Positions 1-64,000 of a DNA stretch of 64,000 nt are shown here, in pieces. The stretch's first letter is position 1; each line of letters begins with the position of its first letter. The position numbers and the translations under genes were made by a program. The notes under the pieces were generated by a model. That model ran no database searches, had not been told where the DNA came from, and was given only the letters and a program-made list of their open reading frames with translations. Source of the stretch: Aphrocallistes beatrix (Eukaryota > Porifera > Hexactinellida > Sceptrulophora > Aphrocallistidae); the NCBI GenBank assembly GCA_963281255.1, contig OY725488.1, positions 10,141,524-10,205,523 on the forward strand. Direction: 5' to 3'.

Positions 1-107
1 CACGTAAAATCTAGATGCCTAATTTACGGGACGGGACAGCATTCAATCCCGTAAATTAGGTCCTTAGATTTTCCGTGGGACAGTACCATCCCATCCCTTA
101 AATTAGG

Positions 108-483
108 TACCGTATTTCCCTGAATAAGCGCTGGGGCTTGAATAAGCGCCGGGTCTAAAGGGTGAGCGAAATAAATAAGCGCCTGGGCTCGAATAAGCGT
201 CGGACACGGGGCATTTTAGTTCTCTGAACATCATATCAAACTAGTATTCTCAGTAGTGGCATAGATACAAGTGCTTTTTGAAACATTACATTATCCTTTT
301 TTAATAGAACTAACATTCTCAGTTGTGGCAAAAATAAAAGTGCCAGTCAATGTAGTAAACAAAGAAAAGAGCGCCGGTCAAAATAGCGAATGAAAAAAAT
401 AAGCGCCGGTTTGAATAAGCGCCCGGTCTAAAGGGTGAGCGAAATAAATAAGCGCCCGGGCGCTTATTCGAAGCAATACGGTA
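108..483. mobile_element. TIR MITE with TA target duplication (GAATAAGCGCC arms)
   Basis: The element starts CCGTATT next to a TA (108-109) and ends AATACGG next to a TA (482-483). The inner arms carry repeated GAATAAGCGCC motifs on the left and an AATAAGCGCCCGGG...TTATT palindrome near 447-468. Terminal inverted repeats plus a TA duplication fit a non-autonomous Tc1/mariner-type element. It has no coding capacity. Flanking sequence at 20-105 carries GGGACGGGAC-type repeats also seen near 7264-7340. Confidence 0.65.
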
Positions 484-1129
484 TGCCCAATAAAAAAGAT
501 CAGCGTTTTGATATATAAGATTCTAATGTGAATCCTCATTCCAAAAGTTGTGCCACACAGAACTACAAAAAAGAAGAGTTCTTAGACTATGAATGCAGTT
601 AAACAGTGAGAAAGTTCAACATTTATATTAAGTGTAAGACACAAGAAATTCATTTATATAAGTTGACTAATTAGGCCAGGGGATCAGGATTTGGACCCAG
701 GTTCAAACCTCCATCATATAAGGAATATATGGTCCAACTTTGGTGCAATTTGGTTTAATAGAATTTCCAGGAACGAGCAGAGAGACGTCGCAAGTCGATC
801 ATGACATGATAGTAGGGTTGAAAACATTGATTCCGTGACATGAGCTAGGTATTGCTAGAAATGTCATATATAGTAAGGTGTGAAACCGCAAAACTAAAAA
901 AATTACAATTAATTAATCTAAACGGACGTGTCCAATGGATTCCCATATGTGACTTCCTATTCGTCAATAATATTATATTTAACGATTTGGTTAAATGCTA
1001 AGGAGATATCGGTGCATGATCGGGAAAACAAAATTTGGCCCCTTGCCCATCGGATTAACGCTCTAGTACTCTCAATCTTAATTGTGTTCTATATTAATAA
1101 TACTTGTTTACTGCGGATTTACCAATCAG

Positions 1130-1275
1130 GCATGGGCGTAGCCATGGGGGGGCCTGGCCCCCCTAAACTTTCACTCGGCCCCCTCAAAATAAATAAATCA
1201 CTTTGAAATTTGATCTAAATAATGGCCCTCCCTAAAATATATCCAGCCCCCAAATAAAATTTTGGGATCAGGGTG
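1130..1275. repeat. G/C-rich dispersed repeat end (GGCGTAGCCATGGGGG type)
   Basis: A GC-rich patch with the palindromic core GGGGGGGCCTGGCCCCCC in AT-rich DNA. Similar starts occur at 34731-34792 and 41469, so it looks like the end of a hAT-like or other TIR transposon family. No partner end was found nearby. The small open frame across it (928-1206) is not a credible gene. The rest of 484-1930 shows no gene. Confidence 0.4.
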
Positions 1276-1936
1276 TCACAATAGTAACAAATGCCCCAAA
1301 ATAGTAAAACAATTAATAAAAATCAACTTATAATGGATTTATGACTATATTCTGATTTTATTTAACATTTATTTTTAGATATGGGGCGCTGGCTATTGGA
1401 TTTTTGGGTCTCCTAAATGCCGCCCAGACTTTTGAGAGTGGCATAGTCGCTTATCTGAAACTATCAAAACCAATCATCAAACCTTCCACGCTGGCAAACA
1501 GTCACGGAATCGAATCACTCGATATTTCCGATCCAACTATAAGGTATCCCCTATGTTAGGACCTGGACTAAAAATTGACATCAAATATTACAATACAAGC
1601 GCGCTTCGCTTGGTTGCGCTTCGGAGTTACTCAATATAACCTATTTTGGGGATATATATTATATTTACTCTGTATAAATACCGTAAACAATACTGTAAAG
1701 GCGACTTTGGCCCTTAGAGGTAACTTTTTTCCCCACAATAGCAATTTTAATAAAATATACTCAAGCATAGTCTACTCTGATAATGCCTCACAATAAAATA
1801 ACCAAGGATGCGGTAATAGCCGAATGGATTAATACAGGATTAGCCTAAAATCGTTAATCATGTAGAATACGCATTAAGAATGTATTACCAGTATATATAA
1901 AAATGGCATCAAAGTACTACATATATCCATTTTTTG

Positions 1937-2085
1937 CAGAGGTGTGAAAATTTCGCTTAGATCTTCGAAATTAATCATAGATTCATCATTTGACACCTAT
2001 ATGCCAATTTTCGTATCTCTATGATTTACCAACTCTTCAATCAATTCAGACAAACAAACAAAAAATCCTAGCGTTTTGATACATT
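1937..2085 (+). repeat. Retroposon 3' end family, copy 1
   Basis: The stretch from GAGGTGTGAAAATTTCGC to a (CAAA)n tract and TTTTGATAC closely matches 58161-58325; a shorter relative lies at 17018-17085. A (CAAA)n tract followed by TTTTAATATATAAGATT-like sequence is typical of the 3' tails of RTE/CR1-like LINEs and the SINEs that use them. This is a tail only; no reverse transcriptase is attached. Confidence 0.5.
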
Positions 2086-2088
2086 AGA

Positions 2089-2480
2089 CATGGCTTACTA
2101 TATTATACGGCTATCTAAGAGGCCGAGAAGGCCCATAAAATAGAAGGCCGATTGAAAATGTCTCAAATAACTCATTTCATGATTTTTTGTCATAGTTTAA
2201 ACTTATGGTTATATAATATGACTTCATTTACATTCAAATAATTGCTTTATTCTCATTTTTCATCAGCATCAATTGAAAAAATACATAATAAAGTTGAACT
2301 AGTAGTACTTGACTACTTGTGGGAATTCAATTGTCTGGTTTTAATAGACAACCAAATGCATTAATTTGTTACTTCTAATATAGTATAGTATAGCAAACAA
2401 TATATGTAAAACACATCGGCCTTCTATTTTATGAGCCTTCTCGGCCTCTTAGATAACCGTATATAATATAGTAAGCCATG
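2089..2480. mobile_element. MITE with about 66-bp TIRs and CATTAGA target duplication
   Basis: The element begins CATGGCTTACTATATTATA and ends with its inverse; the two ends are close inverted matches over about 66 bp, including AAGAGGCCGAGAAGGC. CATTAGA flanks both ends (2082-2088 and 2481-2487), a 7-bp duplication extendable to 8 bp with one mismatch. It sits immediately after the retroposon tail. Noncoding and about 392 bp; probably a hAT-like MITE. Confidence 0.75.
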
Positions 2481-2715
2481 CATTAGACTTTAATAACAGA
2501 TGCCGAGTCGCGAGTATTCCTACCTGGCTACTCAAGGTGTCCCTGGACTTTATCATCCTAGGACAGGAATTTCCATAAGGTCTGATGAACGAGAGGCCCC
2601 TCGGTCTAGTTTCACAAATCTAAGGATTTGGGGGATGCATTAATGGAAGTTTTTAATGAAAAAGGTTTTGCTATAATGCGAAATACTAGATTTACTCATT
2701 TTAATAAATTTTAAA

Positions 2716-4685
2716 CTAGCTGACCAATCGTTTCAATTCTTTCCCTTTAATCATTCCCCTCACCGGGGCTATGCTCATCAGGTCCACCACTCTCAGTCCG
2801 TGCTTCTCTCCTCCCACCGCGAACACGTACGGACTGTCCGGAGAGAAACCCGCGCAGTAGAGCTTCCCAGCCCCGGGACTCACCGAGTGCAGACACTTCG
2901 CCTCTCCGGGGGACAGCTCCCACACCTTGTAGGACTTGTCTACAGACGTGGATACGAGGAGGCCGGGAAGGAATGTGCTGAGTGCGATGTCTGTGACTGC
3001 ACCATCATGTGCTGAGATCTGCAGCAGGATGTCTCCTGACTCTGCACTGATGCAGAAGACTCTTCCGTTCTCAGTGCAGGCCAGGATGTGTGAGGGGGAG
3101 AAGTGGTCCCAGACAACTTTCTCCACCTCGCTGGAGAGACTGGCTGAGAGGATCAGTTTGTCTTCTCTCGCGCAGTCGTAGACACGGACTGATCCGTCCA
3201 CACATCCGGACAGCAGGAGGGAGGGGTTGTACGGGTTCCAACTGACACTCTGGACTGTGTCGGGGTGTGGCAATGTTTCGACACACTTGTGAGTGCTGAG
3301 GTCCCACACACGGACAGTGTGATCAGCTGATCCGCTAGCGAGGAGGTGCGGGGTGTTCTTGTTCCAAGATAGACACAGGACAGAGTTAGTGTGTTTCTTA
3401 ACAGAAACTTTACTCTCTTTCTTTTTCTTCTTCTTCTTCTTCAGCTTCCCAAGAATGATACACGGCTCCACTGCATCGACCAGATCCAAGTCCCACAGCT
3501 CAATACACGGCTCCATAGTGGCTACAGCCACCAATGATAGGCCTTCTAGCCTGACCAGCTCAATGGCTAGTGGGTAGGCATTCAGCATTATCTCGTGGTG
3601 GCAGAATAGGTCTAGAGATGTGTCATTGTAGACGTGCACCTCCACCACACTGTACTCCTCATCCGCTCGTCCCACCAGCAGGAGGTTATCTGATTGGTTG
3701 ATGGTGTAGTCCTGGCTGGAGGTGTCGCTGAGGTTATCTAGGGTGACGTAGGGGTCTTCTTTCGGGTGTGTGTAGCAGGTCAGGCCCTCCATGCAGGCGC
3801 CGGTTAGATGCAGCCCCTCTTCTGCCCCGTACGTGTCCAGGTCGTAGAGCTTAGAGATCTCATCTGGCTCTGCGCCTCCTGTCGCTTGCATCCCATTCTG
3901 ATCATCTATAAATAGAAATAAATAGAAATATTCACGACGGAATATGACAGGGAATTTTAATGATTAAAACCATGGATACATATACTGGCTGTATCAACTC
4001 ATTTTGAGTTGGCAATATACGATGTAGTTCATTTTTTGAATGAGTTGAATGAGTTCGTAGATAAAAATGATCTTTTTTGTCAATTCAATTTGAGTTGATA
4101 CAACCATGGATAATGTATAGGCGTTAATCTCCCCAAATTCAGGTCTTGGCTAGGGAGTCAAATATTTGAGGAATTAATTAATAATCCCCTGGATGGTTTG
4201 GGGTTTTTTCTATTTATAGTAAATACTCCGATTTTTTATGGCTTCCCCGCTAAAAATGGCTTAAACCGGAAGCGACACATTCCAGGGGCAATTGAGGGTG
4301 AAATTAATTATTGATCGCCATAAAACACTTGGTCTCAGATGCAGACAAAGTTTGCATTCAAAGACAGAAGCTATGCAAGTAATATTATAAATAATTCTAT
4401 TCCAATCAAATGGCAGTTTTGATAAAAAATAGCCAAAAAGTCAAAAGGTCAAATTATCTATGCATTGAATCCCCAACATCTGCGCCTATGAATAGCGGAT
4501 CAAACTCAGATAACAGAACTCCAACCTATAACATTAGATTCATCCTCGGTGTTGTCAGTGACGTCATCATCTTGGTGTTGCTGCAGCAGCTCGTGTACCT
4601 GAGACTCGTCTAGTTGGATCTTCTCAGGGTTTGGGTTAGCCACTCCCTTCGGGACCCAACCCACCGATGAGATGACAGACGGCAT
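2716..4685 (-). CDS. PWP1: PWP1 homologue (periodic tryptophan protein 1, WD40), two exons
   Basis: PWP1 is a nucleolar WD-repeat protein that in other eukaryotes acts in ribosome biogenesis and rDNA chromatin control. Exon 2 (2716-3905) encodes WD40 repeats, a DPYVTL block, a DNLLLVGRA block, EVHVYN, IELWDLD and a lysine run, all in the PWP1 order. Exon 1 (4526-4685) begins ATG at 4685 and encodes the family N-terminus with GWVPKGVANPNPEKIQL. The donor after 4526 reads GTTGG and the acceptor before 3905 reads TATAG. The join is phase 1, restores an Asp codon and yields about 449 residues, near family length. The 620-bp intron holds two repeats. The lysine run (about residues 205-213) matches a basic stretch in animal PWP1. 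Family identity is confident; the splice sites were read by eye. Confidence 0.9.
3985..4107. mobile_element. Short TIR element in the PWP1 intron (TGTATCAACTCA ends)
   Basis: It begins GGCTGTATCAACTCATTTTG and ends with the near-inverse ATTTGAGTTGATACAACC, with internal GAATGAGTTGAATGAG repeats. ACCATGGATA occurs on both outer sides, possibly a target duplication. A larger relative is at 57725-57955. Noncoding MITE. Confidence 0.55.
4170..4320. repeat. Dispersed repeat (CTATTTATAGTAA...AAACCGGAA), copy in PWP1 intron
   Basis: The CTATTTATAGTA, GGCTTCCCCGC and GGCTTAAACCGGAA blocks recur inverted at 24130-24280 and, diverged, at 44600-44700. It is rich in TTAATTAAT at one edge. Probably a small MITE family; not coding. 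Confidence 0.5.
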
Positions 4686-5198
4686 TGATCAATTCCCAAA
4701 TCTTAGTTCGACTAGCAAAGCTATGGAATAATAGCATTATAATCTAAACCAGTGGCGGGCAACCTTAATCATTAAGTGGGCCATAATTGGGTCTCGCGGG
4801 CCCCAAATCTGTCAGTTCTTGTTACGGTCACACCATGGCCGTAGCAAGAACTGAGATTAGAAACCTATATGGAAGCAATGTAACAACTAAAAGTATACTT
4901 ATAAAAGCAAAAATAAGTAAAATAAATTGAAACATCATATAATGATTATAGAAAATATATTGATATTCAGCATCAATTTCATACCAAAATTAGGCGGGCC
5001 TATTTTGTATCACAACCACTAACGCGCGGGTCCCATAATATAGTGTTTTGGAAGAGTCGCGGGCCATCAAATTTAGTCTCGCGGGCCCCAGGTTGCCCAC
5101 CGCTGATCTAAACTGTGTCAAGGCATTGATCAATTCCCAATTCTTAGTTCGACTAACAGAGCTATGGAATAATAGCATTATAATCTAGACTGTGTCAA
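4681..5198. repeat. 77-bp tandem duplication over the PWP1 start, split by a MITE
   Basis: One unit begins GGCATTGATCAATTCCC at 4681 and, after removal of the inserted MITE and one target-site copy, ends at 5121. The second unit is 5122-5198. They differ by a few substitutions. The unit contains the PWP1 start codon (4683-4685) and the DNA just upstream, so the promoter-proximal region is duplicated and then pushed apart by the insertion. Confidence 0.8.
4750..5105. mobile_element. hAT-type MITE with perfect 8-bp TSD (ATCTAAAC)
   Basis: It starts CAGTGGCGGGCAACCT and ends AGGTTGCCCACCGCTG. ATCTAAAC is found on both sides (4742-4749 and 5106-5113), the 8-bp duplication typical of hAT transposons. 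The 356-bp element is noncoding. A diverged end of the same kind (AAATTTAGTCTCGC) lies near 42775-42812. Confidence 0.88.
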
Positions 5199-7008
5199 GT
5201 CTGTAGAATCATTTTCTAATCACGTTAATTGCTCACATTATATCTCTAATTAGATGGTTTAATTAGTCCTAATTATTTCTTATTTGAGAAAACTCGTTGA
5301 ATTTTGATTAGTTATTTCTTGCGATGTGACAACAGATGTGAGAGTTAGATGTCTATCTATTCAATGGAGTAAATTGAATAGTATAGTCTCCACTACAACT
5401 AATGGTAAATTACTGTGTTGTAACTTGTAACTCAAATAGTTGTGATGTCAATATTTATTTTGAGATCGAATAATCTAGTTATTTAGAGTATCAATAATCA
5501 TGGACACAATTTTGTGGTGATGGTTTTCAAGTTACGATGAACCAGATTTAACCACAGGGCCATTTGAGTAAGCGAAACTAAATCTTACGATTCTATGGAT
5601 AATCTCGGAATTCTACACTAAAACCATTCATGGTTTTGCAGTATTAGAATCTCACGGATCTACCCAACAGACCTAACTTACACTTGACGGACAAAAGTAT
5701 TTGAACATTTCATTATTTCCATACAAATAGTACTAAATTGGATATTTCATAAAGGAGAATGCATTCAAAATCTAAAAAATACTAAGAATCTGCTCTCAGA
5801 ATCGAAACCTACACAATCGAATTCGTCACAGTTGAAGATTTCTAATAAATTGATCATCCTAATGAATAAAATTTCAACATGTGCCACCAGGGGAATTCAT
5901 GACCATCATGTGTCGTTATGATAAACATATGCGGCACTGATGACTAATTTGAAAACTTTGGGAATGAACAATTGGTTAGAAATCTTCTCTGACTTATTCG
6001 AATGTGTACTTCATAAATGAGATGTCTAGTCTCACCATATACTTTGCCCTTAAAGTTGTACAGATACCATTCCCTGCTGACAGACAGGAATTCGTGGTTG
6101 CTTACGTGTAGAGGAGAGTCAACTGGATCAGCTGTTTCAGCTGGGAGATGGTATCCTCTGCCTCTCGTGTTCCGAACTAGGACAACTTCTTAAGTTCAGC
6201 GTCACACCGCTCTCTCAGCTTCAATCTCCCTAGCCATCTTTTCCCTCAGTGAGTGGATCATATATATCTCCATACTAACCTTGATCCTGAATAACTGATG
6301 TATCGTCCTGTTACTCTGTCTCCCTGGTTCCCATCTTAACTCTCTCCTTGGGCTTCACTTAGGATTGATACCGGAGTACGAGCTAAGATTAGCAGAAAAC
6401 ATGTGTATTATCAACCACCACTGAAACTATAATGCCCACAGATATTCTCATACTTATTGGGTGAGAACGGGAACGAATGTTTTCCCGTGTAAATTCCCAC
6501 AGAATTCCTGGGCATTCCCATGCAAATTAGTAAATTCCTGAAATATACCGGACTTAGGGCGGCATTGGGCACAATTTAGGAGTAAATTAGTTGTACTAGA
6601 TTAAATGGGTATTCATATTTCCCGAAATCTAACACCTGACTTCGTAATTTACAGGAATGTAGGAATATAATCTCAATCCCCATTCCTAGAGGATATCTAT
6701 GGGAATTCCCATAGGACCCAGATGAGTACTCTCATCGGACTCATAAAATTCCCTAAGAAAACTCAATGGGATTGGGGTTCCCATAAGGATTTGCATATAT
6801 AATTTCAAAAGTATTCACACAGATAAATTATTACCTGTGGAATTTCTATGGGAAAACCCACAGGATTCCAGTGTGATCCACAGCAATCCTATAGGGATAC
6901 CCATACATATCTTTTTCCGGAAATTAGATATCATTATTGTCCTGGTTGAATCTCCTAATTCCTAATTTAGACACTGAGATATTCCGTTGGCGTACCGTTA
7001 AATGGAGC
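5199..7008. other. Noncoding stretch with no supported gene
   Basis: AT-rich sequence without a convincing reading frame. On the minus strand at about 6010-6290, short broken frames read like a coiled-coil relic (for example MAREIEAERAV and SREWYLYNFKGKVYGETRH), separated by stops; this may be a decayed pseudogene that I cannot name. From 6440 to 6960 there are loose repeats of ATTCCCATAGG / ATTCCCACAGG. Confidence 0.35.
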
Positions 7009-7144
7009 TATTTAAAAGTAAGTAGCGCATGCGCTGCATTTGAGTAGCGCATGCGCTACATTTGAGTAGCGCATACGCTGTACTACTCAAAAGCAGCGCA
7101 TGCGCTACTCAAATGCAGCGCATGCGCTACTTACTTTTTAAATA
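7009..7144. repeat. Near-perfect inverted repeat of AGCGCATGCGCT units
   Basis: Left and right arms of about 50 bp are almost exact inverse copies, each containing two TAGCGCATGCGCT blocks spaced by ATTTGAG or CTCAAAT. AGCGCATGCGCT is itself a palindrome, so the stretch can form a long hairpin or a cruciform. It lies inside a TTTAAA-flanked AT-rich region and is probably a small foldback element. Confidence 0.8.
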
Positions 7145-8570
7145 TATGGTTAAATTAGATAATTATACATATACAACACGTCAAATACTATAACCATATA
7201 CATGTACATGTATAACTAACAGGGAATCTCTTTTTTCTGCATTCAGTGGGCATGCCTACTGTGGAGTGGGACAGGTTAGAGGCCTAGTTTATGGAACGGG
7301 ACGAAAAATTTTGATTTCCGTCCCGTCCCGGAAATTAGTCATGTCCTATTCAATATCTTAGCTGTGTTATTATTGTTATATATATATGTACGGACTAGAA
7401 ACAACCATAATAAACTTCTTATTTAGTATCTAATATGTACGTCTGAGCTACCAAGGAAGCTGTGACCATCTCACACTTGGTCTAGAGATAGACTGTACTA
7501 AGAGAGGAAGTGGAGTAGAATACTACTTTCTGAAAGGAAGAAATCCTGACTCATAACCTCTTCACGGCTACCTCAATACCCATCACTTTCAATACTGCTG
7601 ACTAAACAGTATATTCTATGGGAAATATGGCAAAGTCTGTTGATAATACTTTGCTTTCATTCAGATATGATATAATTTTTTCTACAAATTTTTGATAAAT
7701 TCAACTAATAGCAGACTATTTTAATTATTGTATGCATTTCTATGGTATATTCACTACACTATTAATAACTTTAGATCAGATGAAAAATATCACTTCAACA
7801 CTAAGATACTAATCTTTCACATGTATGTGGGAAATTATACAAGTACTTTACATGTGTTTTATTCATTTTAATTTAGCTCAGGTTCATTAAGATTAATGAA
7901 TAATCAATTGACGGTTGTAGTGCAAAAGTAGAGTTCAATGGAGCAAATTTTGTAGAGAGAGAACAAACAAGAAAATGAATGTTGGAAGTAGGCCAGGTAA
8001 TTAGTATCCAAATGTAGATAATAGAAGTGCATGCATGACTACTAACATCAAATTACAAAAGATAGAACTTGGATAGTTAACGGCAATTAGTACACAGTTT
8101 TATATGCAGAATAACAATAATCTTCAAATCATATTCTTCAATACATGGATTTATAGTAGGATAATCAGATATTTAAACCTAAACCTGAAGAGATTCCCAC
8201 TTTTCCTGTACACAAATGAAGACTCATAATATTTTGAAACTTACTCCCTTCTCCAGAAGAAAAAAATGTCTACAATATTTGCTTTTGTTTGTAGAAAAAA
8301 GGTAGACATAGACAAAAACAACAGGACATAAACCTCAAAAAGAAACTAGAGAAACCTTTTTCCTAAATTTCAAAATGACTGAAATACCCAAAAAAGTTCC
8401 ATCTGTCTGTCACTCTAATTTGAAGAATTTTAAGGAGTAACGAAAGAAATGGAAAGGAAATATAATTGTAAAAAGGTGAGAATAAATAAGTTACATTAAA
8501 ACCCAATAGTATACGTACATATATACAAAGTAAAATAATATATATACGTACATGCAAGTGTAACTATAAA
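7145..8570. other. Noncoding stretch with no supported gene
   Basis: AT-rich. A GGGACGGGAC...CCGTCCCGTCCC inverted motif lies at about 7264-7340, resembling the motif at 25-105. A low-value minus frame at 8363-8557 has no family features. The end of this stretch is the likely 3' flank of the minus-strand receptor gene. Confidence 0.4.
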
Positions 8571-9890
8571 CTAAACAACTTTATTACTTAGTACAATCGT
8601 AGAAGTTTTCTTTTTCTTACATTTCAGTTTCTTGCAGGGGAAATTTAGCACTGGTAGAACGAGGATAAATATCATCCGAATAGCGAGACCATAGAATTCG
8701 AAATTAAATGGTACTCTACTCTCTTGTACTAACAACTGATCTTGACGAGGTAGTAGCGTTAAAGTTTGGTTCTGTATTGTGGAATTACTATTGTGTGAAC
8801 TGTACAGACTTCGTAACGTGAGCATAGCCAAATAATCCCTGAATTCATGTTCTAGTTGATGCTCTTGAACGAAAGTATATATTATCGAGACGGATATGAT
8901 AGAGATTAGGATGTAGTAAGTGATGGAGAAGAACAGGAGACGCTTTTCTATTGGATGGACAGCCTGTGGCTTACCAGTTTTCTCTGCGCCTATCTGTACC
9001 TGGCTGTGTATTCTGTAGATGATGAGGACAATAACAGTGATTGTAACCCCACTTATCAATGTGTGAGGCACGTTCTCACAGATAATACTAACGATAATAT
9101 TCACCGGGACCGGAAATAACACCTCTTCTGATAGTTTGTACCCTGTGAATGGAATGAAAGGGCCTAGTGCACAGAGGAATGGGTACACCGCGCATATCGC
9201 AATTTCCACCACGATTATCACGATTCTGTTGCGTCTTGAGTAGAATAAATCTTTCATTGGGAAACTCACTGAAATTAGTATTAGCGTAACAGCCATAACA
9301 AACCACAGTCTGGTCGCGATGGCACTTATCGTTATGAGTGCTCCCATAATGTGGAGCTGTATGGGAGGGCTTTCATGTAAGGTGTCATAGTCTATGTCTC
9401 TATTCTCGCAATAGAAAATGTCTACTCCGATGACGTCAGGGATACCTATGATGCACGCTAGCAGCAGGTTGGATAGGATTCCTATGAAGATGGGATGGTG
9501 CTGGAATTTCATTGTCTTCCGGATCATAAACGAGCGGTAAATCGCGAAGATACTAATTCCAATGTTAATCAGTCCGATTATTCCATATATAACCCTTATT
9601 CCTATATATTTCCCCGTGGAAGGAACCAGCCCGCATTTAAGTTGACAGCTTTGCTTGTCGGCGGAGTATGTGTATGGATACGGACATAGTACAGTCACGT
9701 TAGATAAATCAAGTTCTTGAAGGAGAATTTCGTTCTGAGAAGTGTTAGGTGTTGGGAATATTTCTGCATAGAGAGGACCTCCAAGCGGCGATAACGATAT
9801 AGTCCAAGCTAGGCCAATACACACTACCGCCAGTATCCTCCAGATGCAATACTTCCCGCTTCTGAATCGTTCATTGGATCTATCCACCAT
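8571..9890 (-). CDS. Orphan seven-pass receptor-like protein A, intronless
   Basis: A 439-residue multi-pass membrane protein. Hydrophobic segments lie at about 17-38 (signal anchor or extra helix), 96-118, 134-152, 183-208, 222-246, 264-294, 318-342 and 402-417. A short ectodomain (39-95) between the first two segments has candidate N-glycosylation sites (NTS, NVT) and conserved Cys residues (CPYPY, CQLKCG). The C-tail is lysine-rich. The pattern of a Cys-rich stretch just before TM1, an HPIF block and a TRLWF helix faintly recalls the Frizzled class, but there is no Frizzled Cys-rich domain and no KTxxxW motif, so I do not assign it. It is clearly paralogous to the next gene upstream, in tandem and on the same strand. 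Ligand and pathway are unknown. Confidence 0.75.
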   Translation of the reverse strand: MVDRSNERFRSGKYCIWRILAVVCIGLAWTISLSPLGGPLYAEIFPTPNTSQNEILLQELDLSNVTVLCPYPYTYSADKQSCQLKCGLVPSTGKYIGIRVIYGIIGLINIGISIFAIYRSFMIRKTMKFQHHPIFIGILSNLLLACIIGIPDVIGVDIFYCENRDIDYDTLHESPPIQLHIMGALITISAIATRLWFVMAVTLILISVSFPMKDLFYSRRNRIVIIVVEIAICAVYPFLCALGPFIPFTGYKLSEEVLFPVPVNIIVSIICENVPHTLISGVTITVIVLIIYRIHSQVQIGAEKTGKPQAVHPIEKRLLFFSITYYILISIISVSIIYTFVQEHQLEHEFRDYLAMLTLRSLYSSHNSNSTIQNQTLTLLPRQDQLLVQESRVPFNFEFYGLAIRMIFILVLPVLNFPCKKLKCKKKKTSTIVLSNKVV

Positions 9891-10512
9891 CTGTTGCTTC
9901 TGTTAACTTGATTTACCTGTCTTTGACTGACTTATCTCTGAAATTGCTAATAATTAAAAACTAGCAAAACATTCGTAATTTTATATGATCTATATGTAAC
10001 TATTTTTGAATTTTTTCTGATTGAATGACAAAATTTGAATTCTCTATCAAGTGTTGGATTTTCCTGATTCTACTACATTTCCTAATTATGTGCTTAAGTC
10101 ATGACCGTATACATAACAACTATGCCGTAACTTATAAAGCAAAAACTAATTAAAACAGTCAGCTGATATCGAAAAGTGGAATGGTAAGTATTGGTTAACT
10201 GTCGCCCTCATCTCTGCTTGTATCTAAATAATATAACTGAATGCAGTCAGTACTAGAGCACAACTAACAGGGTAGCAGTTCATATCATTAAGGTGCATTA
10301 TCAAGTTCATGTTATCTAATACGCTAATAATATAGTCGAGTCATATGTACCTGGAAGAATCCCCAACCAATAGAATTGAACTCAGATAAGTTTATTTGCA
10401 TAAAAACGGATATATTACATGATTCCAAAAAATTCAAATTGGGGATCAAATATATGTGATGCATTCTACACTCAATTTCAACGTGTTGCATGTTAATCAT
10501 TTGGCTGCAAGT
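9891..10512. other. Intergenic gap between the tandem receptor genes
   Basis: About 620 bp of AT-rich sequence. It should hold the promoter of receptor A and the 3' end of receptor B (both minus). No clear motif is seen. Confidence 0.4.
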
Positions 10513-11901
10513 TCATACATTTACCACGACTTTTTTATTATGGCGAATCTGTACATTTCCTTCTCTCCGTTTCTTACAGTTCATTTTGGAGCATGGAAAG
10601 TTTAGCATGGACAAGACGAAGATGAACATCATGCGTATGGTGAGGCCACGGATCTCAAATACGAATGGCTTGACTGAGTCTTGTACAAGCAGCTGGTCTT
10701 CCGGCATTAGCAATGATAGAGTTTGGTTGAGCATTGAAGAGCCGAATTTAGGGATATAAAAAGGACTTTGTAAAGTTATCTTTGCGAAATAGTCATTGAT
10801 TTGGTGCTGTAACTGGTTATCTCTTACAAAGTTGGTGATCAAAGAGACGGATATTACTAAGGTCATGAGGAAGAAAACGACAGAAAAAAAAATGAGACGC
10901 TTCTCAATAGGATGGACGGATTGTGGTTTTCCAGACATTCCTGCTCCTAACTGCATCTGGCTGTGAATCTTGTAGATGATGAGCAAAATAACAGTGAATG
11001 TGACTGAGCTTATGGTGAGATGGAATACAACTCCACAGACGATAGAGACGATTGGATTGGCTGAAGTAGGTAGCAACACATCCTCTGAGAGTTTGTATCC
11101 AGTAAACGGAGTGAAACGAGCCATGGTCAATATACATGGAACAAAGATACATATGATGATTTCTATGGTTAAAATCACAATTCTGTTGCGTACTGACCCG
11201 AACAAATCTCTCATTGGAAAACTCACTGATAGTAAGATCAAAACGAGGGCCATTAAGAACCACAATCTGGTGGAATTGCCAAATATTGTCACCAATGCAC
11301 CCATAACATTCAGTTGTATGGGAGGGTTTTCATGCAAGGTATCATAGTCGATCTCTCTATTCTCGCAATAGAATATATCGCTCCCAATTAAATCAGGTAT
11401 ACCCATTAAAAAGCTTAGTACTAGATTGAAAAATATTCCAACGATAATGGGATGATGCTGGAATCTCAGTTCTTTGCGGATTTTAATCGAACGATAGATA
11501 GCAAAGCTGGTAATCCCAGTGTTTATGAGCGTGAGTATGATGTATATAATTTTTTTTATAATATAGGTATAATAAAAATAAACAGTACCACATTTTAACT
11601 GACACATCTGCTTATCCGAGGAGTAGATGAATGGATACGGACAAAGAACAGTCATATTTGATAGGTCGAGCTTCTCTAGAAGGATTTCATTCTGCGAAAT
11701 GTTGGGTTTGGGGAGTATTTCGGAGTATAATGGACCGCCTAAAGGAGCTAGTGATATGATCCAAGCTGGGATGATGCAGAGAACAACCATTATCCTCCAA
11801 ATATAGTATTTGGTACGACTGATCTCATTGACCTGGAGACTCGACCTCGTAGCATTCACACTGCTGGTACTACCAACAACTGATAATCTTTTCTGATTCA
11901 T
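10513..11901 (-). CDS. Orphan seven-pass receptor-like protein B, intronless
   Basis: A 462-residue paralogue of the neighbouring receptor A. It shares the N-terminal hydrophobic segment with PLGGPLYSEI, the CPYPF and CQLKCG cysteines, the FYCENREIDYDTLHENPP loop, FTGYKLSEDVL and KPQSVHPIEKRL. It has the same eight hydrophobic segments and a basic tail with MNCKKRR. The N-terminus is about 20 residues longer, with MNQKRLS at the chosen start. The two genes are same-strand tandem duplicates 622 bp apart. A 109-bp relic of this gene lies at 19188-19296, so the family has been copied more than twice. The function is inferred only as receptor-like; ligand unknown. Confidence 0.75.
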   Translation of the reverse strand: MNQKRLSVVGSTSSVNATRSSLQVNEISRTKYYIWRIMVVLCIIPAWIISLAPLGGPLYSEILPKPNISQNEILLEKLDLSNMTVLCPYPFIYSSDKQMCQLKCGTVYFYYTYIIKKIIYIILTLINTGITSFAIYRSIKIRKELRFQHHPIIVGIFFNLVLSFLMGIPDLIGSDIFYCENREIDYDTLHENPPIQLNVMGALVTIFGNSTRLWFLMALVLILLSVSFPMRDLFGSVRNRIVILTIEIIICIFVPCILTMARFTPFTGYKLSEDVLLPTSANPIVSIVCGVVFHLTISSVTFTVILLIIYKIHSQMQLGAGMSGKPQSVHPIEKRLIFFSVVFFLMTLVISVSLITNFVRDNQLQHQINDYFAKITLQSPFYIPKFGSSMLNQTLSLLMPEDQLLVQDSVKPFVFEIRGLTIRMMFIFVLSMLNFPCSKMNCKKRREGNVQIRHNKKVVVNV

Positions 11902-12323
11902 TGAGAGTATTATTCATTTTCCTCACTGGTCTACTTATATACCAAACTTGGTGATACCATTGCTGATTGAGAACTTTTGCACTGGTCTATCTTATGATTA
12001 TTCACGAATTGAAAATCATCGAATCGCCAAGTAATGTGGTTCTAACAGTCTACAATAGGATTTATTGATCCTCGCTCCATTACCAACACTCATGTGCGAA
12101 ATGCGAATGTGATATTATAAGTGATATTCAAGCATGAAATTTCTGTCTTCTTAACAGGTGTTTTCTGACCTTATAACCAACGTTATATGATTCAACCAAT
12201 CATTTTATTCATCATCAGTGGTGAACTATTCAGCTGATTGCAATGGCATTTTCAATATCGCACGTAAGTATCTTCTCTCAACCAATTGTAATGTTAAAAT
12301 CTAATTTAGCCTTTATTACACGT

Positions 12324-12450
12324 AAAATGCTATTTCTCAGAATTGTAGTGAGTTTAAAGTACATTTGAGTAAGTTCTAAATTAAGGAGGTATTTAGACAT
12401 AATATAATTAGCATTCCTAAGCTTGCATAAATTAGTATAGTCAAAAGAAC
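12324..12450 (+). repeat. Dispersed direct repeat, diverged copy 1
   Basis: AAAATGCTATTTCTCAGAAT and the following sequence match, with changes, 19791-19905 and 21518-21640. All three lie near family-duplicated genes, so this may be shared flanking DNA from segmental copying or an unidentified repeat. The rest of 11902-12473 shows no gene. Confidence 0.5.
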
Positions 12451-12473
12451 AATTTAAAAAGCATTTTCAGCAT

Positions 12474-15400
12474 AGTAATGGTAATACGAGGACACATGGT
12501 AATACGAGGATACATGGTAATACAGGGATACATGGTAATACAGGGATACATGGTAATACAGGGATACATGGTAATACAGGGATACATGGTAATACAGGGA
12601 TACATGGTAATACAGGGATACATGGTAATACAGGGATACATGATAATACAGGGATACATGGTAATACAGGGATACATGGTAATACAGGGATACATGGTAA
12701 TACAGGGATACATGGTAATACAGGGATACATGGTAATACAGGGATACATGGTAATACGAGGATACATGGTAATACAGGGATACATGGTAATACAGGGATA
12801 CATGGTAATACAGGGATACATGATAATACAGGGATACATGGTAATACAGGGATACATGGTAATACAGGGATACATGGTAATACAGGGATACATGGTAATA
12901 CGAGGATACATGATAATACAGGGATACATGGTAATACAGGGATACATGGTAATACGAGGATACATGGTAATACAGGGATACATGGTAATACAGGGATACA
13001 TGGTAATACAGGGATACATGGTAATACAGGGATACATGGTAATACGAGGATACATGGTAATACAGGGATACATGGTAATACAGGGATACATGGTAATACG
13101 AGGATACATGGTAATACAGGGATACATGGTAATACAGGGATACATGGTAATACGAGGATACATGGTAATACAGGGATACATGGTAATACGAGGATACATG
13201 ATAATACAGGGATACATGGTAATACAGGGATACATGGTAATACAGGGATACATGGTAATACGAGGATACATGGTAATACAGGGATACATGGTAATACGAG
13301 GATACATGGTAATACAGGGATACATGGTAATACAGGGATACATGGTAATACGAGGATACATGGTAATACAGGGATACATGGTAATACAGGGATACATGGT
13401 AATACGAGGATACATGGTAATACAGGGATACATGGTAATACGAGGATACATGGTAATACAGGGATACATGGTAATACAGGGATACATGGTAATACAGGGA
13501 TACATGGTAATACAGGGATACATGATAATACAGGGATACATGATAATACGAGGATACATGGTAATACGAGGATACATGATAATACGAGGATACATGGTAA
13601 TACAGGGATACATGGTAATACGAGGGATACATGGTAATACAGGGATACATGGTAATACGAGGATACATGGTAATACGAGGATACATGATAATACGAGGAT
13701 ACATGATAATACGAGGATACATGGTAATACGAGGATACATGATAATACGAGGATACATGGTAATACAGGGATACATGGTAATACGAGGGATACATGGTAA
13801 TACAGGGATACATGGTAATACGAGGATACATGGTAATACAGGGATACATGGTAATACGAGGATACATGGTAATACAGGGATACATGGTAATACGAGGATA
13901 CATGGTAATACAGGGATACATGGTAATACAGGGATACATGGTAATACAGGGATACATGGTAATACAGGGATACATGATAATACAGGGATACATGGTAATA
14001 CGAGGATACATGATAATACGAGGATACATGGTAATACGAGGATACATGATAATACGAGGATACATGATAATACAGGGATACATGGTAATACAGGGATACA
14101 TGGTAATACAGGGATACATGGTAATACGAGGGATACATGGTAATACAGGGATACATGGTAATACGAGGATACATGGTAATACAGGGATACATGGTAATAC
14201 AGGGATACATGGTAATACAGGGATACATGATAATACGAGGATACATGATAATACAGGGATACATGGTAATACAGGGATACATGGTAATACGAGGATACAT
14301 GGTAATACAGGGATACATGGTAATACGAGGATACATGGTAATACAGGGATACATGGTAATACAGGGATACATGGTAATACGAGGATACATGGTAATACAG
14401 GGATACATGGTAATACAGGGATACATGGTAATACAGGGATACATGGTAATACAGGGATACATGATAATACGAGGATACATGATAATACGAGGATACATGG
14501 TAATACGAGGATACATGATAATACGAGGATACATGATAATACAGGGATACATGATAATACAGGGATACATGGTAATACAGGGATACATGGTAATACAGGG
14601 ATACATGATAATACGAGGATACATGATAATACAGGGATACATGGTAATACGAGGATACATGGTAATACAGGGATACATGGTAATACAGGGATACATGGTA
14701 ATACAGGGATACATGGTAATACAGGGATACATGATAATACGAGGATACATGATAATACAGGGATACATGGTAATACAGGGATACATGGTAATACAGGGAT
14801 ACATGGTAATACAGGGATACATGGTAATACAGGGATACATGATAATACGAGGATACATGATAATACGAGGATACATGGTAATACGAGGATACATGATAAT
14901 ACGAGGATACATGATAATACAGGGATACATGATAATACAGGGATACATGGTAATACAGGGATACATGGTAATACAGGGATACATGATAATACGAGGATAC
15001 ATGATAATACAGGGATACATGGTAATACGAGGATACATGGTAATACAGGGATACATGGTAATACAGGGATACATGGTAATACAGGGATACATGGTAATAC
15101 AGGGATACATGATAATACGAGGATACATGATAATACAGGGATACATGGTAATACAGGGATACATGGTAATACAGGGATACATGGTAATACAGGGATACAT
15201 GGTAATACGAGGATACATGATAATACGAGGATACATGGTAATACGAGGATACATGATAATACGAGGATACATGATAATACAGGGATACATGATAATACAG
15301 GGATACATGGTAATACAGGGATACATGGTAATACGAGGGATACATGGTAATACAGGGATACATGGTAATACAGGGATACATGGTAATACGAGGATACATG

Positions 15401-16571
15401 ATAATACAGGGATACATGGTAATACGAGGATACATGATAATACGAGGATACATGGTAATACGAGGATACATGATAATACGAGGATACATGATAATACAGG
15501 GATACATGATAATACAGGGATACATGGTAATACAGGGATACATGGTAATACGAGGGATACATGGTAATACAGGGATACATGGTAATACAGGGATACATGG
15601 TAATACGAGGATACATGATAATACAGGGATACATGGTAATACAGGGATACATGGTAATACAGGGATACATGATAATACAGGGATACATGATAATACAGGG
15701 ATACATGGTAATACAGGGATACATGGTAATACAGGGATACATGGTAATACAGGGATACATGGTAATACAGGGATACATGGTAATACAGGGATACATGGTA
15801 ATACGAGGATACATGGTAATACGAGGATACATGGTAATACAGGGATACATGGTAATACAGGGATACATGGTAATACGAGGATACATGGTAATACGAGGAT
15901 ACATGGTAATACAGGGATACATGGTAATACGAGGATACATGGTAATACAGGGATACATGGTAATACAGGGATACATGGTAATACAGGGATACATGATAAT
16001 ACGAGGATACATGATAATACAGGGATACATGGTAATACAGGGATACATGGTAATACAGGGATACATGATAATACAGGGATACATGATAATACAGGGATAC
16101 ATGGTAATACAGGGATACATGGTAATACGAGGATACATGATAATACGAGGATACATGGTAATACAGGGATACATGATAATACAGGGATACATGGTAATAC
16201 GAGGATACATGGTAATACAGGGATACATGGTAATACAGGGATACATGGTAATACGAGGATACATGGTAATACAGGGATACATGGTAATACAGGGATACAT
16301 GGTAATACAGGGATACATGGTAATACAGGGATACATGGTAATACAGGGATACATGGTAATACAGGGATACATGATAATACGAGGGATACATGATAATACG
16401 AGGATACATGGTAATACAGGGATACATGATAATACAGGGATACATGATAATACAGGGATACATGGTAATACAGGGATACATGGTAATACGAGGATACATG
16501 ATAATACGAGGATACATGATAATACAGGGATACATGATAATACGAGGATACATGATAATACGAGGGATACA
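12474..16571. repeat. 4.1-kb minisatellite, about 227 copies of an 18-bp unit
   Basis: The unit is GGTAATACAGGGATACAT. Two sites vary, GG/GA at the start and CAGGG/CGAGG in the middle, giving four common variants. Seven units carry one extra G (CGAGGGATAC, near 13621, 13783, 14127, 15330, 15551, 16378 and 16561) and are 19 bp long. Higher-order periodicity is visible: a run of GATAATACGAGG variants at 14463 recurs at 14841 (378 bp, 21 units) and again near 15201 (20 units). All three minus frames and two plus frames lack stops in the 18-bp unit, which explains huge open frames on both strands. These encode only 6-residue periods (MYPCIT, VSLYYH, MVIQGY) and are not counted as genes. Confidence 0.97.
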
Positions 16572-17017
16572 GTTTTTGAGTTTAAAGTAGTTGCTTTCAT
16601 TTGATTGCGTTGATAATTCTTAGGATTATTCAGTCATCTATTCTTATATTTTGATTTGAGTTATTACAACAAACTGAGTCTCCAAATGTCGTGATGAAGA
16701 AATTATCTAAGATATTTTGCACTAGCATAATGAAACCCCCCAGTGTCGAATTGGGATATCTTTGAGCATGTAGTAGTATTTATGTTTTACAAACAAAATC
16801 AAACTATAACAATCATAGAATTCCCTTGGATTGTGGATGTACCGCTCCATTGACAATATTGAATTAGTAAAGGTTTTCCCATATAAATGCGTTTTGGGGA
16901 CCTACTCTAGAGAAATAGGCCCGGAACGGTTCCAAAACACTAGCATTTGGTTACTCCTAGCCCCTTAAACGCTAGCGTTTTAGTTTTGGGGATCCACAGG
17001 CGCCTATGTACCACCTC

Positions 17018-17085
17018 CTAGTTCCTCAATCAACTCTGCGCAAACAAACAAACAAAAACATTCCGTTTTAATATATAAGATTTCT
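17018..17085 (+). repeat. Retroposon 3' tail, copy 2 (short)
   Basis: TCCTCAATCAACTCTGC, (CAAA)n and then TTTTAATATATAAGATT match the tails at 1937-2085 and 58161-58325. This is tail only. The surrounding 16572-17320 shows no gene. Confidence 0.45.
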
Positions 17086-17325
17086 TAGTGTTGGTAAGAG
17101 AATTTGAACATCACGTGTCTCATGCAATCACGCCATCTATACATCCATTCAGCAACTTTCAGCAGTTTTGTGCCCCCATTTGAACTACAATTGACTACAA
17201 AATGATTGTAAAATGTCAAATTCTAACTCAAAATCCATACAAATGCAGCTATTCTACTTTTTATCATATTTAGGATTTTCCGTTTTGAATATAGTATATG
17301 TATTGTTTTCAATGTAAAGTTTTAA

Positions 17326-17426
17326 CCGTAGAATACCCAGTGGGGACGCAGTGTTCCAGATATCGCGGATGTCTCCTAGTCATTTTCTATGGCACTGAAT
17401 CTTTATAAATGCTGGGCATTCTACAG
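17326..17426. mobile_element. piggyBac-type MITE, copy 1 (TTAA target site)
   Basis: CCGTAGAATACCCAG at the left and CTGGGCATTCTACAG at the right are inverted repeats, flanked by TTAA at 17322-17325 and 17427-17430. The 101-bp core includes GATATCGCGGATGTCTCC and matches the same-length copy at 49640-49740. TTAA duplications and CC-TAGA-like ends are the piggyBac signature. Confidence 0.85.
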
Positions 17427-17439
17427 TTAATGGAATTAA

Positions 17440-18430
17440 TATCTCTCAATCTACAAAGACAATTATGTTGGCAATAGCAGCTAATACAAAATTGAAGTAA
17501 ACTAGACAGAGAGACTAGCATTTATGAGCATATACTGAAAGCGTATTTATCAGCACTGGTTACTGTAATCAGTTCTGAATCGTTGTTCATTACTATCGGT
17601 AACAAACTGTACTTCTTTCCCGTCTCATTACGCTCTGGCACTACTGTGCATAGGAATTCTCCTTCTTGAGAATATCTTAATTTCGTAGCTCCAAGCATCG
17701 CTGATGATGATTTGTTTCAAAGGGTTTATGCAGAAGAAATATGGCTTTGACACTTGCATTCCTGAGCCATTCGAGATAATGGAACGTAGAATCTCTCCGG
17801 ATTGAGAGAACACGTGAATGCAGCTGATAGCTATGAAACTTGAGAACGTATATTTCCCTTGTTGTCACTTTGACGTCGATGGGATATGACAGTGAAGTGT
17901 GCTCTATGTTGCGGATAAACTTGAGATTTTTATCCCAAACTTGCACGCGATGATTCCCATAGTCCGCAATGTACAATTCTCCTCTCTCACTTAACGCGAT
18001 TTGTCTCGGTTCTTTGAATGGATTATTAAAGTCAGATTGCAATTTGACTTGAACGAAAGGTCCATCTTCTCTAAAGTGGAGTAGAGTGTGGAGTGCGATG
18101 TCAGTGACGTATATATCCAGTCCATCCACCACCAACCCCCATGGAGAACCCATTAGCTCGTGGTTAAACCTCGTAATCAGTTCTCCATCGCACGAGTACA
18201 CTGATATTTGTGGTGAGTGTCCCACCTCTGTTATGTAAATGTTACCATTGCATTTGTCCACTGAGACAGCTCTAGTGTATGTAGTTGCCTTTCCAGAATC
18301 ACGACTCCACCTCTCAAGATCCATTACATTCCTCGTCTGCTTATACATATTAAAATATGTCATTTTGTGGAAATGTAACTTCGATCGATAGTTATATAAA
18401 TCTTATGTGTGTATTGTGTATCAATGTACA
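17440..18430 (-). pseudogene. NHL-repeat protein, frameshifted inverted copy
   Basis: The reading frame begins at 18363 (MTYFNMYKQTRNVMDLERW) and parallels the intact gene at 20338-21180, in opposite orientation. Compared with that copy it has one inserted A near 17838 (TCTCAAGTTT against TCTCAGTTT) and a 2-bp loss near 17676 (TTCTCAAG against TTCTCTCAAG). The first shift scrambles the protein after about residue 176. NHL motifs before the break are intact (GELYIADYGNHRVQVWD). The similarity continues into both flanks, so the whole block of about 0.9-1 kb was copied in inverted orientation. It could still make a truncated propeller; I call it a pseudogene. Confidence 0.85.
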
Positions 18431-18866
18431 CCTGGAGTTCTTTTATAATACTCCAGAGCTCACAGTAATGAGTAGTAATCATTAACACATCTTATTGGAG
18501 TCATCATTAACACCTCTTATTGTAGCCATCATTGTTATTCGATAATGCATCACATAGGATTGCTTGAAAAGATAAGATTAAGTCGTATTGCTTTCCAAGT
18601 TATTCATATTATGCGACACAATTAGTGAAGCCAAGTAAAATGACGAAAAATATAATTTGAGTGATCATATGTCAAATCTACTGAACTAACTCAAGCTTCA
18701 TATCTATCTAGTGGTGATATTACAGGTAATGCTTATGATTTGTACACGTAGTAACTACTATGGCACTGGTAGTACTTACGTATATGTACTACGTATAAGT
18801 AAGCGTTTTGGATTAATTTAGAGAAAATAGCTATCACCAATGTTGTATTTCCTTGGAATAGCTAGA

Positions 18867-18960
18867 TCAGGGGTGGGCACAAAAGTTAGCTTTCGGGCCG
18901 CAGTGAAACTTTGAGCCGACTTGGCGGGCCACAAAATTTGAGAATGTTTTTGCTACCATG
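18867..18960 (+). repeat. Single hAT-like transposon end (CAGGGGTGGGCA)
   Basis: CAGGGGTGGGCA followed by CGGGCCGCAGTGAAA and GGCGGGCCACAAAA is typical of one end of a hAT (Charlie-like) MITE. The opposite end was not found nearby. Confidence 0.4.
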
Positions 18961-19187
18961 ATAATATTTAATTGAACTCTGCAAGATGCATTCTATCTGT
19001 TTTTTTTCAGTTAATTATTAAAAAAATAAGCCCTTTTAAATCCCCAAATGCATTATATTCAATTTAATTTGTCCAGTTCAGTCTTTACTCTCCATAATGC
19101 GCTCAAATTCCGTTTCAATGCTTGTAGTAGCGTAAACTAGCTTCTAAGTTATGATTACTCAAGACACTTCTTTGTTTAGTTCGTAAA

Positions 19188-19296
19188 TACGATTGGATTG
19201 GCTGAAGTAGTAGTAAGTAGCAACACATCCTCTGAGAGTTTGTGTCCAGTAAACAGAGTAAAACTAGTCATAGTAAATATACATGGAACAAAAATA
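19188..19296 (-). pseudogene. Relic of seven-pass receptor B
   Basis: GATTGGATTGGCTGAAGTAG and the following roughly 100 bp match 11050-11148 in the coding strand of receptor B, with small insertions (TAGTAG) and substitutions. It covers only the loop around FTGYKLSEDVLLPTSAN. It has no start and no continuation on either side, so this is an isolated fragment of a lost paralogue. Confidence 0.85.
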
Positions 19297-19727
19297 GGAT
19301 TATATAATTCAATCCAACATTCTTAGCGATATCAACCTACCGTCTCTCCCTGAATATGCCCAGGGAGTTAGATAAGATGCGAACATTTTAAGGTAGGTAA
19401 ACCATTAATAATGGCTAGTTGTATTTTTAAATATTCTGAGTGATTAGTAATGAGATTGGAAATTTTTTAACCCTTCAAATGAGACTATTTTTCAAACGAT
19501 ACGGCCCATCAATTTTTGAGCGCCGGGGCGCTAATTCAGGTAAACACCGCTGATTACCACCTCAGCATTAAAAATTATAGATTTACCTTTTTTTGTGGGT
19601 GGGGGTTCTAATTGTTGGCGGGGCCCTATAAGCAAACCCTTAAAAAATACACTGTACGTAGGTATCTCCAAGGACATAGCCAATAGCCTACAGGTAGGTC
19701 AACTAAACTTCTGGCATGCCTGGATCG

Positions 19728-19950
19728 ACGTTCCTGATCTCCACATGCCAGGATGTGTTGTTAAATCGAATTAGACGCTTATTAAAATGCTGTTTCTCAG
19801 AATCGTAGTTAGTTCAAATTAAGCAGGCATTCAGGAAACCTAATACTCGTATAACCAGCATTTCAAATTTGCATAAAATAATAGAGTAAATGAACACATT
19901 GAAAATAATTATGTACGTCTCTTATTCAATGTTAATGTTCCAACATATAA
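19728..19950 (+). repeat. Dispersed direct repeat, copy 2
   Basis: CTGATCT followed by about 200 bp including GCTGTTTCTCAGAATCGTAG matches 21470-21685 in the same orientation, with a diverged third copy at 12324-12450. Two copies lie either side of the intact NHL gene. Confidence 0.75.
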
Positions 19951-20337
19951 TGCATTTAATGAATTGAGAGAAGAGCAAATCTGTAACACTGATGTAATGA
20001 CCCGTACATTATGATCTTGATTGATAGTGGCTGTGATCATAAGTTGTTGAATAATGAATCTGCACTCGTCACAAATAGACATGCTGCATGCTTCGCACTA
20101 CATTACTAATGAATGTTAATGATGCTTAGGATAGCTATATGTCTTCTATTATCATTTCAAGTCACTACTACGCGATGCGTTATCAAACTAGTCCAGTAAC
20201 GCACAATGAGTTGTAGATAACAGCTCATCGACTGATCAATACTATGAGAGTCTCTGGAATATTATTAAAGGACTCCAGGTATAGATGCACGTACATAAGA
20301 TTTATGATTACATCAATTGGAGTAAACTTTCCAAAAA

Positions 20338-21180
20338 ATGACATATTTTAATATGTATAAGCAGACGAGGAATGTAATGGATCTTGAGAGGTGGAGTCGT
20401 GATTCTGGAAAGGCAGCTACATACATTAGAGCTGTCTCAGTGGACAAATGGAATTGTAACATTTACGTAACAGAGGTGGGACAATCACCACAAATATCAG
20501 TGTACTCGTGCGATGGAGAACTAATTACGAGGTTTAACCACGAACTAATGGCTTCTCCATGGGGGTTGGTGGTGGATGGACTGGATATATACGTCACTGA
20601 CATCGCACTTCACTCTCTACTCCACTTTAGAGAAGATGGACCTTTTGTTCAAGTCAAAATGCAATCTGATTATAATAATCCACTCAAAGAGCCGAGACAA
20701 ATCGCGTTGAGTGAGAGAGGAGAATTGTACATTGCGGACTATGGGAACCATCGTGTGCAAGTTTGGGATAAAAATCTCAAGTTTATCCGCAACATAGAGC
20801 ACACTTCACTGTCATATCCCATCGACGTCAAAGTGACATCAAGGGAAATATACGTTCTCAGTTTCATAGCTATCAGCTGCATTCACGTGTTCTCTCAATC
20901 CGGAGAGATCCTACGTTCCATTATCTCGAATGGCTCAGGAATGCAAGTGTCAAAGCCATATTTCTTCTGCATAAACCATTTGAAACAAATCATCATCAGC
21001 GATGCTCGGAGCTACGAAATTAAGATATTCTCTCAAGAAGGAGAATTCCTATGCACAGTAGTGCCAGAGCGTAATGAGACGGGAAAGAAGTACAGTTTGT
21101 TACCGATAGCAATGAACAACGATTCAGAATTTATTACAGTAACCAATGCTGCAAAATACGCTTTCACTATATGCTCATAA
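20338..21180 (+). CDS. NHL-repeat protein, intact, intronless (280 aa)
   Basis: A beta-propeller made almost entirely of NHL-type repeats. Visible blades include VDKWNCNIYVTEVG, LVVDGLDIYVTD, LSERGELYIADYGNHRVQVWD, VKVTSREIYVLSF and FFCINHLKQIIISDARSYEIKIF. There is no signal peptide, membrane helix, RING or B-box, so it is probably a cytosolic protein- or RNA-binding propeller as in TRIM-NHL proteins, but without the catalytic half. The N-terminus (MTYFNMYKQ) directly precedes blade 1. It stands head-to-head with a frameshifted inverted copy about 2 kb away, so the pair looks like a recent inverted duplication in which this is the working member. Specific ligand unknown. Confidence 0.85.
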   Translation: MTYFNMYKQTRNVMDLERWSRDSGKAATYIRAVSVDKWNCNIYVTEVGQSPQISVYSCDGELITRFNHELMASPWGLVVDGLDIYVTDIALHSLLHFREDGPFVQVKMQSDYNNPLKEPRQIALSERGELYIADYGNHRVQVWDKNLKFIRNIEHTSLSYPIDVKVTSREIYVLSFIAISCIHVFSQSGEILRSIISNGSGMQVSKPYFFCINHLKQIIISDARSYEIKIFSQEGEFLCTVVPERNETGKKYSLLPIAMNNDSEFITVTNAAKYAFTICS

Positions 21181-21305
21181 TTACTATGTCTCTCTGTCTA
21201 ATTATGCTACTTCAATTTTGTATTAGTTGTTATTGCCAACATAATCGTCTCTGTAGATTGAGAGATAATAATTCCAATCGATTTGCCATTTTGGGTTACT
21301 GAAGG

Positions 21306-21438
21306 CAGGGGCGCCGAACCTTTCGAAATATATGGGCAATTTTGTTTTAGGGGGCTCAGCCCTAAAATTTGTATTGCGTGTGTGGGCCATCTTCGAATCC
21401 AGGGGGGGGTTCGAGGCCCCCCAGGGTTCGGTGCCTAT
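21306..21438. repeat. GC-rich TIR element remnant
   Basis: CAGGGGCGCCGAACC at the left and GGTTCGGTGCCTATG at the right are imperfect inverted repeats around a G-run/C-run palindrome (CAGGGGGGG...CCCCCC). A similar GGCGCC...GGAGCC patch is at 29579-29642. Probably a decayed MITE. Confidence 0.4.
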
Positions 21439-21469
21439 GACTGTAGGTCTTATGCAGGCCCGGATTGAC

Positions 21470-21685
21470 ACCCCTGATCTATATGACCAGCTGTATTGTT
21501 CAATTCTAATTAGATGTTTATTAAAATGCTGTTTCTCAGAATCGTAGTTAGTTCAAATTAAGCAGACATTCAGAAAAACCTAACGTATAACCTGCATTTC
21601 AAATTGGCATAAAATAATGGAGTAAACGAACACATTGAAAATCTTTATATACGTCTCGTATCCAATGCTAATATTCCAACATATT
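21470..21685 (+). repeat. Dispersed direct repeat, copy 3
   Basis: Close match to 19728-19950 in the same orientation, through GTTCAAATTAAGCAGACATT and the following CCAACATAT block. Together the two copies bracket the intact NHL gene. The rest of 21686-22094 shows no gene. Confidence 0.75.
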
Positions 21686-22094
21686 TTCAAGAATCATTTT
21701 GAAAAAGTGGTAAGGCAAAAATTGTGGTTCTGCAATATATGTAAACAAATTCAATGAAAAAGTACTAAGTGCTGTTTCTGCCATACCGCTTCCTCTGGCC
21801 TTACATTTAGATTTACAGTCATTCTACTAACGAAAAAGTTTAGTGACACATTTTTTAGGTTTATTGAACTAGCATAACTATGTGCTATAATAGTAACCAT
21901 GCAACAAGCATACATGAAACACCATTAGTTTATGCGAAAAATTAAACTGAAACATCACATCAAATCAAAGTTATATAATAGAACATTCGAGTAAATAGGA
22001 CAAAATAAAATATAGTAATAAAATGTCACATAAACTAAGGATTATAGAGTCAGTTAAGAAAAAAATCAAACCTAAACCTCACAATATTTAGTTC

Positions 22095-23369
22095 TTAGTT
22101 GATAATGTTGAATTGTTTGAGTTGATTCGATTTATTTCTGCTAACAGTGACAATGGAACCAAAATCATTCACTGATATCCCAAAATGATTTTTGAACTGT
22201 CCTTTCTCAGATCGTTTCTCACCAAACTGAGTGAGTAGCTCTCCTTCATTGGAAAATATCTTCACTTTAGAGTCTCCTTGGTCTGTTACTAAGATGTTTT
22301 GTTGCTGATCTAGACAAAAACAAAAAGCATTGTCAATGCTATCTTTCTTAACAACACATCTTGTCAGAATTCCTTCTATAGAAAATGCTTGAATTGGAAA
22401 ATCAGTGTAGATTAGCAAAATGTAAAACAATCCTTGAGACAGAGAAATATCTCTGATTTCAGTTTCTTGTTGACAGAATTCAGTCTTGAGAGATATTCTG
22501 TTCTCTTCAATCAAATCTAGAGTTAACACTATTAGAGTCATTCCATTCAGTTTTCCGACATAAATATAAATATTCTCTGTACAGATACCTCCGAGATAAA
22601 AATCATAAGATTTAGAGCTTTCCTTCTTCTCAGTGAAGTTATTCAATTTCAGAATTGCTGTATCACACTGTACGTAGATTGATTGGTTGCAAAATATGAT
22701 ATTTTGTGGAAAATTCAATTTGACATCTTTCACAGATCTAATCCATTCTCCTTCTCTAGAGAAAATCTGAATTCTGTGATTCGGTTGTTCAGCTACATAA
22801 ATATTCTCATTCATAGGATGAGCCGCTATACCCCATGGATCATAGAGTTGATTGTCTCCAGTTCCTCTGTCGCATTTACTCCATTTCAGTTGGTACCGAG
22901 TATCTTCATTATAAACTAGATTCTGTTGATCATAACGACACATTCTATTTATACAATCTTTCAATTCATCCATTCTCCACGTTAACTTCACATTAGGAAT
23001 ATCAACATCCATTTCTCTTTTCACCGAATCGATCGAATCTGAAATATGGATTTTAGGTTTTGATGTTGGGTTCAATTCTTTGAACTTTTTTTCCATTTCT
23101 AATTTGTATGCCTCAATATCTTCAATTACTTTCTGAGTTTCAGTTTTCTTCCTATCCATTCCAGTACTCACCTCTTCCCAAATAATGTTCAATTCTCGGA
23201 TTATTTCTTCTTCTTTCTTTTCGATTAGACTTATCATTTCTTTGCTGACTCTTCTCACTTCCAACTTCTTCCTTTCTATCATTTCTCTAAACGAGTTCAG
23301 TTTACTCTGGAGTTTGTTACTCACTCCGAATAAACTAACAGGACCAGATCCTGGATCTGCTGTTGCCAT
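22095..23369 (-). CDS. Coiled-coil plus NHL propeller protein 1 (TRIM-like, no RING)
   Basis: A 424-residue protein. Residues about 20-120 are a charged coiled coil (FREMIERKKLEVRRVSKEM onward). A linker with PNVKLTWRMDELKDCINRMC (about 126-144) is nearly invariant among the paralogues. Residues about 165-420 form an NHL propeller: NENIYVAEQPNHRIQIFSREG and NILVTDQGDSKVKIFSNEGE are clear blades. This is the C-terminal half of a TRIM-NHL protein without RING or B-box, so ubiquitin-ligase activity is not expected; binding or scaffolding is inferred. MATADPGSGP at the start is shared by all copies. Single exon. Same-strand tandem with the 24.7-26.0 kb gene; a third copy is at 51.8-53.1 kb. Confidence 0.88.
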   Translation of the reverse strand: MATADPGSGPVSLFGVSNKLQSKLNSFREMIERKKLEVRRVSKEMISLIEKKEEEIIRELNIIWEEVSTGMDRKKTETQKVIEDIEAYKLEMEKKFKELNPTSKPKIHISDSIDSVKREMDVDIPNVKLTWRMDELKDCINRMCRYDQQNLVYNEDTRYQLKWSKCDRGTGDNQLYDPWGIAAHPMNENIYVAEQPNHRIQIFSREGEWIRSVKDVKLNFPQNIIFCNQSIYVQCDTAILKLNNFTEKKESSKSYDFYLGGICTENIYIYVGKLNGMTLIVLTLDLIEENRISLKTEFCQQETEIRDISLSQGLFYILLIYTDFPIQAFSIEGILTRCVVKKDSIDNAFCFCLDQQQNILVTDQGDSKVKIFSNEGELLTQFGEKRSEKGQFKNHFGISVNDFGSIVTVSRNKSNQLKQFNIIN

Positions 23370-23440
23370 TATGGAGCTATTATTTCAATTAAGAACAGTT
23401 CAGTTATATAAAAGTATATTTTATTCAGAATGTCTAATTT
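23370..23440 (-). promoter_or_regulatory. Conserved core promoter of NHL gene 1
   Basis: On the minus strand a CTTTTATATAACTGAACTG block (about 23403-23421) lies only about 35-50 bp upstream of the ATG, and the surrounding roughly 100 bp are conserved upstream of the paralogues at 25967 and 53094. TATATAA is TATA-like. If used, the 5' leader would be very short. Inferred from conservation and position only. Confidence 0.4.
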
Positions 23441-24129
23441 AATTCATTCAAATACTTTAGTAAAAACATCCCATTGAAATACTATACTCTTACATAGGAC
23501 TACAGTTTCTGATATATTTCTTGGAATATACCTGGTTTGTATTTTGTTAATTTTATCAGTATTCCTATAGTTCAGGGATATATATCGGATTTCAGAGTAA
23601 ATGGGAAGATAGATCTTTCTTCCATTTTAAGACAATTAAATCATATAGGTGAATAAATCAACGGTAATTTAATTTAATTTTTAAACATAGATAAATAATA
23701 ATTCCTAGAAATAAACTCACTGATAACTAGAGGAGTACAGTGAATAAGCAGGATAGAGTCTGCATTCTATACGAAAGAAATATAGACAGATTTAATCCAA
23801 CCTGGATCTCAGATTGACTCTGAGATCTGAATCTTATTCTCTAAACTTAAACTACGTTTTGATTCAGGTTTCTTGAAGTCTAATTTAACCAAGTATTTTA
23901 TAGTTGAATGCTAGAACGAATTCTGTAATTACAAAAGTATTTATTTCATTTGACAGAGTTTTCATTCTAAAGCTTAGTTTAATACTTAGGTTTTAACTTA
24001 AAAGTTTAATAATCCCTACCTTTGGCATGGGAAAACATAACTTTCAATTTTTACATCTTCATACTTAGTTGTGCAACAGCTTCTACGAAATAATGTAACT
24101 GTAATAGATTAAATATGAGAAGTTTGGTG

Positions 24130-24280
24130 GACTATTTTTAATTAATTATTAATTAATTAACCCGCGCTTGGCGAGGTGTTTTGTTGCGTCATTTCCGGTT
24201 TAAGCCATTTTGGGCGGGGAAGCCATACAAGTTTGGGGTCTTACTATAAATAGAAAAACCACTAAGCCAACCGAAGGTAA
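24130..24280. repeat. Dispersed repeat (TTCCGGTTTAAGCCATTTT), copy 2
   Basis: TTCCGGTTTAAGCCATTTTG, GCGGGGAAGCCAT and CTATAAATAGAAAAACC form the inverse of the blocks at 4170-4320, next to a TTAATTAATTAA run. Noncoding. The rest of 23441-24695 shows no gene. Confidence 0.5.
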
Positions 24281-24695
24281 TAATGTTAAGTTAGAAACTA
24301 GAATAAGCGTAAAACTTACTCGAATAAGACTACCAATAATTTGAGCTGCTAGGTAGTACGTTGTGAATATAAATGATGAGTTTAAGATAAATATTTCAGA
24401 TCAGAGATTAGTTTCCTACATATTTAGGATTCTAGAGTAGATCTACTACGTTTAAACAATCTATCTCAAGACCAAAGTGTTTTAACCTATGCTATCTAGT
24501 GTCACTAATTCTATTTTAAATAGCAGTAATTAATAGTATCATTTCAACACAAGATAAATAGCCATAAACTCAAAAATTTCAAATGGAATCTGTTTGGTAC
24601 AAATGTAAATAAACATAAAACTAACAAAGTCAAAAGCCAATTAAGATACAAGTCAAAAAATAAATGCAAGTTTGCATATTATCTAATATAGAAGA

Positions 24696-25967
24696 TTATG
24701 AAAGGGAAAATATTTGCAATATATGACTCTTATTCCAGTCAACAGTAACCATAGTTCCAAAATCATCCACTGATACCCCAACAAGACCTTGAAAATGTCC
24801 TTTTTTAGATCCTTTCTCCCCGAATTGAGTGAGTAGATTCCCTTCATTGGAAAATGTCCTCACTTTAGAGTCTCCATAGTCTGCTACTAAGATGTTGTGT
24901 TGCTGATCTAGACAGAAACAAAAAGCGCTGTTAATGCTATCTTTCTTAACAACACATCTTGTCAGAGTGCCTTCTCTAGAAAATGCTTGAATTGGAAATT
25001 CTGTATTGAACAGAAAAATATAAAACAATTCTTGAAATAGAGATATATCTCCAATTTGAGTATCTTGTTTAGCGAATACCGTTTTGAGAGATATTCTGTT
25101 TTCTTCAACCAAGTCTAGAGTTAACACTATTAGAGTCATTCCATTCAGTTTCCCGACATAAATATGGATATTATCTGTACAGATACCTCTGAGAGGAAAA
25201 TCATAAGATATTGACTTTTCTTTCTTCTCAGTGGAATCATTCAATTTCAGAATTGATTTACTACATTGTACGTAAGTTGATTGGTTGTGAAGTAGAATAT
25301 TTTGTGGATTTTTCATTTCGTCATCTTTCACAGATCTGATCCATTCTCCTACTCTAGAGAAAATCTGAACTCTGTGATTCCATTGGTCAGCTACATATAT
25401 ATTCTCATTCATAGGATTAGTCGCTATACCCAATGGATTATAGAGTTGATTGTCTCCTCTTCCACCGCCGCACTTACTCCATTTCAGTTGATACCGAGTA
25501 TCTTCATTATAAACTAGATTCTGTTGATCACAACGACACATTCTATTTACACAATCTTCCAATTCATCCATTCTCCACGTTAACTTCACATTCGGAATAT
25601 CAATATCTATTTTTCTTTTCGCTTTTTCAATTGCTTTAGACAATTCGGGGAATTCTGTTTCAGTTTGATTGATCTTTTGAAATAACTCTTCAATCTCCTT
25701 TTTTCTATCTTCTAATTCTCCAATTACTGTCTGAGTTTCAGATGTATTCTTCTCCATTCTAGCACTCACTTCTTCCCAAATAGTATTCAATTCTCCGATT
25801 ATTGCTTCTTCTTTCTGTTCGATAAGCCGTCTCATTTCTTTGCTGACAGTTCGTACTTCCAACTTCTTCCTTTCGATCACTTCTCTAAACGAGTTTACTT
25901 TACTCTGGAATTTTTTACTCACTCCGAATAAACTAACAGGACCAGATCCTAGATCTGCTGTTGCCAT
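24696..25967 (-). CDS. Coiled-coil plus NHL propeller protein 2
   Basis: A 423-residue paralogue of the 22-kb gene. It has the MATADLGSGP start, coiled coil about residues 20-115 (VIERKKLEVRTVSKEMRRLI), the invariant PNVKLTWRMDELEDCVNRMC linker, and an NHL propeller from about 165 with NENIYVADQWNHRVQIFSRVG and NILVADYGDSKVRTFSNEG. The propeller has canonical VAD and HRVQIF signatures throughout and looks functional. Single exon, same strand as and about 1.3 kb upstream of NHL gene 1, consistent with tandem duplication. No RING, B-box, signal peptide or membrane segment. Confidence 0.88.
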   Translation of the reverse strand: MATADLGSGPVSLFGVSKKFQSKVNSFREVIERKKLEVRTVSKEMRRLIEQKEEAIIGELNTIWEEVSARMEKNTSETQTVIGELEDRKKEIEELFQKINQTETEFPELSKAIEKAKRKIDIDIPNVKLTWRMDELEDCVNRMCRCDQQNLVYNEDTRYQLKWSKCGGGRGDNQLYNPLGIATNPMNENIYVADQWNHRVQIFSRVGEWIRSVKDDEMKNPQNILLHNQSTYVQCSKSILKLNDSTEKKEKSISYDFPLRGICTDNIHIYVGKLNGMTLIVLTLDLVEENRISLKTVFAKQDTQIGDISLFQELFYIFLFNTEFPIQAFSREGTLTRCVVKKDSINSAFCFCLDQQHNILVADYGDSKVRTFSNEGNLLTQFGEKGSKKGHFQGLVGVSVDDFGTMVTVDWNKSHILQIFSLS

Positions 25968-26060
25968 TATAGATTTGCTATTATTTCAATTAAGAACAGT
26001 TCAGTTATATAAAGTATATTTATTCAGAATTTCTAATTCAATTCATTTAAATACTTTAGT
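25968..26060 (-). promoter_or_regulatory. Conserved core promoter of NHL gene 2
   Basis: ACTTTATATAACTGAACTG on the minus strand (about 26001-26015) is about 40 bp upstream of the ATG and matches the promoter region of NHL gene 1. The similarity extends further, through the TACTCTTGCGTAGGACTAC region to about 26180, so duplication carried the promoter along. Confidence 0.4.
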
Positions 26061-26863
26061 AATAATATCTCATTGAAATACTATACTCTTGCGTAGGACT
26101 ACAGTTTCTGAAATATTTCCTTTAATACACCTACAATGGTTTGTACTTGTATTATATTTATTTACATCAGTACTCCAATAGCTCAGAGATATGTATCAGA
26201 TTTCAGAACCCAGTCGTAATGTAAAATTACAGATTTGGGGATCTATGTGCATGGGAGGGTGTGTCCCTATTTTCTTTTCGATCCCCCCAGATATTTATCC
26301 ATCCAAACTGTGGCGGATTCGAAAATTAAATTATAAGTGGTTGGTAACTATCAAACCACAACACTTATGCAATGCTTACATATCTTATGCCATTAGATAG
26401 TGCAGCGCTCTCCATAGATCCGGCCTGCGTCGGAAATTCAGTACCTATAGTTAGTTACTGGGTTAGTATACTATAGATAGTTGCATTTTATGATTCTGAG
26501 ATCTGAACATATGTACTATATAGAAGTGAATTTTTAAGTTACAACAATAACAAGCAAAATTGAAAGAATTTGGTAAATTATAATAAAATTGGCTTCAGCT
26601 TCAAGGAACTTAGCCCTTGGAACCCACTGGGGGCTTATGGACAACTCTCCTACAAGAATTATCTTAGATCTGCTCCCTGATCATAAATTCATAATAATAT
26701 CGTTACCAATATTATTAAGCTCGAATGGTAAACTCTTCCTTGAAAACAAATCAGAAAAGAGTGCATCAGATAAACTACTTGAACATATGTTAAATCCTAT
26801 ATTTGTATACGCTAATTTTATAGGTTACAAAGGTAAATAATATTGCTCTTAGCCACAAACTAT

Positions 26864-28936
26864 CTATTTAGTCGCTCCACTAAGTCTCATCAATTCAAAT
26901 AGACGTTCAATTTCCATCTTGTAGGCTTTAGCAACTTCGTTTCGCTTTAACTTGAAAGTAGGAGTGAGCATGTCATTCTCAACGGTGAACTGTTCTGGTA
27001 TAAAACACATCTGTTTTACACGCTCGAAAGCATTCAGACCACACTGATGGCCATCATCATCCAGCTCACTAATTATTTGTTTCGCCAGTTCTTTGTCCCG
27101 ACACATTTCCTCCAAACTTGTGCCTTTCACCCCCTTCTTCCCTGCCCATCCCGAGAAGGTGTCAGGATCCGGTACCAGGATCGCTATTGGGAAGGGGTAG
27201 AGTGAGTTAGCGTGTACGAATGCCTGCATGACAGCTGGATGACGCGTGTAGCAGTTTTCGATCTTTTCCGGTGCAATGTATTCTCCGTTTGAAAGCTTGA
27301 CGATATGCTTCTTCCTATCAATAATCTTGAGACAGCCGTTGGCACACCACTTCCCGATATCTCCTGAGTGAAGCCATCCATCTGCGTCCAGAGCTTCCCT
27401 GGTTTTCTCTTCATTAAGAAGATAACCTTTGAACACGTTGGGTCCTTTGAAGCACACCTCTCCTTCACCATTATTAGCGTAATATCCCATATCAGGCACA
27501 TCAACCACTTTTATAATGTTACAAGCTATAGGTGGGCCTACGTGTCCAGCTATGGACTCACCAGGTAAAGTCACCGTACCACATGCAGTGCTTTCGGTCT
27601 GTCCGTATCCCTCAAGCACTATGCAACCCAATGCTGATCTCAGGAATGATAGGACTTCAGGGCTTAAAGGAGCTGCGCCAGTAACAGCTATCCGAACTCG
27701 TCCGCCTAGGCCTGTTTGTATTTTTTTGAAAATTAATTTATCCCAAATAGTCGTTCTGCAAATTATTCCCTTCGCTAGATCTGCTTGTTTACTCCTCATG
27801 GCCATTTGAAACAGTTTCTTTTTGATTGGGCTCGCATTGACGGCCGCCATTGTCTTATCGTAGATTCTATTTAGGAGCCTTGGAACGGAAACGAATATGG
27901 TGGGGCGACAGGCAGCAATGTCATCCATAAGCAGTTTGATATCTCCTTGGAAAAAGCAGATCTTACAACCGTGCATGATGAGTCCAGTTTGCATGGTCCT
28001 TTCCATCATGTGCGCGAGTGGAAGGTAGGAAAGGTAGGCGTCATCAGTCGTTAAATTTAGTTCCCTGAGCATAGTGTACAACGCTCCTGCACAGGCTGAT
28101 ATTAAATTAGCATGAGTCAACTTTGCCCCCTTCGGTTTGCCAGTGGTGCCTGAAGTATAGCAGATTGTAGCTAGATCATCAGGTTTCGGTGCAAAATTGG
28201 GGATACGATTAGTTCGACCTTCTTCTTCTACAGTTTTCATCGCAACCAATTCAATTTGGTATTGATTTGCTACTGCCAATTCTTCCTGGGTGACCGGGCC
28301 TATCTTCACTACTAGTTTAGGAACTTTTGTACTCGCGACTATCCTGAATCGATCTATAAACCTGTCAGCTGACAGCACCACTACTTCTGTGTTAGCTTGT
28401 GTTATAATGTGTTCTATCGCCTCACGTCCCAGAGTGTCGTAGAGTGGGACTGACACCTGACTGTACGCGTTACAAGCCTGCTCCACTATCACCCACTCTG
28501 GACAGTTCTTGCTCGCCATTCCTATAAAGGTACCTTGTCCTGCAATGTGACCGCGATTGATGAGCCCACTCCCGAAGTTGTTGATTCTCTCCTGCACCTG
28601 TGCATACGTCTGGTATCTGAAAGGCATATCCGGCTGTCGCGTTCCGTAGCATGGAAGGTCTCTAGCTATCCTCAACCCGCGCTGAAAGCCTTCGTACAAC
28701 GTTTTAACTTCTGGATACAAGAGGTCAATCAGGTCACAGTTTTCGTTTAAGATCGCATTGACACGGATACTCTCGTCTCCTCCTGGGAGAGGTTTCGACT
28801 GCATGTTCTTATCCACAAGCATTTGTATGGGTGCAGGACGACGAGTTAGATACGCGTACGCTATCCCGAATAGCCCTAAGAGCCCTGTTAACACAAGGGC
28901 TTCGAACGAGAAGGGCAAGTTTGCGAGTGCAGACAT
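26864..28936 (-). CDS. Long-chain-fatty-acid-CoA ligase (ACSL1/5/6 type), intronless
   Basis: A 690-residue AMP-forming ligase that activates long-chain fatty acids to acyl-CoA at the ER or outer mitochondrial membrane. An N-terminal hydrophobic segment (about 11-30) followed by RR fits the membrane anchor of this class. The ATP-binding P-loop TSGTTGKPKGAK is at 261-272, the GYGQTES block is present, and DGWLHSGDIG, IIDRKKHIVKLSNGEYIAPEKIE and a C-terminal KLKRNEVAK (catalytic-lysine region) follow in order. Length is normal and the frame is complete. Lack of introns over 2 kb is unusual for an animal ACSL and may mark a retrocopy or lineage-specific intron loss. The neighbours are NHL genes with no pathway link. 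Confidence 0.95.
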   Translation of the reverse strand: MSALANLPFSFEALVLTGLLGLFGIAYAYLTRRPAPIQMLVDKNMQSKPLPGGDESIRVNAILNENCDLIDLLYPEVKTLYEGFQRGLRIARDLPCYGTRQPDMPFRYQTYAQVQERINNFGSGLINRGHIAGQGTFIGMASKNCPEWVIVEQACNAYSQVSVPLYDTLGREAIEHIITQANTEVVVLSADRFIDRFRIVASTKVPKLVVKIGPVTQEELAVANQYQIELVAMKTVEEEGRTNRIPNFAPKPDDLATICYTSGTTGKPKGAKLTHANLISACAGALYTMLRELNLTTDDAYLSYLPLAHMMERTMQTGLIMHGCKICFFQGDIKLLMDDIAACRPTIFVSVPRLLNRIYDKTMAAVNASPIKKKLFQMAMRSKQADLAKGIICRTTIWDKLIFKKIQTGLGGRVRIAVTGAAPLSPEVLSFLRSALGCIVLEGYGQTESTACGTVTLPGESIAGHVGPPIACNIIKVVDVPDMGYYANNGEGEVCFKGPNVFKGYLLNEEKTREALDADGWLHSGDIGKWCANGCLKIIDRKKHIVKLSNGEYIAPEKIENCYTRHPAVMQAFVHANSLYPFPIAILVPDPDTFSGWAGKKGVKGTSLEEMCRDKELAKQIISELDDDGHQCGLNAFERVKQMCFIPEQFTVENDMLTPTFKLKRNEVAKAYKMEIERLFELMRLSGATK

Positions 28937-29339
28937 ACTGTGTTATAAAATATTTGAATTACTCCAATTTATCAGTTCATAGAAGGGGGAAGAGCCTAAA
29001 GATCACGAGATATCAAATGCACTACTTTATGACTGTATTATGTAACTGTATTAAATTTCTGGATTTGTTGTTGCTGGATGTGTGAAGTGGATTTTGTCAA
29101 ATTGAATTATCTCAAGACAAATCGAATTAATTTCTGGCTATGGCAAAGATCCTAAAAACATATTTTTACACTTTACTTAAGATGTATATACTTGTAAATG
29201 TAAGTGTAGTACAAGTAGATTCATCGCAATGGTTATAAACTATTTAAATCCATTAATTAGTTGCTAGGTGGTTTAGTATTAAATAAATTACTTGTGGCTT
29301 TGCAAATTCTGTAAATGTTAAATATGATTACAACTGTTT

Positions 29340-29642
29340 ACATGGTTCATCAGTGGCGGATCCAGGAGGGGTTGTGGGGTTGCACGGAATTAAGAAAAGT
29401 AGCAACTGCATGTTTTTTCATCAATATCGAATTCTTCTGGAACGTTACACAACTGTGCAGTGCGGAAGGTCAATGGGGACCAGTTGAATACGTTGGTTGT
29501 CAGAGAACCATATTCGTGTCGATCCAGGCCACAAATACAATGAGTAAAACCGGGGTTCTTACAGCTATGGAGAACATAGGCGCCAAGTATGGGTACCTGG
29601 GGGGGTAGGGGGCGCTCCCCCCCCAGGTTTGGAGCCTGTGGG
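29340..29642. repeat. GC-rich repeat patch with CAGTGGCGGATCCAGG end
   Basis: CAGTGGCGGATCCAGG at about 29352 resembles hAT TIR starts, and a G-run/C-run palindrome lies at 29599-29625. Small open frames across it on both strands are not credible genes. I could not pair the two ends. The rest of 28937-29778 shows no gene. Confidence 0.35.
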
Positions 29643-29778
29643 AGGCCGTGGTGGTGGACAATGGAGCAATGGAGGAAGCTGTGGTATGGCAGGACTTCAC
29701 ACAAACTTATAGGTTACAACCGTAGACTACTTAATACTATGGACTGTCGATTCTCCTACTCGGGTCCATTGTGTATTA

Positions 29779-30172
29779 TTGACATCTCGTAACCCACTCA
29801 AGTTAGACATGGGAAATGTATTATCATTAGATAGGAAGTCTTATTTTTGGAATCAATTGGTCATGTTGGCTGACCACAACTATGTGTGGAATGTGAGTTA
29901 TGTAGTTTTACTCTTGTTTTTCACAGATTAAGATACATTTTGGCGATATTCTCACCTGTTTTAAGCGCATTTTACAGCGTTATTAATGTATGATTTTCAA
30001 AATAATCAGGGACGGGTTGATTCGAAAAATGTGAGGTTTTCTAAAGGAATGTTGTTACATTCCAGCGTTGCTATGGAAACGCATTTACAATTTGAGCCTA
30101 TATCTTGAAAGCCATTGTTGCTATACATTCAAATGTATTTGATAGATAATAGGCTACTTTATATTAGCTCCT
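29779..30172 (+). repeat. Dispersed 0.39-kb repeat, copy 1
   Basis: About 390 bp from ACATCTCGTAACCCACTC to AATAGGCTACTTTATATTAG matches 53455-53848 in the same orientation with scattered substitutions. Shared blocks include AAGATACATTTTGGCGATATT and TGTTGTTACATTCCAGCGTTGCTATG. Noncoding; unidentified interspersed repeat. Confidence 0.8.
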
Positions 30173-30245
30173 AATACATTTTGTTACATTAAATCTTAAG
30201 GTTTACGAGATATGATGCAATTTATTAAATATGGTTCATAAATTA

Positions 30246-31576
30246 CAGGGTGTCTCAAAATTATTGCCCTATTGTATTTTTATCCATAAAATATTAGAAT
30301 AGAGAGATATATGATCGGTCATTTGGATATATAATTTCCATCTAGTTTAATACAAGATTTTATCCTCTCGGGCATTCCATCTATCAGAGCTTTTAGATAA
30401 TTTGGTTTTATGGATGACCAGGCCGATTCGAGCTGTATTTTTAGGTCACAAATACTTTTGGTGGTGTCCATCTTGTTTAGCTCTTCATGAAGATATCCCC
30501 ACAGGTTCTCAATTGGGTTTAAGTCAGGAGAGTTGCCTGGCCATTGTGGTTTATCCCAAAAGTTAGCTAGGTTCCTCTTGCACCAATCTTGGGTTTTTTT
30601 GGACGTGTGAGCAGGGGCGCCGTCCTGCATAAAAACAGCTTTTGACATGTTTTTGAGCATTTTTCTATCCAAAACAGATCCATTTTCACGGGTTCTGTGA
30701 AGAGTCTCCAAACAGGACTTTGCCAGGATTTCATCTATATAGTAAGCTGTATTTACTGTTTGTTTGGGAGGGATGAAGTGCAATTTAGAGATCGCTCGAA
30801 AGCTCATCATCCTCCAAACCATAAATTTCGGAGGAAATTTGACAGTTTCATGTGGGATGATATTTGAGCCATCTCTTGCCCAAATCCTGTCATTTTGACG
30901 ATTTGTGGGATGAAATAGCTCAAATGAAGACTCATCAGACCAAAGGATGTTTCTCCAGTCAGCGACAGTCCAGTTCTCCTTTGCCAGACAGAAATTTAAT
31001 CTGTTTTCTCTCTGTTTTGAGGAAAGTTTGGGCTGTTTTGGTCGCTTATAGGGTCGAACTTGCAAATCTTTCCTCAAATAGCGATGGACAGTGTCTTTCG
31101 AGACAGGTACACATGTCCTCGTAATTTGTGTAGCGATTAATCGCGTAGATTTGTGTCGCTTTCCCAGAGATTTTGCGATCATGATCTTAGACCGCCGATT
31201 CAGCTTTTTTGGCCTTCCAGCCCCTTTCCTATGCTGAAGATCTTTTGAACAATTGTATCTTGCCCACCATCTTCGAACTGTTCTAATATCCTTCCCAAGT
31301 TCCTTTGCTACAGAAATCTGAGTAGAACCAGCGAGTAACATCCCAATAGCGCGATTTCTGACCTGTAACTTTCCATCGTCAACATCCATATCGGCCAATA
31401 AAACAAGACAAGAGAAAAAAAATATATTTCGTAAATATTTTCAAGGTACGTAGATAAATCTTCAAGTTATATTTCAATACTTGAGTTACTATAACTGAAG
31501 TCTATACTGATTTGAGGTAGATTTATAATCCATACTGTATAGACTTACAATAGGGCAATAATTTTGAGACACCCTG
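30246..31576 (-). mobile_element. Complete Tc1-like transposon, 31-bp TIRs, TA target duplication
   Basis: CAGGGTGTCTCAAAATTATT at 30246 and its exact inverse ending at 31576 are matched over 31 bp. TA flanks both ends (30244-30245 and 31577-31578). The 1331-bp element holds one intact transposase on the minus strand. Identical TIRs and an open transposase argue for recent insertion. Confidence 0.95.
30319..31398 (-). CDS. Tc1/IS630-family transposase, DD37E type, intact (359 aa)
   Basis: It cuts and pastes DNA at TA sites. The N-terminal helix-turn-helix region (about 10-110) includes the AT-hook-like GRPKK at 61-65. Catalytic residues are D155 (WSDESSF), D259 (MQDGAPAHTS) and E297 (SPDLNPIENLW). 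The gap between the second Asp and the Glu is 37 residues, so it is DD37E rather than the DD34E of classic Tc1. The reading frame is complete. VWRMMSF carries Arg where many relatives have Gly. It sits centrally between perfect TIRs, so it could be active. Confidence 0.95.
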   Translation of the reverse strand: MADMDVDDGKLQVRNRAIGMLLAGSTQISVAKELGKDIRTVRRWWARYNCSKDLQHRKGAGRPKKLNRRSKIMIAKSLGKRHKSTRLIATQITRTCVPVSKDTVHRYLRKDLQVRPYKRPKQPKLSSKQRENRLNFCLAKENWTVADWRNILWSDESSFELFHPTNRQNDRIWARDGSNIIPHETVKFPPKFMVWRMMSFRAISKLHFIPPKQTVNTAYYIDEILAKSCLETLHRTRENGSVLDRKMLKNMSKAVFMQDGAPAHTSKKTQDWCKRNLANFWDKPQWPGNSPDLNPIENLWGYLHEELNKMDTTKSICDLKIQLESAWSSIKPNYLKALIDGMPERIKSCIKLDGNYISK

Positions 31577-32089
31577 TATATTGCATCATATCTCGAAAAC
31601 CTTAAGATTTACCGATTAAACCAATTACATTTTAATTCTACTATAGTCCGAGATTTTCGATTCCCTAGGTGACAACAAAATAGCTGCAGATCGATATTTG
31701 AGTGTCTAAGATTTTAAAAGAGACCAAAAGTGTAAATCCAGAATAATGCCCAATTTATCCTATATTATAATGGCATTTATCAATTTAGGCGTATGAAAAT
31801 TTATGGGGTTGAAATTAGGAGCATATCTCTGGAGGGCAGTATAATTCCCTGTTTGTAACGAATTGATCATAGAAACTACCAGGCACAGAAAGCTTATTTT
31901 TAGCTATGGCTCCACTAGGTTCTGACCTCAGACGAAAATGTCGAGTGATGGAATTATGACGTCATTATCACTTTTATAGTTATAAATTTCAATTTTTCGA
32001 CTATTACTCAGCCATTTTAGGTGATAGAAGCCTTAAATTTTGATAGAATGTGTAGTATATTAATATATCTCAAATATAATACAGCTTTC

Positions 32090-32335
32090 ACCAAAAATGG
32101 TGACTCATCACTCTGTCATGACGTCATCATTATGCATCAAAAGTTGAAAAATTGACAAATTTGGCGATTTTTCGACTGATATCGATTATAACTATGAGAC
32201 AGAAGCATTTAGATATGTTATCTACTTTATAATTAATTATTGTGTGCTTAGGCACCCAAAGGGTGTCTCTGGCGGATACAAAGTGCCCGCCAGCCGCGCA
32301 GCGCAAGCACGTAAGGCGCGCTGTAAATAATCCCA
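32090..32335 (+). repeat. Dispersed repeat with GCGCAGCGCAAGC tail, copy 1
   Basis: It includes CATGACGTCATCATTATGCA, TTTCGACTGATATCGATTAT, a TTATAATTAATTATTGTG joint, then GGCACCCAAAGGGTG, CAAAGTGCCCGCCAG and GCGCAGCGCAAGCACGTAAG. The same order occurs inverted at 40310-40520, and the tail part at 46771-46850 and 47885-47985. Short tail pieces appear at 1598-1625 and 51788-51800. It is probably a SINE- or MITE-like family and ends inside the neighbouring NHL fragment. The rest of 31612-32089 shows no gene. Confidence 0.65.
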
Positions 32336-32515
32336 TACATCGGATTAGTCGCTATACTCCATGGGCCATAGAGTTGATTGTTTCCGATTATTCTGTTGCA
32401 TTTATTCCATTTCAGTTGATTACGGATATCTTCAATATAAACTAGAATCTGTTGTTCACGATGACACATTCTATTTATACTATCTTTCGGACGATACATT
32501 AAGAACATTTTGAGT
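32330..32515 (-). pseudogene. Fragment of coiled-coil/NHL protein
   Basis: The minus frame reads DSINRMCHREQQILVY, then QLKWNKC and NNQLYGPWSIATNPM, matching about residues 135-190 of the three intact coiled-coil/NHL genes. It has no coiled coil and no propeller beyond the first blade. The 3' side is cut by the dispersed repeat ending at about 32335. The ATG at 32508 is fortuitous. Confidence 0.85.
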
Positions 32516-32884
32516 AAATACTAACTCATTTACTAATGTCAAAATATTTTATTTCAGCACTGGGGCGGATCTATTTCAAATACAATTAGATTGAGAATCT
32601 GTCTTTTGTGAGCTTTCAGTTCCCAAATAGGTGTAAAGCAAAAGTCTGTATTACCATGTTATACCATTAAACTAATAGTATCTTTCATTTCTCCTCTTAA
32701 TCTATCTTTCTAATATATTTAACTCGGTCCCAGTAGTTTAGGTAATTTAGTGTAATATAATTGGAAATTGTTAACTTACCAAATCAAGTAATATGAACGT
32801 AAATTCATATTGGAGTGTATGTACTGAGAGAGATTTTGTTCTGTCGAACTATTTTAGGCATAACTTCATATTGTCACTTTTGCT

Positions 32885-34150
32885 ATGTTAGTAATGAACT
32901 TCGTACTGTTATTCATATATTTAGGTGTTCACCTGCATTTCAACAATGCAATTAGCGTAAAACTAGTCCCTGAATATTTTTGGGATGCTCATCGTGGCAG
33001 AGTGGTAGAATGTGACATACCATGCGAGTTTTCAGAAGAACCTGAAAATGTAGATGCAGAATTTTATATAGCAATGAATGATGGAGATGTGAAACGTGCA
33101 GCAGAATCAGAATCGGATACTCCTATAAAGATACTAGGCTCTCAAGAAGGAGCTCATTACTACCATTTGCTCAAAGGTGAATTCTTGAAGCGTCATTTCC
33201 AAGGTACATCTTTACTTGACAGACGTTCAGATATCCCATGGGTAATCATGCCAAATATGGATGAAGTTAAAAAAGTGGAGAAACCAAAATATGCCAAACC
33301 CAATGCTACTTTTGTATCCAGAAATTGCAACTCAATGAACAAACGTAACGACTATGTGGCGGCAATCAATGAAGTGATTGGAGTGTTTGCTCCTAGCAGC
33401 TGTTTCCACAACATGGACTGGCCTCAGTGCGAAGGAAGAGAATGCACCAAAGTGGAAGTGATCAGAGACTACAAGATTAACCTCGCATTTGAAAACGGGG
33501 ATTCACCAGGATATATAACCGAAAAGATCTATCATTCAATGGAAGCTGGAGTGCTACCTGTTTATATGGGAACAGTTGGCGTGGCATACGCTGTACCTAG
33601 AAGCTCCTATATTGATGTGGCAGAGTTCGACACACCCCATGATGCAGCCAATTATTTGAAAATGGTCCTGGAAAATGAAACGCTATACAACAGTTACTTT
33701 GAGTGGAAACATAAGCCTTTTAATCCCGAGTTTGAGGTAGCAAATCGAGTGTTGTGGGAAGTGAGTCATTACTGTCGTGTGTGTTACTATGTGGATGCAA
33801 TTCAAAGGGGGGCGAAGTGGGACCACCTCCATCAGAGAGCTTCGGATAGAATTCCTGGGAACTTGAAAGTCTCCGAAGAGAAAGCTAGTGAACCTGAAGA
33901 AACAGTCAGAACTGCGGAAATCGGCACAATTGAGGAAATTAAATCAGAAAATGAAATTACAGCATCAAACAGGCTCAATTTAGTTAATACTCCGAAAAGG
34001 AATCCACCTAACTTCGAGGTAACCTCTACGTTTCACTTCTCTTTATTGTGGACAGTACTATCAGTGTTGATTTGCCTATTATTCATTATGTGCAAGGAGG
34101 TCCTTAAAAAGTTTATTTTTTGGCTCTATAATTGCCATGAGGTTCATTAG
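32885..34150 (+). CDS. GT10 (alpha-1,3-fucosyltransferase-like) glycosyltransferase with C-terminal anchor
   Basis: A 421-residue protein that should transfer fucose from GDP-fucose in the secretory pathway. The GT10 signature is clear at about 200-229: LAFENGDSPGYITEKIYHSM followed by AGVLPVYMGT. Upstream FVSRNCNS and a VRDYK-like stretch (VIRDYKINL) also fit. The N-terminus looks like a signal peptide (about 1-22). A hydrophobic C-terminal segment (about 385-404) followed by a basic tail suggests type I topology, whereas typical animal Golgi fucosyltransferases are type II. Residues about 315-375 are an acidic, low-complexity stalk. Single exon. Acceptor and linkage cannot be told. The DUF288 gene 2 kb downstream is also a predicted secretory-pathway glycosyltransferase. 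Confidence 0.88.
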   Translation: MLVMNFVLLFIYLGVHLHFNNAISVKLVPEYFWDAHRGRVVECDIPCEFSEEPENVDAEFYIAMNDGDVKRAAESESDTPIKILGSQEGAHYYHLLKGEFLKRHFQGTSLLDRRSDIPWVIMPNMDEVKKVEKPKYAKPNATFVSRNCNSMNKRNDYVAAINEVIGVFAPSSCFHNMDWPQCEGRECTKVEVIRDYKINLAFENGDSPGYITEKIYHSMEAGVLPVYMGTVGVAYAVPRSSYIDVAEFDTPHDAANYLKMVLENETLYNSYFEWKHKPFNPEFEVANRVLWEVSHYCRVCYYVDAIQRGAKWDHLHQRASDRIPGNLKVSEEKASEPEETVRTAEIGTIEEIKSENEITASNRLNLVNTPKRNPPNFEVTSTFHFSLLWTVLSVLICLLFIMCKEVLKKFIFWLYNCHEVH

Positions 34151-34730
34151 CATAGTAGAACTCATGCATAGAACTAGTTAGGAGATTATCTATGAATATA
34201 TATAGGATAGGAGATTATCTATACATATCCAGCACTCAGATGATGGGCTAAGATTATTAAGTAGGAGTTTACATGTAAATTATACCTGTGAGATTTGTAT
34301 TGTTGATTTGTAATGATATTATACGTATTAGGTATAAATTTTGTTATTCTCGAGCATTCTTAGTTATCATGGTTCCCAGAGATTGTAATTCGCATATTTT
34401 CAATGATTTTAAACGCTTTTTCCAGTCTAAGACCGAAAACTGTGTTTTGTATGTTGAGTTTTGTGAAGCAAAATTTGTCCTGGCACGTGGCGAAAATCGA
34501 GAATCAAGGCCAACTGCTTCTGTAAAAAATGTCTTTATAATCGATGTTATATAACGATTTAGCTCCAGATATATGTATGTACCTTTCATTCACCATGGAA
34601 ATATTTCATAAATCAATTGAATTCATTATCAGACATGAGGGAAAGTTGTTCATTCTCGAATTTAAATTAGCTACACTTTGCAAAATCACCCAAAATGGCA
34701 CTTTTTTCTTGTCACCAAGAATATGATCCA

Positions 34731-34792
34731 AAACATAGCCGTAGACAAGGGGGGGCTTGGGGGGGCTCAAGCCCCCCCAAATTTTGCCTCAT
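34731..34792. repeat. G-run/C-run TIR end (CGTAGACAAGGGGG)
   Basis: A G-run, GCTTG, a G-run, CTCAAG and a C-run form a hairpin in AT-rich DNA, like the elements near 1134 and 41469. Probably a MITE end. Otherwise 34151-35270 shows no gene. Confidence 0.4.
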
Positions 34793-35270
34793 CAATTCAT
34801 GAAGTTCATGAAGTTATTCCGGATATCTTCCAAACAAACGCATTCTACCCTCATTACAAGTAACAAATTCATTTACTAATTCTTTCAATTGTAAACCGTC
34901 CGTTCTTTGCTTGTGCACATGAAGTGACAAGCACCAATTCAATCGTGCTTGGCATGTAGTTGTACGCAGCCAGGTCTTAAGTCTGCGAAGTGCTAAACAA
35001 TTTTAAATATTTAATCACAAACACTTATAAATACAAAGTGGAATGAAGCCTAGTAATGAAAACAAGAGATGTGTTAAATATATAACAGTATTCGATAGAT
35101 TCGTAGATTTAGTATGCCAGAAATTTATGAAATTCAAATTTATCAAACAAATTTAGCTAATACTAGAAAGTATTCTCATTTTGAATGAAACCTAGAAAGT
35201 AAAACAAAGCTGCGAAAATATGATTATAGCATCAGTTCATATTAATTCAAATTAAAATAGATTTTTCCCA

Positions 35271-35775
35271 AACTGGAATAAGACCGAATGGAATAAGACC
35301 CAAAAAAAAATAGGACTGGAATAAGACCGAATTGTCAAAACTGGAATAAGACCGAATTGTCAAAACTGGAATAAGACCGAATTATTAAGACTGGAATAAG
35401 ACCGAATTATCAAAACTAAAATTTATGTTTCAATAAATTATTTCAGTCACATTCAAAATCAATTTGTTCTAAACAAAAATGCCTTAAATCACATTCAAAA
35501 TCAATTTGTCCTAAACAAAAATGCCTGAAATCACATTCAAAATCAATTTGTTTTACGAAAAAATGCCTGAAATCAGTGCAGAATAATTTTTCGGTCTTAT
35601 TCCATTCGGTCTTATTCCAGTCTTGATTATTCGGACTTATTCCAGTGCAGAATAGTTTTTCGGTCTTATTCCATTCGGTCTTATTCCAGTCCTAATTTAT
35701 TTTCGGTCTTATTCCATTCGGTCTTATTCCAGTCCTAATTTATTTTCGGTCTTATTCCTTTCGGTCTTATTCATG
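35271..35775. mobile_element. Foldback element with tandem GGAATAAGACCGAAT arms
   Basis: The left arm (35271-35415) holds five copies of GGAATAAGACCGAAT spaced by TGTCAAAACT-like linkers. The right arm (35590-35775) holds seven or more inverse copies (ATTCGGTCTTATTCC). The core (about 35447-35572) is three 42-bp tandem copies of TCACATTCAAAATCAATTTG plus AAACAAAAATGCCTG. Arms of tandem repeats in opposite orientation are the structure of foldback (FB-like) transposons. No coding capacity and no clear target duplication. Confidence 0.8.
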
Positions 35776-36134
35776 TTTCCCCCTGAGAGGCTGCTAGCAA
35801 CCCAAGGTTACTGGGGTGTTTATATAAGTAACCGCGGTTGCAGGTTAGCAAACCGTATTCAATTAATAATGAACCTTGAACAAAACAGCGATGTTACTGT
35901 CATTATATTCAAGTACAAGCGCGCTATGGATGTGCTATGTAGTATAATGGATTCAATGCCGTGGGTATCGAAATTTAGTATACTAAGACTATTGAATTTA
36001 GTATACTATGTGTGGTAATGATTACAAATAGAACCTATAGGCATACTACTTAACAAGATCTTATAAAGCTGCATTTACTCTGTAAAGAAATATTATAGCA
36101 TCTAGAAAGTATTTAATTAATTAAAACACGAGAA

Positions 36135-39100
36135 TTGAAGATGAAGGTTTCTCGATATAAGATTTTCTTTTTTCTTTTGTTTTCATCATGCATTGTAGCA
36201 AATTTATTAATTAATCTCTTCCACTCTAAGGACAATTTCGGAGTGATGATTCATGGCCATCAAAGAGCAGGTAAAATGATTTTCAATAATATTCTCCATC
36301 TCTTTTCACAAAGTGAAATGGAGGCAGCTAATTATTGTGATAATTGGGTCGTAATCGTAGCGACTCGTAAACCAGAGACCGTTGTAAAATATGTAAAGTC
36401 ACTAACCGAAGCACAACCTTCGAAATGGTGCTGTGTCGTAGTTTTAGATACTGATGAGAACATCGAGAGAGATTTTTTTGCAATTAAAAGTGAAAAATTT
36501 GTAGTTTTGGCAAGAAAAGAAATAAAGAAGTTAGTTGATTCCTATCCAGGTTATAGTTCTGTACAAAACACCACTTTTCACTCTCCCATAAATAATAAAA
36601 ATATCGGATACATCTATGCAATCCGCCATGGAGCTAAACTTATTTTTGATGCGCATGAAGACTACCGTCTAGCAGAAGTGGAAATTCCTTATACAGGCTT
36701 GAAGGAGGGGTTTTTACTTGTCAAAAGTTCAAACAACGTGTTTAATCCTTACAAGTATTATTATTCTGATCACGGGGAGTTGCTACAACAGGAAGGACTA
36801 CCTGGTAGATATGTGTGGGATCTCAACAATTTCAGTTTCGAGGTCCATGAAAAAAACAACTGCATAGTAAATCGACGGGAAATGGGTGTTATGCAGTTTA
36901 TGACTAAATATGATGGCACTTCCGAAAGACATACCGAACAGAAAATTAACAAATTACCTTTGGTAATGGAAAGAGGTTGGTTATTTCACTAATAATACAC
37001 ATTGCATGATCTTGCTACGAAAACTTTCTTACATTTATTATTTGCGCTTATGTTCTACCTTGTCTATTCATATATTAACATCACCACTGCGAATCTTTGT
37101 TTAGAAATGTAAGTAAGATCTCAACGGCTAATGTAGAGTATTTCACCATGTAAGATCCAATTTCCGCACTTTGAAAGTAATAATATGAATATTTTATGAG
37201 TTATTAACATATTGATTTAAACATATTTTCACACATTTTGTAAAATAATTATTTTGTGCAAAAATCGAGTTCTCAACGGCTAATATAGGATATTTTGATG
37301 TGAAGATTCCGAATATTACACTTTGAATGCTCTAAAATGAGTATTTCCCGATGCATGTTCCTTTGAGTCATTTCATGGAAATCATCCCTTATTGCAACAG
37401 AACGAACACTATCGAAAATCAACCGTAAAAAGTAAACATCTATCAAAAAATAAAGTAGATAAATTTTTTGTTTTCTTTGCCACTAAGTAGGCTGTGCACC
37501 AGTCGCTCCACAGTAGTGCCGAGTTAGCGTCGCCCTTCCTTACAACTCATTACTGGAGTGGGCGAAGATGTTCAGAAATAGCAAACATGGTCCATGAATA
37601 ACTAAAATAAGTGTTAACGAGAATGAAAGTATATTATGACAAGCATGAGCATATAAGCCGGGAAGATGGTAAAGATACCCTCTGCCATTTTTTAGTTGAG
37701 CTGAACTTGTATTTATACTATAGTTCTCCGACTACTGTGTGAAGTTAGTTCATAATTCTACTAGATGACGGTGTTTCAATAAATTTCGAAAAATAAATTG
37801 AATAGAACTTCTTAGATCCGACCTCCGAGTTACGGGAGTCAACCGGCACCTACCCCGAATTTTTTTTCGATCAAAATAAGAATAGAATAAGTGTGATTTG
37901 TTGATGTTGACTGTATTGGATACATCGACGATTAATATCATTAGTCGATCAATCATATCCGGATAGCCTATGCCAAATGCACGTTTAGACAGAAAAAATC
38001 CTTGAGGACAATTTGATTCTAAACCCCACGAACTACCAACCCGCATTTGTATATATTAAGTCCTATCATAATATCATGTTGACTAGCTACTACTGCCTTA
38101 GAATGCGATTTAGGGTTCTCTAAGGTTGTAATTGATTTCTGAGCAAATTTAGAAACTGATCCCGCATTAGATTATATGCATCAAATAACATATTGATTGA
38201 GTTATTTGAAGTATTCTAGTATTAGACGTTTGTGATTTACTAAAACTTTGTCGCACTTTTGAAGGGGTCAAAATTGGGAAAATCCACCACCACTGGCTTA
38301 ATTACTTTTTATGCTACTGAACACCTTTCGTTTATTCACCTAGATTCTTAATTATTTGACCTTGCAATGGTCTTATAATCTATGATTCAGAATACAGATA
38401 GCGGCATAGTTAGTATTTATGAAATGCACTATAAAATGAGGATGGTGTTATCGGCTTCAGAGTAAACGATACAGGTGATGTTTACAATAAATTTACTTTC
38501 AATCGTTTTCATAGGAACACATATGCCCTATGCTAGTCATGCTACTCTCCACCACTACTCCTCATTCTTTGGTCTTCACCTCCCAGTTTCTACTAAGGAT
38601 AAGCTAGCGGACGCCATGAGAGCACATTATGTGCAAAGATTGATGTGGGATATCGGAACCCATATAACTGTCGCAAAACCGCTGATGGAGTATCTCTTGG
38701 ATACAGAATCAACATTAATTTCAGATGAGGAACCTCATGTGTCTGTTCCTGATAATCTAATCACCTTTCTCAATGAATGGCAGAGTGATTCAAGCTCTCT
38801 GGTGGAGAGAATGGAAGAACTAGCAATAGAATTCTATGAGAAGGGGTTTTGGGAAGAAGAAGAAGTTTATTCTATTCAAAGGTGGATAGAAGATCTCGTA
38901 ATGACTGGTTACAAGTTTCCAAAAATTATACCTGATTTAAATGATGAATATTTTCTGCTTCAAAAAGAAGGCTGCCAAAATACAGATATGCGAAATCCAC
39001 CTGATGAACATTCTATTAAAAATAAATCTGATGTTGCTAAGCGAGGAAAGTTAGAGCTGTTCTTGAGAATGTCAGCTGATAAAACCCAACTAAGAGATTT

Positions 39101-40127
39101 ATACAATTTTGTATTTGAATGGAGTTTAAGATTCTTTTGGCTTAATGAAGTGAGTCCACTTAATCTGATGCTGATTCTAGATGATGAAAATGAAAGGGAC
39201 CACAAATTTGGTATAGAGAAAGAAAATGTGTATCCTTATCCGATTGTGCACTTTGAAAAGCCTAATTCTTACTACGGAACGAATGGCCACAGCAGGATGC
39301 AGTTAGGCATGTTTTGGGCTGATACGTATGCTACTGGGGAATATGTCGGATTTCTAGATACTGATACATTCTTTATTACTTTAATTTATGAAGATTTATT
39401 GTTTGAAGGCGATAAACCTATTGTTTGGGGATATTTCGGTGCTGCAAGAAATGCCTTTTGGAGGAAAAGTAAGAAAAATACAAATACGTTTTTGAAGAAA
39501 AGGGAAATGATAAGAGCGATGAACTACTTCCCTGTAATTGTCAAAGTGAAGCATGTAATTGCTGTCAGAGATTATATTGAAAAAGCTCATGAAAGGCCTT
39601 TTAATGATGTATTTCAATCTATTGCGTCTACAGGTCCATATTATTCACAATTTAATATAATGCTCACATTCCTCTGGTATTTTCATAGAGACGAATATGT
39701 GTGGCATATGGAAAAAAACACAGAGAGAGGTGCTGACGGTCCAGATGAAATAACTGATTTTCATGACGTTACCGAAGAGATGAGAGTCCCTTCTCCGAAA
39801 CTTACTATTCATTATAAGTATATCTTTGGCATAAAGATGAAGCTTGAACCAAAGTTCAAAGCAACTCGACATACTGAGCAATCCTTGAAAACTAGGAACA
39901 GTTTGATGTTAGAAGGATATTGCTACTCTTATGGTTTCAGTAATACGCCTGAAATGTGTACTAAATTTGATGCGAATGCCGTTCAGCAATCCTTGTATGA
40001 ATTTGAAGATCACACCTGGGCTTGGGATGAGAGGTGTATTACATCTCAACAGAAACACTATTCTTCGATAACCGATGTGAGGCATAATTGGGATCCAGAA
40101 ATTTTATCTGCAATTTCAAAGATCTAA
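36135..40127 (+). CDS. DUF288/STELLO-like Golgi protein, two exons (about 817 aa)
   Basis: Exon 1 (36135-36975) encodes a signal-anchor helix (about 8-28), then WVVIVATRKPE, a KWCCVVVLDTD block, and KNIGYIYAIRHGAKLIFDA, the hallmark of DUF288. Exon 2 (38515-40127) opens at GTHMPYASHATLHHYSSFFG, then QRLMWDIG, which continues the same family. The donor at 36975/36976 (GAG|GTTGG) and acceptor at 38514/38515 (TTTCATAG|GA) are in matching phase and recreate a Gly-Thr expected at this point. The 1539-bp intron separates frames that look like two ORFs (36135-36992 and 38475-40127). A DTD motif near residue 562 (GFLDTDTFF) suggests a nucleotide-sugar transferase fold. In plants STELLO acts in the Golgi on cellulose synthase assembly; the animal role is unknown. 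Confidence 0.85.
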
Positions 40128-40309
40128 TTTTAAAAGTTGTTTAGAATTCAGACTTAGACTCGTAGTGTCTAAAGTTGATTAATCTAGCGTAACATTTGAT
40201 GTGGAACTAGTACCATATTTCCTCGATGAGTATTTCTAATAGTGTATATGTTTTAGGCTTTATTACTTGATTGTATTACTGAAACTATTTATATATATAT
40301 ATATATACT

Positions 40310-40520
40310 ATATAAGCGCGCTTCGCTTTCTTGCGCAACTTGGGTGGCGGACACAAAGTGTCCGTCAGATGCGTCTTTTCGGCGCCTAGGTTCACATTGA
40401 TTAATTATAAGGTAAATCGCATCTCTAAATAGGTTTGTCTTACGGTTAAAGTCGATATCACTCGAAAACCACAAAAGTGGATGGTAATGATAGCGTCATA
40501 ACAGAATGATGAGTTTTTAT
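40310..40520 (-). repeat. Dispersed repeat with GCGCGCTTCGC end, copy 2 (inverted)
   Basis: The inverse of 32090-32335: AGCGCGCTTCGCTT, GGCGGACACAAAGTGTCCG (a small hairpin) and GGCGCCTAGGTTCACATTG, followed by the TTATAA joint and TCGATATCACTCGAAAA. Noncoding. Confidence 0.65.
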
Positions 40521-40643
40521 TTTTTGATGATAGTTCACAGTGTGCCAAATTAATGAATTTTTGAATCTCTTGTCCCAGATGTGAAACCTATGTAATTTGT
40601 TTCTCTTATATGTGTATATTCATATGCTTAATTCCAAAAAATA

Positions 40644-42331
40644 TAGTATCTTGCAAAATCTTAACCCCTTTGTCTGTATGACATAAGAAAATTCATTTTT
40701 TTGCTTTTTAACTTTTGCATTTGTTGTATTAGACTTGTAAATTTATGACAAGGAATAGAGAAATCTACCTTATGCGGTCGTATTTATTCATAAATGATTC
40801 ATTAACCAATATTAATGGATAATATGGCACAATCCGACCCAAATTTGGCGATTTCCCTCTTGGATCATATTTCTCCTGATAGACCCCATCACAAGTTAAT
40901 ATTCTGACTTAATCGGCCAATTTCCCTTCCATTGACACTTATTTCTCTTTGAAACAACTGTGAAACATTTGGTGAGGTCAGACTATAGGAAAAAGTTTGT
41001 TATCTAATGTCATTCAGAGAGGCCAATGATTTTTATCATAATTTGTTCTAAATAAATGTCGTTTTACGAACATACTACTACATTAGTAGTCAGCGGCGGC
41101 GCCAGCTTTATCATTATGTGTCGTGTATGGGTCGCAGATCATCTGTTTGGGGTCGCAGCTGTGCTCCCTCTAACGCCGCCACTGCTACTAGTAGTAGTTA
41201 TAATTATTTCAATGCACTGGTTTACGATTTTCGTGATTCTTGAGGTCCATTATTAATAGAATTGTTTAATAACGTGGCAATTAATATCCAATATGCAGCC
41301 ACCATTTCAGATTGGTTGTAATTAATTAACGGTTGACAAATTGTTTATATTTTCAATTTATAATCTATAACCGTAAAATGAGATATGTAGTGGTTTTCTG
41401 GGTAATTGGATTCAACTACTAGATAGTAAATACGTATACCTTGTAGTGTATATAGCACTATGTAGTGGCAGTGGCGTACCGTGGGGGGGGCGGCAAATTG
41501 CATTTACAACTTTAAATTAAATTCTCCTAATGCATGTAGAAATCCAGTGTTGAATTTAATTGATCAAAGTATTGTCTGTTGACAATTTGCACTATTGCCA
41601 ATTCACAAATAACAATTGATAACTGCACTTCTATAATTAAGAATCCTTCTAAATCAATTGTAATGATTTCAATTTCTGAAATAATGAAAACATATATTAG
41701 TATACAAACCACAACCTTACTGTAATAACATAACAGTCATAATACTTGTAGAAGTGATATTATTAACTGTAAGAAATATAAATGACAATATTAAGTCGCA
41801 TTTATAGATTTCTTGCGTGTTTTAATAAATTAACTATTCAGATTTCATCATGCAATTTCAAATAATGAGCAGCATTGAAAGCGAGAATAACTATTTGTTA
41901 ACCATTTGTAGCGAGTTATTAGAATATTGTTAAGCAAAATAAAGCAAATAGGAAAGTGAATCGCGAAATTATAATTTAAATAATTCACACTTAGGGGCGG
42001 CAACACGATATTCTAAAATTCCCGCCCCGGGCAGCATTTGGTCACGGTCCGCCACTGAAACTAAGTATATTTACATATACTTCCTCAATATAGCTGATCC
42101 AAGAGGAAAATCGCCAAATTTGGGTCGGATTGTGCCATATTATCCATTAATATTGGTTAATGAATCATTTATGAATAAATACGACCGCATAAGGTAGATT
42201 TCTCTATTCCTTGTCATAAATTTACAAGTCTAATACAACATACGCAAAAGTTAAAAAGTAAAAAAATTTTTTGAATTTTCTTATGTCATACAGACAAAGG
42301 GGTGTGAAAATCAAGATTTTGCAAGATACTA
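40644..42331. mobile_element. 1.7-kb element with about 230-bp terminal inverted repeats
   Basis: The left arm 40644-40866 (TAGTATCTTGCAAAATCTT start) and right arm 42096-42331 are inverse copies at clearly over 90% by eye, differing by small indels around AACCCC and a poly-T run. The 1.2-kb interior is noncoding and contains a nested hAT-like element. Long TIRs without a transposase suggest a large non-autonomous (MuDR- or foldback-like) element, or a segmental inverted duplication. The right end abuts the integrase relic exactly. No clear target duplication. Confidence 0.75.
41469..42057. mobile_element. Nested hAT-like MITE (CAGTGGCG ends)
   Basis: It begins CAGTGGCGTACCG and ends CGGTCCGCCACTG, imperfect inverted repeats with the hAT-type CAGTGGCG start. 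The 589-bp interior is noncoding; the small minus frame at 41527-41712 has no family features. I did not find a matching 8-bp target duplication, so the boundaries are slightly uncertain. Confidence 0.6.
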
Positions 42332-42569
42332 TTAGATCAACTTGGCCCCTAGATGAGTAATCCTTGGTAAGTATGGGACGTACAACAACACATTTTGTCA
42401 TAGGTATCTTCCTTTTCTTTTGACAATCCTCGCACAGGGATTTGTAGAGTTCCAAGGATTTAGTGGTGATGTTGACAAACTTCAAAGTACGTTTCTTGAT
42501 AAGCTTTTCTACATCACCACATTGGAGTATCTCATATCTAAAAATAAAGTAGGTTAGCAGAGTAGACAT
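42332..42569 (-). pseudogene. Integrase relic (KRBA2/Ginger-like zinc-binding region)
   Basis: The frame reads KSLELYKSLCEDCQKKRKIP then KCVVVRPILTKDYSSRGQVDLI, the linker between the zinc-binding and catalytic domains of KRBA2-like (Ginger/retroelement-type) integrases. It has the paired CxxC of the HHCC finger but neither the preceding His pair nor any catalytic DDE. The frame is cut at the end of the long inverted repeat, so an old integrase gene was broken by or lies beside that element. Confidence 0.75.
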
Positions 42570-42584
42570 AACACTAAAGTTTCG

Positions 42585-42690
42585 GGATCCCGGGATTGAA
42601 ATATCGGGATCGGGATTATAAAACTAATCCCGGGATTGAATCCCGGAGGTAAAATGGACCGGGATCCCGGGATTGTAACCCCTAGCTCTG
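42585..42690. repeat. CGGGATCCCGGGATTG palindromic repeat
   Basis: Repeated GGGATCCCGGGATTG motifs in both orientations around AATCCCGGGATTGAATCCCGG. Simple, palindrome-rich, noncoding. A diverged hAT-MITE end follows near 42775-42812. The rest to 43071 shows no gene. Confidence 0.5.
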
Positions 42691-43071
42691 ACCCGCAACA
42701 AATAGCATTATTGTGGTATCATCTATAAATTGACGATGAGAAAACAAGTTATGTCTCCATGCGTGTAGCATGAAATTTAGTCTCGCAGGCCAAAGGTTTC
42801 CCACTCTTACCTAAATAATCAAATATTTTAAAGTGTGAATTCTTATCATCCAAACTGTGGTATCACTAGTGGTATGTGGAGGCATCATCTCATTTTTACG
42901 TTAAAAATATATCAAAATTTAAATATTATTTGAAGTCAGCCAGAGTCTATTTAATGTAATGTTTTGAACATTTTCAGTAAAGTTGATTGTTGAATTAAGA
43001 TATATACTGGTAACAAGATCTAATTAATAAATAAACAACTACAAAATTATAGTATAAATAAATAATAAAAT

Positions 43072-44258
43072 CTAATACAAGTTTAATTTACTATTATAAA
43101 AATCAGCACAAATAATAATATTATCTTGAGTCACTGCTATTCCTGTGGGACTATTGTCACATTTAATATTATGAATTAACTGACCTTCTAACGTATATAT
43201 TTGTATTATTTTACCTAACCAATGACTAATTATAATATTATTAAACTTGTCAAAACATATAAATATAAAACTAATTCCACTTCTCAAGTTTATAATACTA
43301 TTCAATAGATCCCCCAACTTAGAAAATACATGTACATTATGATGTTCACTATTATCAGCTACAAACACTTTATTATTATTTACTTTAACATCTCTTGGAT
43401 TTATTAACTTCTTATTTCCTAATTCTCTAATAAGTTTGAGATCTAAGCTTAACACTACTATTCTATTATTATTACAATCTACTACAAATATTTCATTATT
43501 ATTTACAGTTATACCTAATGGATAATTAAGTCTTAACTCACTCCTACATTCTAATTTATAGTTTCGTGTTTTATATTATAGGATTTTATTCAGTTCAGAA
43601 TCAGTTACAATCAACCAATCATTGTATAGAGCTATGGAGTAAGGACTACTTAACTCTCCCTCACCAAATTCTCTAATGAACTGACCCTTCAAGCTAACTA
43701 ACTGAATTCTACTGTTCTCTGTATCAGCTATGAATATATTTCCTTTCCCATCTATTGCTACACCTAATGGACTAATTAGTTCTAATAAATCCTACCCGTG
43801 CTTGCCTATAGACCTAATAGGATGTACTTTCGTGCGGTATATGGGAGCTACATCTTGCAGAGATCCAAACTTCTCTAGCTTTTGTTGGAGATCCCCGAGG
43901 AGAGATGTGTCGAAGTGAGGGAGTGGGATAGGAGTTGGCTGTTGGAAATATCTCTTTTTATTTTTCATCTTTTGAATCTCTTGTTCTTGAAGGTCGATTA
44001 TGAGATTCTGCTCTATTGTCGCCTCTTCAATCCCTCTGATCAGCTGATCCAGATCCTTGATCTGTTTCTCTCTCGTCTCCTCTTTGCTGAAGTAGTTAGC
44101 ACTCATTTTATGCAGCTCTACCAGCAGCTGGTCCCTCCTCTCTTCCAGTTTCTCTATCAGGGAGTTGAAGGTGGATTTGATGAGGAGTTCTGCTCTTTCA
44201 AATGGATTGGAATGGAGGGAAGGTTCGCTCTCAGGGAATCCATTGATTGTTTCCTTGT
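43072..44258 (-). pseudogene. Coiled-coil/NHL protein with two in-frame stops
   Basis: One frame runs from about 44258 to 43072 with only two stops: TAG at 43792-43794 (after RSIGKHG) and TAA at 43576-43578 (after DSELNKIL). The N-part is a coiled coil (AELLIKSTFNSLIEKLEERR, DLQEQEIQKMKNKKRYF). The C-part is NHL: GVAIDGKGNIFIADTENSRIQL, GITVNNNEIFVVDCNNNRIVVL, KVFVADN. No frameshift is needed. There is no ATG in frame at the 5' end (TAA lies just upstream), so a first exon is missing or lies further out. I call a pseudogene; the stops could instead reflect intron-like or readthrough handling, which I consider less likely. Different subfamily from the 22-26 kb genes. Confidence 0.8.
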
Positions 44259-45643
44259 TTTATTTGCAATTAATAATGAATTGTTTATTGAGAGTATATT
44301 TATAGCAGATGAGAAGTGTGTTGGTATTATGAGCTGATAGTGTGTGTTGTGTCGTAGTGAGAGGGAGGGACTGATTAGAGAATGGCTGTAGGTTTGTGGC
44401 TAGTTTCTTAGAAGCAGGAGTGTGTCATGTTTCTGAAAGGATATCTCCTTGTGGAATTTGCTTTTACACGACCAGTAATTACTTTCAATGTTCTCTACTT
44501 TAAAACCATATTTTGACTATATTTAGAATAAATTTTAGTTTGAATAATTATGCAAATTTATGGGATCACATTCTCTTTAATCTTAATTTAAAGTTAATTT
44601 TAATTTTGACAAAAGACCCCACACTTCTAAGGCTTCCCCACCCAAAATGACTTAACCGGAAATGAGTTAGCAAAAATTTAGCTCCATTTAAAGGTTAATA
44701 ATAATATTATCCGTTAGTATATATTAGATGCTATTGGCATCTTTGTGTTCACCATGAAAATACTAACGACCTGTTTGTGGGCCTCTTTTTGACTCTCGGG
44801 GTATGCCAGTGGTTTATTTTGTGGGACTATTTAGATATGGTTGTTATGGTGGTAATACACTGTGTGAAGTTTGAGAACCACTGAGTTATTCATTTATAGA
44901 TATGGAGTAGGACCTAATAATCGGTATCTAGAGATTAATAGATCTCGCTACACTACTTATTGGTCATCTTACGTAAAGAGACTATATTTTGATCAGAAGA
45001 AAATATGTCATCGATCAGAGGACATTTTTCGATTATATTTAGATGATATTATAATGTATGTTGGATAATGTAATGCTACTCTGCGTGTGTAAACATTATT
45101 ATTTGCTGCTGGACAAATTCACAATATCTTGTTATCATAATAACTAAGATTATGGGAGTCGCTTAAAACTAAATTAAGCGCAACCATTTTAACAAAGCCT
45201 ATTATTATAGTAAAATCTAGCATAGTATTATGTGCTAAAACGCATTATGTGTTAAAATTGCTTAATAATGTGACATTCATAATAAAAACCAGGTAGGAAT
45301 CTAACACCAAATAAATTACCATGCAGTTCATCCCATGCTAAGTAGCATTACATCCTATATAATTAATCTTAAAATTTCCACTCACGACAACACAATTATA
45401 TTCCATTCATAATAGTTATCATAGGATTTTGATCATGATAATTTGCTATCATTATTGATCACATAACACAGTACCCATATATTAATTACGTTCATTCGCA
45501 TGCGGATGAACGTTTTTAATAGTTCCAGTGCCATGGACTCAAAAACTCTGAGACTCAAAAGAACTATCCAACCTAATGGTACTTGACTGATATATAAACT
45601 TCAAACTCTTCTCTATTACCTCTACGCTCCCATAGTATTTCTA
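44259..45643. other. Noncoding stretch with no supported gene
   Basis: AT-rich. Contains a diverged third copy of the AACCGGAA/GGCTTCCCC repeat at about 44600-44700. The small plus frame at 44871-45068 has no features. Confidence 0.4.
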
Positions 45644-46022
45644 CTGCAGACGGAGGCCCATGATTTCAGGGAACTTGGAATTCTGAAGAGAAGCGTGAGT
45701 TTCACGAAGACGCCAGCTCGCATCCCGGTGTCGAGGTTGGAGGGACAGGTGAGGATGTATCCCAGCTGCTAGTTGCGCATGTACTCCTTCTCCCTCGTTA
45801 TGCCCGATCCCCCCGTGCGAGGCCAGTCCAGGAGTAGGGAGACCGGCTGAACAAGAAATGGTGATTGATCAGCTGTTCCTGTTCTAGGTCCGTCATGTCC
45901 ATGTGAAGGTAGCACTTTCTTAGAACTCGCCGGACAGATACGCCAACATATTCTGCAGAATCTCCTCCACAGCAATAGCTCCCACTGTTGCATGCAGTGA
46001 GAGCTGATAACCACGGATATTC
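45644..46022 (-). pseudogene. Phosphagen (creatine/arginine) kinase pseudogene fragment
   Basis: Minus-strand pieces in shifting frames: AVEEILQNMLAYLSGEF, then MDMTDLEQEQLINHHFLF, then a PVSLLLDWPRT block, then [19 protein letters not shown] and [12 protein letters not shown]. These follow the order of the kinase catalytic domain (the EQQQLIDDHFLF, LLLASGMARDWP and LGYVLTCPSNLGTG regions of the family). The stretch between WPDARG and LGYVL, with part of the catalytic core, is missing. At least three frameshifts and a stop. The CTGCAG at 45644 coincides with where a family exon ends. No intact copy is in the window. Confidence 0.88.
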
Positions 46023-46319
46023 CTTCTTTAAATTGGGGGATATTTGGTGTAAAGTTTATTAAGAATAAAAGAGTCCCTTAAATAAGTCTCTTAAGAATAT
46101 TATAATATATTATGGAATATCCTCAAAGGTACCAGGGAGATTTTCAATCTCAAACACTTATTAGTGTTTAGTGCGGTACAAATAATCTTAGAAACTATCA
46201 AAATGGAAATAAAAGGGAACGTCAATGAAATCCCTGCCACATAAAGGAACTTTCAGCCAATACATTACAATAGAACATTTGAAACTTAAATTCTGAATTA
46301 AGAATATTGAAATAATATA

Positions 46320-46471
46320 CAAATAATATAATACCACTCTCTAACACCTGACTAATAACTGCTGGTGAAATTCCAGATTCTAGGAGCACAGAAGTCAAGG
46401 TAGCTAATGTTGTTGCTGGACAAATATAATCGTATCCCACTTTCCAGTCACAATGTCTTTGCTCTAAAAAA
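46320..46471 (-). other. Possible isolated exon of unknown gene
   Basis: After an acceptor-like TTTTTTAG the minus strand reads EQRHCDWKVGYDYICPATT then LATLTSVLLESGISP and VLESG before a GTATT donor-like site. A second short open stretch at 46537-46700 (SWNLLNIKQTNPKIVNL) may be related. I recognise no family. It could be chance. Confidence 0.2.
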
Positions 46472-46770
46472 GTTATTTTATGATCAAACTGATTGATAAT
46501 AAGTGACGTACAGGTTATAACACACTTTAATTGTTGTTAACGTTCTGGACTGAAATTGGTTAAGCCATTCAATATAATAATATTTGGGAATGTGGACTTT
46601 CTAAGTGGTTTCAAATTGACTATTTTAGGATTAGTTTGCTTAATATTTAGCAAATTCCATGATCGTGAACTTAATTTTTCTTCTCCATTGAATTCATGAG
46701 TATAACCGTAGATCAATGACAATTTTTTAGGAGAAATTAGAAAACAATAAACTATTTCGTTGATATCACC

Positions 46771-46850
46771 AGGCGCCCGCAGGCCGATTCTACGGTCGCA
46801 CTGTCCATAAACCGCGTAGCGCAAGTAAGCGAAGCGCGCTTGTAAATTAT
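46771..46850 (+). repeat. Dispersed repeat tail, copy 3
   Basis: CAGGCGCCCGCAGGCC, CACTGTCCATAAACCGC and GTAGCGCAAGTAAGCGAAGC match the tail part of 32250-32335 with divergence. Confidence 0.55.
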
Positions 46851-47001
46851 AATAGTGCAAGGTAGCGATTAGTCATGGAAGGAATGTGTTGTGAAATAAG
46901 AAGTTTCCTATTTGGGCAAATGTTATAAGTTAATATCAAACAACAATTGTAGTATCAAACAACGAATCCATTCAAACTAAAATTATACACAAATTATATT
47001 G

Positions 47002-47628
47002 TTATTGACAGCAGCACCCGATATTCCATCCATTTTCTGAGCTCTGGCGCAGATCTACACTCGTTGAGTTATGTTTATCGTGCATTTGATTGGCTGAATT
47101 CTTAACGACCAAACGTACAGCAGTCTCGAACGCCTCATTAAGATTCGTGCCATCTTTCGCACTTATCTTGAAGCAGCATATTGAATCGTTGTTCTGACAC
47201 CATTCGCTGATTTCAGCTGCGCTCACCCGTTTCAAGCATTCAGGACAGTCAGCTTTGTTCGCCAGGACTATAAAAGGGTAATTCTCTAAACCTCCGACGT
47301 CTGAGTAGCGTAGAAATTCCTTCTTCCACATATCCAAATTCTCAAAGCTAGCTCGATCATCCATTGCGAATGTTAGTATGCAGCAGTCAGATTGTCGGTA
47401 GTACAAAGTACGAATAGCTCGAAACCGTTCTAGCCCCGATGTGTCCCATATCTGGACTGTGAATCGCCCCAAGTCCATTTCTACCCCTTTATTCATGTAA
47501 TTGACGCCTATCGTTGCAGGCTGTTTCGAGTCAAAACTGCCGCTGACGTATTTGTCCATAAGACACGACTTTCCAACTCCGGAGTCTCCAATCAGAATTA
47601 CTTTGAGTTGACAGCTCTTCGCAGCCAT
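47002..47628 (-). CDS. Rab9-like small GTPase with Leu at the catalytic Gln site, intronless
   Basis: A 208-residue Rab. Rab9 works in late endosome to trans-Golgi transport. The P-loop GDSGVGKS is at 14-21, the switch I Thr (TIG) at 39, NKAD and SAKDG are present, and the C-terminus ends in CCCQ for prenylation. MAAKS at the start, NKGVEMD, YYRQSDCCILTF and NLDMWKKEF match Rab9. The switch II motif reads WDTSGLERF instead of WDTAGQERF, so the residue equal to Rab9 Gln66 is Leu, encoded CTA. In Rab9 and other Rabs that change blocks GTP hydrolysis, so this protein is inferred to be GTP-locked or to hydrolyse very slowly. No introns, so it may be a retrocopy. Confidence 0.92.
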   Translation of the reverse strand: MAAKSCQLKVILIGDSGVGKSCLMDKYVSGSFDSKQPATIGVNYMNKGVEMDLGRFTVQIWDTSGLERFRAIRTLYYRQSDCCILTFAMDDRASFENLDMWKKEFLRYSDVGGLENYPFIVLANKADCPECLKRVSAAEISEWCQNNDSICCFKISAKDGTNLNEAFETAVRLVVKNSANQMHDKHNSTSVDLRQSSENGWNIGCCCQ

Positions 47629-47884
47629 TTAGAGCTTATTAATTAATATAGGAATAAGTTAAAATAAAATGTTACACTTTAGCATTTATATCAGAATTAG
47701 GATGGTGCTAAGGGTCAGTTGGTGTAGAAGGAAGTTCTAGAATTCCAGCACTTCCAATTATAGGCATTTGGACGAGAGATAAACATCATCAACATCAGTA
47801 AACATCATTAAAGTTTATAGATTTATTAATCTATAAGCTTTAATGATGTTTATAATTCAGACAGACATATTTAGAGATGTCTCC

Positions 47885-47985
47885 GTTATGATTAATCAAT
47901 GTGAGCCCAGGCGCCCAAAGGGTGCCTCCGGCAGACACTGTGTCCGCCAGCCTCGCAGCGCAAGCAAGTGAAGTGCGCTTGTATA
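47885..47985 (+). repeat. Dispersed repeat tail, copy 4
   Basis: ATTAATCAATGTGAGCCC, GGCGCCCAAAGGGTGCC, GACACTGTGTCCGCCAG and GCAGCGCAAGCAAGTGAAG, closely matching the tail at 32235-32335. Also contains the GGACAC hairpin. A 30-bp ATTAAAG/CTTTAAT inverted repeat lies just before, at about 47806-47850. Confidence 0.6.
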
Positions 47986-48049
47986 CATAATAAACGATAG
48001 AGAATCAGTGGATAGTAACCAAGAGCTATGAAACAAATAGATGCAAGCT

Positions 48050-48877
48050 GTTAACACCCTCAGAAATAACAACTGCTCTGTAGTCGTCGATTAGAGCTAT
48101 TCCTTGCGGATTCTGAAAACTCACTCCATATCCTGGTTCACAAAAGGTGTTTAGAAGAGTTCCATCTTTTCTGAATATTCGTATATAGTCATTGTATTTA
48201 TGATTGATCTATATGTTCCCGGAAATGTCAAGGCAGAAGAAACTTCCAATGCAAGGTATCGTCAGAGATCCTAATTTTTTTCCGGCATAGGAATAAGTGC
48301 GGATACACCCCAGAGCCAACACATACACTTCTTCAGGCATCAGTTTGACATCAGCTGGATGATATAATGAATGGTCAGAGATTTTTGTTGATAGTATAGA
48401 TCCCTGTCTAGAATTTGAACGCGATTGTTCCAGCAATCAGCAACAAAGACATCTCCGTTAGATGAGATGGCAAGCTGCTTAGGACAATTGAACTTACCAA
48501 TAGTCTGCCCTTTCCCTCCTTGCTTCCCAATGAAATGGATTCCTTTTGCATATTTTCTGAAATGCATGACAGAGTGGGTTACAATGTCTGCCAGATAGAT
48601 ATTATTCTCGTGGATAGCAATACCCCCTGGTTCACTGATAGGTGTGAACCTTCTAATGAACTTAGCAACTTCTGAAAAATTGATAGTATACAGATAGGAT
48701 TGGATTGTACGACATATATCTCATAGTGTTTGGATCAATTGCGATGGTTTTAGGATCGTTTAATTGTCCTATGCCTGTTCCTTTCCTTGCTACTTCTATC
48801 ATGTGGTTGAAATTATGGTCAAGATGTGGCTTAGGTGTGGTGGGGGATTGTGCTGCACCTGGAAATCTACTTGTCAT
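48050..48877 (-). pseudogene. NHL-repeat protein, segmental copy A, frameshifted
   Basis: Start at 48877 (MTSRFPGAAQSPTTPKPHLD). Blades seen in broken frames include IAIDPNTMRYMSYNP (damaged against copy B REIYVVQSNP), GDVFVADCWNNRVQILDRD, DVKLMPEEVYVLALGC, then FFCLDISGNI. At least two frameshifts and a stop. The N-terminus is better here than in copy B at 59.7-60.25 kb, and the C-terminal blades survive (LNTFCEPGYGVSFQNPQGIA). Belongs to the same NHL type as the 20.3-kb gene. Confidence 0.85.
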
Positions 48878-49639
48878 TTAAAATAAAATGGATTTGATTT
48901 TGCCTGTAAAACAAGTTGATTAACTATGGTAGAGAATTCGGTAACATAGGACTAATTATAATATCAATCCTACTGGGTATCAGATAACAGAGTAAAGTAA
49001 GATAGCCCATGTAATGAATTGATATTGTCTATTTTAATCTAAGTCCTGTTCTCTTCTGACATAATTACTATACTATAAACCACAGTTTATATGTCATATA
49101 GCTAGGTAATTTTAATGATAAAACGATGGGATAATTCGATTCAAATTCACAATAGGAACCATTGTACAGCAGAATAATCTTGATTGTTTTCAATACTTCA
49201 AAGCAATAACTATAAATTAAATCATTTTGTGTATTTTTGTGTATAATGAAAATTAAGTTACATTTAGTCCAAATTGCTTAATTATACGTAAGCATACGAC
49301 GGACCAAAAGTGCAATGGTGAAAACATTAGAAATCCATATTTGTTATTATGCAATAGAATTATTAAATTTAGCTTGTTCATCGGAGCTATTTCGCGTGGT
49401 TTCATGGATATTTCCGCTTTATGACCGTAATTACCAAACAACTCATGAAATTTGTTCCTTCTGAGTAAATTTTGACTTATTTTGTATTTCCATTATTCAT
49501 GCATCAATCTTTCGACTTCAAATTATGGAAACAAATAATATCCATCATCACACATGGTACTGGAGAACAACTGACTAACCCATCCTTCCTCTGATTGGAT
49601 GCTAAAAATAATTTTACTACAGCGATTTGGGATGATTAA

Positions 49640-49740
49640 CCGTAGAATGCCCAGAGGGGACACAGTGTCCCCGATATCGCGGATGTCTCCCAGCCATTTT
49701 CTATGGCACTGAAGCCATATAAATGCTGGGCATTCTACAG
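49640..49740. mobile_element. piggyBac-type MITE, copy 2
   Basis: CCGTAGAATGCCCAG...CTGGGCATTCTACAG, 101 bp, the same length as 17326-17426. TTAA at 49636-49639; the right side reads CTAA at 49741-49744 (one change from TTAA). Internal GGGGACACAGTGTCCCC hairpin. It lies within the roughly 650 bp of copy A (49125-49770) that have no counterpart in duplication copy B. Confidence 0.85.
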
Positions 49741-50094
49741 CTAAGTCATGACAGTTATTATGACAAACTAGAGTATTACAAAATTTGTAAATTATTACGA
49801 TGCAAACTTTTTGAAAATGAAAAATTGAGAAATCTAAACTAGAGGTCGAAAAAATAATATAATATACTTATTAAATGTCAATTAAGTGAGCCCTCAACCT
49901 CACTTAATTCTTTTCTAAGATTTGCTAAAATTCAAGATTCTTAGTTATAATATTTTCTAAGATTTCAGGCAATTCTAAGAAAGATTCTCAGAATATGTAT
50001 AACCAAGATTTTAGTGAATATGGCCCCTGATTCGATAAGAAAACCTTCAGCTAGGTCATATGCTATGCAACTCTCATATCCAACCAATTGAAAT

Positions 50095-50282
50095 ACAGTC
50101 GACTCCGCTTATTAGGGTCACATCGGTCAGAGGACATTTTGCCCCGATTAAGCGGAGAACCCTATTAACCGAAAGTATTTTGTATTAGCTCATATGGTGA
50201 GAGCTATTCTGGTCCTGCCAAAAGTGACCCAATTAAGCGGTTGACCCGATTAAACAGTGACCCAATTAAGCGGAGTCGACTG
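50095..50282. mobile_element. pogo/Tigger-type MITE, TA target, with empty site
   Basis: CAGTCGACTCCGCTTA...TAAGCGGAGTCGACTG, 188 bp, flanked by TA at 50093-50094 and 50283-50284. The duplicate locus near 60855 runs straight across (AAATACAAAAGTATTC), so it is the empty site. This confirms the exact insertion and shows it came after the segmental duplication. Inner repeats include GACCCAATTAAGCGG. Confidence 0.92.
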
Positions 50283-50504
50283 TACTAAAGTATTCATAGA
50301 ATTCGACTCCACGCAAATCATTAAGGACTAGTTGAGGAGCTATATATTCAGAGAAACTTAACAACTACATCTGATAATCGAATTTCTTTAATCAGTAGTA
50401 TTAATTATATCACCAGAATCCATTAAATCACTAGAATTCATATTTATACAAAGTATGCAGACATTTTATGTATTTGCTTGTAACGAACCTTTCAAAGATA
50501 TCCT

Positions 50505-50721
50505 ATCAACCATCGAAAGAGAACGAGTTGGTAATTGGTATCCTCCAAACTTCAGATACCCCTGAAACTCATACAGAAGAGAAAAGATCGCCAAGGCACT
50601 CTTTGTTTCATCTCTCTTGTTAGCTGTGATTGCCCATTGCTGTTGTATGGGGTTAGGTATTATTCCTCTCGTCATAGTCATGATTGCATATGTGAAGCGA
50701 GAAACAGGAAAATACGCCTAA
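50505..50721 (+). pseudogene. Dispanin/CD225-like protein, segmental copy A, broken
   Basis: It encodes a piece parallel to the intact-looking copy at 61072. Here the ATG is changed (GATATCC against GATGTC), a one-base loss near 50607 (CACTCTTTG against CACTCCATATG) shifts the frame, and AAATACGCCTAA ends the frame early. The hydrophobic stretch VIAHCCCM, LGIIPLVIVMIAY and VKRETGKY are still readable. Just downstream (50707-50790) the sequence CCTAGCCTAAGCTGGCC matches 62776-62835. Confidence 0.85.
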
Positions 50722-51188
50722 AATATTTCTCTGTTTATTTTCATGTGCCTAGCCTAAGCTGGCCTATGCATTTAATACTACGATATATGTAGAAGGCAGA
50801 GAAAATTGACCCGGATCAATTTTATCGTGACAGGACTCACTAATATAAAAGATTTCAGACTACACAAGTATTGGCTAGACTTACAGGTACTAATGTACAA
50901 ACTGCTATAAATAGTTGAAGAAGAGTCATAAAGTCATGGGATTAATGGGAATTCTTACATAGAGAAATGAACCTTTCCGGTTCCATAGAATTGAACAGAA
51001 ATGTAAATACATGAACGTCGAGAGAAAAATTATGGAAAGCCTGTTAAGGTATCAATGTTAAAATGTATTTGCTGAATCAGGTAGGAATATCCATGAAGTG
51101 ATAGCTGGATATTCATCCTAATGTAGTCCTAATCTAGATTAGGAAATCCAAATAAAAAATTGAAAAAGTGATGAAACATGAATAAGAT

Positions 51189-51660
51189 GGGACGCCGGAA
51201 TTTGGTCTACGCTTTAGTAGGAATTTGGTCAACGCTCTAGTTGGAAAAACGCTTATTATTCATTTCTATATTTGTAATGAAAATATTTAGCAGAGAAGAA
51301 CTAACACTATTCTACGAGATTTGTGATAACTACACCCCAGAGTAAACACCACCTCTTACACAACACACAAGTCACCGCATTGTACATCCCCCTTTCTACA
51401 CCCCGCGCGAAAAAACCCTCAAATCCCCCTGGCCCATTACAATCCCCAACCAAAATACCATTAGCGCCCGCTCTTTTGTATCATTCCTTTTTTTTTAAAT
51501 GCCCTTTTAGAACCAGTTCCCCACAAATTGCAAACAAAAAACGCATGCTTACTATGACATTGACCAAAATCCTAACCATTCAAAAGCGTTGACCAAATTC
51601 CTACCTTTATACACGTTGACCAATTCCTAACTTAGCGTTGACCAAATTACGCGTTCCTAA
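51189..51660. mobile_element. Foldback element with tandem TTTGGTCAACGCT arms
   Basis: The left arm (51189-51245) carries GGAATTTGGTCTACGCT and GGAATTTGGTCAACGCT. The right arm (about 51555-51660) carries three or four inverse copies of AGCGTTGACCAAATTCC. Outer ends GGGACGC and GCGTTCC are inverse. The core is C-rich on one strand and noncoding. The same design as 35271-35775 but unrelated in sequence. The rest of 50791-51825 shows no gene. Confidence 0.75.
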
Positions 51661-51825
51661 TAAGATAACACAAAATAAAAATCAACTCAAATAGAAACAT
51701 AAAACTGCGAAAAAGTAAATTATCACAAAACACAATATTATGATCATAAAATAATGTTATATCAGAATCTGTGGGAATTTAATTACCACAAGCGCGCTTC
51801 GCAATAAAGCTCATAATTTGAACAA

Positions 51826-53094
51826 TCACAAACGAGAGAATAGTTTCAACATTGTTCCTCTGATCTGTTGAACAGTGACAATATCTCGCAATTCACTCAA
51901 ACATATTCCAAATATTGCAGGAGAAGATCCAATTTCGGATATTCTTTCACCGACCTGAGTGAGTAGCTCTCCTTCATTTGAAAATATCTTCACTTTAGAG
52001 TCTCCACAGTCTGTTACTAAAATATTCTGTTGCTGATCTAGACAGAAACAATTAGCACTGTTAATGCTATCTTTCTTAACAACACATCTTGTCAGAATGC
52101 CTTTTCTAGAAAATGCTTGAATTGGAAATTCTGTTTTGAATAGCAAAATGTAAAATAATTCTTGAGATAGAGATATATCTCTGATTCTAGTATCTTGTTT
52201 ACAGAATTCAGTATTAAGAGATATTCTCGTTTGTTGAAACAATTCTAAAGTTAACACTATTAGATTCATTCCCTCATGTTGACCAACATAAATATGAATA
52301 TCATCTGTACAGATACCTGCGATAAAATAAAAAAATGAATTAGAATTTTCAGTTTCCTCAAGGGATTTATTCAATTTCAGAATTGATCTATTGCACTGTA
52401 CGTAAATTGATTGTTTGTGAAAAAGAATATTTTCTGGACTTTTTATGTTCTCATCATTCACAGACCTGATCCATTCTCCTTCTCTAGAGAAAATCTGAAC
52501 TCTGTTATTCCCACTATCAGCAACATAAATATTCTTATCTATAGGGTTAGTCGCTATACCACATGGAAAATAGAGTTGATTGTCTTCTCTTCCTACTTCG
52601 CATTTACTCCATTTCAGTTGAAACCGAGTATTTTCATTATAAACTAGAATCTGTTGATCACAACGACACATTCTATTTATACAATCTTCCAATTCATCCG
52701 TTTTCCATGTTAACTTCACATTAGGAATATCAAAATCCATTTCTCCTTTTAAGGAATTGAGTTTCTCTGAAATATCAAATAGTGGACCACTTCTTGGCTT
52801 CAATTCTTTGAATATTTGCTCCATTTCTTTCGCCTTTGTTTCAAGAACTCCAACTTGAGTCTGAATGTTAGTATTTTTATCCATTTTGGCATTCACCTTT
52901 TTCCAAATAGTGTCCAATACTCGGATTATTGCTTCTTCTTTATATTCGATAAGACTTCTCATTTCTCTGCTGACTTTTCTTACTTCCAACTTCTTCTTTT
53001 CAATCATTTCTCTAAACGAGTTCATCTTACTCTGGAGTTTATTACTCATTCCGAATGAACTAGCAGGACCAGATCCTGGAAATGCTGTTGCCAT
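51826..53094 (-). CDS. Coiled-coil plus NHL propeller protein 3
   Basis: A 422-residue third member of the family at 22-26 kb. It has MATAFPGSGPASSFGMS, coiled coil about 20-115 (MIEKKKLEVRKVSREMRSLI), linker PNVKLTWKTDELEDCINRMC, and a propeller with DKNIYVADSGNNRVQIFSREG and NILVTDCGDSKVKIFSNEGE. Same single-exon design, normal length, open frame. It is about 26 kb from its paralogues, on the same strand. The upstream region keeps family similarity, but the TATA-like box is altered (TATCGTAAAA). Role inferred as a TRIM-NHL-like binding protein without ligase domains. Confidence 0.88.
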   Translation of the reverse strand: MATAFPGSGPASSFGMSNKLQSKMNSFREMIEKKKLEVRKVSREMRSLIEYKEEAIIRVLDTIWKKVNAKMDKNTNIQTQVGVLETKAKEMEQIFKELKPRSGPLFDISEKLNSLKGEMDFDIPNVKLTWKTDELEDCINRMCRCDQQILVYNENTRFQLKWSKCEVGREDNQLYFPCGIATNPIDKNIYVADSGNNRVQIFSREGEWIRSVNDENIKSPENILFHKQSIYVQCNRSILKLNKSLEETENSNSFFYFIAGICTDDIHIYVGQHEGMNLIVLTLELFQQTRISLNTEFCKQDTRIRDISLSQELFYILLFKTEFPIQAFSRKGILTRCVVKKDSINSANCFCLDQQQNILVTDCGDSKVKIFSNEGELLTQVGERISEIGSSPAIFGICLSELRDIVTVQQIRGTMLKLFSRL

Positions 53095-53454
53095 TTTTGA
53101 TTTGCTGTTATTCCAATAAAGAACACTCTTGTTATCGTAAAAAAGTATATTTTATTCACAATATATATATTCAATTCATTTATATATGCATTGTAATAAC
53201 ATCTCTTGAAATATTATACTCTTATATAGGACTACAGATACTACTTTACTTTTTGCCAATACTTCTACAATGGTTTGCATTATATTAATTGACTTCAATG
53301 CGCATAGTCATAGACAAGACATTCTACTGTTGGTATTTCTTCAGAGAATCGAGCTGCCATTTCTGTACACAAAATTTAATGTTAGAAAGCTTTGACTGAT
53401 AATTATTAGAAAGTATGCTCCATTTCAGGATATCATAGGAGTGATTGCTGATTT

Positions 53455-53848
53455 TTGACATTTCATAATCCACTCAAGTTAGACGTGGGAAATGTATTAT
53501 TGTTAAATAGGAAGTCATATTTTGGAATCCATTAGTCATGGTGACTGACCTCAACTATGTGTGGAATGTGAGTTATGCGGTTTTACTCTTGTTTTTCACA
53601 GATTTAAGATACATTTTGGCGATATTCTGACCTGTTTTAAGCACATTTTACAGCGTTATTAATGTAGGATTCTCGAAGATAATCGCGTTGATTGTAAAAA
53701 TTTGAGCCTTCTAAATAATGTTGTTACATTCCAGCGTTGCTATGAAAACACTTTTTGACCATTTGACCCGATATCTTGAAAATCCTTACAGCTAGATATT
53801 CAAATTTGAATGTATTTGGTAGATAATAGGCTACTTTCTATTAACTTT
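53455..53848 (+). repeat. Dispersed 0.39-kb repeat, copy 2
   Basis: Same orientation as and close similarity to 29779-30172 along its full length, ending just before the 53.85-kb region. Unidentified interspersed repeat. Confidence 0.8.
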
Positions 53849-54096
53849 TAATCATGCCTACTACAATAAGGCCTTTTCAATGAATAATTTCCATGGTACC
53901 AGGGATAAGATAAAGTGGATTTTCTTACGCACCCATAATATGAATGAATAATTTTTGTTCCAAATAATTCATCATTTGTTGATGCATAACTATATGAAAC
54001 TAGTCTACGTTCCAATAAATTATATATCAATGTTATGGCTATTTTCTTTCTCTGCTATATGATTCCTTTTTACTTTTACGTTGTATTTGCTCTTGA

Positions 54097-55485
54097 ATGT
54101 TAGCTCTCAACTGTTTCTATACATATAAAGATGCGCCATGCAGCAAAGGGGCAATGGGGAGGCGGGATGGACCTACAAAGAAGTATCCGGCAAGCCAATT
54201 CCCTAAGAAGGGTCGGTGCTTTATTTGCGACTCGTACAGGCACTCTATGGCCCAATGCCAGGAACGGCACTGTGCGAAATGTGGCGAAAGAGGACACGAG
54301 GTCCGCTATTGCCCACATACACGAAGTCGAAGAGGGGTATTTCAGGCCACGACGCAGCATAGTGTTGTCCATGAGACGGCGGTTGTGGTACCAGTTAAAT
54401 GAACGGCAAACCCATCAATGTAATGATGGACACGGGGGCGGATCCTTCGGTGGTGGACAGAGGCACCGTACAAAAGATGAATATCCCTTAAAGCACAAAG
54501 TACAGTCAAGTGTAAGGGCTAGGACGGACAGCGCTTGCGGTCTGTGGTACGGCCTGCGTGGCGATAGATGTGGGGGATGGTCGACCACTAGAACACGAAA
54601 TCAAAGTACTCGATACTAACAATAGGGTGGTTATATTGGGGCGAAAGTTTCTCGCGCGCTTCAAGAATACTACTTTCGATTGGGAAAACATGAGAGTTAT
54701 TATGCTAGGTGGTTGTTGGAAAACCTCTTTAGCTGCGGCACGCGGGGGATACGCGGCGACTAGAGCAGAAATTATGCAGACTGAGATGGGAAATGAGGGA
54801 GATAGCTTGGAGGCCAGGTTCGATATAAACCCGAAACTATCACCGCGAGAAGAGACAGTCGAGATGGAATGACGTTTTCGCGGAGAACCCGAAGAGCCCG
54901 CGCGAAATTGGAACCGCGGAACACGTTATCACTCTTCTGGGTGAGCGGCCGATCAGAAGCCGGCCGTTGCGTTTTTCTCCGGAAATTGAGGCGGAGGTAT
55001 CCAAGCAGATAGATTAAATGCTCGAGAATGGGATCATACGTCCCTCTTCTTCCTCTTGGGCGAGTCGAGTGATCTTAGTGAAGAAAAAGGACGGGACCCA
55101 TCGATTTGCCGTAGATTACCGGGATCTCAACGATGTGACGAAGCGAGATGCCTATCCGATGCCGGATCCCCGAGATGTTTTCGATCGTATGGGAGGGGCA
55201 ACTGTATTCTCTACACTGGATGGGGCATCCGCATACTGGAGCGTGCCTGTGAAGGAAAAGCATATGGAGTTCACTGCGTTTGTTTCAACGCGCGGCCAGT
55301 TTGAATTCAACTGCATGCCTTTTGGATTGTCAAACTCACAGGCTATCTATCAGCGAGCGGTAGACCAGGCTCTACGAGGGTGTCCGAATGTGCATGCATT
55401 TGTTGATGACACATGTGTCCACTCGCCCCCAGTTTCGATACGCACCTGGAGCATTTGGATACTCAAAGGAAGATACTTAAACTTA
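54097..55485 (+). mobile_element. Decayed Ty3/gypsy retrotransposon (gag finger, protease, reverse transcriptase)
   Basis: In order: a CCHC zinc-knuckle pair (CFICDSYRHSMAQC, CAKCGERGHEVRYC); an aspartic protease start with MMDTGADPS in another frame near 54425-54450, with ILGRKFLARF behind it; then reverse transcriptase with ENGIIRPSSSSWAS, KKDGTHRFAVDYRDLN, NCMPFGLSNS and the catalytic FVDD near 55402. Several frameshifts and an in-frame TAA (55015-55017) separate the pieces. The frame degrades after the FVDD block at about 55440, so RNase H, integrase and LTRs are absent. GC is clearly higher than in the flanks. Not functional. Confidence 0.92.
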
Positions 55486-56321
55486 CCTCTAATTAATATA
55501 TGTATATATATATACAATTCTATATATTTATGTAGTATTCCTTGTCCGTCAACTAAATTATGCCAGCAGTCAGTAATATCATTATTGTGGGGTAGAGGAT
55601 GTATAATTACACGATATTAAATATATCAAAATGATATTGTGTTAAATTTCATTGTATTAAAAACTCAACTTTATCTTATCCCTGGTCTAAAGTAGTGAAA
55701 TGGCCTGTATGTAGTAGGCTATGTTTTCTGTTAAAATACTTAATAATATCTAGAAAGATTACGTTTCACTTTTTACTGAAATATTACCTTAATTAACTCA
55801 TCATTATTCCTATAAACTCTTTGAACCAATACATCATGTAACTGAGGGTATTTTCACCACATTATGCTGTATTAGAATGAGTGTAACTATAATTAAGCTG
55901 ACTGTCTTAGTATATTGTAGATTTCAGTTTATGTTCAAAACAACAAACATGATTGCATTAATACGTTTTGCAATTGGTCAATTTTTATTTTTCCACCATT
56001 ATTAGGTCATTTGATGATTGAGAGATATATTTATGCTGATTTCCAGGTAATTATTCAGAATATTTCGATATTAAAAGTGTGCCAGAAGATATCCAATGAA
56101 TTAATTGTGCCACAAATTGTTTGTTCCAGATAAATTTCTTTAAAGCTTATCTACAATTATTTGAACTTACTCCATCTACTAATTCAGATACTGTTAACAA
56201 GAACAAGTACAGAATCACATTTGAATAACTGAAGTTCCATTCATATATATACGAGTATGCGAATACTGCATACATTCATTAGATAAAATTTAATAATTAA
56301 ACTGAATATATCAATCTGGCC
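55486..56321. other. Noncoding stretch
   Basis: AT-rich with no gene seen. ATATATATACGAG near 56245 may be the promoter of the downstream seven-pass gene. Confidence 0.35.
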
Positions 56322-57347
56322 ATGAATATTCAATCCCTCATTGGACTATCCATTCTCATCATACTCTGTTTCTCATTCTGTTTGTTAGCATCAGTTGTCC
56401 TCATCTACTATGTTAGGAGAAGGTATCTTCTTCATCTTGATATTAAATCTATCTCTCAGGATGAGTTAATGCTGCAATCGTTTCAGAACCATCGTGAAAA
56501 CCAAAGAATTAAAGCTCTCATATCCAACTTCATCGTAATCATAGTTATCATTGAAATCCTAATCTACCTGTCTTATTCACTTCTTTGCATAAATTATTTA
56601 GAAGAATATTCCCCTACTTTTAAGAATAGGTTGAGAGTTTTAACCAAATTTTCTCATATTTATAAATGTATCAACGTAATATCGTATTTCTGCCATCTTC
56701 CAATACTATCGTTGCTACTGAAGGTTCTCTGGTTGATATATATCCGTTCTCCTTACAAATACACTATCATTAGGTGGACATGGTACATAGTAATCAGATG
56801 TGTTTTATTTTCCATTTTTTGCTATTTTCAAATTACGAGCCAGTGTTCCATTGGTTGGCATGGCATCACATGTTCCACAATTGCGCTAATAGATTTGTTT
56901 GTAAACACATCTGATCTTATCATTTATCTGGTGTACGCTCGTCGCATGTACATCCAACTCAAGAGCAGAGAGACTGAAGCTTATTGGTTTAAAGACAGAG
57001 CTGAGTATCTTACTGCTAGGTCTCTCCGTCTCCATTACAAAATAGCCACCATTCTAGTAACAATAGCGGTGTGTAGCACCACAATATTTCAAAATCTCAG
57101 CATTTCTGAAACTATTTTATCATATTTTATTGGTCATGCTGTAATTCACCAAATAGATGATTTCTACAAATATTCGGGATTTTTCGAATTCTTAACGTAT
57201 ATATTACTCTTTAACTTGAACTACCTGTACATAGTCAGTATGATGGTGTTCAAGTACTGCAAACAGAAGAGACAACTAACCAATGTTAATAACAAGATCA
57301 AACCTCTTATTGAGAACTACCATACTCACTACTATACAAGATACTGA
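56322..57347 (+). CDS. Orphan seven-pass membrane protein, intronless (341 aa)
   Basis: Hydrophobic segments at about 7-30, 67-90, 115-140, 151-170, 183-206, 240-256 and 287-310 give seven helices. The N-terminus is very short and hydrophobic from the start (MNIQSLIGLSILIILCF), and a basic RRRY follows TM1. The loop after TM4 holds two Cys (QCSIGWHGITC). The C-tail is basic (KYCKQKRQ). There is no DRY, NPxxY or Frizzled motif, and no similarity to receptors A and B that I can see, so it is a separate orphan seven-pass protein. Receptor function is inference from topology. Confidence 0.7.
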   Translation: MNIQSLIGLSILIILCFSFCLLASVVLIYYVRRRYLLHLDIKSISQDELMLQSFQNHRENQRIKALISNFIVIIVIIEILIYLSYSLLCINYLEEYSPTFKNRLRVLTKFSHIYKCINVISYFCHLPILSLLLKVLWLIYIRSPYKYTIIRWTWYIVIRCVLFSIFCYFQITSQCSIGWHGITCSTIALIDLFVNTSDLIIYLVYARRMYIQLKSRETEAYWFKDRAEYLTARSLRLHYKIATILVTIAVCSTTIFQNLSISETILSYFIGHAVIHQIDDFYKYSGFFEFLTYILLFNLNYLYIVSMMVFKYCKQKRQLTNVNNKIKPLIENYHTHYYTRY

Positions 57348-57724
57348 TGCTAAATTTTACACATTATTGCAAATTATGAAGAATTAGCAATAATTATACC
57401 TATTTTCTCATAGCTATTGTATCTCAATGCATTTACTAACACTATATCCAATATCTTATGTATAAATTATTTGTGAATACTCTCATTTTGGTAATCCTGT
57501 TATCGGATTATCATAACCTTTGTAATATTGGATAAATCAAAATAATTATAATATATTTAAGAGTGTTTATTAATAACATCACACTATACTAAACAGCTAA
57601 ATTGTGGTGCTCATAAACAAGGGTTGTCTTGGGGGGTTGTTAGTTTTGTAATGCTCATCAATGATTGGATAATTTCTATTCATTCATATTTAGTGAAACT
57701 ATGGATAAACTACATATCAGGGCG

Positions 57725-57955
57725 GGAAATACAGCTCATTTTGAGTTGGTAAAATTTCTGAACGAGTTGAATGAGTTGAATTGAGTTATTTGTTGTAATT
57801 CAATGTAAAAATTGTTTACTTAATTAAAAAATCATTTAGAATCAAAGACAATTCAAATTATTCAACTCATTCATTTGGCTATACTAACTCAGTTAACTCA
57901 TTCAGAAAAATGAGTTGATTTTGCAAAACTCAAAATGAGTTCATATAACCTTGCA
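57725..57955. mobile_element. MITE of AACTCATTTTGAGTT type, copy 2
   Basis: CTCATTTTGAGTTGG at the left and CAAAACTCAAAATGAG at the right, with many GAATGAGTTGA / TCAACTCATTC repeats inside, related to 3985-4107 in the PWP1 intron. Noncoding, about 230 bp. The rest of 57348-58160 shows no gene. Confidence 0.55.
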
Positions 57956-58160
57956 ACATATAAGACAATTTAGGTTTCGATATTTACATTCTAGTGTCGT
58001 CCGTTAACAAATATTTGAAAATTGTGACTTCTCGAGCATCATGGGTGCTTTTGAATCTGTTGAGTGATCAGTAAATTGTTTACTAAGTGGAATAAATTTG
58101 TCACAACTATTCCATCTTCTTTTTGCTCTTGTCGGTGGACTTCATTTTTTTGGTTTTCCA

Positions 58161-58325
58161 TTTTCTTGCAGAGGTGTGAAAATTTCGCTTAGATTTTCGA
58201 AATTAATCCTAGATTCATCATTTGACACCTACATGCCAATTTTCGTATCTCTACGACTTGCCAATTCTTCAATCAATTCGGACAAACAAACAAACAAAAA
58301 CTCCTAGCATTTTAATATAAGTATA
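58161..58325 (+). repeat. Retroposon 3' end family, copy 3
   Basis: TTGCAGAGGTGTGAAAATTTCGC to (CAAA)n and TTTTAATATAAGTATAAGATT, a close match to 1937-2085. It abuts and probably truncates the NHL pseudogene on the opposite strand. Confidence 0.55.
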
Positions 58326-59029
58326 AGATTCTCACGCAGTTAGGACTCCAGTATAATACCACCAGTGTATCTGAACTCAGTTTCACGTCTTCAGGGTAGT
58401 GAAGGGTTCCTATCCCAATACAGGATGATTTGAAACTGAGGATACTAGAGAATACACTCACTCTGTGGTTTCCCAAATCTGCTATCAACACATCTCCATT
58501 TCTGTCCACACATAATCCTCTAGGATCACATGACTTTCCTTTTGCTCTTCCTCCAGCTCTGTTAATAATTGGAGAGTGCTTTATTGAATTGGAATATAGA
58601 GTGTTGCGTAAAGTCTGTAACGAAGATGAATTCTTCTGTCACTGCAATTCCCAATGGTCCCCTGAGTACACCCTGTCCAAACTGAGTAAGGAACTCTCCT
58701 TGGAAGGACAGTACCTTTAGACACCTGATACCGAAATCAGCTATAAAGACTTTTTGACTTATCTCGTCTAATGCTAATCCTCTGGGATATTTAAGCTCGT
58801 TATTTTCTGTTCCTAGCTCCACAACTGACACGACGGATTTCTTTTTAGTGATGTAATCGGGACATTTCCAAGTGATGACATCTCCAAACTCAGATATTTG
58901 GGATTGGAGGGTTACTAAAGACGGACATTGGAATGCTATGGGAGGGAGTTTAGTTGGTGTCTCTTTCTCCTTCTGTCCCTGTTGATACAGCAGACCTGCT
59001 TGCTGTTGCAAGGGTAGATTCGCATTAGC
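58312..59029 (-). pseudogene. NHL protein exon with one frameshift and truncated end
   Basis: A CTCTCTTTTAG acceptor at about 59030 opens the exon: ANANLPLQQQAGLLYQQG, then LKYPRGLALDEISQKVFIAD, GPLGIAVTEEFIFVTDFTQHS. The frame stops after NKALSNY, while the next frame continues RAGGRAKGKSCDPRGL and NGDVLIADLGNHRVSVFSS. One indel near 58560 explains this. The propeller ends early at VRILYLY, where a retroposon tail begins. Same subfamily as 43.1-44.3 kb. A first exon should lie upstream (above 59040) but I could not identify it; the candidate at 59140-59322 is unproven. Confidence 0.8.
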
Positions 59030-59689
59030 CTAAAAGAGAGAATCGGAATATATTCATGAAATAAAAAAGATTATTCTCATTGTATCACTTTTTACTATAC
59101 AATAAACCACTTTTAATTACTTTGTACGAGGTATCCAGATCAGTATTGAATCTCTACTGGAAGATATGTGTTAAATATTCCGCCATACCACTTTTTGAGT
59201 GTGTGTGCCGCTCCTGTAAATTGCATGGATAAATCTCTGTGGGCACGCAATCGTTCAACTGCATTAAAATATTGACCAAAGGTGTGGAAATGTGTATATA
59301 CATAAATACTGTAAAAACACATTCATTTTATTGTAATATCAGATTCTACATACTGAAATAGACTATTGTAGCCAACTTGATTTGGTAGATCCAAAATATC
59401 ATTTTTGTGGGCAAATCCACAGATTTCTGTTTCAAAGTTTGGTGTCTCTGAGTAAAGTATTTCTGAAATATCAAACATTTAATGTTACAAATTTCGGTTG
59501 AAATGACAATTGATAAAACCGCAGAACACATTCACTGTTCTGAGACAGAACAGTGAATGTGAACCGCGAAATGAAAGTGAATAAGCCAAAGTCTCCAGAA
59601 TATATTTCAACCGAATGGTGACAACTGCTATAATCTCAACTTTCTAAGCTAATACGCAGTTATAAATATTTCATTGTTAGAGAGACACC

Positions 59690-60262
59690 CCAGAGCCAGT
59701 ACATACACTTCCTCTGGCATCAGTTTGACATCTACTGGATGATATAATGAATGGTCGGAGATTTGTCGTTCATAGTATAGATCCCTGTCTCGAATTTGAA
59801 CGCGATTATTCCAACAATCAGCAACAAAGACATCTCCGTTAGATGAGATGGCAAGCTGCTTAGGACGATTGAACTTACCAATAGTCTGCCCTTTGCCTCC
59901 TTGCTTCCCAATGAAACGGATTCCTCTTGAATCTTTTCTGAAATGCATGACAGAGTGGCTTACAACGTCTGTCAGATAGATATTGTTCTCGTGGATACTA
60001 GCAATACCTCCTGGATTGCTGATGTGTTTAGGTGTGAACCTTCTAATGAACTCACCAAATTCTGAAAAAATTGATATACAGATAGGATTGGATTGTACAA
60101 CATAGATCTCTCTAGTGTTTGGGTCAATAGCGATGGCTTTAGGATCACTTAATTGTCCTGTGCCTGTTCCTTTCTTTGCTGCTTCTATCATGTTGTTGAA
60201 ATTATGGTCAAGATGTGGCTTAGGTGTGGTGGGAGATTGTGCAGTTCTGGAAATCTACTTGT
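59690..60262 (-). pseudogene. NHL-repeat protein, segmental copy B, damaged N-terminus and truncated C-terminus
   Basis: From the ATG at 60191 (MIEAAKKGTGTGQL) the frame is open through several blades: NTREIYVVQSNP, NNIYLTDVVSHSVMHFRKD, GDVFVADCWNNRVQIRDRD. The original start (MTSRF, about 60260) is cut off by an indel (CCAGAACTGC against CCAGGTGCAGC in copy A). At the other end similarity to copy A stops at about 59690 after VYVLALGC, and 11 unrelated residues follow to a stop at 59649. So copy A is broken in the body and copy B at both ends. Confidence 0.85.
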
Positions 60263-61071
60263 CATTTAAAATAAAATGGATTTGATTTTGCTTGTAAAAC
60301 AAGTTGTTGATAAACTATGGTAGAGAATTCGGTAACATAGGACTAATTATAGCATCAATCCTACAGGGTATCAGATAACAGAGTAAAGATAAGATAGCCC
60401 ATGTAATGAATTGATATTGTCTATTTTAATATAAGTCTTGTTCTCTTCTAGCATAAGTGTGCATACCATAAACTACAATCTATATGTCATATAGCTACAT
60501 AGGTATTCTTGAATAATAAAACATTTGTAAGATTACACCATTTGTAAGGTATCACAATGCAATCTTTTTGCAAATGAAAAATTGAGAGATCTAAACTAGA
60601 AGTCGAAAGAATAATATAATATACCTATTAAATTTAAATTAAGTGAGCCCTCGACCTCACTTAATTCTTTTCCAAGAATTTTCTAAAATTCAAAATTATT
60701 AGTTACAATATTTTCTAAAGATTTCAGGCAATTCTAAGAAAGATTCTCAGAATATGTATAACCAAGATTTTAGTGAATAGGCCCCCTGATTCGCTAAGAA
60801 AACCTTCAGCTAGGTCATATGCTATGCAACTCTCATATCCAATTAATTGAAATACAAAAGTATTCATAGAGTTCGACTAAACACAAATCATTAGGGACTA
60901 GTTGTGCAGCTATAAATTCAGAGAAACTTAACAACTGCATCTGATAATCGAATTTCTTCAATGAGCAGCATTATATCATTAGAATCCATTAAATCACACC
61001 ATAATTCGTATTTATACAAAGTATGTAGACATTTTATTTTTGTACCGAACCTTGTAACGAACCTTTCAAGG

Positions 61072-61344
61072 ATGTCTTATCAACCATCGAAAGAGAACGA
61101 GTTGGTAATTGGTATCCTCCAAACTTCAGATACCCCTGAAACTCATACGGAAGAGAAAAGATCGCCAAGGCACTCCATATGTTCATCTCTCTTGTTAGCC
61201 GTGATTGCCCATTGCTGTTGCATAGGGTTAGGTATTATTCCTCTCGTCATAGTCATGATTGCATATGTGAAGCGGGAAACTGGAAAATACAAAGATGCTA
61301 GGCGCCTAAACCAACTCTCCAAGAATGTTTTCTTCCTCAGATAA
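61072..61344 (+). CDS. Dispanin/CD225 (IFITM-like) small membrane protein, copy B
   Basis: About 90 residues from the ATG at 61072 (MSYQPSKENELV); an upstream in-frame ATG at 60961 would add 37 unconvincing residues. A double-Cys hydrophobic stretch (LLLAVIAHCCCIGLGIIPL, then VIVMIAYVKRETGKYKDARR) matches the CD225/dispanin pattern of a re-entrant and a membrane helix with palmitoylable Cys and a G-YxxAR turn. In vertebrates such proteins stiffen membranes (IFITM) or act in vesicle traffic (PRRT, synDIG). The last residues (about QLSKNVFFLR) overlap a LINE fragment on the other strand, so the native C-terminus appears replaced. Copy A at 50.5 kb is a pseudogene. Confidence 0.65.
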   Translation: MSYQPSKENELVIGILQTSDTPETHTEEKRSPRHSICSSLLLAVIAHCCCIGLGIIPLVIVMIAYVKRETGKYKDARRLNQLSKNVFFLR

Positions 61345-62035
61345 TTCTTGGAATTGGTGGAAAGGATATTGGAAATGGATGTTTGAATTATCTGAGGGGG
61401 TAATGGAAGACGACGATGCATTTGAATCGATGGTGGAACGGATGTTATTTACCTTAAGAACAAAGAAGTTGGCGAGTTTCTGAGAAAAAGCAGCCTTATC
61501 AGAATGAGATGGTAGAACCTGTTGCTGGGGTAAGCTCACTCTTCCGTAAGGCTAACTCACCGAGCAGTGAGTTAGCCTTACGGAAGAGTGAGCGCTGGTT
61601 ATGACAGACAAGACTGACTGATCCAATCAAAATAGAAACTGCAACGTTTCCTGTTCATCAGGTCAGTCACAAGATTCCTCTGATGCTTGAATTCAGCCAA
61701 ATGGTCAGGGTCATTAGACTGGCGCCATTTCCGTTCAGCTTTCCTTCTCGCTCGCTTCGCATGCTTGATGGTACTGGTGAACCAAGGGACACGGGGGCGG
61801 GTGACTATGGTTTTGGTTCGCAGAGGAGCGTGCTGATCATAGATGGTGCTATATTATGCTATAAGTTCCTCAAGATGCTCAGGTGGGTTAGCACAGAGAT
61901 CAGAGGAAGCGAGATCAGCAAGAAAGATTGAGAGGTTGATGGATTTGGAACGATAGGTAACCTCCTGAGAATAAAGAGTTTGAGCAAGTTTGATTTTGCG
62001 GTCCCGGATTTCATTCGACACCTAAACCAAAATCA
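61306..62035 (-). mobile_element. CR1-like LINE ORF2 fragment
   Basis: Minus-strand frames read TKTIVTRPRVPWFTSTIKHA and ARRKAERKWRQSNDPDHLAE, then KLANFFVLKVNNIRSTI, the linker between endonuclease and reverse transcriptase of CR1/jockey-type LINEs. Stops and shifts are present. There is no endonuclease and no reverse-transcriptase core. GC is higher than in the flanks. A perfect hairpin sits in the middle at 61534-61593. Confidence 0.85.
61534..61593. repeat. Perfect 27-bp stem hairpin with 6-nt loop
   Basis: GCTCACTCTTCCGTAAGGC... (61534-61560), loop CGAGCA (61561-61566), then the exact inverse (61567-61593). No mismatches. It lies within the CR1-like fragment and could have arisen by template switching within that sequence or from a small foldback insertion. 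Confidence 0.9.
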
Positions 62036-62449
62036 AAGGAAGGGCCTCGGATTTTTTTTCTTTGGCCCCGCCTTGCCTTGGTTTGGAAAATTCCTGTGAC
62101 CACCCCCTGACTGTAAATTCCCATACCTGCCAATCTCGGTTGGACCAGAGTCAATAAAAATGGTTATGCGTATATTTTCATACCTTTATGCACATATTTC
62201 CAAACCATTAGACAGATTTGAAAAATATACTAGAGACTATATTCTAATGGTTGACATGGGGTTTTAGGGGCATAGATTTTGAATATTAAATTTTCAGATC
62301 AATATGATAAATTATTATTGAGCTCAAATGAATAGAATGGTATAAGTTAAGTATTCTTATATTTTTGTATAATTGAGAATGAGACAATAACAAACTAACC
62401 TTCGTGGTCTACTCTTAGTCTTGGGATTGCTCTGTACCGTTTGGGCGCA

Positions 62450-62650
62450 CTAGAAACAGTTCAGCTAAAAACAGTTCATATACAGTTTATATAAAAGTAT
62501 TATTTTAGAAAAGTATAATTCAATTCATCCAAATATATTAATTAATTACATTTTATAGAATAACTTTATCGATTATTTCTACAATGAGCCTATGAATAGT
62601 ACTAATACTTCTCTCGTCATGAGTAGAATTAGTTTCAACAAACACAGATG
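62450..62650 (-). other. Orphan copy of the NHL-gene promoter region
   Basis: AACAGTTCATATACAG, TTATATAAAAGTATTATTTTAG and TATAATTCAATTCATCCAAA match the DNA just upstream of the coiled-coil/NHL genes at 23369, 25967 and 53094, and CTACAATGAGC resembles their distal part. No gene body follows, so it is a remnant of another family copy. Confidence 0.55.
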
Positions 62651-62754
62651 ATGATTATTCTTTAAGTATGTATTACGTCATACGAAAACCATGCAACCAG
62701 AAAACAGATGGATCCAGGGGTTCATCCAGCTGTATTTGGATTTATGCTTAAAAC

Positions 62755-62840
62755 ATTCCTCTGGTTATTTTCAGGCGCCTAGCCTAAGCTGGCCTTCCCT
62801 CGCATTGAATACTACGATATAGAAATTTAGTCCTATTTTA
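62755..62840 (+). repeat. Detached right end of the segmental duplication
   Basis: TTATTTTCAGGCGCCTAGCC, TAAGCTGGCC and TTGAATACTACGATATA match 50730-50790 next to copy A. In copy B this piece is about 1.44 kb from the dispanin gene, separated by the CR1 fragment and other DNA. Confidence 0.7.
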
Positions 62841-63040
62841 ATTGCATGCGCCGTGCGCCGTAGACGCGCCACATACGCTTAGATTAAATCCTGCATACTA
62901 CTCCACCCAGACTGGTTGAAGCCTATTTAAATTTATTACTCTTTCTTTCAATCTCTGATTCTGTTACTTGACACAGTTTTTATTTATACTAACTAATTTG
63001 AAATATCCATCAAGCTCAGCTATTTAGCAATACAATAACA

Positions 63041-64000
63041 TCTTACTACGGGCGTTCAATAAGTTCTAGGCCCTACCTTCTTATTATGTCTGTAGTGCAA
63101 TTGAATCCAAGTATTTGCATTAATAATGAACCTTAGACGATTTTCTATTCAGATCTACTTCATTTCAATGCCTACTATATTTAGTTTCCAAATTATAGCC
63201 TATTCTATTTATCCTGTTTTGACCATCTTTGTTTTTTCCAACGAAAAATGGCATCCAATTTGAAACTCGAGCAACGTGCTTCTATCAAAATTCGCACGCT
63301 TCTTGGTATTGGTCCAAAAGACATTCTAATAGACTTTGAAATAGTTTATAGAGATGCTAGCCTTTCATATATCACTGTGAAGGAGTGGGCCAAACGCTTT
63401 CGTGAGGGACAGGAGTCGATAGACGATGACTATCGGAGCGGGCGCCCCAAATCCGCCGTCACCAGTGGGAATACCTTGGAAATTGGATGGATGGTGGAAG
63501 AAGACCCCCATATCACTGTTGACGAGTTAGCTATGCATGTGGGGATTTCAACGGGAGCTGCTCATGCCATCCTTATCGATGAACTGAATGTTACGAAGGT
63601 TTGTTCCAGGTGGATCCCGCATTCACTCACAAAGGCCCAAAAAGATCGTCGGGTTATGTGTGCACAAAAGTTACTTTCCGAGTACCAGGATGCTGATCCA
63701 CGAAGGTTATCTGAAATCATACCGGTGATGAGACATGGATACGATATAATGAACCACAATCCAAGGAAAGAAAAAAAGTTTGGGTGCTTAAGGGAGAGCG
63801 GCCTCCAGTTAACCCGAGGCCAGATTTCAGAGATCAGAAGGTCCTATACTCAATTTTCTTTGATGCACATGGTCCAGTTGCCCAGATAATTATTCCCAAA
63901 GGAAGCACAATCACAGGGGACTTTTACGTCAATAGTTGCTTATCAGAGGTTGAAAAACATTATTGGGAGCGGAGACCAAAGTCAGGTACACGGGGCCTGA
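63041..64000 (+). mobile_element. Mariner-family transposon, frameshifted, runs off the window
   Basis: The transposase starts at 63248 (MASNLKLEQRASIKIRTLLG). Mariner features: VKEWAKRFREGQESIDDDYR, GRPKSAVT, RWIPHSLTKAQKDRR. After about residue 158 the frame breaks; the next frame continues TGDETW and VWVLKGERPP, then IFFDAHGPVAQIIIP, to the edge. The first catalytic Asp (GDETW) is therefore out of frame with the start. ACGGGCGTTCAATAAGTTCT near 63046 may be the 5' TIR beside a TA. Not functional as read; the 3' half lies beyond the window. Confidence 0.85.

Follow-up and report, generated by a model that had tools for sequence, protein, structure and literature searches.

Rab proteins in which the switch II Gln is replaced by Leu are widely used as 'active' forms in cell biology, and a gene in the window (the whole 64-kb stretch of DNA that was analysed) carries this replacement naturally in a Rab9-like GTPase. 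In the original prediction, the protein was proposed to be locked in its GTP-bound state. Does Leu66 make this Rab9 permanently active, or is it one part of a wider change in the protein? The gene is compared here with three relatives from the same genome, named after their contigs: a close sister (C11), a further Rab9 (C9) and a Rab7-like gene (C10).

The frame encodes 208 residues and runs on the minus strand from ATG (starting at position 47628) to TAA without an internal stop (Table 1), and its product matches the Pfam Ras family (E 4e-43). Switch II, read directly from the codons of this intact frame (TGG GAC ACA TCG GGG CTA GAA CGG TTT), is W61-D-T-S64-G-L66-E-R-F, and the predicted Gln-to-Leu replacement (WDTSGLERF, CTA) is thus present. 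The family-level Rab motifs G1 to G5 are all found (GDSGVGKS, Thr39, WDTxG, NKAD and SAK), Asp62 and Gly65 are retained along with Thr39 and the G1, G4 and G5 motifs, and the terminal cysteines, likewise a family-level Rab feature, are present as CCCQ, which we take to belong to the prenylation motif class. The claim that the other G motifs and the C-terminal cysteines are intact therefore holds for the nucleotide-binding motifs and for CCCQ, but not for the switch I effector motif, which is IGVNYMNK instead of the IGVEFLNK of C9, C11 and Rab9A. The Rab9-type switch surface (IGVEFLN and SLRTPFYRG, picked as a criterion from the present alignment and not a published definition) is kept by the C11 sister and C9, whereas the window copy reads IGVNYMN and AIRTLYYRQ. 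A tRNA scan of the whole window returned none, and two Rfam matches up to E 0.5 in 46000-48800, both far under their gathering scores, were taken as chance.

Table 1. Features of the Rab9-like locus, in positions of the window.
Feature	Position	Strand	Basis
Rab9-like coding sequence, single exon, stop included	47002..47628	-	ORF, structure matches, Pfam, tree
P-loop (G1) GDSGVGKS, residues 14-21, intact	47566..47589	-	Motif reading
Residues 22-80, with 17/22 of the window-copy changes	47389..47565	-	Omega ~1.0-1.6 vs 0.12 in C11 (equal-age assumption)
Switch I Thr39 (G2), intact, context TIGV	47512..47514	-	Motif reading
Leu66 (CTA) replacing the switch II Gln; CAG in the C11, C9 and C10 relatives	47431..47433	-	Codon comparison
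Ser64 (TCG); Gly in the C11 sister, Ala in the C9 Rab9	47437..47439	-	Codon/alignment comparison
G4 NKAD, residues 124-127, intact	47248..47259	-	Motif reading
G5 SAK, residues 156-158, intact; preceding E154 and T155 changed to K and I	47155..47163	-	Motif reading and alignment
C-terminal CCCQ, predicted prenylation site	47005..47016	-	Motif reading
5' flank homologous to the C11 sister, 127 bp, 74% identity, 3 gaps	47629..47755	-	BLASTN, MAFFT
3' flank with homology to the C11 sister, 84 aligned columns at 75% identity, 3 gaps, of which the first starts at the stop codon	46917..47001	-	BLASTN, MAFFT

The assignment to the Rab9 subfamily was borne out. Among 893 matches to solved structures, Rab9A and Rab9B take the first six places, with Rab9A as the best (E 2e-58). 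The two top chains, 4qxa and 7e1t (both Rab9A), carry Leu at the equivalent of position 66 in the alignment, which may slightly flatter their rank; other Rab9A chains come directly after. In a tree of 28 rows, 22 of which are further frames of the same genome chosen from the survey described below, the five Rab9 rows (window copy, C11, C9, Rab9A and Rab9B) form one clade (support 97/92; 98% of 200 bootstrap trees). Within it, the window copy and C11 are paired at 100/100 and joined by C9 at 97/82, and the C10 Rab7-like row lies outside. The window copy shares this clade and its best matches with Rab9A and Rab9B, but differs from them at 17 columns that are invariant in C9, C11, Rab9A and Rab9B, and its terminal branch is 0.33 vs 0.013 for C11. 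Rab9 was reported from animals and one choanoflagellate (PMC2693434) and, in another analysis, from fungi too (PMC3425129). The source of the window is likely an animal or a near relative of animals.

A DNA search of the genome (100.5 Mb, 28 contigs) found two loci, the window copy on contig C1 and its sister on C11 (L002/L012), and none other at the sensitivity of the search. The sister shares a single-exon coding region, homologous short flanks and 72% protein and 79% DNA identity with the window copy, but retains Gln66 and Rab9-like switches (WDTGGQERF, IGVEFLNK, PFYRG) and ends in GCCS. The C9 Rab9 and the C10 Rab7-like gene both read WDTAGQERF, and the coding regions of all three relatives are single-exon frames with CAG at the Gln codon. 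A canonical spliced Rab9 with WDTAGQERF had been named as something to look for; the C9 Rab9 has the motif, but its coding region is unspliced. BLASTN of C9 against the window copy gave no coding match and a single 19-base match on the opposite strand, outside the gene.

The homology between the window copy and C11 covers 846 aligned positions (BLASTN), with 80% identity in the coding region in the MAFFT alignment. In this alignment, the 624 coding columns are free of gaps, whereas the 211 flanking columns contain six gap events. One of these starts at the stop codon, the site of a one-residue difference in protein length; here BLASTN alternatively places a single 3-base gap at the last codon. 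The absence of introns had suggested a retrocopy. This origin is unsupported, as the coding regions of the C9 Rab9 and the C11 sister are equally intronless and homology to the sister runs into both flanks (127 bp upstream and 84 columns downstream). Intronlessness is in any case weak evidence for retroposition here, because 41 of the 50 Rab-type frames surveyed likewise cover 150 or more aligned residues in a single frame; these single-exon calls cover coding regions, and introns elsewhere would need transcripts to see. No poly-A was found by eye in the 3' flank, but at a pairwise dS of 0.43-0.53 poly-A and target-site marks could have decayed.

At codon 66, CTA is two bases away from the CAG of C11, C9 and C10, and at codon 64, TCG is two bases away from the GGG of the C11 sister. 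Because of these two-base differences and the 16 other changed columns that are otherwise invariant, it is very unlikely that the Leu codon arose from an error in sequencing or assembly, and the view of a settled variant is upheld. That the locus reflects such an error or misassembly, or merely an allele of the C11 gene, is hardly conceivable, since the two copies lie on separate contigs, are 79% identical in DNA and show no colinear BLASTN similarity outside the 846-column block.

How strongly the gene is constrained depends on the part of the protein considered. The pairwise dN/dS between the window copy and C11 is 0.32 (NG86), 0.36 (LWL85), 0.38 (YN00) or 0.41 (ML). A free-branch codon model gave an omega of 1.20 for the window branch, and neither omega = 1 (P 0.91) nor equality with C11 (P 0.28) was rejected. 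The fitted branches to C9 and C10 were saturated in the codon model; therefore, all branch-specific results at the codon level rest on the assumption that both copies are equally old. Equal neutral time, though assumed, is a fair constraint because both copies lie in one genome and stem from one duplication. Under this assumption, the whole-gene omega is 0.60 for the window copy and 0.15 for C11 (P 0.0016), and omega = 1 is rejected for the window copy (P 0.03). For residues 22-80, which we take to comprise switch I, the interswitch and switch II and whose border was set after the data had been seen, the omega of the window copy is 1.04 in a separate fit (P 2e-5) or 1.60 in a joint fit (P 1e-5) vs 0.12 for C11; the excess of the joint value above 1 is not significant (P 0.083). 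Outside this stretch, omega is 0.24 (separate fit; C11 0.27) or 0.21 (joint fit), significantly below 1 (P 1.5e-4 and 5e-6), and this part of the protein is therefore regarded as constrained. A second border, residues 34-81, which we presume to be the switch positions, gave 1.65 inside and 0.30 elsewhere, again under equal age. Thus, if both copies are equally old, the switch stretch appears to have been rewritten while the remaining protein stayed constrained, and the switch region would be either released or under positive selection. The dN/dS comparison that had been proposed as a check hence came out divided: under equal age, the region outside the switches shows constraint and residues 22-80 do not, and the free-branch model does not reject neutrality.

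The rate of evolution at residues 22-80, which equals or exceeds the neutral one, would, together with the free-branch result, fit a decaying duplicate on its way to a pseudogene in which the switch region was lost first. Such a course is unlikely in the light of the remaining gene. The frame is open and free of gaps over its 624 coding columns vs the six gap events of the flanks, and in neutral simulations from the C11 sequence (substitutions only), 38 of 2000 runs preserved an open frame at 0.20 changes per site and 21 of 2000 did so at 0.25. Moreover, under the equal-age assumption the protein outside the switch region has an omega significantly lower than 1, and the window copy retains Thr39, Asp62, Gly65 and the motifs G1, G4 and G5. 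On the sequence evidence, a natural Gln-to-Leu paralogue of Rab9 is real and is kept as a gene.

The replacement changes are distributed just as unevenly. With C9, Rab9A and Rab9B as outgroups, the 58 differences between the window copy and C11 were polarised to the window branch in 22 cases and to C11 in nine (binomial P 0.03), and 27 stayed unpolarised. In 17 of the 22 window changes vs two of the nine C11 changes, the column is invariant across C9, Rab9A, Rab9B and the respective other copy; 13 of the 17 window changes of this kind lie within residues 26-79, including E43N, F44Y, L45M, Q66L, P75L and G79Q. One 58-residue stretch (residues 22-79), spanning switch I to switch II, holds 17 of the 22 window changes, a clustering reached in none of 20,000 permutations; the same test on C11 gave five of nine changes, as high in 11,680 of 20,000 permutations. 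From residues 20-80 to residues 81-207, pairwise dN falls from 0.37 to 0.10, while dS is 0.55 in both parts. Gene conversion as the source of the uneven divergence was ruled out, since dS is alike in the two parts.

What does this mean for the activity of the protein? In the Ras picture, the switch II Gln drives GTP hydrolysis, and this premise was applied to Gln66 in the original prediction. It finds support in the engineered Rab9A Q66L, which has served as a GTP-locked construct, binding NDE1 in pull-downs and recruiting HPS3 (PMC6639074), and which is treated as constitutively active elsewhere (PMC10519607). On the other hand, in complexes of Rab33 and Rab1 with TBC-domain GAPs, the catalytic Gln comes from the GAP, and the use of Rab Gln-to-Leu mutants as 'active' forms is disputed (PMC3919270, PMC3919269). 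The effects described in these papers differ between Rabs. In Rab1 and Rab35, mutation of the Gln shifts basal hydrolysis less than about 1.5-fold and impairs both exchange by GEFs (DrrA, DENND1) and GAP action (PMC3919270); TRAPP still activates the Rab1 mutant, and the Rab35 mutant failed to support its pathway in cells (PMC3919270, PMC3919269). In Rab5, the mutation lowers basal hydrolysis more than fivefold, and GEF and GAP action are kept (PMC3919270, PMC3919269). In melanocytes, wild-type and Q66L Rab9 were both reported to raise pigmentation (PMC4690521).

A natural precedent is Rab25, which reads WDTAGLE and is reported to retain GTPase activity (PMC3039820). Rab25 shares a natural Leu at the equivalent position with the window protein, but is classed with Rab11 (PMC7818423) and not with Rab9, for which reason the Leu presumably arose independently in the two. 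The portions of the literature searched on Rab9 and on the switch Gln that were available contain no report of a natural Rab9 Q66L.

According to the original prediction, the window copy would be a naturally constitutively active Rab9, in which Leu66 blocks hydrolysis and the protein stays GTP-bound on late endosomes and engages Rab9 effectors. The Leu typical of constitutively active Rabs is present, the nucleotide motifs are intact, and the Rab9A chains 4qxa and 7e1t bear Leu at the same position; the precedents on hydrolysis, however, conflict. The engineered Rab9A Q66L has the identical residue in the same subfamily, but it is a single change on a normal Rab9 surface, whereas the surface around Leu66 is changed as well in the window copy, in switch I and switch II residues that are invariant in the other Rab9s compared. 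Because these changes accompany Leu66, an otherwise normal GTP-locked Rab9 becomes less likely. In addition, the DENN protein DENND2 is named as the GEF of Rab9a (PMC10519607), and exchange on Rab35 by DENND1 requires the Gln (PMC3919270). By analogy, Leu66 could therefore hinder loading of the Rab no less than its unloading. Always-on activity is thus possible, but it is not the best-supported reading, and we consider it rather improbable.

It is more probable, in our judgement, that the window copy is the fast-evolving member of a lineage-specific pair of Rab9 duplicates, alongside which the genome retains a more canonical Rab9 (C9). Instead of being simply locked on, it would have diverged into a re-wired (or loosened) Rab9 whose nucleotide cycle and effector set are altered. 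The frame, the nucleotide-binding motifs and the terminal cysteines are kept, and the surface from switch I to switch II carries many changes in columns that are otherwise invariant, including Gln66 to Leu. Such a protein would still bind guanine nucleotide and be prenylated and attached to membranes. Its Rab cycle may be altered: hydrolysis or turnover would probably be slowed, and the ancestral Rab9 GEF, GAP and effectors would recognise the protein less well or differently. The gene suggests how a Rab duplicate can preserve its nucleotide pocket and its anchor and yet acquire a different effector face. Together with the Gln-bearing sister in the same genome, it forms a matched pair in which it can be asked whether the Gln serves hydrolysis, GEF loading or neither.

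The switch II Gln was also surveyed across the Rab set of this one genome. From 136 genome matches, 99 fell inside 80 fetched regions and 37 outside (mostly weak, partial or without switch II). They contained 63 frames with a complete G3 starting with WD, of which 50 remained after removal of seven Rho/Rac-type and six Arf/Arl-type frames by motif. Gln is present in 33 of these 50 and another residue in 17 (L, E and H three each, M and N two each, V, S, G and T one each), with the column assignment uncertain in several of the 17 because the frames are so diverged (WDQVYNQRS, WDVVGNDTL, WDMHGGDPC); 11 of the 17 keep WDTxGxE, as read from the list. The survey is a lower bound, long single-exon frames are over-represented because the regions were picked by strong matches, and some of the frames may be exons or pseudogenes. 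With the uncertain columns included in the count, loss of the Gln looks recurrent in this Rab set.

It is tempting to speculate that the switch face of the window copy was rebuilt by positive selection into a new regulator and effector surface that works without the intrinsic Gln, as one case of a genome-wide drift to Gln-independent Rabs, as if the GAPs and GEFs of this lineage had made the Gln dispensable. This idea is quite unlikely to hold. Two further frames of the survey carry Leu: L029 (C3:6543800-6545300) reads WDTAGLERF and has a diverged P-loop (GESSSGKS), and L078 (C18:2999100-3000500) is an exon-like frame that reads WDTSGLGRM; Rab1A is the best solved match of both. For L029, no close kin was found, the best other match having 39% identity.

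Several other elements were observed in the window. A short dispersed repeat ending AGCGCAAGYAAGYGAAGYGCGCTTGTA lies on both sides of the Rab9-like gene in the same orientation (46802-46844 and 47941-47983) and also at 1594-1620 and 40311-40337, so that the pattern was matched four times in the window. When 46765-46860 was searched against the genome, 991 first-look candidates came up, and the 40 that were scored matched. Around the C11 and C9 copies, no such flanking pair was found in a search that a lone copy would escape. About 170 bp upstream of the Rab9-like ATG, a 25-bp inverted repeat (96% complementary, 4-bp loop) occupies 47799-47852; its only Rfam match is to a microRNA, far under the gathering score. 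At 12478-16571, an 18-bp unit (ATGGTAATACAGGGATAC) is repeated about 227 times in a minisatellite that is open in several frames on both strands and whose ORFs of up to 1377 residues are probably spurious.

Ten other frames of the window were scanned against Pfam (E 1e-5), and eight matched: two NHL-repeat proteins, a WD40 protein, an AMP-binding enzyme, a fucosyltransferase, a STELLO glycosyltransferase-like protein, a DDE_3 transposase and a reverse transcriptase. Two frames on the reverse strand (8571-9890 and 10513-11901; 439 and 462 residues) are alike and have the look of multi-pass membrane proteins by eye, the first having no Pfam match at E 1e-5. Three similar single-exon frames starting with MATA lie at 22095-23369, 24696-25967 and 51826-53094 on the reverse strand, and the first and third of them match NHL repeats.
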